49,846 nucleotides of DNA. Source: Flavobacteriales bacterium. Lineage in GTDB: Bacteria > Bacteroidota > Bacteroidia > Flavobacteriales_E > Vicingaceae. This document shows, in pieces, positions 1 to 49,846 of this stretch. How positions within the stretch are numbered: the stretch's first letter is position 1; every line of letters starts with the position of its first letter. The notes below the pieces were generated by a model. The model saw nothing but the letters and a program-made list of their open reading frames with translations. It did not search any database and had not been told where the DNA came from. The stretch is from the NCBI GenBank assembly GCA_020853105.1, contig JADYZM010000070.1, positions 1 through 49,846 of the forward strand, given 5' to 3'. The position numbers and the translations under genes were made by a program.

Positions 1-30
1 ATAATAAGGCTGCTAAATGCAGCCTTATTT
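1..30. terminator. hairpin terminator of a gene outside the window
   Basis: An 11-base perfect inverted repeat (3-13 with 19-29) encloses a 5-base loop and is followed by T-rich sequence. It is best read as the terminator of a gene lying to the left. The T-tract is interrupted, so it could also act on the minus strand. Confidence 0.6.
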
Positions 31-92
31 ATTACTAAATAATTTTTCGTAGGGCTGAAAATAAATCAGTAAACTTGCAAAAACAATATTTT

Positions 93-1181
93 ATGAATAA
101 AGTAGCATTAATAACTGGAGTAACCGGACAAGATGGGGCCTATTTAGCAGAATTGTTGTTGTCTAAAGGATATGAAGTTCATGGAATAAAAAGACGTAGC
201 TCATTATTTAATACGGATAGAATTGATTCCTTGTATCAAGATGTACATGAAAAAAACGTAAAATTTTTCTTACATTATGGAGATATGACGGATTCAACAA
301 ATCTGATTCGTATTGTTCAACAGGTAAAACCCGATGAAATTTACAATTTAGCTGCAATGTCTCATGTTCAAGTGTCTTTTGAAACACCTGAATATACGGC
401 TAATGCAGATGCTACGGGTGCATTACGATTATTAGAAGCTATTCGAATTCTTGGTTTGGAGAAAAAAACTAGATTTTATCAGGCATCAACTTCTGAATTG
501 TATGGAAAAGTAATGGAAGTTCCTCAATCAGAAACAACACCATTTTATCCAAGAAGCCCCTATGCTGTTGCAAAGTTATATGCATTTTGGATTGTAAAAA
601 ATTATCGTGAAGCTTATGGAATGTACGCTTGTAATGGTATTTTATTTAACCACGAAAGTCCGTTGAGAGGAGAAACTTTTGTGACAAGAAAAATAACTCG
701 AGCTGTAGCTAAAATAAAGTTGGGGTTACAGAAAAAATTATATTTAGGAAACATAGATGCTAAAAGAGATTGGGGACATGCAAAAGATTACGTAGAAGGA
801 ATGTGGTTGATGTTACAACAAAATGTAGCTGATGATTATGTTTTAGCGACAGGAACTACTACAACTGTTCGTGATTTTGTTACCATGTCATTTAAAGAAG
901 TTGGAATTGAAGTGAGTTGGAGTGGTGAAGGAATTAATGAAAAAGGAACCAATAAAGCTACAGGTGAAGTCATTGTTGAAATTGACCCTAAATATTTCCG
1001 TCCTACAGAAGTAGATTTATTAATTGGAAACCCTTCAAAAGCTCAACGAGAGTTGGGGTGGAAACATAAACACGATTTGGCTAGTCTTTGTAAGGATATG
1101 GTTCAATCTGATTTAGCATTGTTTAAAAAGGATATGTTTTTGAAACAAGCAGGACTAGATATCCTCAACCAATATGAATAA
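93..1181 (+). CDS. gmd: GDP-mannose 4,6-dehydratase
   Basis: This enzyme converts GDP-mannose to GDP-4-dehydro-6-deoxy-mannose in the cytosol, the first step to GDP-L-fucose or related deoxyhexoses. The 362-residue protein has the expected length. It shows the Rossmann NAD(P) motif GVTGQDG near residues 9-15, the catalytic segment STSELYG, the YAVAK Tyr/Lys pair, and the family signature [20 protein letters not shown] at 75 would add six residues, but the ATG at 93 gives the usual MNKVALITG start and is preferred. The stop overlaps the start of the next gene by 8 bases, so the two are co-translated. No good TAnnTTTG promoter was found upstream. Family identity is certain; the final sugar is inferred from the neighbour. 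Confidence 0.97.
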
Positions 1182-2103
1182 ATCAGACAAAATATATATT
1201 GCAGGCCATCGTGGAATGGTCGGTTCTGCAATTGTACGGTTACTAAAAAAAGAAGGATTCACTAATCTTCTTACCTGCAATTCAAAAGAGCTTGATTTAC
1301 GAAACCAACAAGCCGTTAACGATTTTTTTGCAAACGAAAAACCTGACTATGTGTTTATGTCAGCAGCTAAGGTTGGTGGTATTTTGGCAAATAATATTTA
1401 TCGTGCTGAGTTTATATATGATAATTTGATGATAGAACTGAATGTTATTCATGCAGCTCACCAATTTCAAGTTAAGAAACTTTTGTTTTTGGGATCTTCA
1501 TGCATCTATCCAAAATTAGCTCCACAACCAATAAAAGAAGAATATTTGCTTACCGGTGAATTAGAACAAACCAATGAACCTTATGCCATTGCAAAAATTG
1601 CTGGAATCAAGTTATGCGAATCTTATAGACGACAATATGGAGATAATTTTATTTCTGTAATGCCAACCAACCTTTACGGACCAAACGATAATTACGACCC
1701 ACAGAGTTCACACTTGTTTGCCTCGTTTATTCGAAAATTTACTTTAGCAAAACGAAATGGCGATAAGGTTATTGAGATATGGGGAGATGGCTCTCCCAAA
1801 CGTGAATTTTTGCATGTAGATGATTTGGCAGATGCTTGTTATTTTTTAATGCAAAACTACGATGGTGAAGAAATTTTTAATATCGGAACAGGAACCGATG
1901 TGAGTGTGATGGAATTAGCCAACTTAATGAAAGAAATCACAGGATTTAGTGGCGAATTTAAATTTGATGCCACAAAACCAAACGGTACACCACGTAAGTT
2001 AATGGACGTATCTAAATTAGATAAAGCAGGCTGGAAAAGTAAAATCTCATTAAAAGAAGGTATTCAACTGGTTTTTGATGAGATGAAGGATAAGGAGTTT
2101 TAG
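1174..2103 (+). CDS. fcl: GDP-L-fucose synthase
   Basis: This is an NADPH-dependent epimerase/reductase that turns the Gmd product into GDP-L-fucose, a donor for the fucosyltransferases expected among the neighbouring GTs. The 309-residue protein has the GHRGMVGSA nucleotide-binding motif (residues 11-19), SSCIYP holding the catalytic Ser, and YAIAK with the Tyr/Lys pair. All are standard for the short-chain epimerase/reductase family. It overlaps gmd by 8 bases, which is the usual operon arrangement. Its stop codon overlaps the stop codon of the convergent gene by 4 bases, leaving no room for an intergenic terminator. Confidence 0.96.
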
Positions 2104-2657
2104 TTTTTATATTTTTTCCAAAAAGTTCTCACATATTTTTTTATTCCTTCTACCATAGGTTTTATTACTCTATTTTTATCTAAGGGAAATTGAGTTGGTT
2201 GGCTTTCATTAGGGTTAATGTTGAATTGCTCGAAAAGTCTGGTTCTTAGTTTTACAGAATCTTCGTCATTAGAATCAAAAATACCTAGTCTATGAGCATA
2301 TTGTTTTCTAAGAAAATGAACTATTTCAATCATTTCAAATCCTTCTAATTCAGAATCTATTTCTATTTTTTTTGATTTTATACCTTCATATTCTAATAAA
2401 GAATGTAAACGAATAATGAAATTTTGATTCAAATACTCTGCAATTACATTAAGTTCAGTTCGAGTTTCAGGTGTTATTTTATTTTGAAACTTAAATTCGA
2501 TATCTATCCAATTAGAAGGTAATTTGGTCCCCCAATTTAATTTATCTTTTCCATTATGGTGTTCGCCTACATATTGAACGATACCTCTCAGAGAAAGATG
2601 TATTTGATGGAGTTTATCAATTCTATTAATAATTTCTTCTACTGAACTAGATTTCAT
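2100..2657 (-). CDS. uncharacterised protein with a HEPN-like R-x4-H motif
   Basis: I do not recognise this 185-residue protein with confidence. It is soluble, predicted mostly helical and rich in charged residues, with no signal peptide or membrane segment. The stretch [11 protein letters not shown] contains Arg-x4-His, the spacing typical of HEPN-fold RNases and nucleotide-binding helical proteins; this is a motif match only. It is the last gene of the minus-strand polysaccharide series: its ATG overlaps the stop of the upstream GT2 gene by 4 bases, so it is probably translationally coupled. It ends by overlapping the fcl stop. No sugar-enzyme motif is visible. It could be a toxin-like passenger or an unknown regulator. 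Confidence 0.6.
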
Positions 2658-3409
2658 TTCTTAACAAACTGTAACAATTTCGATAAAGGTTTAAGAATAA
2701 GCGTAAAAGTAGTTGGTTTTAATCCGTTTACTTCCCAAGCTCTTCGGTCTTCTTGGTTTGCTTTTATTCTGTTTTTTAAATTGGCATTGCTAACGCCACC
2801 AACCCTCATCTTAACGATAACCCGAGGTAAATAAGCAATACTTGATTTAAATCTGTGAACAAATCGTAGCATGATTTCGTAATCGGCAGCTGATTTAAAT
2901 TGCAGATCGAACGATCCGTTTTTATGATAAACTTCTTTTTTTACAAAAAAAGTAGGGTGGGGAGGCATCCAACCTTTTAAAAACAAGCCTTCCTTGTATT
3001 GTTTCGATTTCCAGTAGCGAATAATTTTGTTGGTGTCAACAGCATCAACATAGTACAAATCAGCATAAAGTGTGTCGGTTTTTTCTTTTTCAAATGTTGC
3101 AACCACATCGGCTATCACATTATCATCAATGTAGAAATCGTCGGAGTTGAGGTTGGCAATAATATCACCGGTTGCAAGCCGAATACCTTTGTTTATAGCA
3201 TCATAAATACCATTATCCTTCTCAGATATTATTGTTGTTATTTTATCTTTATATTTATTGATAATGGATAAGGTATTGTCGGTAGAAACACCATCAATAA
3301 CAATGTATTCAATATTCGTGTACGATTGATTGATTACAGATAAAATAGTATCTTCAATAGTTTTTTCACTATTGTAACAAACGGTAATTATAGAAACCTT
3401 AGGGTTCAA
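2654..3409 (-). CDS. family 2 glycosyltransferase
   Basis: This is an inverting GT-A glycosyltransferase, probably adding one sugar to the lipid-linked repeat unit at the inner face of the cytoplasmic membrane. The 251-residue protein starts with VSIITVCYN. It has DGVSTDNT, SEKDNGIYDAINKG, the metal/nucleotide-binding NSDD, and ADYEIMLRF around the catalytic acidic residue, a layout seen in WcaA/WcaE-like enzymes. The only usable start is a TTG that directly follows an in-frame stop; it gives the normal family N-terminus. It overlaps the upstream acetyltransferase gene by 11 bases and the downstream gene by 4. Donor and acceptor cannot be read from sequence. Confidence 0.92.
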   Translation of the reverse strand: MNPKVSIITVCYNSEKTIEDTILSVINQSYTNIEYIVIDGVSTDNTLSIINKYKDKITTIISEKDNGIYDAINKGIRLATGDIIANLNSDDFYIDDNVIADVVATFEKEKTDTLYADLYYVDAVDTNKIIRYWKSKQYKEGLFLKGWMPPHPTFFVKKEVYHKNGSFDLQFKSAADYEIMLRFVHRFKSSIAYLPRVIVKMRVGGVSNANLKNRIKANQEDRRAWEVNGLKPTTFTLILKPLSKLLQFVKK

Positions 3410-3950
3410 TTATTCTGTCTTTTATCTTTACTGCAGGATTACCTCGATATATTGAATTTGCTTCAAGGTTAGATGTAGCCACTGAACAAACCGTTAATAA
3501 AGAATTTGATTTTATTGTAATTCCAGGGCATACTACAGATTTAGCGCCTATCCATGCTCCATCTTCTAGAGTTATTGGTTTAGTAATCAAGTCGAAAGTT
3601 GATTTTTTGTGGTTGTGGTTTCCACAAAGTAACATACAACCTTGAGATAAACAACAATTATTTCCAATTGTTACTAAATCTAAATTATCAATCCAGACTT
3701 CTTCCCCAATCCAAGAGTAATCCCCAATTGTAAGTTTCCATGGATATTTAATATTTACTTTGGGTTTTATGTTTACGCCAATTCCAATTTTTGCTCCGAA
3801 ACTTCTTAAAAGAAAGACTTTAAATGATGAAATAGGAATGATATAAGAATTAAAGAATATGGAATTTGTTATATACCAAGCAAGTCTGATAATAGCATTT
3901 TTACCAGGGTTATACCAACTGTTGTTGTATGTTTTAAGATTTATACTCAA
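3399..3950 (-). CDS. WcaF-like colanic acid-type acetyltransferase
   Basis: This is a left-handed beta-helix (hexapeptide repeat) O-acetyltransferase, expected to transfer acetyl from acetyl-CoA to a sugar of the growing repeat unit. The 183-residue protein opens with the WcaF-type segment NNSWYNPGKN. Imperfect hexapeptides follow (IGIGVNI, IGDYSWIGEEVWI, IGNNCCLSQGC, WIGAKSVVCPGITI), then GNPAVKI. GNHNHKK supplies a candidate catalytic His. The start is a TTG right after an in-frame TGA, with no internal ATG that would preserve the family N-terminus. It lies 44 bases after the upstream GT gene and overlaps the GT2 gene by 11. Confidence 0.88.
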   Translation of the reverse strand: MSINLKTYNNSWYNPGKNAIIRLAWYITNSIFFNSYIIPISSFKVFLLRSFGAKIGIGVNIKPKVNIKYPWKLTIGDYSWIGEEVWIDNLDLVTIGNNCCLSQGCMLLCGNHNHKKSTFDLITKPITLEDGAWIGAKSVVCPGITIKSNSLLTVCSVATSNLEANSIYRGNPAVKIKDRIIEP

Positions 3951-3994
3951 TCAAAAATATTTACAAATAAAAAACTAAATTAAGATTTCAAAGG

Positions 3995-5137
3995 TTAGTT
4001 TGAAAAGAGTTTTTTATAATCTCGAATTAAATTTTCGCAAGATGACTTATTACTACCTAATTGGTAGGAATTTTTCGACCAAATTTGAAATTCGTCATTA
4101 TTCATCTTTGCTAATAGATCAATTTTTTTTGAGAAAATAAGCTTATCATCAAGGCTTATGTCAAAACCAATTTTTTGAATCTCTAAATTCCTCCACGGTG
4201 TTCTATCTGAAATTATTGGAACACAAGAGTTTTGCATTGCTTCTAATATAATATGTCCGTAATTTTCACCAGTTGATGGAAGTAATAAACAGTGATAATC
4301 ATTCAACGTTTTTTCCAAATCATTGTGGTTTAATATACCATTATATTGAATTTTTATATTTTCAGGAACATTTGAAATTGCTTTTAAACAATCGTCCCAA
4401 TATATTTGATTGTATATTGGACCGTAAATATCGAATTGAATTTTTTCTTTACAATTTTTTAGAATTTCAATAGCAAATAATGTATTCTTTTCAGGGGCTA
4501 TACGGGCAACTGAAATTATTTTTAATTCGTTTTCTGTTTTTAGTTTTTTTAAAAAAGAACCCTTTTTTGTATGAGGTAGGTTTTCGGCGATAAGTATTTT
4601 TATATACTTTCCAAATGTATTTTCAATTGCTTGTTTTTCATCAAGTGTTGTAGCATGAAAGATAACATCATTAAAGTAGTTGATAAACTTAAAAAAAGTC
4701 AAAAAGAATTTCTTTTTTTTGCTTTTAACTGCCAAAGAACCTTGAGACAACATTCCTCTTACAGCTAAAACAGTTTTTATTTTATATTTTTTTGCATAGA
4801 AAATAGGAACCAAAGTGAAAAAATAGGAATATAAGCTATTACAGTAAACAAGTTGTGGATTGATTTCTTGAATCAATTTCGAAATCATATTTGCAGTACA
4901 ATTAGTATTAGAAAGATAATAGATAGATGCATTATCTATTTTGTTCCATGAATTTTTTATAATGGTTGTATAAGGTGTGGTTTCTAAATAATCTGTATCA
5001 CGAGTAACAATATAAAAATCATAAAATTCATGTAAATGATCAACTATGTTACTTATAGATCGAATTGGGCCCCCAGCTTTAAAGCCTGGTTTATACCAAT
5101 CGATAAAAATTAAAATTTTAGAGTTTACTACAGTCAA
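3995..5137 (-). CDS. family 4 glycosyltransferase
   Basis: This is a retaining GT-B glycosyltransferase. The 380-residue protein has an N-terminal acceptor domain beginning ILIFIDWYKPGFKAGGPI, with the Gly-rich loop typical of GT4. The C-terminal donor domain contains ARIAPEKNTLFAIEIL and the E-x7-E signature LPSTGENYGHIILEAM. The start is TTG; no in-frame ATG is near the N-terminus. Gaps of 73 bases upstream and 44 downstream are larger than elsewhere in the cluster, but both neighbours lie on the same strand, so it is probably in the same transcript. The sugar specificity is unknown. Confidence 0.9.
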   Translation of the reverse strand: MTVVNSKILIFIDWYKPGFKAGGPIRSISNIVDHLHEFYDFYIVTRDTDYLETTPYTTIIKNSWNKIDNASIYYLSNTNCTANMISKLIQEINPQLVYCNSLYSYFFTLVPIFYAKKYKIKTVLAVRGMLSQGSLAVKSKKKKFFLTFFKFINYFNDVIFHATTLDEKQAIENTFGKYIKILIAENLPHTKKGSFLKKLKTENELKIISVARIAPEKNTLFAIEILKNCKEKIQFDIYGPIYNQIYWDDCLKAISNVPENIKIQYNGILNHNDLEKTLNDYHCLLLPSTGENYGHIILEAMQNSCVPIISDRTPWRNLEIQKIGFDISLDDKLIFSKKIDLLAKMNNDEFQIWSKNSYQLGSNKSSCENLIRDYKKLFSN

Positions 5138-5210
5138 AATTTCTTTAGGAATTGTCTATTTAGATATGTATTTAAATATTTTATGATAAAAGTATTAAAA
5201 ATACAACTCA

Positions 5211-5978
5211 TTAAGAATAAACTTTTTTCTTTGAAAGGAAATATTTAATATGGGAAATCGGCCAATTTCCTTCAACATGTCTCCTATTAATAACCCTATC
5301 ATTTTTAAATGAATAATAATGGGTATAATTATCGCCCCCAAAAACAAATTGATGATTTGCTAAGCAGTATTTAAGAGCAGTTTGGTCAATATCTGAATTT
5401 CTTCCATAAGTCCATGCGAAGAAGTTGCAATCAGTACTAATTTTTTCTTCAATTCTTTTTTTTGCAGCTATAATTTGATAATCTAATTCATCATTTTTTA
5501 ATCCAACCAATCGAACGTGATCCATGGTGTGATTACCTATTACAAACCCTTTTTGGTGAAGTTCTTGAATCATTTCCCAAGTCATTGGTGGTTTATTAAT
5601 ATGAACTATATTTTTTGTGAAATTTTGATAATAATTTTCATTACCATCAATAAAACCGGGATTGATAAAAAATGCTGCATTGGTGTTGAAATCAGACAAT
5701 ACAGGTGCAATTTTGGTGTAGCATTCTTCAAAACCATCATCAAAAGTAAATGCAATTAGTTTTTGGTTTTGGTGTGTTTTCTCTTTAATGGTATTTACAG
5801 CATCTTCAATACAAATAAAATCAGCTTGTTTTGAGAGTTTGAATAATAAATCATGAAAAATTTCTTTGGGTAAATCATTTTTTCCAATATAATGGCTATT
5901 TAAAATATGGATTCCATTGGAGATACTGCCTAAGTTACCACCAACAGTTAAGACTATTTTTTTTATTAGATTTTTCAT
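5211..5978 (-). CDS. polysaccharide deacetylase (NodB/CE4 family)
   Basis: This is a metal-dependent deacetylase of the carbohydrate esterase 4 fold, probably removing N-acetyl or O-acetyl groups from a polysaccharide or its precursor. The 255-residue protein has motif 1 TFDDGF (catalytic base and metal Asp), motif 2 HTMDH (the two metal His), FFINPGF, and a C-terminal WTYGRNSD that resembles motif 3. No convincing cleavable signal peptide is seen, although the N-terminus is mildly hydrophobic. The ATG lies 5 bases after the stop of the GNAT gene, so both are in one transcript. Some Bacteroidetes polysaccharide loci carry such enzymes as tailoring functions. Confidence 0.88.
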   Translation of the reverse strand: MKNLIKKIVLTVGGNLGSISNGIHILNSHYIGKNDLPKEIFHDLLFKLSKQADFICIEDAVNTIKEKTHQNQKLIAFTFDDGFEECYTKIAPVLSDFNTNAAFFINPGFIDGNENYYQNFTKNIVHINKPPMTWEMIQELHQKGFVIGNHTMDHVRLVGLKNDELDYQIIAAKKRIEEKISTDCNFFAWTYGRNSDIDQTALKYCLANHQFVFGGDNYTHYYSFKNDRVINRRHVEGNWPISHIKYFLSKKKVYS

Positions 5979-5983
5979 TTTAA

Positions 5984-6982
5984 TTAATAACGATGAAATT
6001 CTGTTGGGGTTATAATCCAGGAATCTTTATTTATTAAATGGTTGTAATTTGGATTTAAACTTTTTGCAAAAAAATTAATACTGTGGGGTAAAGAAAAGAA
6101 AAAATTATTTTTTATAAAAACAGTAGAAGGATGATTTTCAGATAAGTTAAGCAAGATGATATTGGGGTTGTATACAGTTTTTATGGATTTTTTTAGAAGT
6201 TTTATAAATAATTTAGATTGATTATCATTATGAGGGAATATTTCCATTACTTGAACCTCTATTAACTTGCCTCTTTTTCCTGTTCTAATGATAGCCCATC
6301 CCATATTGTTTTTCAAAATTTGATAGTTGTATAGAGGGTAAGTGAAATATCTCCACTTTATAAAAGAATATGTTCTGTTTGGGACTAGAATATCATTTAA
6401 TTTAAGAGGAGTTATAGAATCCTTAAGTTCCTCAAATATTTTTAATTGAACATCACTAACTTTATTAATGCTATCTGCAAAAAATGGAGATTTTAGTGAT
6501 TTTATGTTAAGAATTATATTAAGAAAATTTGAAAAGTTAACCCAGTTTTTAATATGATTTATTGGGGTGAAATTCATTTTAACAAAAGGTTTAAAACTTG
6601 CTTGATTAGGAAAATTAAAAACCAAGTCTATTTGCTTAGTTTTAGCAATGGCTAAAACTTTATCTGTGAGCTGTAAAAAAAGCCCTTTTTTCTGATGGTT
6701 TGGATGAACCATTGTTTGATATGATATGATACAAGGAATTATTTTTAAATTTAAAATAAACTCATAACAACCAAAAGTTACTTCTCCAGCTATTTTATTA
6801 TCTGAAGTAAGTGCAATTATTGAAATTGCATTTCCAAAAGGGCTACCAAAATACTTCCATTTTAACCATTCTATACTATCAACTTTTCTACCATGAATTT
6901 CTGATGCTGTTTCCAATAGCAGATTTAGCAGGTCAACATCGGTTTCTTGCAGTTGATGAAATCTATATTGCAGTTCATTCAT
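5984..6982 (-). CDS. GNAT family acyltransferase of the polysaccharide cluster
   Basis: The 332-residue protein has an N-terminal GNAT domain. The acetyl-CoA pyrophosphate loop appears as HPNHQKKGLFLQL around residues 98-110, preceded by a beta strand ending in QTMV, and NFPNQASFKPFVKMNF follows. The long C-terminal half could be a second, degenerate GNAT or substrate domain, as in two-domain GNATs of capsule loci. It probably acylates an amino sugar or an amino-acid substituent of the glycan, but the substrate is not visible. Its ATG (6980-6982) directly abuts the stop of the upstream GT gene (6983-6985), and the deacetylase follows after 5 bases. Confidence 0.75.
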   Translation of the reverse strand: MNELQYRFHQLQETDVDLLNLLLETASEIHGRKVDSIEWLKWKYFGSPFGNAISIIALTSDNKIAGEVTFGCYEFILNLKIIPCIISYQTMVHPNHQKKGLFLQLTDKVLAIAKTKQIDLVFNFPNQASFKPFVKMNFTPINHIKNWVNFSNFLNIILNIKSLKSPFFADSINKVSDVQLKIFEELKDSITPLKLNDILVPNRTYSFIKWRYFTYPLYNYQILKNNMGWAIIRTGKRGKLIEVQVMEIFPHNDNQSKLFIKLLKKSIKTVYNPNIILLNLSENHPSTVFIKNNFFFSLPHSINFFAKSLNPNYNHLINKDSWIITPTEFHRY

Positions 6983-7960
6983 TTATTCAGATACTATAGA
7001 TTTATACAAATTAAAATATAGACTAGAGGTTATTTCTGGTGAATATCTTTTTAAATTTTGAAAGCCATTAATAATTAATTGGTTTCTGTATTCATCATTG
7101 GTTGATAATTTAATGATGCCCGATCTGATTTCATCGATGTTATATGGATTAACTATGTGCGCAGAATCTCCTGCTACTTCTGGTAACGAGGTTTGATTTG
7201 AAGTTATAATAGCTCTACCTACTATGTTTGCTTCTAAAATAGGTAATCCAAACCCCTCTCTTAATGAAATAAAAGCAAGAATGTCGGTGTTTACGTATTC
7301 ATTATATATTTCTTCTCTTGATAAGTTAAATTTATTAATATAGTTGATGTTATATTTTTTCAAAAGTTCAATCAACTCATCATTCAATCTACCAATAATT
7401 GTTAGTTCAATATTTAAACCTACAATAGCTTTAATTAAAGAGAAAATGTTTTTATTTGATTTAGTACCTATTTGTAAAATTTTAACACAATCACTAATTT
7501 TTTTTTTTTCTTTTGTCTTAAAATCTAATGGGTAGCAATTTGGGATAACTACCAATTTTTTCTCGTCAATATTAAAAAGAGAAATAACTCTTTCTTTTGT
7601 ATAATTTGAAACTACAGTAATATATTTCGCTCTTTTTATGGGTATAGTATAGTAAACTAATTTAAAAACAAATTTCTTAAGACCAACTAAATCAAATTCT
7701 AAATGGTTGGTGTCATGAAATGTTACAATTGTCTTTCTTTTTGATAACAGAAGTGAAAAATAACCTAACCCTCCAATAATGTGAATAACATCACTATTTA
7801 TTTTTCTAACTTGTTTAATGTTTTTTATGAATGAAATTTTAGGATTGTTATAATAATCTATTATTTCACAAGTTTTAAGAAAAGGTTTTATGGTAGTAAA
7901 TAGCTCTTCAAAACTAAATCCGCCAAAACTTTTAGATCTATGTAAAAAAAGCAGTTTCAT
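6983..7960 (-). CDS. family 4 glycosyltransferase
   Basis: The 325-residue GT-B enzyme has NIFSLIKAI in the donor domain and the strong signature SLREGFGLPILEAN (E-x7-E), followed by SLPEVAGDSAHIVNP, which binds the nucleotide-sugar in GT4 enzymes. It starts at an ATG that overlaps the stop of the upstream polymerase gene by one base, and it abuts the GNAT gene. It probably adds one sugar in repeat-unit assembly. The specificity is unknown. Confidence 0.93.
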   Translation of the reverse strand: MKLLFLHRSKSFGGFSFEELFTTIKPFLKTCEIIDYYNNPKISFIKNIKQVRKINSDVIHIIGGLGYFSLLLSKRKTIVTFHDTNHLEFDLVGLKKFVFKLVYYTIPIKRAKYITVVSNYTKERVISLFNIDEKKLVVIPNCYPLDFKTKEKKKISDCVKILQIGTKSNKNIFSLIKAIVGLNIELTIIGRLNDELIELLKKYNINYINKFNLSREEIYNEYVNTDILAFISLREGFGLPILEANIVGRAIITSNQTSLPEVAGDSAHIVNPYNIDEIRSGIIKLSTNDEYRNQLIINGFQNLKRYSPEITSSLYFNLYKSIVSE

Positions 7961-9282
7961 TAGTTTTCATTAAGTTGTTTCATTTCGATGTGGTTTAAAG
8001 CTAATATTAAAGCAAAAGAAAACCAATAACTGAAACCATCAAAATAATTAAAAGTTGGATTATTAAGAAAGAAGATAGGTGGTAAAATAACCAATAATAA
8101 GGCAATTTTAAGCAAGGTTATACTCACTTTTTTTGTATTTAGAAATGATAATAATGCAAATAAAAATATACTCCATCTTAATAAAATTAAAAGTATACCA
8201 CCAATTATTCCTAGTTCCAACACAATTCTTTCTCCCTCTTCTTCAAAGGGTAAATCTGTTCGGTAATTAGAAAGTACCATTCCTGTTCCTTGATAAGTAG
8301 TCCCAATTCCAAAACCAAACAAACCGGATTCGTTACTGTATTTGAATGCTGTGATTCTATCTGTTAACCTATCTGTTGCCTTATAATTTTCTAAGTTTTT
8401 TCTTTCGGCAACTGTTTCAATAATTGTTGCTCTGGTAAAGAAAGCATCTACAGCTATTTTATATGTACTACTTAAATTATATATAGATAAAAATAAAATC
8501 GAAGCAAATACTAAAAAAATAGTAAGTGATTTTCTGAGTTTTGGAATAAATAGGAAAGAGAAAAAAATAATCAAAAGAAAATTTATTGATAATAAGCCAA
8601 TCGGCAACCTTGAACTGGTCATAAACATATTAAGAATTCCTAAAAGAAGGACAGTAGTTAAAAGCCATATTGAAAGATTATTTTTTATTCTGTAGAAAAG
8701 ATAAGAGAATAAAAGAGTTAGGGTAAATAACAAATACACATTATATGTTTTTACAAAAGTAAAAACAGACATCGATCGAGTGTAAACCCCCACTTTGTTG
8801 AATAACTGATCTTCATTCACCAATTTATTTAATATGTCATCTGGAGGAAGAAAATATTGTATTATACCAAGAATAAATATAGGAATTGAAATTATCATTA
8901 ACCATTTCAAAAACTTAATTAAGCGTTCGATTGAATTAAAAAAAGCAGGAGTCATTATAATTAATGGAATAAAAAAAAAGTAATTAATGAATCCCATAGC
9001 TACAACCAAAGTTGATGTGTTAAATGGATTATATATCAGATGTAAAGAACTATATATTATAAGTATTGTTATAATCAACTGATAGGAATAATTTATTTTT
9101 GATATTCTTGGATTATTAATAAAATACCAAGTATAAGTTAAACCAAACAAAATATATTTAATGGCAAATATGGGGGAACTAAGATTAGGAAGAAACCATT
9201 TTCTAAATGGACCTTCAAGAATCATCCATATCAGAGATGCTATAAAAAGAAAATTAAAGACTCTATTATTAGGTAATTCCAA
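7960..9282 (-). CDS. Wzy-like O-antigen/capsule polymerase
   Basis: The 440-residue polytopic membrane protein has roughly ten to twelve hydrophobic segments. One large periplasmic loop (about residues 270-350) contains GLFGFGIGTTYQGTGMV and several Arg residues, the loop used by O-antigen ligases and Wzy polymerases. It probably polymerises undecaprenyl-linked repeat units on the periplasmic side after Wzx flipping. The start is TTG with no alternative ATG before the first membrane segment. It is the first gene of its minus-strand block after the FkbM gene, whose start lies 61 bases away in divergent orientation. A WaaL-type ligase cannot be excluded. Confidence 0.85.
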   Translation of the reverse strand: MELPNNRVFNFLFIASLIWMILEGPFRKWFLPNLSSPIFAIKYILFGLTYTWYFINNPRISKINYSYQLIITILIIYSSLHLIYNPFNTSTLVVAMGFINYFFFIPLIIMTPAFFNSIERLIKFLKWLMIISIPIFILGIIQYFLPPDDILNKLVNEDQLFNKVGVYTRSMSVFTFVKTYNVYLLFTLTLLFSYLFYRIKNNLSIWLLTTVLLLGILNMFMTSSRLPIGLLSINFLLIIFFSFLFIPKLRKSLTIFLVFASILFLSIYNLSSTYKIAVDAFFTRATIIETVAERKNLENYKATDRLTDRITAFKYSNESGLFGFGIGTTYQGTGMVLSNYRTDLPFEEEGERIVLELGIIGGILLILLRWSIFLFALLSFLNTKKVSITLLKIALLLVILPPIFFLNNPTFNYFDGFSYWFSFALILALNHIEMKQLNEN

Positions 9283-9319
9283 AGTTTGTAGAATTTATTT
9301 AGAAAAACAAAGAAAAATC

Positions 9320-9327
9320 TATTTTTG
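9320..9327 (+). promoter_or_regulatory. candidate -7 box (TATTTTTG) for the FkbM gene
   Basis: This is a perfect match to the Bacteroidetes -7 element TAnnTTTG, 16 bases before the chosen ATG at 9344. No -33 element at the usual spacing was seen. It supports independent transcription of the single plus-strand gene inside the minus-strand cluster. Confidence 0.4.
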
Positions 9328-9343
9328 CGTAAATATACTTCTT

Positions 9344-10168
9344 ATGAATAGACTATTATTGTATTACCTTAGAAATTTTCCTATAGAGATAGGAAAGAAA
9401 AGGCTTTCAAGACTCCTCAAATTGAATAAAATTGCTGGCGATATTGTATTTTTAAATTACATGGGCGTAAAATTTATTTTAAATATAAACGAATATGTTA
9501 TGAAGCAAATATTCATGTTTGGTATATATGAAAAACCATATATTAAATTGTTGACTTCATTTCCTGAGAATCAGATAAGAACAATTATTGATATTGGTGC
9601 TAACATTGGAAATTACACATTATCGTTTAAAAAGAAATATCCAAACACCATTATTCACTCTTTTGAGCCAAATTCAATAAATGCAGAACGGTTGAGAAAA
9701 AATATTGAATTGAACCAGTTTTCTTATATCAAGGTAAATCAGCTTGGATTATCTGATAATGCCGGTGAATTAAAATTATATTTTGATGAGAAAAATATGG
9801 GTGGAGCTTCTTTAGCAGAAAAAGCAGGAAATAATTTTGAAGTAATTAAATTAACTACACTAGATGATTATTGTTTAGAGAATAAAATTGACCAAATTGA
9901 TATACTAAAAATTGATATTGAAGGAGGCGAAATTTTCTGTTTAAACGGCGCTTGCAAAATATTAAATAAAACTCAAAAAGGAATACTACAATTGGAAATA
10001 GATTATTCTCATTGTAAAAGAATGGGGTATTCTTACATTGATCTTTTTAATTTTCCTATTCAATTTGGATACGCCCCCTTCTTGATTAACTTTATGGGTA
10101 GATTAGTTTCAATTAAAGAATTGAAAGAAAATTTTATCGGAAATGTTATTTATTTAAAGGGATATTAA
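9344..10168 (+). CDS. FkbM family methyltransferase
   Basis: This is an S-adenosylmethionine-dependent methyltransferase that probably O-methylates a sugar of the polysaccharide. The 274-residue protein has motif I DIGANIGNYTLSF, the acidic strand HSFEPNSINAERL, KLTTLDDYC, and the FkbM hallmark DILKIDIEGGE. The reading frame stays open upstream to 9161, but that extension would overlap the divergent polymerase gene and has no family similarity. The ATG at 9344 gives MNRLLLYYLRNF and sits just after a -7 box. It is the only plus-strand gene between 2.1 and 21.5 kb and converges on the next GT gene with a 15-base overlap. Confidence 0.9.
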   Translation: MNRLLLYYLRNFPIEIGKKRLSRLLKLNKIAGDIVFLNYMGVKFILNINEYVMKQIFMFGIYEKPYIKLLTSFPENQIRTIIDIGANIGNYTLSFKKKYPNTIIHSFEPNSINAERLRKNIELNQFSYIKVNQLGLSDNAGELKLYFDEKNMGGASLAEKAGNNFEVIKLTTLDDYCLENKIDQIDILKIDIEGGEIFCLNGACKILNKTQKGILQLEIDYSHCKRMGYSYIDLFNFPIQFGYAPFLINFMGRLVSIKELKENFIGNVIYLKGY

Positions 10169-11341
10169 TTTTGATTTAATTTTCACTAGTACATTATCAG
10201 CGATTGACTGCCAATCGTACTGCTCCCAAAAAGTTGATAATTGTTCATCCCAATGAAAATCAGAGATAATTAATTGAATTACCCTTATCCATTCGTCCGT
10301 ATTTTCACCATAAACATTGAAGATATTTTTAATTTTTTTTTCCTCAGCCCACTTTATTGGAAATGTTATTATCGGTTTTTTTACAGCTGAGTATTGAATA
10401 AACTTTAATGGAACAGAGTTATACAAGAAAGGATCATTTTCAGTATTTTTTAACGTAATTCCTATATTAGATAAAGAATAAATCATATTTGCTGAATCTA
10501 CATTTAAAAAACCAATATTTGAGATGTTTTTCATTTCTATTTTTGGCAAATTGCCAACAAGTATGAAATGTATATTTGGATTAACTTTCAAACAATTTTC
10601 CGATAATTTTTTTGTGAAATCTGCATCAAATTTATGAGCTCCACCTATATAGCTGATTATTATTTTATCGGTTGGAATGTTGTGTTTTTTCTTAAACTCA
10701 TAAATTGATTCCGAACTAAAACTCCTTAAACCTTTAAAATCAGCCCCATTATCAAATGGTTCAAAACTACATTTCACATTACTATTAAAGCTTAATGCAG
10801 CATTTTTTGATACGATAAAATTGAGTTTAGTAGAGTTAAATTGCTTTGAATAGTACTTAATCTCATAATCTATTATTTTTTTTGGATAACTTTTCCAATT
10901 GATATCATCTTGAAGATCAGAAAATTCGGGAATTGATTTATTTAATGCTGGAAAATAATAAAAACCATCGGCATGATAAATAATATCAGGCTTAATAAAT
11001 TGTGAAACTTTTTCTAGAGTAGTCTTATTGTAATATCTCATCAATTGTAATGAGTTTTTTCTTCCGATTACTTTCCCGATAAATGCGTTTAAAAAAACAC
11101 TGCAATATATCTTCGACCTATTTTCGTCAATTTTTTCGATTGAAAATCGGGATAATAATGATTTAATAAAACAAAATGCAGTATATAGTTTAGATGGAGA
11201 TTTCCCTTCCCAAAAACGATTTCGGTTATCATACCAGTGAATGATAAAAACTTTATTATCTTTTCCAAATCCCTTTGAAACAAAATAAGACCTAGCTACA
11301 TTTGCCGAAAAATTTTCTGCAGGAATATAAAGTATTTTCAT
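10154..11341 (-). CDS. glycosyltransferase, GT-B fold (probable)
   Basis: The 395-residue protein begins MKILYIPAENFSANVARS, a typical Rossmann start. Its C-terminal half carries IISYIGGAHKFDADF, NIHFILVGNLP, and KFIQYSAVKKPIITFP, which correspond to the donor-binding domain of GT4-like enzymes. The E-x7-E signature is weak or absent, so the family assignment is less firm than for its neighbours. Its ATG overlaps the stop of the upstream GT gene by 4 bases, and its 3' end overlaps the convergent FkbM gene. It is presumably one of the repeat-unit glycosyltransferases. Confidence 0.72.
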   Translation of the reverse strand: MKILYIPAENFSANVARSYFVSKGFGKDNKVFIIHWYDNRNRFWEGKSPSKLYTAFCFIKSLLSRFSIEKIDENRSKIYCSVFLNAFIGKVIGRKNSLQLMRYYNKTTLEKVSQFIKPDIIYHADGFYYFPALNKSIPEFSDLQDDINWKSYPKKIIDYEIKYYSKQFNSTKLNFIVSKNAALSFNSNVKCSFEPFDNGADFKGLRSFSSESIYEFKKKHNIPTDKIIISYIGGAHKFDADFTKKLSENCLKVNPNIHFILVGNLPKIEMKNISNIGFLNVDSANMIYSLSNIGITLKNTENDPFLYNSVPLKFIQYSAVKKPIITFPIKWAEEKKIKNIFNVYGENTDEWIRVIQLIISDFHWDEQLSTFWEQYDWQSIADNVLVKIKSKLISL

Positions 11342-12456
11342 TTTAATCCATTAATTATTTTTTCAATCCTTTCAATTTGCTTTTCATATATATTGTCCTT
11401 TGCAAATTCTATTCTTTTCTTTTGTAATTCAGCATTGTTTAGCTCATGAATATTATTTATTGTTTTATTGAAAGTTTCAATAAATTCTATTTTTGATTGA
11501 CTCATTTCTAACAATCCTGAATTCTTATAGATTTCAAAATAATTAGATATTATCACTTTTCCGGTGCTTAAATATTCCATTATTTTATGACTATTAGAAA
11601 CTTCTATGGGGTATTTATTATTGTCATAACACAACCAAAACGCGTCAAAAAATGGTAATACAGAAGCTAATTCTTCTTTGTGCATTTGACCTGTAAATAC
11701 AGTATTTGAAAATGATTTTAATGTGTCAATAGCTTTGTTTTTATTGTTGCTGCTAATATTTGATTTGTCTGTTGGTCCAATAAAAATAAAATTACATTCT
11801 GTGTGAGTTTTTACAATTTCAATCAATGTTTCCCAATCCAATAGCTTTATTAACATATTACCGATGTAGCCAATATTTAATTTATCTTCTACTAAAAAAA
11901 TAGGCGTAACAACTTTTTGACCATGTTGAAAAAATGAATTATCAATTCCATGATTAATAAGAAATTTAGGGGATTTTGTGTCAATGGTATTTAATATTGG
12001 GTCAGAGACAGATAAAACAACATTTGCTGAATTAGCTATTCTATTTACAAATGGGTTGACAGATTTTATATAATCAACCGGATGAAAGATTGATATCTTA
12101 GCTTTAAATTGTTTTAAATTTTGAAATTTTGATTGGTCAAAACTCCATAGTATGTCAATAGGTTGTTCAATTTTATTATATAGCTTTTGAATTAGATATT
12201 TGTTTTGAAAATCAATTAAAAACGATGGGAGTTTAAAAATACCTCGAGCCACTTTTTTAAAATGAATTAAAGTGATGTTTTCCTGTATTTTATAAGTTGA
12301 AATAAGTTCTTTTTGTTGTGGATGTGGGGAAGTATGTAAAAAATAAACTGTATTATTTTTACTTAACTCTAATGCATACAAATGTTTTGATAATAAGTTT
12401 ACCCCCCAATCTTCTGGGGATAAAATGAGTATGGTTTTATTTTTGAAAACGAACAA
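11338..12456 (-). CDS. GT4/TuaH-like glycosyltransferase
   Basis: The 372-residue protein has an N-terminal domain with ILSPEDWGVNLLSKH, IFHPVDYIKSV and SANVVLSVSDPIL. The donor domain shows NIGYIGNMLIKLLDWETL, CNFIFIGPTDKS, and SNSHKIMEYLSTGKVIISN, a layout like TuaH/GT4 enzymes of capsule clusters. The start is TTG, giving MFVFKNKTILIL; no ATG is available. It begins 5 bases after the stop of the amidotransferase gene and overlaps the next GT gene by 4, so it is co-transcribed. The specificity is unknown. Confidence 0.85.
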   Translation of the reverse strand: MFVFKNKTILILSPEDWGVNLLSKHLYALELSKNNTVYFLHTSPHPQQKELISTYKIQENITLIHFKKVARGIFKLPSFLIDFQNKYLIQKLYNKIEQPIDILWSFDQSKFQNLKQFKAKISIFHPVDYIKSVNPFVNRIANSANVVLSVSDPILNTIDTKSPKFLINHGIDNSFFQHGQKVVTPIFLVEDKLNIGYIGNMLIKLLDWETLIEIVKTHTECNFIFIGPTDKSNISSNNKNKAIDTLKSFSNTVFTGQMHKEELASVLPFFDAFWLCYDNNKYPIEVSNSHKIMEYLSTGKVIISNYFEIYKNSGLLEMSQSKIEFIETFNKTINNIHELNNAELQKKRIEFAKDNIYEKQIERIEKIINGLK

Positions 12457-12461
12457 AAATA

Positions 12462-13604
12462 TTATTTTGAAGGTTTTACAATAGAAAAAATATTTTTAAA
12501 TGGAGAAAGGATTGGGTACTTTTCATAATATGATTTAGACTCAGTTCTGAAGGAGTTGTGAGATACTTCAGGCAAATTCATTATTTTCTGAAACTCATTT
12601 TCAGAAATTTCTAATTTTTTTAAAACAAATTCTTTATCTATTGTAAGTTGTTCTGCTTCATAAATGGGTTGTTTTAATTCTTGCAAAGCATCTTCTTTCG
12701 TAATTTGACCTGAACAGATAAGTGTCGAAAGATGTGCTTTGCGCTTATCCACTTTAAATTTCTCAGGTAAAATATAACCCTGATAAAATCTTGTCCATAC
12801 TGATTCATAGTGTTTTCCACCGTAATCTATCCAATTTAATTCCGATTTTAATTTTTCCTTCACATCATTTTTGTTATAATTGATATAATTTAATAAAGTA
12901 ACAGACTCTACTTTATTTATTAAACTATAATATCTTTTTTTTGCCATTGTTAACAATGGAAATGTTTTCAATGGAATACTTCCAAACTTTTTATGTATAT
13001 CGATTATATTTTCTGAATCTTGTTTGTTATAAACCCATGCACTTGGTAGTATTGCTTCTGTTACAATGTTATATCCACTCAAGAAGTATTTGATTTTATG
13101 TTGTGCTGCAAGCTTATACAATGTTGCTACAATTGCATGATCGGTTAAAGCTTCAATATCAATTACTGATGCTTTTAAATAGGACATTTGTAGGTCTCTA
13201 AATTCCTCCCAATTAATTACATAAGTGTATAAATCAAAACCTAAATTAGAAACAATATTTTCTATATTTTTAACAGCTAATTCCGAATTCCAACCGTTAT
13301 CAAAATGAACAATTAATGGTCGCAGACCTTCTCTTTTAGCTATTAATGCAAGATAAGAACTATCTACCCCACCACTAAGACCTAAGATGCAGTCGTATGG
13401 CTTGTTTCTTCCCGATTGTTTTATTTCATTAATTTTTTTTTGAAAAAAAATAGTACCTTCTTCTCCTTTTTTGACGTAGAATTGCTCTTTTTGAAAATAC
13501 TCATAATAGTAGTTACAAACTCCATTTTTATCAAATGTTATATTTGGATCTGCGATGTTATCCATCACAGTTTTAGAACATTGAATAATAGTATTTAATT
13601 CCAT
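12462..13604 (-). CDS. N-acetyl sugar amidotransferase (WbuX/WbpG/PseA-like)
   Basis: This PP-loop ATP pyrophosphatase-type enzyme is expected to activate the carbonyl of a sugar N-acetyl group and replace its oxygen with ammonia, giving an acetamidino group. The 380-residue protein has the PP-loop LGLSGGVDSSYLALI (about residues 73-87), IVHFDNGWNS, and YFLSGYNIVTEAILP, all conserved in the family. In many members the N-terminus carries two C-x2-C pairs; here they read CSKT and CNYY, so one Cys of each pair is missing. Ammonia would come from the HisH/HisF2-like pair at 23.2-24.6 kb. The ATG start is clear. It heads the minus-strand glycosyltransferase series. Confidence 0.9.
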   Translation of the reverse strand: MELNTIIQCSKTVMDNIADPNITFDKNGVCNYYYEYFQKEQFYVKKGEEGTIFFQKKINEIKQSGRNKPYDCILGLSGGVDSSYLALIAKREGLRPLIVHFDNGWNSELAVKNIENIVSNLGFDLYTYVINWEEFRDLQMSYLKASVIDIEALTDHAIVATLYKLAAQHKIKYFLSGYNIVTEAILPSAWVYNKQDSENIIDIHKKFGSIPLKTFPLLTMAKKRYYSLINKVESVTLLNYINYNKNDVKEKLKSELNWIDYGGKHYESVWTRFYQGYILPEKFKVDKRKAHLSTLICSGQITKEDALQELKQPIYEAEQLTIDKEFVLKKLEISENEFQKIMNLPEVSHNSFRTESKSYYEKYPILSPFKNIFSIVKPSK

Positions 13605-13659
13605 AATTTTAATAGGAATGATTTTTAATTTAAGAATGGAGACTGAATTAGTATAGAAA

Positions 13660-13680
13660 AAGCTGAGAATTACTCAGCTT
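13660..13680. terminator. bidirectional terminator containing the stop codon of the PID-tail gene
   Basis: An 8-base inverted repeat (13660-13667 with 13673-13680) has a 5-base loop. T-runs follow on both strands: 13681 onward on plus, and 13657-13660 read as T on minus. On the minus strand the TAA stop of the upstream small gene (13672-13670) lies inside the loop. It would separate the export/flippase transcript from the amidotransferase transcript. Confidence 0.75.
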
Positions 13681-13912
13681 TTTTATTGATATCATAAATT
13701 TTCTTACCACCATAAATTGCACCAGCCAACAATAAAAAACTTATTCCTCCGTCAATTGGTACACAAGGTGGTGGCCAACAAGGGAATCCTCCTCCTCCTG
13801 GCCCTCCCCCTCCTGGTCTTGGTGGCGGTGCACCACTCGCTAGCACAATATTGTTTATGCTAGAAAGAAGTACAAATAATAATAGAAAAATTATTCGTTT
13901 CTTATTTTTCAT
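13670..13912 (-). CDS. small secreted protein with PID-type C-terminal sorting tail
   Basis: The 80-residue protein has four parts. A signal peptide spans residues 1-26 (basic start, then a Leu-rich core ending LASGA). A Gly/Pro-rich linker spans 27-51 and includes Cys45 and Cys50. The motif PIDGG is at 52-56. A short hydrophobic segment (57-68) is followed by a basic tail starting KK at 70-71. Motif, membrane segment and basic tail form the tripartite layout of exosortase substrates; tails with P-I-D are a recurrent type in Bacteroidetes. An exosortase gene lies 7.6 kb away in the same locus. It is inferred to be cleaved and anchored or released by it. Its function is unknown. Confidence 0.78.
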   Translation of the reverse strand: MKNKKRIIFLLLFVLLSSINNIVLASGAPPPRPGGGGPGGGGFPCWPPPCVPIDGGISFLLLAGAIYGGKKIYDINKKAE

Positions 13913-13929
13913 TTTTTTAACTAAGGTTG

Positions 13930-13959
13930 CAAATATAATTTTTTTTTTTATTTATGCAA
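13930..13959 (-). promoter_or_regulatory. Bacteroidetes-type promoter of the PID-tail gene
   Basis: On the minus strand a TTG (-33 region, 13959-13957) and TATATTTG (-7 box, 13937-13930) are separated by 19 bases, the consensus spacing of the Bacteroidetes TTTG-N19-TAnnTTTG promoter. The box lies 17 bases before the ATG at 13912. This is the best promoter match seen in the window. Confidence 0.6.
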
Positions 13960-13990
13960 TTAAATACGTTTCTTTATCTCATATAGTTGG

Positions 13991-16978
13991 TTAATAGTTC
14001 AATTTTTTTACTGATATATTTTTTGCATTTTTAATTGTGATGATATTAACACCTTTTGGTAAATAAGAGTTGGGTATTAAAAGTTTTGTTGAAGTAACAT
14101 TTGTATAATCATCAATAATTTTTTGACCAATTGCATTTATTATTGAAACTGAGTAGGGTAAGTTATCATTAGCAACTTCAATTACAGTATAATCACTATT
14201 CTTGTAGATTATCGGAGTAAAGTCAGTTGATGTACTAATTTGAGAAGAGTTTGATAATTTCAACTCAAATCGGTTGTCTTCTTCATTAAGTTCAATATCA
14301 ACTTCAATTTGTTTCAATTGATTTAAGTTATATGTAATATTATTTTTTGTATCTGTAAGTATAATGTTATTGTATTTACTTTTTAAATTTTCAAATGAAA
14401 TTGCCTCAATTTTATATTTTCCTGCAATTCCAACATTTATAGTAATTGGAATTATAACTTCAATTTCATTATTAAATGAAACGATAGCTAATTTTTTAGT
14501 TGAACCAATTGTTGACGCAGTTATACTAGGAGTTTCTTTTAAAAAACTTGGTTTGAATGTGGCATCAAAATTATCATAATCAATTGAAGCTAATTTATTT
14601 AAGCGTAGTTTGAGTTCGTGAGAATTGTAAAATAAATCACTTCTAATTTTTAATATACCTTCAGTAAATTCATATGGTTCTGAATCTTCAGTAGTTCTCC
14701 AAAAAGTACTTAATGCAGAGTTATTTTTAGACGCTTCAGTAAATGTGAAGGAATTATCTCCGTTACTTTCTACCCAAAATCCTTGGTGTGGAGGTATTGA
14801 TCCAGATGTTTTTGCATCATAGCTTCCATTATTTGTATTCCAAATTTGATATGTACTGTATAAAGATGGTTTTGTTAATGAATTCCAATTTACCCACGCT
14901 TGGTATGGATTTCCAACAAGATTCCAAGAGTCGTAAACTACTACCTCTACATCACCATAGTTTGGAGTTCCTCTCGAATCAAATGTTGTATTATAAAAAG
15001 TAGTAGTATCATCTGCTAACCACATTTCTATAGCTTTACCGGGAGCTAAAACATAAGAAGTATCAGTAATTGCAGTGTAACTTTGGAATAATGGATTGTA
15101 AAAATAAACTGAATTTGCTCCGCCACAACTTCCAGAGAATCCATTAACACCACACATATACAATTCTCTAGCCGTTTGACTAGGATTACAATCCCAATCA
15201 CTTAAATGATTATTTAAAACAGGAGAAGAAATATCTCCCCAACCATCATTTCTTTGTGAAACAAATCGTTGAACAACAAATTCCCCGGAAAAGCCTTCTC
15301 CGTTACTACTGTTTAAAATAACTGCTGTCTTTGTAGCGTTTGAAATAAATGTAAATGTACCACTTATGTTTTGTAATTGACCGTCAAGAATTTGAACAGC
15401 ATCTGTAACCTTAAAATTACCTGTGTATAAACCAACGTTTGAGCTGTTGTTTACTTTTAAATAAGCAAAGTCTATTGTATTTGTTGAATTATTTGTAATG
15501 GATTGATTAGATGTCCCATTAAAAGTTATTGTTTTATGCAATGCATTACCAGAAGCTCCAATTGTATAGTTACCAGTAACGTTAAAAGTTGATGTTTGAG
15601 TAGTATTTAATGTTCCATTTATTGTAATGTTGTCAACTGTTATTGCTGAAGAAACTGTAACTGTATGTCCTGAAGTTATTGTTATATCATCTGAAGAAGA
15701 TGGTACACAACTGCAATTCCATGTTGAAGCAGAACTCCAATTTCCTGTTTTTACAGAAGCAATACCAACATTTGAGCCTGATGCAATTGTAAAATAATCT
15801 CCATCAGCTAGAGTAACTGAGCTAAATGTTACTAAACCTCCCGAATCAGCAAATGGACCATATTCAGTTACATTACCGTCGCTAAAATCTCCATTATTAT
15901 TTTCTACCAGTAAGTAGTATGAACCGCTTGGCAATGTAAGGGTAGAAACATCAAAAATTATATTAATAGCACCAGGAGTTCCTGTAACACCTGCCCTCCA
16001 TGTTCTGGATATTCTTGAGCCACCACTAATTGTTCCTGGTACATCATTTGTTGTTGTAGATAAATTTGTGTTGTTATGTCCGGTTAATATGTAGGTTCCA
16101 TTAGTTATTGAACCTGTTGAAATTGTTACAATTCCTTTTCCTTGTGCAATTGTATTGTTTCCATCTGATTCTGCTCCTATTCCAATTACTTGATATTGAT
16201 GAGTAACGTCATAACTATACAAATCATTACTAATTGAAATAGAATATTTTGATGATAGATAATTTTCAACAATATTTTTTTGTGCTGAGTTTAAAGTAGT
16301 GTTATAAATAATAACTTCACCCATATCACCATTAAATTTATTTGAATTATTTAATGCAGCCCCGATACTATTGTTGTAATTTCCTGTAGGATTTCCGTTT
16401 GCACCTGTTTTTGAAGTAATCAGAGATCCATCTTTAAATCCATTAAAAGTTTGTGCATCTCCATCCCAAATAGATGAAATAATTTGAAAATTACTAGATT
16501 GAGATGTACTGTTATCAACAATACCTCCAGTACTATTTAATACCCATGTTCTAATATTGGCATTATTTCTATAAGTTCTGTAAAATTGATTACTTTGAGT
16601 GAATGAGCCTTCGTATAACATTCCAACATGATTTGCTTTGTTTCCATTATACACAATAAATTGAGAAGAATTGTTTGTGTTGAGTGAAGATATGCCTGAA
16701 CCTGTTCGTAGCCAATTTGATCCGTTAAATCGAACGCCACTAAAAGAGGAATAATTAACGACTTGAGGTTGATTACCACTAACGGCTTGAGAAAAGTTAT
16801 TTCCATTACCGGATTGGTCTAACCAAGATGCAATTTTTGGATTTACACCCAAAGAAACAACATTACCATCTAGCCAAATTGAATTGTTTGATGAATTTCC
16901 GACACCACCTGGTCCAGTCTGTCCAAAAGCAACATTTAACAATCCGAAAAATATTGCAGAAAAGTATATTTTTTTCAT
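13991..16978 (-). CDS. LamG-domain secreted protein with T9SS type A sorting domain
   Basis: The 995-residue protein appears to be a cell-surface adhesin or matrix protein. Residues 1-20 form a signal peptide (MKKIYFSAIFFGLLNVAFGQ). A concanavalin/LamG-like domain follows (about 25-235: WLDQSGNGNNF, FNGSNWLRT, GEVIIYNTTLNSAQK). Next comes a module starting near YDVTHQYQVIGIGAES, then a G8/beta-helix-like stretch (GNWSSASTWNCSCVP, ITITSGHTVTV) and a long beta region. The end (about 915-995) resembles the T9SS type A sorting domain that directs export and surface attachment. An ATG 24 bases upstream would lengthen a good signal peptide; 16978 is preferred. A -7 box lies about 40 bases upstream. 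No catalytic motif was seen. Confidence 0.88.
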   Translation of the reverse strand: MKKIYFSAIFFGLLNVAFGQTGPGGVGNSSNNSIWLDGNVVSLGVNPKIASWLDQSGNGNNFSQAVSGNQPQVVNYSSFSGVRFNGSNWLRTGSGISSLNTNNSSQFIVYNGNKANHVGMLYEGSFTQSNQFYRTYRNNANIRTWVLNSTGGIVDNSTSQSSNFQIISSIWDGDAQTFNGFKDGSLITSKTGANGNPTGNYNNSIGAALNNSNKFNGDMGEVIIYNTTLNSAQKNIVENYLSSKYSISISNDLYSYDVTHQYQVIGIGAESDGNNTIAQGKGIVTISTGSITNGTYILTGHNNTNLSTTTNDVPGTISGGSRISRTWRAGVTGTPGAINIIFDVSTLTLPSGSYYLLVENNNGDFSDGNVTEYGPFADSGGLVTFSSVTLADGDYFTIASGSNVGIASVKTGNWSSASTWNCSCVPSSSDDITITSGHTVTVSSAITVDNITINGTLNTTQTSTFNVTGNYTIGASGNALHKTITFNGTSNQSITNNSTNTIDFAYLKVNNSSNVGLYTGNFKVTDAVQILDGQLQNISGTFTFISNATKTAVILNSSNGEGFSGEFVVQRFVSQRNDGWGDISSPVLNNHLSDWDCNPSQTARELYMCGVNGFSGSCGGANSVYFYNPLFQSYTAITDTSYVLAPGKAIEMWLADDTTTFYNTTFDSRGTPNYGDVEVVVYDSWNLVGNPYQAWVNWNSLTKPSLYSTYQIWNTNNGSYDAKTSGSIPPHQGFWVESNGDNSFTFTEASKNNSALSTFWRTTEDSEPYEFTEGILKIRSDLFYNSHELKLRLNKLASIDYDNFDATFKPSFLKETPSITASTIGSTKKLAIVSFNNEIEVIIPITINVGIAGKYKIEAISFENLKSKYNNIILTDTKNNITYNLNQLKQIEVDIELNEEDNRFELKLSNSSQISTSTDFTPIIYKNSDYTVIEVANDNLPYSVSIINAIGQKIIDDYTNVTSTKLLIPNSYLPKGVNIITIKNAKNISVKKLNY

Positions 16979-17019
16979 AAAAAGGAGTTTTAGTAATTTC
17001 AATTATTACGTATAATTTC

Positions 17020-17027
17020 CAAAGATA
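17020..17027 (-). promoter_or_regulatory. candidate -7 box (TATCTTTG) for the LamG gene
   Basis: On the minus strand this matches TAnnTTTG exactly, about 40 bases before the chosen start at 16978. No clear -33 partner was found. It suggests that the surface protein is transcribed separately from the flippase genes upstream. Confidence 0.4.
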
Positions 17028-17076
17028 GTTGCTTTTTTTTATTAAAATGATGCTAATAATTTTTTTTATTTGAAAT

Positions 17077-17682
17077 TTATATTTTGTAATATCCTTTAAA
17101 CTTATTTTCATATTCATATCGAATACAATTTTCAGGAGAGATATTTTTAATTTTTCTAGCCGGATTACCTGCAATCACACAGTACCCTTCACTGAAGGAT
17201 TTTGTAACAACTGAACCTGCACCAACTATTGTAAAGTCTCCTAAAATTACATTCGGCAAGATTGTTGAGTTTGCACCGAGCCAACAATATTTACCAATTT
17301 CTACTTTTTCCGGCAGGTGAATTCTCGTGTCATTAATGTCATGGTTAGCTGAAATAATTGAGACTCTTGGTCCAATTTGAGTGTAATCACCTATAATTAT
17401 TTTCCCAATTCCTTGAATATAACATCCGCCCATATATCCAGGATTTGTATCAATACCTATTGTAATATTTTTAGGATTTACCACTTTGCTGGTAAAATGA
17501 ACAGGCCAATTTGCTTTACGATTATCTCCAATATTTAAAATTTTTTGAAAGAACCACATTTTAAAAGTTATTGGACATTGATAATCACTTGTTTTTTTTA
17601 TGAAATTAAAATAAGGTAAAAGTATAATCAATCGAACAACCAATTGAAGAGGATGTTTTATATAAAAAAATAGTTTATTCAT
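17077..17682 (-). CDS. left-handed beta-helix acyltransferase (serine acetyltransferase-like)
   Basis: The 201-residue cytosolic protein has hexapeptide repeats: IQGIGKIIIGDYTQIGPRV, IGKYCWLGANSTILPNVILG, FTIVGAGSVV. SANHDINDTR holds the likely catalytic His, and the closing GNPARKI is typical of sugar O-acetyltransferases (WcaB/CysE-like). It probably acetylates a sugar of the repeat unit. Its ATG overlaps the stop of the flippase gene by 4 bases, so the two are translationally coupled. It is a second hexapeptide acetyltransferase in the locus besides the WcaF-like one, which points to at least two acylation positions. Confidence 0.87.
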   Translation of the reverse strand: MNKLFFYIKHPLQLVVRLIILLPYFNFIKKTSDYQCPITFKMWFFQKILNIGDNRKANWPVHFTSKVVNPKNITIGIDTNPGYMGGCYIQGIGKIIIGDYTQIGPRVSIISANHDINDTRIHLPEKVEIGKYCWLGANSTILPNVILGDFTIVGAGSVVTKSFSEGYCVIAGNPARKIKNISPENCIRYEYENKFKGYYKI

Positions 17683-18944
17683 AGTTTATTTTTTGAAAGA
17701 ATATATGATCGATATAAGTAATATAAATATATCAGACTATAGGTTAAAGAGTATAGAATCAATAACAATTTTATATCTTTAAAAATTAAAGATGAAAAAT
17801 AGAGAGAAATTGAGATAATAACTAATGAAATTACATGTAACCAAAAATCTTCATTTTGTCTGTTGGTTATTGTAAAAATGTATGTAAGCGGACTCGTTAT
17901 TGCTCTTATATAAAACATGATTGAAAGTATTTGTACGTATTCTCCAGCTACTCTCCAATTACTTCCAAAGACTATTTCAAAAATAATAGGTCCGAAGAAT
18001 AATAGTAATAAAAAAGGAGGGGCAAGAATAATAGCAAGTGATTTTAATGTTTTTTTATAGGTATTTGTACAATTTTTTTTGATGTTATATTCTTCGGTAG
18101 CTTGTTGAGCAAAGACTAACCCAACTGATTTTGTAATAAATGTTACAGGGATAGTGGTCATTCGTCTCCCGTAATTAAACCAGCCAATAATAGTCTGATT
18201 ATAAAATAAACTCATAAAATACACAGGTAGGTTGGTTGTCCAGTTGAATAAAAATTCAGTAGGTAAAGAATACATAGGAAATTTGTAATGCTTATTCAGT
18301 AAAAGTTTCATATACTTTAATTTTATATTCTTTAGGTTTATAAAAATATCCTTAATTCCAATAAAAAGTACTATTGAATTAATTATTTGACCACTTATAA
18401 AACCAACCAATAAACCAACTGATGAATAAAAAAAATATCCAATCCAAAGAGTTATTATTGTTGTAGTAATAGAATTTGCAATTAAAGCAGACGAAATGAA
18501 TTTGTATTTTTTGTACTTATTGAGTTTCTTGGTATAGGTAGAAATAAATCCAGTAAGGATTATACAAAGTGGCAAAGTTAACAGCCAATTTTCAAGTTCA
18601 GCAGCGTTTAGTAATGAGGAAATTTCATGTTTTACTAACAATAAACAGATAAATGTTGCAATTGCCAAAACCAATGAATTTAATATAGAAAATAAAACTA
18701 AATTATCTTCTTGTGCCTTGTTTTTGGTAAGTAATACTGCATTGGCATATTGAAGAGTAGAAAATGTGTTTAGTACGGATGAAATACTCATATATATACC
18801 TAATAATCCAAAATCTGAGGGAGAATAGATTCTTGTTGTTAATGGTGAAAGTAGTATAGGTATTAGTTGACTAATTGTTGTTCCTGAAAATGTTACGAAC
18901 AAATCTTTTGAGAATAAGAACTTGATTTTGTTGTATATTTTCAA
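17679..18944 (-). CDS. Wzx-like polysaccharide flippase
   Basis: The 421-residue membrane protein has about 12 hydrophobic segments. Its N-terminus, FSGTTISQLIPILLSPLTTRIYSPSDFGLLGIY, matches the RfbX/MATE-like O-antigen translocase family. It would move the undecaprenyl-linked repeat unit across the cytoplasmic membrane for the polymerase at 8-9 kb. The only start is TTG, giving MKIYNKIKFLFSKDLF. It follows the tyrosine autokinase gene by 36 bases and overlaps the acyltransferase gene by 4. Confidence 0.92.
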   Translation of the reverse strand: MKIYNKIKFLFSKDLFVTFSGTTISQLIPILLSPLTTRIYSPSDFGLLGIYMSISSVLNTFSTLQYANAVLLTKNKAQEDNLVLFSILNSLVLAIATFICLLLVKHEISSLLNAAELENWLLTLPLCIILTGFISTYTKKLNKYKKYKFISSALIANSITTTIITLWIGYFFYSSVGLLVGFISGQIINSIVLFIGIKDIFINLKNIKLKYMKLLLNKHYKFPMYSLPTEFLFNWTTNLPVYFMSLFYNQTIIGWFNYGRRMTTIPVTFITKSVGLVFAQQATEEYNIKKNCTNTYKKTLKSLAIILAPPFLLLLFFGPIIFEIVFGSNWRVAGEYVQILSIMFYIRAITSPLTYIFTITNRQNEDFWLHVISLVIISISLYFSSLIFKDIKLLLILYSLTYSLIYLYYLYRSYILSKNKL

Positions 18945-18980
18945 AATTTAAGTAGGATTAACTTTACTAGTGGAAAAAAA

Positions 18981-21389
18981 TTATTTTTTTAATAACCTCT
19001 TATAAATTGGTTTGTTCTTCGACTTGTTTTCTTCAGAATCGCCGTAATACCCATATCCATACCCATATCCATACCCATATCCATACCCATACCCATATCC
19101 ATACCCATATCCATACCCATATCCAATACGTTGCTCTTTTAAATCGTTTACTAATATGCCGAGGTTTGAAAATTTATGTTCATTGTATAAATCATCTATC
19201 ATTTTTAAATGATTTTTTGTTGTATATCGCTGACGAACAACATAAAGATTCATGTCAGAATATCCGGATAAAATCACCCCGTCAGTAACCAATCCTATTG
19301 GTGGTGTATCAATTACTATAACATCAAATTCTTGCTTTGCTTTTTTCATGAATTCATCCATTTTATTGGATTCTATAAGTTCAGATGGGTTAGGAGGAAT
19401 AGGGCCTGAAGAAGCTAAAAAAATGTTTGGATAAGAAGTTTGTTGAATAGTTTCCTCAAAAGTAGCTTTCCCAATGAGGAAATTTGATAAACCGATAGAA
19501 TTTTTTAAATTAAAGTCATTGTAAATTTTTGGTTTTCTCATGTCGGCACCAATCAAAAGTGTTTTTTTTCCTAAAAGTGAATAGGCAAGTGATAAATTGA
19601 TGGAACAAAATGTTTTTCCTTCACCACTGATTGATGATGTAACTAAAATACAAAAATTTTCTTTTTCTTTAGTAAAGTAGTTGATGTTAGTCCGTATGGT
19701 TCTGAATGATTCTGCCACCAATGATTTGGGTTGGGATACCAATATTAAATTTCCGGCATCCTTTATATGTCCAATTGTTCCAAGAATTGGAATTTTAGTT
19801 ATGGATTCAATATCGCTTCTCTCCATAATTTTTGTATTGAATAGAAATAAAAGAAGTACAATAAGAAATGGAATTATGAACGCAACACCAAAATTAAACA
19901 TGTAGATTGAATTCGGATTTATACCTGAATATGAAACAGTGTAATCACTAGCCGGTTCAATAATTTTTGCATTCGGAACATTTGATGCTTCGGCAACGGC
20001 TGCTTCACTTCTTTTTTGAAGTAAATAATTATAAAAAGCGTTATTAATTTCAAAAATCCGATTGTATCTAATAAATTCAGTTTCAGCAACTGGAGTTTCA
20101 GCAAGTTTCAAATTAGCATTCACTGTTTGTTCTTTTATGCGATCAAGCTCAAATTTGGTTTGCATCAAACGAGACGAGATGTTGGATGTTAAAACTTCTT
20201 TATTAATTAGAAGTTCTTGATTTATTAATTTAAAGGCAACAGTACTGTCTTTAACTTCTGATTGAAGTTTCTTTTTTTTGCTGTGCAACTCAACTAAATC
20301 AACAATTGAACGGTATAAAGGATCTTGAGCACTTATGTTTATTATATTAGGAATAAAAATTTTATCTATATCAGAATTTTTTAGGTTATTGATTGTTTCC
20401 TTATAAAAATTATATTCAAATTGTTTTTTTAAGTAGTCATTTTCAAGGTTTATTGAGCTTGGTACTATTGCTTCACTATTTATCTGAAGTTTTTGAGTGT
20501 TGGCGCCAACTTTAAAATCTTCTAATTTCTTTTCGTTAGAACTTAAATCTTTTAATACATCAATAAGTTGGTTGTCTATGAATTTTATTGTATTTGAAGC
20601 TATTTTACTGTTTTCTTCCAATCCGTTTTCAATGTATTTTTTCATAAGAGCATTCAGAAAGTCTATTTCTTTTTGAATGGTTGGACCTGTTAAGCTAAAT
20701 TTTAAAATAGATGATTCAGGTGGATCCGTTTCTAAATAAATACTTGTTTGATATACTTTTGCTAAAGAGTTTAAATCATTAATAACAAACAAAAAAAGTT
20801 TATCGGGAGTTCTTTCCTTTTCAAATTCTTCTGTTAAACTAAAACGTACTCTAACATCATTTAAAGAAAACCATTGATTAAATGAAAAGGTTTTAGTTTC
20901 GTCAAAATCTTCGCTAGTTGGAGATATTAGAAATGTATTTTGGTCAATTATTTTAGTATAATATGTAATAGTTCTATTTTCAATAATTGAGGAATCAATT
21001 TCTACAATAAACGGACTGTTTTTGTATAACTCAGTAGTTTTAATGTTACCGATATCGTAGTAAAAAACTTTGAAATCGACATCATCTAAAGCTGATCGCA
21101 TAAGGTTGTATGAACTAATAGTACCAATTTCATTTGTTAAGCGATTTCGGGCACTCACTAATTCCATACCCTTTATAAAGTATTCTTGCCCCCAAGATGT
21201 GTATTCATCTTTTAAAAGAACTTTACTATATGTTGTATAAATAGGTACGCTATATCTGATTTTATAGAAGCTGACAATAAAAGCAAGGATAAAAGCAAGG
21301 ATAAATAAATACCAAAATTTTAACATTCTGGCGCCAAGAGCTTTAAAATCGAAACTTTCTATTTTATTGATATTGTTTGGGTTACTCAT
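18981..21389 (-). CDS. Wzc-like polysaccharide co-polymerase / tyrosine autokinase
   Basis: The 802-residue inner-membrane protein controls chain length and export. Membrane segments lie near residues 27-47 and 500-520, flanking a long periplasmic coiled-coil Wzz domain. The cytosolic BY-kinase domain has Walker A SSISGEGKT (about 583-591), Walker A' LLIGADMRKPKI and Walker B VIVIDTPPIG. The C-terminus normally holds a Tyr cluster that is autophosphorylated. Here it is a run of 13 Gly-Tyr units (756-781) plus another Tyr, encoded by a 6-base tandem repeat. No Wza-type exporter or separate phosphatase is in the window. The ATG start is well supported, with a -7 box about 20 bases upstream. Confidence 0.95.
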   Translation of the reverse strand: MSNPNNINKIESFDFKALGARMLKFWYLFILAFILAFIVSFYKIRYSVPIYTTYSKVLLKDEYTSWGQEYFIKGMELVSARNRLTNEIGTISSYNLMRSALDDVDFKVFYYDIGNIKTTELYKNSPFIVEIDSSIIENRTITYYTKIIDQNTFLISPTSEDFDETKTFSFNQWFSLNDVRVRFSLTEEFEKERTPDKLFLFVINDLNSLAKVYQTSIYLETDPPESSILKFSLTGPTIQKEIDFLNALMKKYIENGLEENSKIASNTIKFIDNQLIDVLKDLSSNEKKLEDFKVGANTQKLQINSEAIVPSSINLENDYLKKQFEYNFYKETINNLKNSDIDKIFIPNIINISAQDPLYRSIVDLVELHSKKKKLQSEVKDSTVAFKLINQELLINKEVLTSNISSRLMQTKFELDRIKEQTVNANLKLAETPVAETEFIRYNRIFEINNAFYNYLLQKRSEAAVAEASNVPNAKIIEPASDYTVSYSGINPNSIYMFNFGVAFIIPFLIVLLLFLFNTKIMERSDIESITKIPILGTIGHIKDAGNLILVSQPKSLVAESFRTIRTNINYFTKEKENFCILVTSSISGEGKTFCSINLSLAYSLLGKKTLLIGADMRKPKIYNDFNLKNSIGLSNFLIGKATFEETIQQTSYPNIFLASSGPIPPNPSELIESNKMDEFMKKAKQEFDVIVIDTPPIGLVTDGVILSGYSDMNLYVVRQRYTTKNHLKMIDDLYNEHKFSNLGILVNDLKEQRIGYGYGYGYGYGYGYGYGYGYGYGYGYYGDSEENKSKNKPIYKRLLKK
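19047..19124. repeat. hexanucleotide microsatellite coding a Gly-Tyr tail
   Basis: Thirteen tandem 6-base units alternate CCATAT and CCATAC (period 12) on the plus strand, with one phase slip around 19086-19094 where two like units are adjacent. On the minus strand they read GGA/GGG-TAT, coding 13 Gly-Tyr pairs at the end of the tyrosine autokinase. Slippage by whole units keeps the frame and changes only the number of tyrosines. Confidence 0.95.
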
Positions 21390-21409
21390 TACAAGTCTTA
21401 ATATGTCGG

Positions 21410-21417
21410 CAAAAATA
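21410..21417 (-). promoter_or_regulatory. candidate -7 box (TATTTTTG) for the tyrosine autokinase operon
   Basis: This is an exact TAnnTTTG match on the minus strand, about 20 bases before the autokinase ATG. No -33 element was found at 17-23 bases. The 120-base gap also serves the divergent exosortase gene, for which no perfect box was seen. Confidence 0.4.
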
Positions 21418-21509
21418 GTTTTTTATTCAATACTTAATCTTTATTGGAATATTAAAAACATCATTGAAATTAAAAATCTATAATTTTGGATTGTTTACAA
21501 TGAATTTGA

Positions 21510-22040
21510 ATGCAATCATTATTTAAAAATATAAATAAACAAGATAAATTTATTGCCATATTTATTTTAAAAGGTATATCATTATACGTGTTGTGGTATT
21601 TGATATACGATAACTGGTTGCTAAAGGATGGTTTTGTTGATCATTTTTTAATTGACCACTTAGTCAAATCTACTTCGTCGATACTAAAAATCGTCGGGTA
21701 TAAAGTCTTTGAATATTCTGATGCAGTAGGGGTTGATGGAACTCACGGAGTGTTAATTGGTGCACCATGCAATGGGTTAAGTTTGTTTGCATTGTTTGCT
21801 GGGTTTATCATTATTTTTCCTGGCAATTGGAAAAAAAAAGTAATTTTTATATCTATAGGAATTTTATTTATTCACATCATTAATATTTTTAGATTAGTAG
21901 CTTTAGCATTGGTTGTTGTTTATAAGCCAGAATCATTAGAATTTAATCACAAATATACATTCACTGTTTTGGTTTATGTATTCATATTTATACTATGGAT
22001 AATTTGGGTAAATAAATTTGCTTTGAAAAAAAACAATTGA
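21510..22040 (+). CDS. exosortase family transpeptidase (Bacteroidetes XrtF/XrtX type)
   Basis: This is an integral-membrane cysteine protease/transpeptidase that recognises C-terminal sorting tails of secreted proteins. The 176-residue protein has about five membrane segments. The catalytic set is visible: Cys87 in GAPCNGLSL, Arg128 in NIFRLVAL and His147 in FNHKYTF, with spacing normal for exosortases. It is shorter than proteobacterial EpsH-type enzymes, as is usual for the Bacteroidetes forms. It is divergent from the autokinase operon and overlaps its partner gene by 4 bases. Exosortases typically lie in exopolysaccharide loci; the likely local substrate is the PID-tail protein at 13.7 kb. 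The subfamily name was not verified. Confidence 0.9.
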   Translation: MQSLFKNINKQDKFIAIFILKGISLYVLWYLIYDNWLLKDGFVDHFLIDHLVKSTSSILKIVGYKVFEYSDAVGVDGTHGVLIGAPCNGLSLFALFAGFIIIFPGNWKKKVIFISIGILFIHIINIFRLVALALVVVYKPESLEFNHKYTFTVLVYVFIFILWIIWVNKFALKKNN

Positions 22041-22519
22041 ATTTAAAAAAAAAGAATACCATTCTTATAGGATACATTACACTACTTTTAGTGGTCGGAT
22101 ATATTCGTGAATCCATTTTTCTTGTTATTAATTCAACTATCAATAATGTACCTTTTCCATATAACAATGCATATATAACTCCACCAAAATTTTTATATGA
22201 AATTGACTTTGGAAATTTAATATTGTCTAAATGGGTTTTAACCCTTTTTTTTACAATCGGATTTACAGCATTAACTTCAGCTTTAATTTATAAATATTTT
22301 AAGAATAAATCTTTTGTGATTTTAACTGTTATAATTTACTCGTCAATTTTTATTTTAGCCTTACTAGTTTCTTCAATCGGATTCTTCATAAATAAATATG
22401 ATGAATTATATTTGTTAGGAAGATTAATTGCAGGACTCACTCAAGGACCTTTATTATCATTGATTTTGTTTGTATTGTTTTATTTTAAAAACAAAACGGG
22501 TTTTAGTAATTCTATTTGA
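22037..22519 (+). CDS. exosortase-associated membrane protein
   Basis: The 160-residue protein has four hydrophobic segments. Its N-terminus, VVGYIRESIFLVINSTIN, has the Arg-Glu-x2-Phe-x-x-Ile-Asn pattern seen in the small membrane proteins encoded next to Bacteroidetes exosortases. The start is the TTG of a TTGA overlap with the exosortase stop; no early in-frame ATG exists, so translational coupling is likely. Its role is unknown, perhaps stabilising the exosortase or presenting substrate. Its 3' end overlaps the convergent sulfotransferase gene by 8 bases. Confidence 0.75.
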   Translation: MNLKKKNTILIGYITLLLVVGYIRESIFLVINSTINNVPFPYNNAYITPPKFLYEIDFGNLILSKWVLTLFFTIGFTALTSALIYKYFKNKSFVILTVIIYSSIFILALLVSSIGFFINKYDELYLLGRLIAGLTQGPLLSLILFVLFYFKNKTGFSNSI

Positions 22520-23144
22520 AAAAGGGAACATATATCTTGTGGTATAAAAAAGAATAAATTTTTTTATATAGTAACCAAATCTTTTTTTTCAAGTTATTAG
22601 GGTTTTTTGTATACAACCCTTTGTTGGTATGTGGAAAATTGAATTCAGGAATTTCAATTCCTAAGAAAGGACATAATTTTTCCCAACCTTCACCCATTGT
22701 AAAATCAATAACTATGAAATCATTTGGTCTGTTTAAGAAATATTCTTTAACTTCAGCTTGGTGTTTTAAATATACTTTTTTAAAGGTTTCCTCATTATCT
22801 TTTGGAAAACCTTTACCATAAATAAAATCTCTTATTGGAGTACTATCTTCATAAAAGTGGTTAAGACAACTCTTATACCAACTGTTTACATCTCTATCTG
22901 TCAAAATAAATTTACTACCTGGAAAAGCAATATCCATTTCTTTATACAAAAGAAACCATGGGTCATCTTCAAAAGCATCGTTATTTTTAGCTAACTCAAA
23001 AAAGGGAGTTAAATTATGGTTTAATAATTCATTATGAAGAACATTTTGTTGTCCACAAACTTTATATCCTAATTGGTGCAAGGCACTAGCTAAACTTGAT
23101 GTTCCAGTTTTATGAAAACCTAAGCCGAAAACCTTTTGTTTCAT
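22512..23144 (-). CDS. sulfotransferase family protein
   Basis: The 210-residue protein has the PAPS 5'-phosphosulfate loop VFGLGFHKTGTSSL at residues 5-18 and a 3'-phosphate region SKFILTDRDVNSWYKS, both characteristic of P-loop sulfotransferases. It may sulfate a sugar of the exported polysaccharide. No PAPS synthesis genes are in the window. The frame is open 41 codons further upstream, but the ATG at 23144 gives the normal family start and avoids overlap with the divergent HisH-like gene. A TAACTTTG box lies 27 bases upstream. Confidence 0.87.
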   Translation of the reverse strand: MKQKVFGLGFHKTGTSSLASALHQLGYKVCGQQNVLHNELLNHNLTPFFELAKNNDAFEDDPWFLLYKEMDIAFPGSKFILTDRDVNSWYKSCLNHFYEDSTPIRDFIYGKGFPKDNEETFKKVYLKHQAEVKEYFLNRPNDFIVIDFTMGEGWEKLCPFLGIEIPEFNFPHTNKGLYTKNPNNLKKKIWLLYKKIYSFLYHKIYVPFFK

Positions 23145-23171
23145 ACAAATAAAAATAAATACAAATATGTT

Positions 23172-23190
23172 CAAAGTTATCCTATTTTTG
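23172..23190. promoter_or_regulatory. back-to-back -7 boxes of a divergent promoter
   Basis: TAACTTTG reads on the minus strand (23179-23172), 27 bases before the sulfotransferase ATG. TATTTTTG reads on the plus strand (23183-23190), 29 bases before the HisH-like ATG. Both match TAnnTTTG. Only 3 bases separate them, so polymerases binding the two promoters would overlap and may compete. Confidence 0.45.
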
Positions 23191-23219
23191 GAAACAATTG
23201 GAAAAGAAAAATTGTTCCT

Positions 23220-23834
23220 ATGCTCACCATCATCAATTACAACGCCGGCAATATAAAATCCATTCAAAATATGTTGAAGAGGATTGGTGTTAAGTCAACA
23301 ATAAGTTCATCAGTGAATGAAATTGAATCTGCCGAAAAATTGATACTTCCAGGTGTGGGTCATTATGACTACGGAATGAAAAACCTTAAAGAATGCGGAT
23401 TGATAGAATGTTTAAACAAAAAAGTACTAGTAGAAAAGACTCCGTTGTTGGGAATTTGCTTAGGAGCACAGTTATTAGGAAATAGAAGTGATGAAGGGAT
23501 TGAATCCGGTTTAGGGTGGATTGATATGGATGTTATAAGGTTTGATAAAAGTAACATGAATGCAGATTTAAAAGTTCCACACATGAGTTGGAATGAAATT
23601 TCAATTCAAAAAACATCAAGATTAATGGAAGGACTGAATAATGAATCCAGATTCTATTTTGTACATTCGTTTCACATGAAATGCAAAAACCAATCGGATA
23701 TTCTGACTACAACCCAATATGGATATGAGTTTGTTTCTTCTGTTGAACATGAAAATATTTTTGGAGTTCAGTTTCATCCTGAAAAGAGTCATAGATTTGG
23801 CATGCAATTATTAGAAAACTTTATAAAGATATAA
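23220..23834 (+). CDS. HisH-like glutamine amidotransferase (acetamidino sugar pathway)
   Basis: This is a class I glutamine amidotransferase subunit that hydrolyses glutamine to ammonia. The 204-residue protein has the oxyanion/start motif IINYNAGN, the nucleophile Cys in GICLGAQLLG, and the His-Glu pair in GVQFHPEKS, so the triad is complete. The ATG at 23220 gives the family N-terminus; earlier in-frame codons lie in the divergent promoter. No other histidine gene is nearby. Its partner is the HisF2-like gene 17 bases downstream. In organisms with WbpG/PseA-type enzymes such a pair feeds ammonia to acetamidino formation, which fits the amidotransferase at 12.5-13.6 kb. Confidence 0.9.
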   Translation: MLTIINYNAGNIKSIQNMLKRIGVKSTISSSVNEIESAEKLILPGVGHYDYGMKNLKECGLIECLNKKVLVEKTPLLGICLGAQLLGNRSDEGIESGLGWIDMDVIRFDKSNMNADLKVPHMSWNEISIQKTSRLMEGLNNESRFYFVHSFHMKCKNQSDILTTTQYGYEFVSSVEHENIFGVQFHPEKSHRFGMQLLENFIKI

Positions 23835-23851
23835 AAGAAACATAGAAATTG

Positions 23852-24619
23852 ATGAGAAGGATAAGGGTTATACCTGTGCTGACATTACAAAACGAAAAAT
23901 TAGTTAAAACCATTCGTTTTAAAAATCCTACATATATAGGCGACCCCATCAATGCAGTTAAAATTTTCAACGAAAAAGAAGTTGACGAAATTGTTATTTT
24001 AGATATTACAGCCACCGAAGAAAAACGGGAGCCCAATTATAAAAAAATAGAAGAAATTGCCGGAGAAGCCTTTATGCCTTTTGCCTATGGGGGCGGTATA
24101 ACTTCACTATCTCAAATTGAAAAATTATTTAAACTCGGAATTGAAAAAGTAGTTGTCAATTCAGTGCTAGCAAATAATTTAAGCCTAATTACAGATGCTT
24201 CAAATATCTTTGGGGCTCAAAGTATTGTTGCTTCTGTTGATGTGAAGCGAAATTTGTTTGGAAAGTTCAATGCATATCATACTGGAGGTTCTAATAAAAT
24301 TGATTTTCCATTAATCGATTTTGTTAAAAAAATTGAACAATCAGGAGCCGGAGAGTTGTTTATCAATTCCATTGATAATGACGGAACCTACAAAGGCTAT
24401 GACATTGAATTAATCAAAATTGTTGCATCGGTTACACATCTTCCTATTGTTGCTTGTGGTGGTGCTTCCTCTGTTGATAACTTTTTAGAAGCAGTTAAAA
24501 ATGGTGCCTCTGCAGTAGCTGCCGGAAGTTTGTTCGTATATACCGGAAGTACAAAAGGAATCCTAATTAATTACCCCAAACAAGAAGATTTAAAGCAAAA
24601 ATTTTACTCTAAAATATAG
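23852..24619 (+). CDS. HisF2/AglZ-like acetamidino modification protein
   Basis: The 255-residue TIM-barrel protein resembles HisF, the ammonia-using half of imidazole glycerol phosphate synthase. The start MRRIRVIPVLTLQ lacks the catalytic Asp of true HisF (IPCLD becomes IPVLT), whereas the second Asp, in VASVDVKRN, is kept. Phosphate loops FAYGGGI and ACGGAS remain. FKNPTYIGDPINAVKIFNEKEVDE matches the HisF2 type used in sugar acetamidino formation. The ATG at 23852 is preferred over the TTG just before it. It probably forms the ammonia channel with the HisH-like subunit and passes ammonia to the PP-loop amidotransferase. It is the last gene of the polysaccharide locus. Confidence 0.88.
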   Translation: MRRIRVIPVLTLQNEKLVKTIRFKNPTYIGDPINAVKIFNEKEVDEIVILDITATEEKREPNYKKIEEIAGEAFMPFAYGGGITSLSQIEKLFKLGIEKVVVNSVLANNLSLITDASNIFGAQSIVASVDVKRNLFGKFNAYHTGGSNKIDFPLIDFVKKIEQSGAGELFINSIDNDGTYKGYDIELIKIVASVTHLPIVACGGASSVDNFLEAVKNGASAVAAGSLFVYTGSTKGILINYPKQEDLKQKFYSKI

Positions 24620-24807
24620 CTAGCTTTATTTATTGTTATCCCAATTCTTGTATTTATTTTTTAACATTTCGTCTAAAAAGGCAACTAATTTATAAAAATC
24701 AACGTCTTTTTTGTTAAGTTTATAGTGTTAAAACGACAGTAAAGTTATATATCTAACAAAATGTTATTTTTTTGTCTTTACAGTTAATTCTAAATTAAAG
24801 TTATATC

Positions 24808-25170
24808 ATGAAAAAAATTATTGTTGCAATTAGCATAGTTTTTATTGGGGCATCTTCGCTCTTTGCTCAACAGAAAGGAAATATACAAAACGAGAAAACC
24901 CTTTTTGTTCAAGCCCAATTAGGAAAAGATGTTAAGTTAAGTATTGATTTAAAAAAATACGACTTGAATACAATAGGCAAATTAAAAGACGATTTGTATC
25001 AATTTAACAAAAATGAAAAAATAAAGCTTATTGAATTAGATGAGTTTAACAAGATTTTGACTGTAACTTACGGAATAAAAATGACCGAAAATGAATTTTT
25101 ACAAGTATTTTACGAAAACAAAGTTAGTTTTTTAGCTAAAGACAAACCTAACACATCTGTTGAACAATAA
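24808..25170 (+). CDS. small secreted protein of unknown function
   Basis: The 120-residue protein has a clear signal peptide ending SSLFAQQ (cleavage near residues 21-22). An alpha/beta-looking domain with KTLFVQAQLGKDVKLSIDL and FNKILTVTYGIKMTENEF follows. It has no cysteines and no sorting tail. It lies 13 bases before the giant T9SS protein on the same strand and is probably co-transcribed with it. It may be a periplasmic accessory or chaperone, but no family was recognised. The 188-base gap upstream is AT-rich, with a TA plus seven Ts plus G that misses the -7 consensus spacing. Confidence 0.7.
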   Translation: MKKIIVAISIVFIGASSLFAQQKGNIQNEKTLFVQAQLGKDVKLSIDLKKYDLNTIGKLKDDLYQFNKNEKIKLIELDEFNKILTVTYGIKMTENEFLQVFYENKVSFLAKDKPNTSVEQ

Positions 25171-25183
25171 ATAATAAAGAAAG

Positions 25184-28100
25184 ATGAAAAAAATTCTACT
25201 CGTTATCTCGCTTTTTTTGATAAGCACTCAATCTCAATTATTGGCACAGGTTACTTCATATGCTTTTACTCAAGTTGCCGGCACACCAACATTATTAACC
25301 CCTGCCGTTACAACACATACAACAGGAACAACTGACTATGGAGTTTATACAGCTGTTAATATTGGTTTTACATTCAATTTTAATTGTACTAATTATACTA
25401 CAGTTAGTATTTCAAACGATGGATATATTGTTATGGGTAACTCCTTAAGTAATACTTTCACACCATTGAGTGCCGGCTCTGATAACAATGTTATTTCTGC
25501 ATTAGCAGCCGATTTGCAAGGTAATGTTGCTGGTTCTTCCCTAACATCAAAAACTACAGGTGCTGCTCCGAATAGAATATTTACTGTAGAGTGGAAAAAT
25601 TATAAAGAATATTGGGACGGTGGAGATTTTACTTTCCAAATTTTGCTATATGAAACTTCGAATAATATTGTAATAAAATATACAACCAATACAGCTCTAA
25701 CCGCTGCTTCCGATTTTCAAGTAGGGCTTAGGGGTAGTTCAAATGCAGACTTCAATAATAGAACCAAACCAAATGCTACAAATTGGATTGCATCTACTGC
25801 TGGTGCTGCAAATTCCGATTTGATGAGTTGTGCAGTTAATATTGCAAGACAACCTACTGGTGTTTATACATGGACACCACCGGCAGCTTGTTCTGGAACT
25901 CCTACAGCAGGGACAGCATCTTCAAATCCAGCTTCTGTATGTAGTGGTAATACTTCAATAATTAGTTTATCTGGCAACACAAACTCATGTGGTATTTCAT
26001 ATCAGTGGCAGTCTGCACCCGCACCAGGAGGTCCATGGACAAATATCGGTGGCGCTACTTCAGTTACATATACTCCTACGATTACAGCTCTTATATATTT
26101 TCGTTGTATAGTAACTTGTGCAAATGGTGGTGCATCAGCTACATCTACAGTTACTTCTGTAAATTTAAATCCTCCGACTTCATGTTATTGTGTTTCGTCA
26201 GCAACATCTACTTCTGATATGGATGTACTTAATATCACTTTAGGAACAATCAATAACACGAGTGCAAATATTTCTTTAACCGGATCACAAGGAAATGCAA
26301 CAGGAACAGCAGGTATGTATAGTGACTGGAGGGGTACTACAGTGCCTGTTCCTAATTTGCAACAAGGCTCTACAACAGCATTTTCAGTTCAAATAGGTGG
26401 TGGAACACCATACAGTCACAGGGTTGATGTTTATATTGATTTCAATCAAGATGGTGATTTTGCTGATGCTGGGGAGTCCATACCTATTTTTGCCTACGCA
26501 AATCCTGCTTTACCTAATACTACCGCTTCAAGTATCACTATACCTATTACAGCAACAACTGGAAATACAACCATGCGTGTGGTTTGTGTAGAGAGTTCAT
26601 CTAGCAATTATTGCGGAACATACACATGGGGAGAAACCGAAGATTATACAATCAATATAACAGCTGCACCTAATTGTGCGGGGGCTCCAGTAGGTGGCAC
26701 TACTGTTTCGTCTGCCAACCCTGTTTGCCCTAGCACAGCGGTTACACTAAGCGTAACAGGGAGCACAATTGCATCAGGACTTACATATCAATGGCAATCT
26801 TCACCTGATAATGTTACTTGGACTAATATCCCAGGAGAAACAGGACTTACACTTACAATTATCCCTACTGCAAATACGTATTATCGAAGAATGGTTACAT
26901 GTACTCTTAGTGGTGGATCAAGTTCTTACAGTTCATCTTTATATCAAACAATCGGTTTATCTTTAGCTTGTTATTGCCCATCATCAGCCACTTCTACTTC
27001 TGATATGGATATTTTAAGAGTTACCTATGGAACAATTAATAATACAACACCAAATATTTCACTTGTTGGAACGCAGGGTACTGCAACAGGAACAGCGGGT
27101 ATGTATAGTAACTGGACTGCTTCTTCAGTACCTGTACCTACAATTACACAAAATGTAGCAACACCATTCACTGTTCAAATTGGTGGAGGTTCACCATGGA
27201 GTCACAGAGTTGATGTATATATTGATTTAAACCAAGATGGAGATTTTAATGATGTTGGAGAGTCATACCCTATTTTTGCATATGCAAGCCCAGCATTACC
27301 GAATACAACTACAGTAAACATAACAATTCCATGTTATGCAGCACTAGGAATTACCATCATGAGAGTAGTTTGTGTAGAAAGTTCATCAAGTAGCTCATGT
27401 GGAACTTATACGTGGGGAGAAACAGAGGATTATCGAATTAATATTGCTGCAGGAGGTGTTTGTGCTGGTATTCCTGTTGGAGGAACAGCTGTCGCTTCAG
27501 TAGGAACAATTAATTCATGTGCATCACCAACATCAACAATTTCCTTAACAGGAGCATCAACGGCTTGTGGTATTAATTATCAATGGCAATCGGCACCTGC
27601 ACTTGTTGGTCCGTGGACAAATATAAGCGGTGCAACAATGTCGTATTATGTTGCTAGTCCTTCTTCAAATACATATTACCGATGTGTATTGACATGTACC
27701 AATGGCGGAGGTACTGCTACATCAACCTCTGTTTTAGTTAATGTTACCATTTCAATTCCATCTAATAACGATTGTAGTGGAGCAACTACGATAACTGTCA
27801 ATGCAAATCAGTCCTGCGGTGCAATAACCTCTGGAACTATCAATTGCTCATCTGCTTCATCTGACCCAAATACATGTTTTGGTACTGCTGATGACGATGT
27901 TTGGTATAAGTTTGTGGCAACTTCAGGTGCACACGATATCACCATCAATAATGTGGCAGGTTCAACTACAGATTTGTATCATTCTGTTTATGCAGGAACT
28001 TGCGGTGCTTTGGGAACTCCATTGGTGTGTAGCGATCCAAATAACAGCTCAGTAACAGGGTTGACTGTTGGAGCAACTTATTATGTAAGAGTTTATTCAT

Positions 28101-29389
28101 GGACTTCAACAGCAGGTCAAAATACGACTTTTGATATTTGTATTACCTCACAACCCAATTGTGCAACACCTCCAAACTGTAATTTAAACTATACAATTTC
28201 ATCAATAGCTCATTCGCCAGTTAGTTACGCAACTGGAACTTCTATTACATTTTCTGATGACAGGTTTGCGAACTCATATTCTCCTATAGGATTCAACTTT
28301 TGTTTTGATGGAATAACATATTCAGATGTATTGATTTCTTCTAATGGATATTTGATTTTTCCAAGTTGTTATTCTGCAGCCCCTGATGAAACATCTGTGA
28401 CAACGGGTGGTTATTCGCCATGGTCTATTGGTGGCCCTGCAATACCAAATACAACTGATGCTCCTAGAAATGCTATTTTGGCACCTTGGCAAGATATTCA
28501 CCCAGGAGTTGGTGGTGCAACAAGATATCAAACCACAGGATCGGCTCCAAACAGAATTTTTATTGTTAAATATGATGCCATTCCTATGTATAGTTGTACA
28601 GGTGATTTATATAGTGCACAAATAAAACTCTTTGAAACAACAAATAATATTGAGATACATATAACAAACAAAACTGTATGTGCAGGATGGAATGGCGGTG
28701 ACGCTATACTTGGATTGCATAATTATTCAGGAACGATTGCTCAAGTTCCTGCTGGTTATAACTATCCAACGAACTGGACAGCTACAAATACAGCATTTAG
28801 GTTTACATCAAATTGTGCAGCCGCTTGTGCTTCATTACCCGTTACATTAATCCAATTTGAAGGGAAACCTGTTGATGATAAAAATATTCTCAATTGGACA
28901 ACTGAAACTGAAATCAATAATGATTATTTTGTATTGGAATCTTCTTCAAATATGGTTGAGTTTAAAATTATTGATAGAATAGATGGTGCTGGGAATTCTA
29001 ACAATACTATTCATTATCAATATACCGATAATTCACCTATAAACGAAATCACATACTACAGATTAAAACAAGTAGATTTTGATGGGACAATCAGTTATTC
29101 AAAAATTATCAGTGTGAAAAACGAGTATGAAAAAACTCCGGTTTCATTACACCCAAATCCTGCTAAAGAAACAATGTTTGTAACTGTTAAGTCAACTTCT
29201 GATGCTATTTTTACCATTAAATATACTAGTGTTTTGGGAAATAGTATAGAAGAAAAATTAATTATTAAAGAAGGAAACAACACCTATCAATTGGAAGGAT
29301 TTAAACAATTGAATCAGGGAATTTATTTCATTCAAATTATTGATGAAAAAAATCAAGTGATTAAAAACGAGAAAATAGTTAAAAATTAG
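25184..29389 (+). CDS. giant modular surface protein (Ig-like/GEVED repeats) with T9SS tail
   Basis: The 1401-residue protein is probably an adhesin or gliding/matrix protein. Modules in order: signal peptide (1-22); a jelly-roll-like domain (23-230); Ig-like 1 (236-325); GEVED 1 (334-492, ending WGETEDYTINI); Ig-like 2 (497-590); GEVED 2 (596-755); Ig-like 3 (759-850); a PPC-like domain (860-990, DDDVWYKFVATSGAHDI); a second jelly-roll-like domain (998-1210) resembling the first; a linker beginning LPVTLIQFEGK; and a type A T9SS sorting domain (about 1320-1401, SLHPNPAKETMFV). Ca-binding DxNxDGDF loops occur in both GEVED copies. The paired modules indicate internal duplication. A terminator follows directly. 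No enzyme motif was seen. Confidence 0.92.
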   Translation: MKKILLVISLFLISTQSQLLAQVTSYAFTQVAGTPTLLTPAVTTHTTGTTDYGVYTAVNIGFTFNFNCTNYTTVSISNDGYIVMGNSLSNTFTPLSAGSDNNVISALAADLQGNVAGSSLTSKTTGAAPNRIFTVEWKNYKEYWDGGDFTFQILLYETSNNIVIKYTTNTALTAASDFQVGLRGSSNADFNNRTKPNATNWIASTAGAANSDLMSCAVNIARQPTGVYTWTPPAACSGTPTAGTASSNPASVCSGNTSIISLSGNTNSCGISYQWQSAPAPGGPWTNIGGATSVTYTPTITALIYFRCIVTCANGGASATSTVTSVNLNPPTSCYCVSSATSTSDMDVLNITLGTINNTSANISLTGSQGNATGTAGMYSDWRGTTVPVPNLQQGSTTAFSVQIGGGTPYSHRVDVYIDFNQDGDFADAGESIPIFAYANPALPNTTASSITIPITATTGNTTMRVVCVESSSSNYCGTYTWGETEDYTINITAAPNCAGAPVGGTTVSSANPVCPSTAVTLSVTGSTIASGLTYQWQSSPDNVTWTNIPGETGLTLTIIPTANTYYRRMVTCTLSGGSSSYSSSLYQTIGLSLACYCPSSATSTSDMDILRVTYGTINNTTPNISLVGTQGTATGTAGMYSNWTASSVPVPTITQNVATPFTVQIGGGSPWSHRVDVYIDLNQDGDFNDVGESYPIFAYASPALPNTTTVNITIPCYAALGITIMRVVCVESSSSSSCGTYTWGETEDYRINIAAGGVCAGIPVGGTAVASVGTINSCASPTSTISLTGASTACGINYQWQSAPALVGPWTNISGATMSYYVASPSSNTYYRCVLTCTNGGGTATSTSVLVNVTISIPSNNDCSGATTITVNANQSCGAITSGTINCSSASSDPNTCFGTADDDVWYKFVATSGAHDITINNVAGSTTDLYHSVYAGTCGALGTPLVCSDPNNSSVTGLTVGATYYVRVYSWTSTAGQNTTFDICITSQPNCATPPNCNLNYTISSIAHSPVSYATGTSITFSDDRFANSYSPIGFNFCFDGITYSDVLISSNGYLIFPSCYSAAPDETSVTTGGYSPWSIGGPAIPNTTDAPRNAILAPWQDIHPGVGGATRYQTTGSAPNRIFIVKYDAIPMYSCTGDLYSAQIKLFETTNNIEIHITNKTVCAGWNGGDAILGLHNYSGTIAQVPAGYNYPTNWTATNTAFRFTSNCAAACASLPVTLIQFEGKPVDDKNILNWTTETEINNDYFVLESSSNMVEFKIIDRIDGAGNSNNTIHYQYTDNSPINEITYYRLKQVDFDGTISYSKIISVKNEYEKTPVSLHPNPAKETMFVTVKSTSDAIFTIKYTSVLGNSIEEKLIIKEGNNTYQLEGFKQLNQGIYFIQIIDEKNQVIKNEKIVKN
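26184..27440 (+). repeat. two tandem Ig-GEVED module copies in the surface protein gene
   Basis: GEVED copies at about 26184-26660 and 26970-27440 share recognisable DNA and protein blocks (SATSTSDMD, SHRVDVYID, TYTWGETEDY). Three Ig-like copies share YQWQS and GPWTNI. The copies have diverged at synonymous sites, so the duplication is not recent. Confidence 0.8.
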
Positions 29390-29414
29390 AAAGTAAGTTT
29401 GACTTGATAGTCCT

Positions 29415-29447
29415 AAAAAAAAGTATCGACATGAAGTCGATACTTTT
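29415..29447. terminator. bidirectional terminator between convergent genes
   Basis: A perfect stem (AAAGTATCGAC with GTCGATACTTT) encloses a 5-base loop, with an A-run on the left and a T-run on the right, so it works on both strands. It serves the T9SS protein gene from the left and the M28 peptidase gene from the right. Confidence 0.9.
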
Positions 29448-29448
29448 T

Positions 29449-30810
29449 TTATTTTAGAGTTTTATCCATTAAATAAATAATTGTAGCCATTGCTGCTGCA
29501 CCAAGTTCCAATTCACGTTTATTTACAGTTTCAAAAACATCTGCGTATGAATGGTGATAATCAAAATAGGCTTGTGAGTTTATGAATAATCCTAGCTGCA
29601 TCATTTCCGGATAATACTTAACCAAAGGCATAATGTCAACATCGCTAAATCCTTTCTGAATTTTAAACAAATCATAGGAGTTGAGTTGACTTGAAAATTG
29701 TTTTATGGTATTCAATTGAAAATCTGTTCCCATAACATCAAATCCCATGGGTAAAAAACCTCCTCTGTCACTTTCTATAGCCATCAAATGAGTTTCATTT
29801 TTTTCAAAAGATTGTTTTGCATAGGTTTCTCCTCCCATATTTCCATTTTCTTCGTTCATAAATAACACGCATCTGATGGTGTGTTGAGGTTTATAGTTCA
29901 ACTTTTTTAATATTCGTATGGCTTCAATGCAATGCATTACACCTGCACCATTGTCATGAGCCCCTTCACCAACATCCCAAGTATCAAGGTGAGCTCCCAT
30001 GGTAATTATTTTATTGTCAACACCTCGTATTTCTCCAATCACATTATATGAGAGAACATCAGGTAGAGTTTGACAATTCATTTCTAAATGGAGTTTTATT
30101 TTTCCTTTTTTTATCCATTCAATTAAATCGTTAGCATGTTGAGTACTAATAGCCGCACAAGGAATGGGTTTAATTTCTGGGTCAAAAGTTGTAACGCCTG
30201 TGTGAACAATATTATTGGTATTATTTGTTAATGACCGAACCAGTACAGCGGAAGCCCCCATTTTTGCTGCTACGTTTGGACCGTCTCCTCGCAAAGGATA
30301 GCAATGAGAATAAGCGTCAAACGTATTGAAGTATTTTTCGTCAAAACTTTCGTTGAAAAAAACGGTTTTTCCTTTTATGTCTTTTGGGTCTAATTTTTTT
30401 AATTCATCAATATTTTGGACAGTCAATATTTCTGTTATTAATATTCCTTGAGTAGCAGATGAACCTCCGAGTGCTAAAATGTTAAGTGTCAATTTTTCTC
30501 CTTTTTCATTTTCTGCTTGAGCGAATTCTTTTTTACCTCTAATCCATTTTGGAACTTTTACTTCTTGTAAATAAACCATATCCAAAGCGTAGTTATTTAG
30601 TAAATGTTTACTAAAACGAATAGCGTCTTCAGCTTGTTTACTCCCGCTAATTCTGTGACCTATTGATTTGCATAAAGTTTTTAAATTTTGGTATGATTGA
30701 CCATTTTCTAAGGCTTCGTCGTATATTTTACGAATAAAAATGGAATCGTTTTGAGCTTTTGTAGTCAAAAGATTTCCAATTAACAGCAGCAATACCGATA
30801 AGATTTTCAT
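29449..30810 (-). CDS. M28 family zinc peptidase with PA domain
   Basis: This is a secreted aminopeptidase or carboxypeptidase-like enzyme. The 453-residue protein has a signal peptide (MKILSVLLLLIGNLLTTKAQ) and an inserted protease-associated region (about 110-240). The M28 zinc set is complete: MGAHLDTWD, AHDNGAG, NEENG with the catalytic Glu, ESDRGGF and DYHHSYADVF. It lacks a C-terminal T9SS domain, so it is probably periplasmic or outer-membrane associated. A TATTTTTG box lies about 20 bases upstream, and the gene is separated from the MBOAT operon by 89 bases. It probably cleaves peptides for nutrition or envelope turnover. Confidence 0.93.
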   Translation of the reverse strand: MKILSVLLLLIGNLLTTKAQNDSIFIRKIYDEALENGQSYQNLKTLCKSIGHRISGSKQAEDAIRFSKHLLNNYALDMVYLQEVKVPKWIRGKKEFAQAENEKGEKLTLNILALGGSSATQGILITEILTVQNIDELKKLDPKDIKGKTVFFNESFDEKYFNTFDAYSHCYPLRGDGPNVAAKMGASAVLVRSLTNNTNNIVHTGVTTFDPEIKPIPCAAISTQHANDLIEWIKKGKIKLHLEMNCQTLPDVLSYNVIGEIRGVDNKIITMGAHLDTWDVGEGAHDNGAGVMHCIEAIRILKKLNYKPQHTIRCVLFMNEENGNMGGETYAKQSFEKNETHLMAIESDRGGFLPMGFDVMGTDFQLNTIKQFSSQLNSYDLFKIQKGFSDVDIMPLVKYYPEMMQLGLFINSQAYFDYHHSYADVFETVNKRELELGAAAMATIIYLMDKTLK

Positions 30811-30826
30811 AAAGCAATTTTTTTGT

Positions 30827-30834
30827 CAAAAATA
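30827..30834 (-). promoter_or_regulatory. candidate -7 box (TATTTTTG) for the M28 peptidase
   Basis: This is an exact TAnnTTTG match on the minus strand, 16 bases before the ATG at 30810. No clear -33 element was seen. It suggests separate transcription from the acyltransferase genes upstream. Confidence 0.4.
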
Positions 30835-30899
30835 ACAAACACTTCGAGCGAATAGAATAACATTAAATCCGATTATTGGATAGCTTAGTGTTTTATTTT

Positions 30900-32606
30900 T
30901 TAAAATTGAAAATAGATAAAAGCTTGAAGTTCAGACGACATGGCTTGATAAATTAAAATAACAGTTGCAACTGAAATTAAGACTTTTGCATAAGCAGGAG
31001 ATTCAATAAATTTTTCTCTGTACCAAATTTTTGTTTTTTCAGGTAACCAGTGGATTATAAAACCCAATAGAGTTATAGAAAACACCAATTTATATGAGCT
31101 TAGAATATTACCAATTAGTTCAAATCCAAAATTTGAATAAATTTGATTGAGTATTAGTTTGGTAGATTCAAAGTCGGCTGCTCTAAACCAAATTCGTGTA
31201 AAAGTTATAAAGGTGAGAGTAATAAACACTTTAAAACCTGTAGCTAGTAAATTGTTGTATTTTTCATACGGACTAATTTTTTTCCATAGTTTATAAATCA
31301 TCAAACCAAGTCCGTTTAAACCACCCCAAATCACAAAATTCCAACTGGCTCCGTGCCAAAGACCTCCTAAGAGCATGGTAATTAATAAATTAATATTAGT
31401 GGTAAGCCAATTTCTAAAAGATTTTATCCAGATGGATAAAAAAACTAGCAATAAAACTATCCAGAGAGCAACATACAAAACAAACATTTTTCCGCTCAAC
31501 AAAATAAGTACAGTTAAAATAATCAACCCTGTAATCCATGTTCCCCAACTTCCCACACGATTTCCACCGAGTGGAATATACAGATAATCTCTAAGCCATG
31601 TTGAAAGGCTCATGTGCCAACGCTTCCAGAATTCACCTACATTTTTAGCTTTGTATGGTGAATTAAAATTCATCGGTAAAGTGAATCCCAATAATAGTGC
31701 AATGCCTATTGCAATATCTGTATATCCAGAAAAATCGGCATAAACCTGTAGTGAGTATCCATATAGAGCTAATAAATTTTCAAATCCGGTGTACATTGTG
31801 GGGTTTTGGAATATTCGGTCAATGAAGTTAACTGCTATATAATCCCCGATAACAATTTTTTTAATCAAGCCATTAATTATCCAAAACAATGCTAATCCGA
31901 ACTGATGTTGAGTTAAGCGATAAGGTTGATATATTTGAGGGATAAACTCAGATGCTCTAACAATTGGTCCGGCAACTAACTGTGGGAAAAAAGATACATA
32001 AAAGCTAAAGTCAACAAAGTTTTTCACCGGGGTGATTTGTTTTCTGTAAATATCTACAGTGTAGCTAATGGTTTGAAAGGTATAAAATGAAATACCCACA
32101 GGAAGTAATATTTTGTCAACTGTAAAATGAGTGCCTGAAATTGTATTTACAAAATGTGCAAAATGATTGAAAACATGTATATTACTATTAAATATACTGT
32201 TGTACGAATCAGTAAAGAAATAGGCATATTTAAAATAGCACAACACAAACAGATTGATAAAGATGCTACTGCCTACCAGCAATTTTCTAGTAAGTTCATT
32301 TGTTGTTCGGTGTACTTTTTTTCCGATGTTATAATCGATAATAGTAGAAAAGAGTAGGGTGGTAATAAATAAACCGCTGGTTTTGTAGTAAAAAAACAAA
32401 CTAACCAATAATAAGAATAAATTTCGAAGTGTGTTTTTTTTATAAACTATGGAATATATTGCTAAAACAATGGTAAAAAATCCCCAAAAGAAAAGTTGAG
32501 TAAAAATTAAAGGTTGATTTTCATTGTAAAGCAAAATGCTTTTTAAGTTTTCAAAACTTAAAAACCATTGAAGCCATTCTATTATTGGGTTGAAGTTATT
32601 CACCAA
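30900..32606 (-). CDS. MBOAT family O-acyltransferase (AlgI/PatA-like)
   Basis: The 568-residue integral-membrane protein has about 11 to 13 hydrophobic segments and the AlgI/DltB hallmark GGLWHGASWNFVIWGGLNG with the invariant His. FWKRWHMSLSTWLRDYLYIPLGG is also conserved. Such proteins move acetyl groups from cytosolic acetyl-CoA across the membrane to a periplasmic acceptor enzyme. The two SGNH proteins encoded upstream in the same operon are the natural acceptors. The start is TTG at 32606 or the adjacent GTG at 32603; either overlaps the end of the HAD gene. The final substrate (peptidoglycan or a glycan) is an inference from context. Confidence 0.93.
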   Translation of the reverse strand: MVNNFNPIIEWLQWFLSFENLKSILLYNENQPLIFTQLFFWGFFTIVLAIYSIVYKKNTLRNLFLLLVSLFFYYKTSGLFITTLLFSTIIDYNIGKKVHRTTNELTRKLLVGSSIFINLFVLCYFKYAYFFTDSYNSIFNSNIHVFNHFAHFVNTISGTHFTVDKILLPVGISFYTFQTISYTVDIYRKQITPVKNFVDFSFYVSFFPQLVAGPIVRASEFIPQIYQPYRLTQHQFGLALFWIINGLIKKIVIGDYIAVNFIDRIFQNPTMYTGFENLLALYGYSLQVYADFSGYTDIAIGIALLLGFTLPMNFNSPYKAKNVGEFWKRWHMSLSTWLRDYLYIPLGGNRVGSWGTWITGLIILTVLILLSGKMFVLYVALWIVLLLVFLSIWIKSFRNWLTTNINLLITMLLGGLWHGASWNFVIWGGLNGLGLMIYKLWKKISPYEKYNNLLATGFKVFITLTFITFTRIWFRAADFESTKLILNQIYSNFGFELIGNILSSYKLVFSITLLGFIIHWLPEKTKIWYREKFIESPAYAKVLISVATVILIYQAMSSELQAFIYFQF

Positions 32607-33246
32607 ACACTGTTTTAATTTCTGTTAATGAATTTATTTTAAAGTCTGCAATCGAAAAATATGGGTGATTTTGGTTTTCTACGTCGGGAACCACAATGGT
32701 TTTCATTCGAGCTGATTTTGCTGCCAACAGTCCATTCCATGAATCTTCGATAACTAAACATTCATCTGGAGCAACATTCAAATCTTGAGCTGTTTTAAGA
32801 TAAATTTCGGGGTGTGGTTTTCCGTAGGGCAAATGTTCTGCTGAATTGACAATGCTAAAGTAGAAGTTTAGATTTAGTTTTGATAATACAGTATTAATCA
32901 AACTCTTTGGAGATGATGAAGCAAGTGCTAAACTATATTTTTTTGACATAAAATAGCGGATTGAAGACTCAACACCTTCTAATATTATTCCTTTCTCAGA
33001 AATTAATTTTGTAACATGTATCAATAAATCTTCTTCAACTTCATGCATTGATTTTCCTGTCCAGCCTAATTTTTTATGCCAATACTCGATTACTTCACTC
33101 AACTTCATACCCATAGTTTCTTTGCACATTTCTTCAGTAAAATTTAATCCTATCGTTTTAAATGTAGCAATTTCAGCTTCTCTCCAAAGAGGCTCTGAAT
33201 TGATAATCACTCCATCCATATCGTATATAACCGCTTTAATTTTCAT
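32596..33246 (-). CDS. HAD family sugar phosphatase (beta-phosphoglucomutase-like)
   Basis: The 216-residue cytosolic protein has all four HAD motifs: DMDGVIINSEP (I), ALASSSPKS (II), GKPHPEIYL (III) and VIEDSWNG (IV), plus an alpha-helical cap. The layout fits hexitol/2-deoxyglucose phosphatases of the HxpB/YniC type or beta-phosphoglucomutase. Its ATG overlaps the preceding SGNH gene by 11 bases, and its end overlaps the MBOAT gene, so it is translated as part of the acyl-transfer operon. Its place there is unexplained and may be incidental. Confidence 0.88.
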   Translation of the reverse strand: MKIKAVIYDMDGVIINSEPLWREAEIATFKTIGLNFTEEMCKETMGMKLSEVIEYWHKKLGWTGKSMHEVEEDLLIHVTKLISEKGIILEGVESSIRYFMSKKYSLALASSSPKSLINTVLSKLNLNFYFSIVNSAEHLPYGKPHPEIYLKTAQDLNVAPDECLVIEDSWNGLLAAKSARMKTIVVPDVENQNHPYFSIADFKINSLTEIKTVFGE

Positions 33247-34489
33247 ATTGAAGTTGATTGGTATTGTTACACAAATAGGAAGAATACGCTTTAATCAGTG
33301 CAGAAAACATTAAATCACCAATAAGTTCATACCCGCTTTTTGTAAAATGAATTAAATCTCTTTGAGCCAAATTATTTTTATTCCAAGTTTTTATTGAACC
33401 TAATCCGCCCATAACAGTAGCTAAATCCCAATAACCTGCATTGTGTTTATGCATTAAATTTTGCATAGCTTGTTGAACTTCAGCAATTCGTTTGTTTGGA
33501 TACCTTCTTTTGTAATAACTGTCAGTATTTGAAACAAATATAAAATTACAATCCGGGCTCACTTCTTTGATTTTAGAAACCAATGAATCGTAATTATTTT
33601 CGTAGCATTTAGCACAAAATCCGGGTTCAAAAGCATCATTGATTCCAATACAAAAAATAACCAAATTAGGTTGTATGGTTAGCAAATGTTGGTTGAATAA
33701 TTGATTTCTTAAATAGCTGGAAGTACTTGCTCCATTAACCCCCACAGAAGTATAGGTGATACCATTATCATCATTTTCTAAGCTAATTCCATATAAATTA
33801 AAGTGGGTTTGAAAACTATCCGTTTTAAAAATTCTGAACTCTATTTGTTTTTGGAATGAGGTAAACTTAAACTCAGTAAAACCGAGCTCGTGGTTGGTAT
33901 AAATTGAATAACATGAGTCAGTAGTTACATCAACACAAAATCCTGATGAGTCTGTATCGTGAAAAACTTTTACTTGGTTAAAATCATAACTTGGGGTTTC
34001 ATCAGGTTTGAATTCAATTTTAAATGAAGAAACACTGTCGGTTGTTACCGCAGTTACACCTGACAATCCCCATGTTTTTTGGTGTTTTAATACTGCATTT
34101 CTAAATCCACTCCATTCACCTGAATAAGTTACGTTGTAGTAGCTTGGATTATTGGTTTTTGCAAGTTTATACGGAAATAAAAAACCTCTGCCGGCATTTA
34201 ATCCTAAATCGGATTGAAATCGTTTTCTTACTTGGTGAGACCAAACGTCTGCCTGTATGTGAGAACCTCCGATTTGCATGATATTTATTGTGCCAATTCC
34301 TGTACGTGTTAAGTTGTTCAATTCCGAAAAGAAATGCGAAAGACTACTTTTGGGATTTGCCAATTGGAGTGTATCTGCTTCGTAGTTTATGAAAGGATAT
34401 TGTTGGAGCAAATGAGGATTATCTTGTCCAGATGCTTTCAACATACAAAAACATAAAATTATAGTATGAAAGATAATCTTATTTTGCAT
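33236..34489 (-). CDS. SGNH/GDSL hydrolase family protein, second copy
   Basis: The 417-residue exported protein has a signal peptide ending LKASGQD. The SGNH blocks are present: block I reads MQIGGSHIQAD, keeping the nucleophile Ser while the usual Asp is Gly; block III is CIGIND; block V is DLIHF with the Asp-His pair. An inserted beta domain separates blocks I and III, as in AlgX/PatB-like acyltransferases. It overlaps both neighbours by 11 bases. It is inferred to be a periplasmic O-acetyltransferase or esterase working with the MBOAT protein. It shares I-M-x2-G-x-S-x-I-x-A-D with the upstream paralogue. Confidence 0.82.
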   Translation of the reverse strand: MQNKIIFHTIILCFCMLKASGQDNPHLLQQYPFINYEADTLQLANPKSSLSHFFSELNNLTRTGIGTINIMQIGGSHIQADVWSHQVRKRFQSDLGLNAGRGFLFPYKLAKTNNPSYYNVTYSGEWSGFRNAVLKHQKTWGLSGVTAVTTDSVSSFKIEFKPDETPSYDFNQVKVFHDTDSSGFCVDVTTDSCYSIYTNHELGFTEFKFTSFQKQIEFRIFKTDSFQTHFNLYGISLENDDNGITYTSVGVNGASTSSYLRNQLFNQHLLTIQPNLVIFCIGINDAFEPGFCAKCYENNYDSLVSKIKEVSPDCNFIFVSNTDSYYKRRYPNKRIAEVQQAMQNLMHKHNAGYWDLATVMGGLGSIKTWNKNNLAQRDLIHFTKSGYELIGDLMFSALIKAYSSYLCNNTNQLQYEN

Positions 34490-35957
34490 TTTCGGCTTGT
34501 TTTGGTAGTTCTGAAACTGGTTTTTTGGGTTCTGCTTGAGTCGGTTTTACTCCCTTGTATTGTTGATACATTTGAATAATATTTTTGTAAAATTCTTCAC
34601 CAATTTTTTTTGCTCCAAGTGGACTAAAATGTATGTAATCAGGAGCTGCTAGCGGAGGAACAGCATTTACCCATGTATTCATGGAGTTTTTTCCTCCCAT
34701 AACTTCATACATATCCCAAAAAAGACAGTTATTTGCCAGAGCTGCATCTTTTAAAGCATCTCTAACAAATTCGAGGTTTGGATAAGTAACATATTCAGTT
34801 TTGTCTTTTACAGACATATCTCCCGGGCCAATTACAATAAAAGCTGCTTTTGGATTTAATCTTTTCAAGAAATTAATTTGTGATTTAAACCAATTGCCGT
34901 ATTCTTTTGCCCCGGCTTCATCTTTAATATAAGGCATTACATTGCCACCGAATTCTAAAATAATCATGTCCGGACTTAAATTTGCAAACATGTTTGCCAA
35001 TGAAGTATGGTCAAGTTGACTAAACACAGTTCCGGAAGAACCTCTCAAAGGTATATTGTCAACCACAGCCCCTGTTTTTCCTTCAAGAGAAATTCCTAAA
35101 ATATTTGGACTGTCTTTCCCATCAAAAGAAATTGTTATTTCTTCAGGTGTTTTATCAAAAGAAGTTGTAATAACACCAAAAGGAGTATTTGCATCTATTA
35201 TACCATTTTTGATTACTGTATTATCAGCTAGAACTACATAATTAACGGAAGCATGGGAGTTACTCAAAAAGATTTTAAGTTGTTGGTAACTTCTGGTTTT
35301 ACCGTGTGAAGCTTTTGGTTTGTTTATTTTAATCCAACCGTGATAATAAGTGGTGTCTGTAATAATATTTCCCGAGGGGATAGGAGCAAACCTGCAAAAA
35401 CTAAGCATTGCCCCATATTTATTATGTTTAACCTCTGGTTCTTTCTGACCAAATCCAGAATATCTCTTCCAGTTTTCTGAATAGGAAATGTTTACACTCA
35501 TTTTTGGAGCAACATCTATTACAGGAAATAATCCGACACCGAATCCGCCAAATTTATTTTGTAGTTCGCCTCTAAAATATGATGTTATTCTGTCGGCCTC
35601 AATTTGTGAATCACCGTAGTGCATAATTCTTACAATGCGGTTGTTTGCATTATCCAAAGCGTCAAAAAATCGATGAATTGCAGGTTTTGCAGCATCTGTA
35701 ATTTGAATAGACTTTCTATACCTGTGAAGGGAATCTAATCTTTGTTGAATAATAGCGGAGTCAATTTCTGAAATAGGAGTGGACTCTTTGAATAATTCTT
35801 TCAAATCGCTTTCTAGCTCTTTTTCTTTTTCCAAATTCGGGTTATTAACAGCAAAAAAGTCGGAAACTGTGGGAAAATCAAGGGTAACTTTGCCAAGTTT
35901 AACTCCTTCTGAAGGAAAAACAAACACTATACCCAATAAAATACACAAAATACACAA
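34479..35957 (-). CDS. SGNH/GDSL hydrolase family protein, membrane-anchored first copy
   Basis: The 492-residue (or longer) protein has block I IMHYGDSQIEAD, block III LEFGGNVMP and block V DYIHFSPLGA, so the Ser-Asp-His triad is visible. The TTG at 35957 is the first conventional start, but it falls inside the hydrophobic segment FLLCILCILLGIVFVF. The frame stays open for 29 more codons upstream without any ATG, GTG or TTG. An ATT at 36026 would give MKNQEEIAPQ followed by the full membrane anchor and would overlap the LysM gene by 22 bases. The true start is therefore uncertain. Probable role: inner-membrane-anchored acyltransferase/esterase partner of the MBOAT protein. Confidence 0.83.
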   Translation of the reverse strand: MCILCILLGIVFVFPSEGVKLGKVTLDFPTVSDFFAVNNPNLEKEKELESDLKELFKESTPISEIDSAIIQQRLDSLHRYRKSIQITDAAKPAIHRFFDALDNANNRIVRIMHYGDSQIEADRITSYFRGELQNKFGGFGVGLFPVIDVAPKMSVNISYSENWKRYSGFGQKEPEVKHNKYGAMLSFCRFAPIPSGNIITDTTYYHGWIKINKPKASHGKTRSYQQLKIFLSNSHASVNYVVLADNTVIKNGIIDANTPFGVITTSFDKTPEEITISFDGKDSPNILGISLEGKTGAVVDNIPLRGSSGTVFSQLDHTSLANMFANLSPDMIILEFGGNVMPYIKDEAGAKEYGNWFKSQINFLKRLNPKAAFIVIGPGDMSVKDKTEYVTYPNLEFVRDALKDAALANNCLFWDMYEVMGGKNSMNTWVNAVPPLAAPDYIHFSPLGAKKIGEEFYKNIIQMYQQYKGVKPTQAEPKKPVSELPKQAENAK

Positions 35958-36004
35958 AAGGAAACTTAGTGTTTTAACAGGTTTTACCTCTTTTTGTTGG
36001 GGTG

Positions 36005-37411
36005 CTATTTCTTCTTGATTTTTAATGTTTGTCCGATTTTTATATTTTCATCAATATTATTTATTTCCATTATTTCTTCGGCTGTGTTTCCCGGATAATT
36101 TTTGGCTATGTCCCATAAATTATCTCCAGATTTTACAGTGTAAATAATGTAGTTTTCAGGCTGATTTTCTACCTGTGAAGTTTCTGTGTCAAGTGTTCTG
36201 TTTTTTGAATGTATTTTTTTATAGATAATCAAATTTTGACCGGCTCGAATTGAAGTCCCTTTCAAGTTATTCCATTGTTGAATTTGACTGATTTTTACAT
36301 TGTGTTTTTCTGCTATTGAGCCTAAAAATTCACCCGATTTTACTTTGTGAATATAGCTTTCTATAGTTGAATCAGCTGCAAGTGCAACTTCTGTTTTTTC
36401 AATGACTGGTTTAAATAAAATAGAATCTTGATAATAATAAATGCTGTCGCAAAGCAAATTAAATGTGTTTGTTGATTTTTTTGGAAAAACAGCTTTATAT
36501 CCTTTTGGAAAAACATCATTAATGATACAAATATTCAAAAAACGAAGTTCTTTGATATCCATTTTTGTTACTTCAGTAATGGCTTTGAAAGTTAGTTTGC
36601 TTTCAATAAGTAGAGTATCAGCTTCTATTGATGGATTGATTGAATAATGATTGCTATTGTTTTGTGAATAGACATAAACCATTGCTGTTAAAGCACTCAA
36701 GATATCTCGAGTTTTTGGATTAAAAAACGGATACAATTCTTGAAAATTCGATGTTTTTTTTCTGGCAATCAAATTGTTGATTTGAATAGGATTGGAAACA
36801 TAAGCAGCCAAAGCCAAATCCCATTTTTTGTATTGGTTATGGAGTGATTTTAAATAATGTGTAGCCGCTTTAGTTGATTTCTTCAAATCTTTTCGTTCAT
36901 CAACAAATTCAGTAATTTTTAGTCCATTATTAATAGCTTGAATATAATTCAAGTGCCAATACCCCACACAACCTGTAGCGTTGGTTGAATTTGGATTAAA
37001 AGCGGATAGAACGGCAGGAAGCAGTGCTAATTCCAGTGGTAATTCCTGATTTTTAAGCTCTTCTGTTAAAAAAGGTTCGTAGAAATTGTAGATATAATTT
37101 AAAAAGTGTTGATTAACTCCTTTGCTGTACAATTGAATAAAATAATTAACATCAGAATTGTATTCAAGCGGAAAATCTTTTTCAACTTTTTTTAGTAGTG
37201 TAATTCCCAGTTCAGGATTAAACGGTTTAACCGGTTTGACTTTGTGTAAAATAGAATCTGTGTTTAGAGTAGATTTTTGAAAAAGTAGTTGGGTATATTC
37301 GTTTTTCATTAAATTTTCATACTGCTGAACATACACAGATGTATGGATATTAGGGGTTTGAGCTTTTAAAGCACCAAAAATAAAGAGTGGGAACAGATGT
37401 TTGATTTTCAA
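36005..37411 (-). CDS. LysM protein with degenerate MltD-like transglycosylase domain
   Basis: The 468-residue exported protein starts at a TTG (37411), giving MKIKHLFPLFIFGALKAQ, a good signal peptide. A TTG at 37447 would add 12 residues but falls inside a candidate -7 sequence (CATCTTTG on minus). Residues about 75-250 match the MltD-type SLT domain, yet the motif ELALLPAVLSAFNPNST has Leu where active enzymes have the catalytic Glu (V-E-S), and GYWHLNY replaces the usual G-x-W-Q. Two LysM domains follow (HKVKSGEFLGSIAEKH and YTVKSGDNLWDIAKNY). It probably binds peptidoglycan without cutting it. It heads the operon with two SGNH proteins, HAD and MBOAT. Confidence 0.85.
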   Translation of the reverse strand: MKIKHLFPLFIFGALKAQTPNIHTSVYVQQYENLMKNEYTQLLFQKSTLNTDSILHKVKPVKPFNPELGITLLKKVEKDFPLEYNSDVNYFIQLYSKGVNQHFLNYIYNFYEPFLTEELKNQELPLELALLPAVLSAFNPNSTNATGCVGYWHLNYIQAINNGLKITEFVDERKDLKKSTKAATHYLKSLHNQYKKWDLALAAYVSNPIQINNLIARKKTSNFQELYPFFNPKTRDILSALTAMVYVYSQNNSNHYSINPSIEADTLLIESKLTFKAITEVTKMDIKELRFLNICIINDVFPKGYKAVFPKKSTNTFNLLCDSIYYYQDSILFKPVIEKTEVALAADSTIESYIHKVKSGEFLGSIAEKHNVKISQIQQWNNLKGTSIRAGQNLIIYKKIHSKNRTLDTETSQVENQPENYIIYTVKSGDNLWDIAKNYPGNTAEEIMEINNIDENIKIGQTLKIKKK

Positions 37412-37508
37412 AGTCAATTTGAAAAAATAAATTTTTATTAAGTGCAAAGATGACTTCTAAAATCGGTTTATCTCAACAATTAGAATTAACTTTTTAAACA
37501 AAAGTATG

Positions 37509-40500
37509 TTAAACTGATTTATTGGGTTTTCGCTTGTTGAACGTGATTTCATAAACAGTTCCGGGAACGTCCAAAAGCTTAATTTTTCCATCAAGTTGTT
37601 CTGTAAATACTTGGATGAGTTCCATTCCAAGTGTGTTTGTGTTGTTTTCAAAAATTTCTCGAGGCATTCCTTTTCCGTTATCTCCAATTTTCAAAACAAA
37701 GCCGTCGTTTTCTTTTTGGTTAAGATGTATTGTGATTGTTCCATTTTCTTTTTTATCAAATCCGTATTTTAATGTATTTGAAACAATTTCGTTGATTAAT
37801 AACCCAAGAGGGATAATGCTGTCAATATCAAACTTAATCTGATTTTCAATTTTTATATCTAAAAAAATGCTACAGTTTATTGAGTATGTAGCTATCAAAT
37901 CATTTGTAAGTGAAACTATATAATCTTGAAAGTCAATTTTTGCTAAATCTCCCGATTGATACATCTTTTCATGAATAAGAGCCATAGTTCTAATTCTGCT
38001 TTTGGCTTCTTCAAAAAGAACTAATGCTTTTTCGTCGGTTGTATAGTTGGATTGCAGGCTTAATAAACTGTTGATAACCTGCATGTTGTTTTTAACCCGA
38101 TGATGAATTTCTTTAAGTAATATTTCTTTTTCGTGATGTTGTTGTTCAATTAAAATTGTACGTTCATGGACTTTCTTTTCCAGTTCTTGACTGATTTTTC
38201 GTTGTTTGTCTTCTTGTATTTTTGAAATTTTGATGAGCAAGTAAACAATTGTGGTCAAAAGCAATGTATAAAACCACCAAGTTTGCCAAAAAGGAGTTGA
38301 GATTGTAAATTTATATTCTATAGGTTTATTACTCCAAACACCGTCGTTATTTTTAGCTTTGAGCAAAAAAGTATATTCACCAGGCGGTAAATTTGAATAG
38401 GTTATAAAGGTTTTTTTTGTGTTTTGATACCATTCGGCATCAAAGGGTTCTAATTTAAAGCTAAATTCAACGTTTTCCGGGTTGTTTAAATTTATTGCAG
38501 AATATTCAAAAGTTATATGGTTTTCATTGTAGTCGAGCTCAAGATTTTTAGGAAGGTTTGTCCATTCAACGAAATTTTTTGTTTTAGAGCCCCAATTAAC
38601 GTCTTGCAGAAACAATTTAATGTTTTCTAAACGTACAATTGGTTGAAAAACATTCATTCTGTCTTCTTTGGGTTGATATTTTATTAATCCTTTTATGGTT
38701 CCAAACCAAATGTTGTTTTCATCATCTTCAAATACTGCTCTACTGTTACATTCTATTCCTTTGAATCCGTCTTGATAGCTATAGTTTTTTATTTTCTCAA
38801 TTTGACCATAACTGTTGAGCGATATTTTATTGACACCCTTGTTTGTTCCAACCCACACTCCTTTGTTCTTATCACTTAGCACTAAATATACGGTATTTGA
38901 AGAAAGTCCGTCATTTGTTGTAATGGATTTGAAATCTATTCCGTTGTATTTTACTACACATCTGTCTGTTCCAAACCAAAGGTTTCCAAATTCGTCTTCA
39001 GCAATTGAACCGATATAGGAATTACAGATTCCTGATGATTGTAGATAATTTGTAAACTTACCTCCTGCAAATTTGTTAATTCCGTTACCTGTTCCAATCC
39101 AAATGTTGCCTTTTTTGTCTTCTAAAATAGAGTGAATGTGAGAACTGGTTAAGCCATCATTTTCACTGTAATTGGTAAATTTTCCATCTTTCAAAACACT
39201 CAATCCGGAACCAAATGTTCCAATCCATAAGTTGTTGTTTTTGTCAATCATTAATGATTGTATTCGGCTTGATGGTAATCCGTCAGATGTGGTGTATGTT
39301 TTGAATTTGTTGTTTGCATATTTTACTAATCCTCCTCTGGTTGCAAACCAAAAAGAACCATCATTGTCTTTGAGAATAGCTCTTATTTCATTGTTTGGCA
39401 GTCCGTTTGTATTATCAAAATGAATAGTTGTTTTACCGTCGTATTTATATACTCCATTTGAACCTGTTCCAACCCATATATCTTTTTTATCTACATAAAT
39501 CCCAAAGATGTCAGATGAGTTTAATCCTTCAATGTTATCAAAGAAGGTAAATGTTCTGTTGCTAAATTTTACTAAACCTTGTCCGCTAGTACCAATCCAA
39601 GTATTTCCGGTTCTGTCAGTTAGTAATTTTGTTATGCTGTTAGACGGAAGTCCATTTTCTGTTTTTATTTGAGTTATTTTGTTATTTTGGTCGATACAGT
39701 AAATTCCATCAGTAAAAGTTCCCAGTATGGTGTTTTTATCAAAATCGGTTGTAATTGAAGTAACAATTGCATTTGGATTAATGTCAACTTGTTGAAAAAT
39801 AAATTCTTTTTTTCGGTCAATACTGCCTTTTAATAATTTAGCCGTTCCACCGCCATGAGATCCTATCAAATAATCACCATTTACATCTTCATAAATTGTG
39901 GTTACCATTTTAGCAGGTAGTCCGTTTTCTGTATTTATTGTGAATGTATCGGTTTTACTGATATAAATGATTCCATCGATGGTTGAAATCCAAATATTTT
40001 TTTTACTGTCTTCATAAATTTCCATGATATGAGATTTTATCATGGTTTGCAGAGTTGAGTTAACTTTTCTGAACACTCCACTTTTAAAAATATATAGTTC
40101 TTGATTAACTAGAATAAAAATAGTTCCTTCAGATGTGCAGTAAACTTGTTCTACTCCTGAAATTTCTTCATTCTTGTCGGTTTTGTTATAAATAGTAAAT
40201 TTTCTTCCATCAAATTTTGAAACACCACCCCAAGTAGAAGCTATCCAAATGTTGTGTTCTTTGTCTTCTGCAATACTGGTAATAATATCGCCAGAGAGTC
40301 CTTCATTTGATGAATATTGAGTAAAGGATTTACCATCGTATTTGCAAATTCCACCACCGGAGGTACCCACCCAAATGAATCCTCTTGAATCTTGAATCAG
40401 AGCATTTACTTTTGATTGTGGCAATCCCTCCTGAACATTGTAATATTGAAAATTAAAAGTCTGAGATAAGCCTATGTTGACAATAAGAAAGAAGCAAAAC

Positions 40501-40559
40501 AGTATCGAAATGCGTGAAGGAAACAAGGTATATTTAATAGTCAAATTCAAAATAAACAA
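37509..40559 (-). CDS. propeller-type sensor histidine kinase (HisKA_2)
   Basis: The 1016-residue membrane sensor has a signal peptide or first membrane segment (ILFCFFLIVNIGLSQ), then a two-component-regulator beta-propeller with about 14 repeats of the GxIWxGTxxG type (35-650). A Y_Y_Y domain follows (about 690-755), then one membrane segment (about 761-780), a coiled coil, HisKA_2 with phospho-acceptor KEIHHRVKNNMQVI (His near 817) and an HATPase with INEIVSNTLKYGF and IGDNGKGMP. Only TTG starts are available. No response regulator gene is adjacent, so its output partner is elsewhere. It lies between the lipid genes and the acyl-transfer operon on the same strand and may control either. 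Confidence 0.93.
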   Translation of the reverse strand: MFILNLTIKYTLFPSRISILFCFFLIVNIGLSQTFNFQYYNVQEGLPQSKVNALIQDSRGFIWVGTSGGGICKYDGKSFTQYSSNEGLSGDIITSIAEDKEHNIWIASTWGGVSKFDGRKFTIYNKTDKNEEISGVEQVYCTSEGTIFILVNQELYIFKSGVFRKVNSTLQTMIKSHIMEIYEDSKKNIWISTIDGIIYISKTDTFTINTENGLPAKMVTTIYEDVNGDYLIGSHGGGTAKLLKGSIDRKKEFIFQQVDINPNAIVTSITTDFDKNTILGTFTDGIYCIDQNNKITQIKTENGLPSNSITKLLTDRTGNTWIGTSGQGLVKFSNRTFTFFDNIEGLNSSDIFGIYVDKKDIWVGTGSNGVYKYDGKTTIHFDNTNGLPNNEIRAILKDNDGSFWFATRGGLVKYANNKFKTYTTSDGLPSSRIQSLMIDKNNNLWIGTFGSGLSVLKDGKFTNYSENDGLTSSHIHSILEDKKGNIWIGTGNGINKFAGGKFTNYLQSSGICNSYIGSIAEDEFGNLWFGTDRCVVKYNGIDFKSITTNDGLSSNTVYLVLSDKNKGVWVGTNKGVNKISLNSYGQIEKIKNYSYQDGFKGIECNSRAVFEDDENNIWFGTIKGLIKYQPKEDRMNVFQPIVRLENIKLFLQDVNWGSKTKNFVEWTNLPKNLELDYNENHITFEYSAINLNNPENVEFSFKLEPFDAEWYQNTKKTFITYSNLPPGEYTFLLKAKNNDGVWSNKPIEYKFTISTPFWQTWWFYTLLLTTIVYLLIKISKIQEDKQRKISQELEKKVHERTILIEQQHHEKEILLKEIHHRVKNNMQVINSLLSLQSNYTTDEKALVLFEEAKSRIRTMALIHEKMYQSGDLAKIDFQDYIVSLTNDLIATYSINCSIFLDIKIENQIKFDIDSIIPLGLLINEIVSNTLKYGFDKKENGTITIHLNQKENDGFVLKIGDNGKGMPREIFENNTNTLGMELIQVFTEQLDGKIKLLDVPGTVYEITFNKRKPNKSV

Positions 40560-40580
40560 AGCAATATATAAACTTTTAAA

Positions 40581-40925
40581 TTATCCACCAATTTTTTTTG
40601 TTTTCTTATAGCCCAAATTTACCAAAAGAGCAAACACTTTTTCTTTAAGTTCACCTTGTATTAAAATTTCACCGTTTTTTACGTTACCACCAACACCACA
40701 TTTTGTTTTAAGTGTTTTTCCAAGTTCGTCTAAATCTGTTGAATTTCCAATAAAACCGGTTACGAGTGTTACGGATTTTCCGCCTCGTTGTTTCCTGTCA
40801 ACAGAAACTTTTAGCTCTTGGAGAGTTTTTTCTAAAGTTTCCTGTTCGATTTCTTGTTCTTCTTCAAAATGATAATTAGGATTTGTAGAATACACAATAT
40901 TGATTCTGTTTTTGTTTTTACTCAT
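40581..40925 (-). CDS. SUI1/eIF1-like translation initiation factor family protein
   Basis: The 114-residue cytosolic protein matches the bacterial YciH/SUI1 family. It has a charged N-terminal tail, then LKVSVDRKQRGGKSVTLVTGF, LDELGKTLKTKCGVGGNVK and GEILIQGELKEKV, which define the eIF1 fold. In bacteria the protein may bind the small ribosomal subunit and affect start-codon fidelity; this is family knowledge. Its ATG overlaps the diacylglycerol kinase stop by 8 bases. The combination with abundant TTG starts in this window is suggestive but not evidence of a link. Confidence 0.93.
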   Translation of the reverse strand: MSKNKNRINIVYSTNPNYHFEEEQEIEQETLEKTLQELKVSVDRKQRGGKSVTLVTGFIGNSTDLDELGKTLKTKCGVGGNVKNGEILIQGELKEKVFALLVNLGYKKTKKIGG

Positions 40926-41796
40926 TGCAAATAATGTTTAGAGATAATGGGTCAATTTTCATAATAATCGGACTGATTGTTTGTATCGGTTCACCGTCAA
41001 TATGCAAATCTGTTGATGGTGTATGAATTTCAACTTCTTTCACTTTAATTTCTTCAACAAATGAACTGGTTGTTATTTTTTTTGTAAATAATTTGAGTGC
41101 CAGTATTGGTGCTGCATACAACGGAAATTTTTTAAGGATTATTAAGCTAAACCACCCATCATCAATAATTGAGTTTGGAGATATAAATGCGTTATTCCCG
41201 TATTGATTTGAATTTGCAAAAGTGATAAGGAAAGCTTTTCGTTCTGTTGTTGTGTTCGAATAGCTCAATTTATATTCTTTTTGTTTGTAAGAAAAAAATT
41301 CTTGTACAGCAATTTTTAGATAAGTAAAAAAACCTCTTGTGGTTGATTTTGCAAACAAATTGCTGACATGGGCATCAAAACCGATTCCTGCGGCACCTAA
41401 GAAATGGGTGTTGTTAATTTTTACGGTATCTATTTTTTTTGCTTTAAAAGTATTCAACACTAAAATTGCTTTTTTTGTATTCATGGGAATTTTTAAGTGC
41501 CTGGCTAATCCGTTACCTGAGCCCATGGGTAAAATTCCGAGAATAGTGTTTGTATGAATTAAACCTAAACCGACTTCATGAACTGTTCCATCGCCTCCAA
41601 CTGCAACAATAATTGAAAAATTAGTTGATTCGCTTTGTGCAATTTCGGTAGCGTGGTGTGGGCGTTCTGTATAACGAATAACAGGATTAAATTTGTCGGT
41701 ATCCAGGTGTTTTTTGATTAGCTTTTCAACTCCGCTCTTTTTAACTGTTCCGGAAATAGGGTTTATAATAAATAATATTTGAATTGGTTTGTTCAT
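40918..41796 (-). CDS. diacylglycerol/lipid kinase family protein
   Basis: The 292-residue cytosolic enzyme of the DagK/YegS/BmrU family has the nucleotide-binding VAVGGDGTVHEVGLGL, GILPMGSGNGLARHL, and a C-terminal LHIDGEPI segment typical of the fold. It would phosphorylate diacylglycerol or a related lipid at the membrane surface. It overlaps the LtaS-like gene by 4 bases and SUI1 by 8. In Gram-positives such kinases recycle diacylglycerol released by LtaS, so this pairing supports a real glycerophosphate-transfer reaction upstream. Confidence 0.92.
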   Translation of the reverse strand: MNKPIQILFIINPISGTVKKSGVEKLIKKHLDTDKFNPVIRYTERPHHATEIAQSESTNFSIIVAVGGDGTVHEVGLGLIHTNTILGILPMGSGNGLARHLKIPMNTKKAILVLNTFKAKKIDTVKINNTHFLGAAGIGFDAHVSNLFAKSTTRGFFTYLKIAVQEFFSYKQKEYKLSYSNTTTERKAFLITFANSNQYGNNAFISPNSIIDDGWFSLIILKKFPLYAAPILALKLFTKKITTSSFVEEIKVKEVEIHTPSTDLHIDGEPIQTISPIIMKIDPLSLNIICNE

Positions 41797-43694
41797 TTTT
41801 TGGCGGTTAAAGAAGTGGTGTTTGATTTTAACCTCTGGTAATATTGTTGTATTATGGCTTTAATTTTCATTTCCATTTTTAATTTTGTGCTGTCGTTTTG
41901 ATGACTGTAAATTAAATTATTTTTAAGCAATGAATCCGCAGGGTAGTCAAAAAAACCGGTAGTGATTTTTCCGTCAAAGTATAAAGCCTTGTTGTTTTCA
42001 GCCAAATAAAAATAGGTGCCTGTATAACCAACAAAATAGTTTTTTTCGGTAGATAGAATATCATTGCCGAATGAAAAAAGTGATGCTTTTATGCCCAAAA
42101 TATGAAGCAATGTTGGTGTTATATCTGTATGTTGAGCATATTTTTGATTTGTTCCTTTAAGTTTACCGGACGGGTCAAAAATGAACATTGGAATTGCATT
42201 TCTGCCAATTACTGTCGAATAAATGGGTGATAAGGCTTCAGAAGAGTGATCCGATGTGAAAATAAAAAGGGTGTTTGAATACCACTTAAATTTTTTAACT
42301 TTTTCAAAAAATTGTTTTAATGCAAAATCTGTATAGCGAATGGTTTTGTGGATGGGTAATTCACCATCTTTAAAAATTGATTTATATTCAATAGGAACAG
42401 TATATGGATGATGTGAGGAAAGAGTAAAAATTGTGCTAAAAAATGGTGAGTTTTTTTTGTTTAGTTCAGATGATACATATTGTAAATAGGGTTCGTCCGG
42501 GATTCCCCAACTTTCATTTTCATATTTTCCATAATCTGGATATTCGTTTTTTCCGTAATAGTTTGAAACACCTGCTGTTGCGCAAAAATTATCAAACCCC
42601 ATTGTGCCATTTTCTCCCCCGTGATAAAAAGAGGTATTGTATCCATTTTTATTTAAAACAGATGGTAGAGCATCAATTTGATTTGCAGAGAAATTCGAGA
42701 TGACATAAGGAGTTGTTATCAAAGGCGGAATTCCGGCATAAATTGATGGTAAAGATTCTATAGAACGCGTTCCATTTGAATAAGCATTTGTAAAAACATA
42801 GCTTGATTGCATCAATGAATCTAAAAATGGAGTGTACCCTTTCCCATGGTTATAAAAACCAACATATTCTTTGGCAAAACTTTCTAAAATAAATATAACA
42901 ACGTTTTGTTTAGTCGGATTGTGGTTTGGAGCAATTTTTAGTTCAGGGTTGTATAAAGAAAAAAGTGTTTTATCATCGAAATAAGTGGTTTCAATGAGTG
43001 GCTCGTTCAAAACTGTTTTTATTATACTAAAAGGAGTGTTTAATACAACGGGAATTGACTTTGCTGAGCCATAATTGGCTGCATTTATAATGTCAAGCGG
43101 TTTGAGTTGAAGTCCTCCTCTGAACCCGATAAAAGTGAGTGATATTCCGATTAGAAAAAATATCAGTTGGGACGAAAATGTTTTGACAGAAAATGGTATG
43201 TTCACAACCTTTGAATCTATTTTTTTATACAAATAATCAGAACCGATAATCAATACAAGGGCAGTAGCAAATAAATACCAATAGTCAATCAAGTAAGAAG
43301 GAAGTAAACTGAACAAATCATTTCCTGTACCTAAAAACTCAAAAATATCGGCAGTACTTCTTTTTTGAGAAAATATAAAATAGCCTGAATCCATTAAATT
43401 AGCTGAAATACTCAATATATTAGCGATATTGAAAATTATTCTTGTTGCAATTTTGTAAATACTATTTTCTTTATTTGGAATAGGCAGTAATGCCAATAAA
43501 ACAAAAGGGGAAAATAAAAATGCGATTGCCACGAAATCAAATCGGATTCCGTAGAAAAACTCTTGAATTGTTGTGTCTTCTTTTAAAGAAGTGTAGTTTG
43601 CCAAGAAAAATATAAGCCTGCAAATGGTGTAAATAAAAAATACAAGGCTGATTTTTTGAACAAATGCAACAAGATATGTAAGCGAATTTTTCAA
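41793..43694 (-). CDS. LtaS-like phosphoglycerol transferase (sulfatase family)
   Basis: The 633-residue protein has five N-terminal membrane segments (to about residue 220) and a periplasmic sulfatase-fold domain. It has NVVIFILESFAKEYV for metal binding, the nucleophile Thr in NGTRSIESLPS (about residue 308), HGGENGTMGFDNFC, and FTSDHSSEA with the metal Asp-His. This is the lipoteichoic acid synthase/phosphoglycerol transferase layout. It probably moves glycerophosphate or phosphoethanolamine from phospholipid to an envelope glycan or glycolipid. The start is TTG with no nearby ATG, 12 bases after a 37-residue gene on the same strand. Confidence 0.92.
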   Translation of the reverse strand: MKNSLTYLVAFVQKISLVFFIYTICRLIFFLANYTSLKEDTTIQEFFYGIRFDFVAIAFLFSPFVLLALLPIPNKENSIYKIATRIIFNIANILSISANLMDSGYFIFSQKRSTADIFEFLGTGNDLFSLLPSYLIDYWYLFATALVLIIGSDYLYKKIDSKVVNIPFSVKTFSSQLIFFLIGISLTFIGFRGGLQLKPLDIINAANYGSAKSIPVVLNTPFSIIKTVLNEPLIETTYFDDKTLFSLYNPELKIAPNHNPTKQNVVIFILESFAKEYVGFYNHGKGYTPFLDSLMQSSYVFTNAYSNGTRSIESLPSIYAGIPPLITTPYVISNFSANQIDALPSVLNKNGYNTSFYHGGENGTMGFDNFCATAGVSNYYGKNEYPDYGKYENESWGIPDEPYLQYVSSELNKKNSPFFSTIFTLSSHHPYTVPIEYKSIFKDGELPIHKTIRYTDFALKQFFEKVKKFKWYSNTLFIFTSDHSSEALSPIYSTVIGRNAIPMFIFDPSGKLKGTNQKYAQHTDITPTLLHILGIKASLFSFGNDILSTEKNYFVGYTGTYFYLAENNKALYFDGKITTGFFDYPADSLLKNNLIYSHQNDSTKLKMEMKIKAIIQQYYQRLKSNTTSLTAKK

Positions 43695-43706
43695 CTTTAG
43701 AAAGTT

Positions 43707-43820
43707 CTATTTACAACATTTATCACATCCTTTGTTTTTCGAATTATTCTTAAAACGGAAAAGTAAATAAACCACCGCTAAAATTACTATAGCTATTACT
43801 ACTATTTCCTGCATTTTCAT
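43707..43820 (-). CDS. FeoB-associated Cys-rich membrane protein (37 residues)
   Basis: This very short gene encodes MKMQEIVVIAIVILAVVY, continues the membrane helix to residue 21, then a basic linker FRFKNNSKNKG and the tail CDKCCK with three cysteines. This is the layout of the small Cys-rich proteins that often accompany FeoB in Bacteroidetes. The start is ATG at 43820 (a second ATG is two codons later). No feoA or feoB is in the window, so it is an orphan here or serves another metal or redox role. It precedes the LtaS-like gene by 12 bases and may share its transcript. Confidence 0.72.
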   Translation of the reverse strand: MKMQEIVVIAIVILAVVYLLFRFKNNSKNKGCDKCCK

Positions 43821-43879
43821 AGGATTGTTTAAAATTTAACATTAAAATATTTCAACGGTTAAAATTACATAAATTCATT

Positions 43880-43887
43880 TAACTTTG
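43880..43887 (+). promoter_or_regulatory. -7 box (TAACTTTG) of the E1 dehydrogenase gene
   Basis: This is an exact TAnnTTTG match, 20 bases before the ATG at 43908. No strong -33 was seen. The 87-base gap to the divergent small gene leaves room for both promoters. Confidence 0.5.
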
Positions 43888-43907
43888 AGCCTCAAAAAAT
43901 AGGTGTT

Positions 43908-45893
43908 ATGGCTATAAAATTTAATCGCAGAAAGTATTCCGATAACGAACTAATCAACTTGTATAAAGCGTTAGTTAAACCACGCTTAATTGAAGAAAAG
44001 ATGTTGGTTTTATTACGTCAAGGGAAGGTTTCCAAGTGGTTTTCCGGAATCGGTCAAGAAGCTATATCTGTAGGAGCAACACTTGCCATGAGTTCTGATG
44101 AATATATTTTACCCATGCACCGAAATTTAGGAGTTTTTACTACCAGAGAAATCCCTTTGTATCGACTTTTTGCACAATTTCAAGGAAAAATGAGTGGCTT
44201 CACCAAAGGTAGAGACCGTTCGTTTCACTTCGGCACACAAGAATATAACATTGTGGGTATGATTTCACATTTAGGACCTCAAAACGGTGTTGCTGACGGT
44301 ATTGCTTTAGCTAATTTGTTAAAAGAAAATCAAAAAGCGACCCTTGTGTTTAATGGAGATGGTGGAGTGAGTGAAGGAGATTTTCATGAAGCCATTAATA
44401 CTGCTGCAGTTTGGCAGTTGCCTGTAATTTTCTTGGTTGAGAATAACGGATATGGTCTTTCTACGCCTTCTAGTGAGCAATTTAGATGTAAAAATTTTAT
44501 AGACAAAGGCATAGGCTACGGAATAGAAACTGAATTGATTGATGGAAATGATATTATTGATGTGTATCACAAAATAAGCCAAGTTGTTGAGTCTATTCGC
44601 AAAAAGCCACGCCCTGTTTTGGTTGAGTGTATCACGTTTAGAATGAGAGGACACGAAGAGGCTTCCGGAACTAAATATGTTCCACAAGAACTGATGGATG
44701 AATGGCAAAAGAAAGATCCTGTTGTTAATTACGAAAATTTTTTATTGGCAGAGTCAGTTATAGATGCTTCAACAATCGAAAAAATAAAAGAGCAAATCAA
44801 ACAAGAAATTAATACCGATTTGGATAAAGCATTTAATGAAGCTCCAATTGAAGCATCATTGCAACAAGAATTGGACGATGTATATGCTCCATTTACCTAT
44901 GTTGAAACAAAACCAAAAAGCAATTCAAAAACGGAAAAAAGATTTATTGACGCCATTTCAGATGCCATGAAACAAAGCATGGAAAAATACCCTGAATTGG
45001 TATTAATGGGACAAGATATTGCCGAATACGGAGGTGCTTTTAAAGTTACAGATGGATTTGTTGCTAAATTCGGAAAAAATAGGGTTAGAAATACGCCATT
45101 GTGCGAATCAGCAATACTTGGAGCAGGATTAGGCTTATCAATCAACGGAATGAAAGCAATGGTTGAAATGCAATTTGCTGATTTTGTTAGTGAAGGTATG
45201 ACTCAGATTTGTAATAACCTTGCTAAAACGCACTATCGTTGGGGACAAAATGCAGATGTGGTTGTTAGAATGCCAACAGGTGGTGGTACAGCAGCCGGTC
45301 CGTTCCATTCACAAAGCAATGAAAGTTGGTTTACGCAAGTTCCCGGACTAAAAGTTGTATTTCCTGCATTCCCTTATGATGCCAAAGGATTATTAAACAC
45401 TGCTTTTGAAGACCCAAATCCGGTTATGTTTTTTGAACATAAAGCATTGTATAGAAGCGTAAATCAAGAAATTCCAGATGATTATTATACCTTGCCGTTT
45501 GGAAAAGCACAATTGATTGAGAAAGGAAATGATGTTACCATCATTACATACGGAATGGGAGTGCATTGGGCAATGGAGACTCTCAAGAATAACCCTGACA
45601 TTTCTGCTGATTTGATTGATTTGAGAACTTTAGTACCATTAGATACAGAAACAATATTTAATTCAGTGAAAAATACAGGTAAAGCCATCATTTTACACGA
45701 ACCAACTCTTTTTAATGGGATAGGAGGTGAGATAAGTGCTTTAATAACAGAAAACTGCTTTGAATATTTAGATGCTCCTGTTGCACGAGTTGCAAGTATT
45801 GAAACACCAATACCTTTTATCAACCAGCTAGAACAACAATTTTTACCGAAGAAAAGATTTGAAGGAGAGTTGTTAAAACTGATAGGTTTCTAA
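43908..45893 (+). CDS. 2-oxoacid dehydrogenase E1, fused alpha and beta subunits
   Basis: This is a thiamine diphosphate-dependent decarboxylase of the branched-chain (2-oxoisovalerate) or pyruvate dehydrogenase complex, passing an acyl group to lipoyl-E2. The 661-residue protein joins an alpha part (1-335) with TPP motif GDGGVSEGDFHEAINTA and NNGYGLSTP to a beta part (340-661) beginning FIDAISDAMKQSMEKYP, with LCESAILGAGLG and RMPTGGGTAAGPFHSQ. Fusion of the two is common in Bacteroidetes. GPQNGVADGIALA and LPMHRNLGVF fit the branched-chain type. E2 and E3 genes are not present. It is a single-gene unit with its own promoter and marks the end of the conserved chromosome before the island. 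Confidence 0.95.
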   Translation: MAIKFNRRKYSDNELINLYKALVKPRLIEEKMLVLLRQGKVSKWFSGIGQEAISVGATLAMSSDEYILPMHRNLGVFTTREIPLYRLFAQFQGKMSGFTKGRDRSFHFGTQEYNIVGMISHLGPQNGVADGIALANLLKENQKATLVFNGDGGVSEGDFHEAINTAAVWQLPVIFLVENNGYGLSTPSSEQFRCKNFIDKGIGYGIETELIDGNDIIDVYHKISQVVESIRKKPRPVLVECITFRMRGHEEASGTKYVPQELMDEWQKKDPVVNYENFLLAESVIDASTIEKIKEQIKQEINTDLDKAFNEAPIEASLQQELDDVYAPFTYVETKPKSNSKTEKRFIDAISDAMKQSMEKYPELVLMGQDIAEYGGAFKVTDGFVAKFGKNRVRNTPLCESAILGAGLGLSINGMKAMVEMQFADFVSEGMTQICNNLAKTHYRWGQNADVVVRMPTGGGTAAGPFHSQSNESWFTQVPGLKVVFPAFPYDAKGLLNTAFEDPNPVMFFEHKALYRSVNQEIPDDYYTLPFGKAQLIEKGNDVTIITYGMGVHWAMETLKNNPDISADLIDLRTLVPLDTETIFNSVKNTGKAIILHEPTLFNGIGGEISALITENCFEYLDAPVARVASIETPIPFINQLEQQFLPKKRFEGELLKLIGF

Positions 45894-45918
45894 TAAATAT
45901 TTTTAGCATTTAAAACGA

Positions 45919-45943
45919 GGTTAATTTTAGAAAGCAATTAACC
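45919..45943. repeat. inverted repeat at the island boundary
   Basis: GGTTAATT (45919-45926) and AATTAACC (45936-45943) are perfect complements around a 9-base spacer. No T-run follows, so a normal terminator is unlikely. It lies just after the E1 stop and just before the intron-like sequence; it could be a weak terminator or part of the intron remnant. Confidence 0.45.
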
Positions 45944-45949
45944 CCATCT

Positions 45950-46040
45950 ATCTGTGAACTGCCGAATAGAGAACCGTACGCACGGTGGTGTGAGAGGCAA
46001 ACTCCGTCAGTTTCTGGCGGAGCCGACTACTCGATTATAG
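45950..46040 (+). mobile_element. remnant of a group II intron 3' end (domains V-VI-like)
   Basis: The stretch GAACCGTACGCACGGTGG with the following TGTGAGAGG resembles the conserved domain V region after reverse transcriptase genes of bacterial group II introns. A 9-base stem with one T-G pair and a TTT loop (46002-46010 with 46014-46022) follows. It is succeeded by CCGACTACTCGATT, which looks like domain VI and the intron 3' end. No reverse transcriptase gene or 5' intron end is present, so this would be a truncated scar. The identification rests on recalled consensus, not a search. Confidence 0.5.
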
Positions 46041-46280
46041 CCAGTGGTTCTTGTCGTCTGTCCTTGTAAACCATTGTCAGTGTTGAGTTTCAGTGTCATT
46101 GTCCTTTTACTTTTTTGTCTGTCTGTGTTGTATTGTGCCTTGCGTTTTTTATTTTTTAAAGCGTGGAAAAAAAATTGAAATTCTCTCTCGGCTTGGAAAG
46201 GTGGAAGCTCTTTTGCAAGCTTTGGTTTGTGCGTTGCCCTGTGCGGCTTGCAAATGTGCTTACACCTGTGTGGTGGCTAC

Positions 46281-46751
46281 TTAAAACAATTCTCCTTTGT
46301 AGTCTTTCAGCGGAATTTCTAAATCAAGAAGTTCAACCTGAAAATTCTTCGAGGACTGAATAGGTGCAAAAAACTTGCTGAATGATTTGCGGTCTTTTGT
46401 AATATAACCTTGTATATTTCTATTAAACAATTGTGCTATTAGTTTACAATCATCTTTTACTATATCCCTACCAATTTCTTTTACGAGTTCTTTATCATTC
46501 AATAAAATCGAATGAAATTCACCGGCAGTTTTACCATCAAAAAAATCAAATGGAATAATTTTGACAAAATCCAATGGCAAATTGGCAGGGTCATCCTTTA
46601 CGGAGTATTCTGCAATAACAATAGTGGATAAGTAAATCTCAATTTTCTTTTCCAGAAAATATTTGAAATAATCTTTTGCATTTTGGTGTAAATCATCGTT
46701 GCTTTTAAGCAGCCTTATACAAAAAGAGGTGTCGAGTAATATACTATCCAT
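46281..46751 (-). CDS. PIN domain ribonuclease-like protein
   Basis: The 156-residue protein has the four PIN acidic positions: Asp in SILLDTSFCIRLL (near residue 7), Glu in STIVIAEYS, Asp in DIVKDDCKLIAQL and Asp in GYITKDRKSF. Such domains are metal-dependent RNases, often toxins. The ATG at 46751 is preferred to the GTG two codons earlier and overlaps the upstream gene by 8 bases, so translation is coupled to it. The upstream protein may be its antitoxin or partner, although it is far larger than usual PIN antitoxins. The island location next to a restriction-modification locus fits a defence or stabilisation role. Confidence 0.8.
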   Translation of the reverse strand: MDSILLDTSFCIRLLKSNDDLHQNAKDYFKYFLEKKIEIYLSTIVIAEYSVKDDPANLPLDFVKIIPFDFFDGKTAGEFHSILLNDKELVKEIGRDIVKDDCKLIAQLFNRNIQGYITKDRKSFSKFFAPIQSSKNFQVELLDLEIPLKDYKGELF

Positions 46752-47520
46752 TTGCACCTCCTCTTATTTGTTGGAGCCAAGTATCTACGTTGGGAACCGT
46801 ATTCCATTTTGTCGAGGCTCGTTCAATTAACAAATCCAATTTATGTTCATCATAGTTTGGATTGTATGTGATGTAGTCAATTAATTTTAAGTCAAATGGT
46901 TTTCCGTCTGCAAGGTTTTGTTTTCCCTTCGCCCGTACACCATAAATTTTGAATAAGCGTTTTTCTCCCTCTAACAGTTGTTGCTCTGTAGCACTTACCA
47001 CCAACTTGCCGTATTCTTTTGTGAGTAGATGAAAATTAGGATTGTTTCCTCCTTCTTCATTGATTTTACCATACAAAACAAATTCTGTTTCAATAAAAGT
47101 GGCGGCAACTTTAAAATAAGCAGTGTCTTTGTTTATTTTTAAAATAGGGTCTTTTGCGGATGAACTGTAAAAAGAAATTTCGAGATTCTTTTCTGCTGCT
47201 CTACGCTGAAACTTATCAATAATTTCAGCTCGTTTATTGTCAAGAAAATCAATGTTTCCTCTGTTCTTAATTTCGGTGCTTAAGCCATTAAATAACAGAA
47301 CTCCTGAGATAGGTAGGTAAAACAAATTACGGGCAGAACCTTCTTCTATTTTGTAAGATATGTGGGGTCTTTCAGCTTTTTCACCTCTAGTTGGGTATAA
47401 AAAGGTTTCTACATCGCTGATGATCTCTTTTATCTCAGCAATGTCTATATCAATGGGTTTCAATGGCTTATTACCAACTGACCCATCTATTTTAACTTCT
47501 ATGTAACCTTGTTCTTCCAC
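46744..47520 (-). CDS. uncharacterised partner of the PIN gene
   Basis: I do not recognise this 258-residue soluble protein. It has alternating strands and helices, with GYIEVKIDGSVGNKPLKPID at the start, a middle ETEFVLYGKINEEGG, and a C-terminal WNTVPNVDTWLQQIRGG. No signal peptide, DNA-binding helix-turn-helix or catalytic motif is obvious. The GTG start follows an in-frame stop 9 bases upstream, and no ATG is near. A TAAATTTG box lies only 4 bases before it, which would give an almost leaderless mRNA. The 8-base overlap with the PIN gene suggests one functional unit, possibly an unusual antitoxin or an RNA-binding partner. Confidence 0.65.
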   Translation of the reverse strand: MEEQGYIEVKIDGSVGNKPLKPIDIDIAEIKEIISDVETFLYPTRGEKAERPHISYKIEEGSARNLFYLPISGVLLFNGLSTEIKNRGNIDFLDNKRAEIIDKFQRRAAEKNLEISFYSSSAKDPILKINKDTAYFKVAATFIETEFVLYGKINEEGGNNPNFHLLTKEYGKLVVSATEQQLLEGEKRLFKIYGVRAKGKQNLADGKPFDLKLIDYITYNPNYDEHKLDLLIERASTKWNTVPNVDTWLQQIRGGANG

Positions 47521-47537
47521 TTTGCAAATTTACAATT

Positions 47538-47642
47538 TTAAATGGCAGTTTCCACTTCCTCCTTCACGCCCCAAACCTCACTGATTTTGTCTTTAATTTT
47601 TTGCTCAAAGATTTCAATGAGCCGCTTGTTGGCAAATGGCAA
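47538..47642 (-). pseudogene. C-terminal scrap of a type I specificity/methylase subunit
   Basis: An open 34-codon fragment reads PFANKRLIEIFEQKIKDK and then ISEVWGVKEEVETAI before a stop. The helical register and VWGV ending resemble the C-terminus of the methylase-specificity gene upstream (which ends VSKVWGINENE) and of HsdS subunits. It has only a TTG directly after an in-frame stop, so it is probably not expressed alone. The four-helix-bundle gene lies between it and the intact gene, as if that gene or a rearrangement displaced the original tail. Confidence 0.5.
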
Positions 47643-47663
47643 TTAAAAATTTCAAATTACGAA

Positions 47664-48017
47664 TTACGATTGCTTCATTGTAATTTGAATTTTGCCAATA
47701 ATTCTACAAATTTCGTCAGCATCGTTAATTAAGCTATCAGCCATTTCAATCGTCAAGTATTCAGTCGCTTTCAAAAGCTTTATCCAATACAAAGTTTCTC
47801 TTGCTTCTTTGTAAGCTATTGAAAGTTTTGAAATAAAATCTGCTTTTGATTGACCCCCAATTGCTTCTTCAACATTTGCACCAATTGATGTTCCACTACG
47901 AAGCATTTGTTTAGATAACACAAATTCTTTCTTTTCTGTTGTAAGAAACTTATAAGCATTTACGACTCTAATTGCAAATGCAAAAGACTTTTCTTGTATG
48001 ACATTATTCGTTTTCAT
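47664..48017 (-). CDS. four-helix bundle protein (23S rRNA intervening-sequence family)
   Basis: The 117-residue helical protein matches the S23/IVS-type four-helix bundle family. It shows FAIRVVNAYKFL, the signature SKQMLRSGTSIGANVEEAIGG, and KADFISKLSIAYKEARETLYWIKLL. Function in this family is unclear; relatives include proteins encoded inside 23S rRNA insertions and accessory proteins of diversity-generating retroelements. No reverse transcriptase or 23S rRNA is near. The ATG overlaps the end of the methylase gene by 14 bases, and just downstream is a run of TTACGAATTACG-like sequence. It sits inside the restriction-modification locus and separates a methylase tail remnant from the intact gene. 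Confidence 0.88.
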   Translation of the reverse strand: MKTNNVIQEKSFAFAIRVVNAYKFLTTEKKEFVLSKQMLRSGTSIGANVEEAIGGQSKADFISKLSIAYKEARETLYWIKLLKATEYLTIEMADSLINDADEICRIIGKIQITMKQS

Positions 48018-49846
48018 TTATTCCCCAGACTTTACTTACTGCTGATTTTATTTGATTTTGCTTTTTCGTAATTTTTAATTTGTAATTCGCAATTTCTTCC
48101 TCATAGCCCTCTATTTCGGCTACAATTTGCTGTTGTATTTCAAGCGGTGGAAGTGGGATTTCAAGCTGTGAGTATTGAGAAATCCAATATCGTTTATGTT
48201 CAGATGCATTAAAATGAATTTGTTGCATCACATAGAAAAGGTATTTAATATCAGCAATTTCCTTTTTTGCTTTAAGAATTTTCATTGCTGATGATTTCAC
48301 CTTAAAAGAAAAATCAACAAATTGTGTTGATGTGGTAAAGTCATCAAAAATTATTACTGGTAATTCTTCCGAAAAAATACCTTCTGTTTCATTTGTGTAA
48401 CCTAAGATAAAGGACTTACCAGCTGTTAAAACTGGAGTTTTATAATTGTCATCATAATCTTCTGATTCTACAATATACTTTGTTGGTTGTTCGTAATCTA
48501 AAACATCTACAAGTTTTACTTTTTCAAATTCTGTTGTTAGGTCGGCACGACTTAAATATCTGTCTCCACTTAAAACAATATCTCTATTTGCTAAAACTGT
48601 TTCTTTTTTAACAAGTGTTGCCAAACTCGGCAAATTTTCAAATGCCTTGTCATTACTCAAACATACTTTGTAGGATTCTAAAGTTTGCAAAGCCAAAGGC
48701 AAATCGTTTTTGTCAATTTCCCTGCGTTGTGCTCCAAGGTCAAAGCCATCGTTTTCAATTTTCAAAAACAGAATATGTTGGCTTTTCTTTGCCAGTTTTT
48801 TATCTAAAATGAGAATGGATGTTTTTACGCCACTGTAAGGATTAAAACAACCTGCGGGCAAACTGATAACGGCTATCAAACTATCCTGCACCAACATTTT
48901 CCGCAATTGCTTGTAAGCCGTTTGGCTGGTGGCTACAATGCCGTTAGGCACAACAATACCGGCTCGTCCGTTACTGTTAAGGTGTTCGGCAATGTAATCG
49001 GTAAACAATACTTCGGCTTTATTGGCTTGCACGCCAAATTTTTTGTGTGGTCGTATGCCGCCTTTTGGTGTCATAAAGGGCGGGTTGGCAAGTATCACAT
49101 CAAAGGTTTCCTGCCAACGGTCTTCACTGCTTAGTGTATCATATTCGTGTATTTGCGGAGTGGCAAAGCCGTGTAAATACATATTGGCTAAACTCAAACG
49201 CACCATATCGGGGCTAATGTCGTAACCCACAAAATTGGTAGAGAGTTTTTTCCTATCGTCCGGCTTTAGTTTGTCGCCTAAACGCTTTTCGGTGTTTTGG
49301 TTTAAGATGTGTTTGTATGCACTCAATAAGAAGCCAGCCGTTCCACAAGCAGGGTCAAGCACGGTTTCGTTTTTCTGTGGGTTTACACAAGCCGTAACAA
49401 AATCAATAATGTGTCGGGGTGTTCTGAACTGCCCTGCATCGCCCTGGCTTCCCATTACACTCAACAAGTATTCAAAAGCATCGCCCAGTTTTTCGCTGTG
49501 GCTATATTCAAACTCGTTGATGTGTTTTAAAAATAGTTTCAGCGTAGCAGGGTCACGGTAGGGCAAGTATGCATTTTTAAAAATGTTGCGGAACAGTTCG
49601 GGAATATTCGGGTTGGTGTTCAGTTTTTCCAATGCTTCGCTGTAAAGTGAAAGCATATCCTGTCCGCTCAACAATGGGTCAAACAGTTTTCGCCAACCGT
49701 ATTTGGCATATTCACCTGTAAAGAATTTTGCTTTGCCTTTGAATTTTTCAACGGCTTCTTTATCCATATCGTCCATAAACTTATAGATAAGAGCCAGTGT
49801 AATTTGCTCTATTTGGCTTTTCGGGTCGGGCACTTTACCTACCAGC
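48004..49846 (-). CDS. type I N6-adenine methylase with fused specificity domain (partial)
   Basis: The 5' end runs off the right edge; the frame is open from a GTG at 49833 outward to 49846. The visible 609 residues contain a helical N-terminus (HsdM_N-like), SAM motif I VLDPACGTAGFLLSAY, motif IV LANPPF and VVPNGIVATSQTAY. A C-terminal target-recognition half follows (about 420-609), ending in PLPPLEIQQQIVAEIEGYEE, the conserved-region helix of HsdS. Methylase and specificity units are thus in one polypeptide. A nuclease subunit would have to lie beyond the window. Base composition is visibly GC-richer than the polysaccharide region, which supports transfer. The protein methylates adenine within a sequence that cannot be inferred. 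Confidence 0.9.
   Translation of the reverse strand, partial: LVGKVPDPKSQIEQITLALIYKFMDDMDKEAVEKFKGKAKFFTGEYAKYGWRKLFDPLLSGQDMLSLYSEALEKLNTNPNIPELFRNIFKNAYLPYRDPATLKLFLKHINEFEYSHSEKLGDAFEYLLSVMGSQGDAGQFRTPRHIIDFVTACVNPQKNETVLDPACGTAGFLLSAYKHILNQNTEKRLGDKLKPDDRKKLSTNFVGYDISPDMVRLSLANMYLHGFATPQIHEYDTLSSEDRWQETFDVILANPPFMTPKGGIRPHKKFGVQANKAEVLFTDYIAEHLNSNGRAGIVVPNGIVATSQTAYKQLRKMLVQDSLIAVISLPAGCFNPYSGVKTSILILDKKLAKKSQHILFLKIENDGFDLGAQRREIDKNDLPLALQTLESYKVCLSNDKAFENLPSLATLVKKETVLANRDIVLSGDRYLSRADLTTEFEKVKLVDVLDYEQPTKYIVESEDYDDNYKTPVLTAGKSFILGYTNETEGIFSEELPVIIFDDFTTSTQFVDFSFKVKSSAMKILKAKKEIADIKYLFYVMQQIHFNASEHKRYWISQYSQLEIPLPPLEIQQQIVAEIEGYEEEIANYKLKITKKQNQIKSAVSKVWGINENE

Follow-up and report, generated by a model that had tools for sequence, protein, structure and literature searches.

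A PID-CTERM micro-protein, exosortase X and a predicted type IX secretion cargo in one polysaccharide locus of a Flavobacteriales bacterium

The window analysed was a stretch of 49,846 bp (contig JADYZM010000070.1, assembly GCA_020853105.1) from a Flavobacteriales bacterium of the family Vicingaceae. The locus of interest comprises a gene for a PID-CTERM micro-protein, a gene for a large secreted protein located 78 bp upstream of it, and the exosortase gene xrtX coupled to the gene of a membrane partner, all surrounded by genes of polysaccharide and sugar metabolism (Table 1). The micro-gene and xrtX are separated by 7.6 kb, as had been given in the initial annotation, which was made from the sequence alone.

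Table 1. Features of the exosortase X/PID-CTERM locus and its surroundings (positions in the window).
Feature	Position	Strand	Remarks
WbuX-type N-acetyl sugar amidotransferase	12462..13604	-	adjoins micro-gene
Terminator-like hairpin AAGCTGAG/CTCAGCTT with T run	13657..13684	-	at micro-gene stop codon; seen in sequence, unscored
PID-CTERM micro-protein, 80 aa	13670..13912	-	signal peptide, 26-residue Gly/Pro body ending CWPPPCV, PIDGG tail, basic end
Bacteroidota-type promoter of micro-gene	13930..13959	-	TTG, 19 nt, TATATTTG (TAnnTTTG); sequence, -7 box conservation
Secreted cargo, 1003 aa	13991..17002	-	ConA-like lectin fold (N-terminal), G8-like region, beta module, diverged T9SS type A-like tail; profile, structure comparison
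Wzc-like polysaccharide tyrosine autokinase with (GY)n tail	18981..21389	-	divergent neighbour of xrtX, also in many family members
Exosortase X (XrtX), catalytic Cys87/Arg128/His147	21510..22040	+	NF046081 match, alignment
XrtX-associated membrane protein (diverged)	22037..22519	+	overlaps xrtX end by 4 bases; gene pair also in relatives
HisH-type glutaminase for acetamidino sugar	23136..23834	+	start probably further in, at MLTIINYNAG
AglZ/HisF2-family acetamidino sugar protein	23849..24619	+	flanks the exosortase locus

The micro-protein is built of a signal peptide followed by the body SGAPPPRPGGGGPGGGGFPCWPPPCV, the PIDGG motif, a hydrophobic helix and the basic end KKIYDINKKAE. The body, counted by eye after ...VLA, has 26 residues including two cysteines (CWPPPC), in line with the 25-30 residues of Gly/Pro-rich mature product estimated initially. 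The NCBIfam model NF046080 (PID_CTERM) matched residues 51-74 of 80, i.e., the C-terminal tail, with 42.3 bits (cut-off 26), which together with the reading of the open reading frame bears out the secreted protein with PIDGG, helix and basic end described before. A search for further PID tails had been suggested with that description, and the profile search of the 2.87-Mb genome revealed no other PID_CTERM match above the cut-off. The micro-gene also has the promoter of its own that had been ascribed to it, with the sequence TTG-N19-TATATTTG ending 18 nt ahead of the ATG. A TAnnTTTG box was detected within 90 nt upstream of the micro-gene in 22 of the 28 family members relative to 6% in shuffled sequence, the box being farther off in some members because their start codon was set too late in the analysis.

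The product of xrtX was matched by NF046081 (exosortase X) with 197.2 bits (cut-off 170) as the only XrtX above the cut-off in the genome, and by the exosortase superfamily model TIGR04178 with 56 bits (cut-off 23). The residues Cys87, Arg128 and His147, on which the initial annotation of a complete exosortase was based, were found at the places given and were the same in all 52 XrtX proteins aligned. Its coupled membrane partner was likewise recognized, both by the four-base overlap with xrtX and by a full-length alignment to NF046082 (E 6e-12), although the score of 45.5 bits stayed below the cut-off of 75; the protein was taken here as a diverged form of the XrtX-associated membrane protein.

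The enzyme and the tail are not new since both are already modelled in NCBIfam, in the XrtX/PID-CTERM set (NF046081, NF046080 and NF046082), where the window's enzyme and tail scored above the cut-offs and its partner below. The set names the parts, whereas the tiny bodies and the type IX secretion system (T9SS) cargo partner were seen here (either may be mentioned in the curation notes of the models). The open-access papers searched yielded none on PID-CTERM or on XrtX as a protein, and among those found none tied exosortase or PID substrates to T9SS cargo; as the search covered open-licence papers, this is weak evidence of novelty. The locus resembles the PEP-CTERM/EpsH (XrtA) system in the Cys/Arg/His exosortase, in the order of motif, hydrophobic helix and basic tail, and in the polysaccharide cluster with a Wzc-type kinase. 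It differs in the motif, which is PID(GG) and not PEP, and in the best-matching model, which is XrtX and places the enzyme outside XrtA. PEP-CTERM substrates are mostly larger exoproteins, in contrast to the PID substrates of about 66 aa, only one of which is encoded in the window's genome.

The pairing of PID tails with the exosortase was surveyed in 296 Bacteroidota genomes drawn evenly, with exosortases called at E<=1e-5. A PID tail scoring over the cut-off was present in 48 genomes, every one of which had an exosortase, against a base rate of 90/296 (hypergeometric p 1e-30), and PID was likewise found in 39 of the 40 genomes with an XrtX of at least 165 bits (Fisher p 8e-39); these p-values overstate independence because the genomes are related. 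PID tails common in genomes without the exosortase, which the initial annotation had named as the observation that would speak against the pairing, were thus not seen. The number of PID substrates was one in the window's genome and from one to nine in the others. In the window's own order, represented by 39 genomes of a single family, placed in or near Vicingaceae by named relatives such as Vicingus and Acidiluteibacter, PID was found in 34 and XrtX in 37, and in 29 of them, the window included, both lay on one contig with a median distance of 3.5 kb and a maximum of 17.5 kb. The operon order XrtX-partner-cargo-PID was observed in four loci (L181, L182, L187 and L192) and XrtX-partner-PID in three (L175, L188 and L193), while in five loci from other families (L066, L075, L084, L138 and L142) the PID gene immediately adjoined XrtX or a related exosortase. 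The earlier proposal of a dedicated micro-substrate of this exosortase is strengthened by the co-occurrence and by the linkage within the family, and the XrtX-PID pairing can be regarded as well supported and very probable. A second, diverged set was noticed in genome G330 (L176, 8281-9046 (+)), consisting of a T9SS-like cargo, a TPLDSG-tailed micro-protein and a second exosortase directly after.

Across the phylum, the 89 PID precursors measured had a median length of 66 aa. About 15 residues separated PID from the predicted signal peptide, and one in four of these was proline; the cleavage sites were set by a simple rule and not by a trained predictor. A typical micro-protein, seen in several paralogues within a single genome, reads AQ-PGLPSAPSQA-PIDGGLGLLAAAGGAYAIKKLRDK. 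In 29 of 30 cases from the window's family, a cysteine pair (mostly C-x(4-5)-C) stood just ahead of PID. The PID tail was more conserved than the body. Two PID-like matches were set aside: a 995-aa frame with a PID-like tail (G166, L323), taken at first as a long substrate, is a multi-span membrane protein and was left out of the micro-protein count, and the match in L227 was rejected as its tail had no PID motif.

The genes next to PID were examined in 20-kb regions around the PID genes, with the neighbours scanned against NCBIfam. The same-strand gene directly upstream of PID mostly encoded a large secreted protein. The T9SS type A tail (TIGR04183) was detected on 68 of the 80 same-strand upstream neighbours (89 upstream neighbours in all) and on 11 of the 53 same-strand downstream neighbours (88 in all). 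As TIGR04183 gave 19-131 matches per genome in ten genomes of the PID set, with 131 in the window's genome, the chance expectation for an upstream neighbour to carry such a tail is about 5% at most, a figure that assumes an estimated 2500 genes per genome.

The cargo of the window, whose true start is probably the ATG at 16978, gave no NCBIfam match at E<=1, TIGR04183 (cut-off 23) included, and its only Pfam-A match was G8. Two of its orthologues exceeded the TIGR04183 cut-off, with 27.1 bits (L174) and 28.2 bits (L182). The tail of the cargo family aligned with T9SS tails in a profile-profile comparison with 97.4% probability and an E-value of 1.5e-11, the second profile including the window's tail as one of 80 rows. 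By way of the family profile, the window's tail was assigned as a homologue of type A tails, and secretion by T9SS is predicted. The N-terminal part has the ConA-like lectin fold, common to the lectin domains of glycosidases and clostridial neurotoxins; a toxin reading of this domain was dropped and the fold was taken as a common jelly-roll only. The beta module occurs once in the window's genome, for all the 131 TIGR04183 matches there, and in 99 of the 296 genomes overall, several of them without PID, and a module specific to PID was therefore rejected; its predicted structure (pLDDT 78.6, usable) had no PDB match at E<=0.001. In seven other regions (L069-L073, L125 and L128), several cargo and PID pairs were present together, some of the cargos being very large (to about 3000 aa), with sensor-like proteins nearby.

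The initial interpretation therefore holds as far as the dedicated micro-substrate is concerned and is incomplete in that it missed the conserved T9SS cargo partner directly upstream. This partner shifts the likely function from a polysaccharide-bound peptide alone to an accessory of a surface protein, and a functional tie between the PID micro-protein and the cargo is likely.

The window's exosortase locus is flanked by acetamidino-sugar genes of the WbuX, HisH and HisF2 types; HisH/HisF2 were also found in one congener and beside PID in L187. The (GY)n repeat near the C-terminus of the Wzc-like kinase is about 25 residues long, and the same tail of varying length was seen in relatives. A DegT-type aminotransferase gene precedes xrtX in six genomes from a different class. 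Three of these (L231, L232 and L233) were read further out and have xrtX within a run of wbp-like UDP-sugar genes, the Wbp pathway being assigned by resemblance with NCBIfam scores below the equivalog cut-offs. In Porphyromonas, a Wbp/Vim sugar serves to anchor T9SS cargo (PMC7468200), and a sugar common to the XrtX locus and to T9SS cargo anchoring is possible by analogy. The likeness to PorU cargo anchoring with the Wbp/Vim linking sugar (PMC7468200) extends to the type A tail of the cargo, to the sugar-amidation genes near the locus and to the wbp-like genes adjoining xrtX in six other genomes. However, PorU acts on the cargo tail itself at the outer membrane, whereas the presumed target of XrtX is a distinct micro-protein, at the inner membrane. 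A glycosyltransferase encoded at 3995-5137 (-) of the window resembles the XrtY-associated XYAG1 (79.5 bits, far under the cut-off of 400).

Taken together, the family identities, the invariance of the catalytic residues, the co-occurrence across genomes, the physical linkage, the conserved promoter and cargo adjacency, all of them observed, make it on balance probable that the micro-protein is a dedicated XrtX substrate and that both form one functional unit with the upstream T9SS-type surface protein. The presence of the beta module in genomes without PID speaks against such a unit, as does the window's cargo tail, which TIGR04183 by itself did not detect. Cleavage, transfer, the acceptor and the peptide-cargo contact are inferred. 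After export, the PID tail would keep the micro-protein in the inner membrane, where XrtX would cut near PID. The short Gly/Pro peptide, with about 25 residues here and some 15 in most genomes, would probably be passed on to an acceptor, a glycan or lipid produced by the polysaccharide genes nearby. Once conjugated, the peptide might help with the seating, display or anchoring of the lectin-like cargo encoded alongside it at the outer surface. Such a course, with trimming or transfer at the inner membrane and a product serving the cargo at the surface, is the one favoured here; in its details it is a guess, and a doubtful one. In more general terms, XrtX/PID could be a side branch of type IX secretion devoted to maturation or anchoring. 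Every cargo would come with a micro-substrate of its own, and the exosortase would attach a peptide of 10-30 residues to a glycan or lipid by which that cargo is captured or fixed at the surface; this is put forward tentatively and with somewhat less than even confidence. If true, two sorting systems thought to be separate would act on one surface protein. The result provides a short list of candidate substrates per genome, namely micro-proteins tied to T9SS cargo, and bears on the open question of how exopolysaccharide is linked to surface proteins in the Bacteroidota, a major phylum.

In another reading, XrtX processes the micro-protein and the peptide is the product itself, linked to polysaccharide or released, with the T9SS cargo merely a co-regulated neighbour. 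It agrees with the conserved promoter of the micro-gene, with the location of XrtX in polysaccharide or UDP-sugar gene clusters and with the XrtF-type genomes, seven of which (G029, G107, G257, G084, G285, G103 and G226) carry PID-like micro-genes beside ribE/pdxA/rpmF with no cargo, so that the cargo is not obligatory everywhere. It is nevertheless unlikely, as a T9SS-tail gene stands immediately ahead of 68 of 89 PID genes, an arrangement that recurs in numerous paralogous copies, at separate loci within one genome, and across several families.

Even less probable is a micro-protein that stays whole and acts as a small single-span chaperone or tether for the cargo in the inner membrane, with XrtX either recognizing it only weakly or acting on something else. 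The better conservation of the tail would suit such a role, and with a body of only some 15 residues there is little left to form a mature product; the tail has, however, the layout of a sorting signal and is accompanied by an exosortase in each of the 48 genomes that have it, and direct XrtX-partner-PID operons exist. A chance neighbourhood of an unrelated small secreted protein and an exosortase had nothing in its favour and is hardly credible in the face of the NF046080 score of 42.3 bits and the linkage conserved in 29 family genomes, the window's included.

The unit formed by XrtX, micro-protein and cargo, which is the reading preferred here, can also be set beside XrtF of Flavobacterium johnsoniae (Fjoh_1448/1449), again a related exosortase with an associated membrane protein. 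XrtF is covered by a separate family model, TIGR04128, to which the window's XrtX scored 87.6 against a cut-off of 90. Mutants of F. johnsoniae lacking xrtF or its partner lost biofilm formation and surface colonisation, like a mutant in the T9SS gene porZ, and the exosortase substrates were left as future work in that study, the one mutant study found (PMC10936215). In related XrtF-type genomes, Pro-rich LPID micro-genes, which are candidate genes of XrtF substrates, adjoin ribE (riboflavin synthase); they were seen beside ribE and rpmF/fabH in seven loci (L122, L124, L144, L223, L225, L226 and L242).
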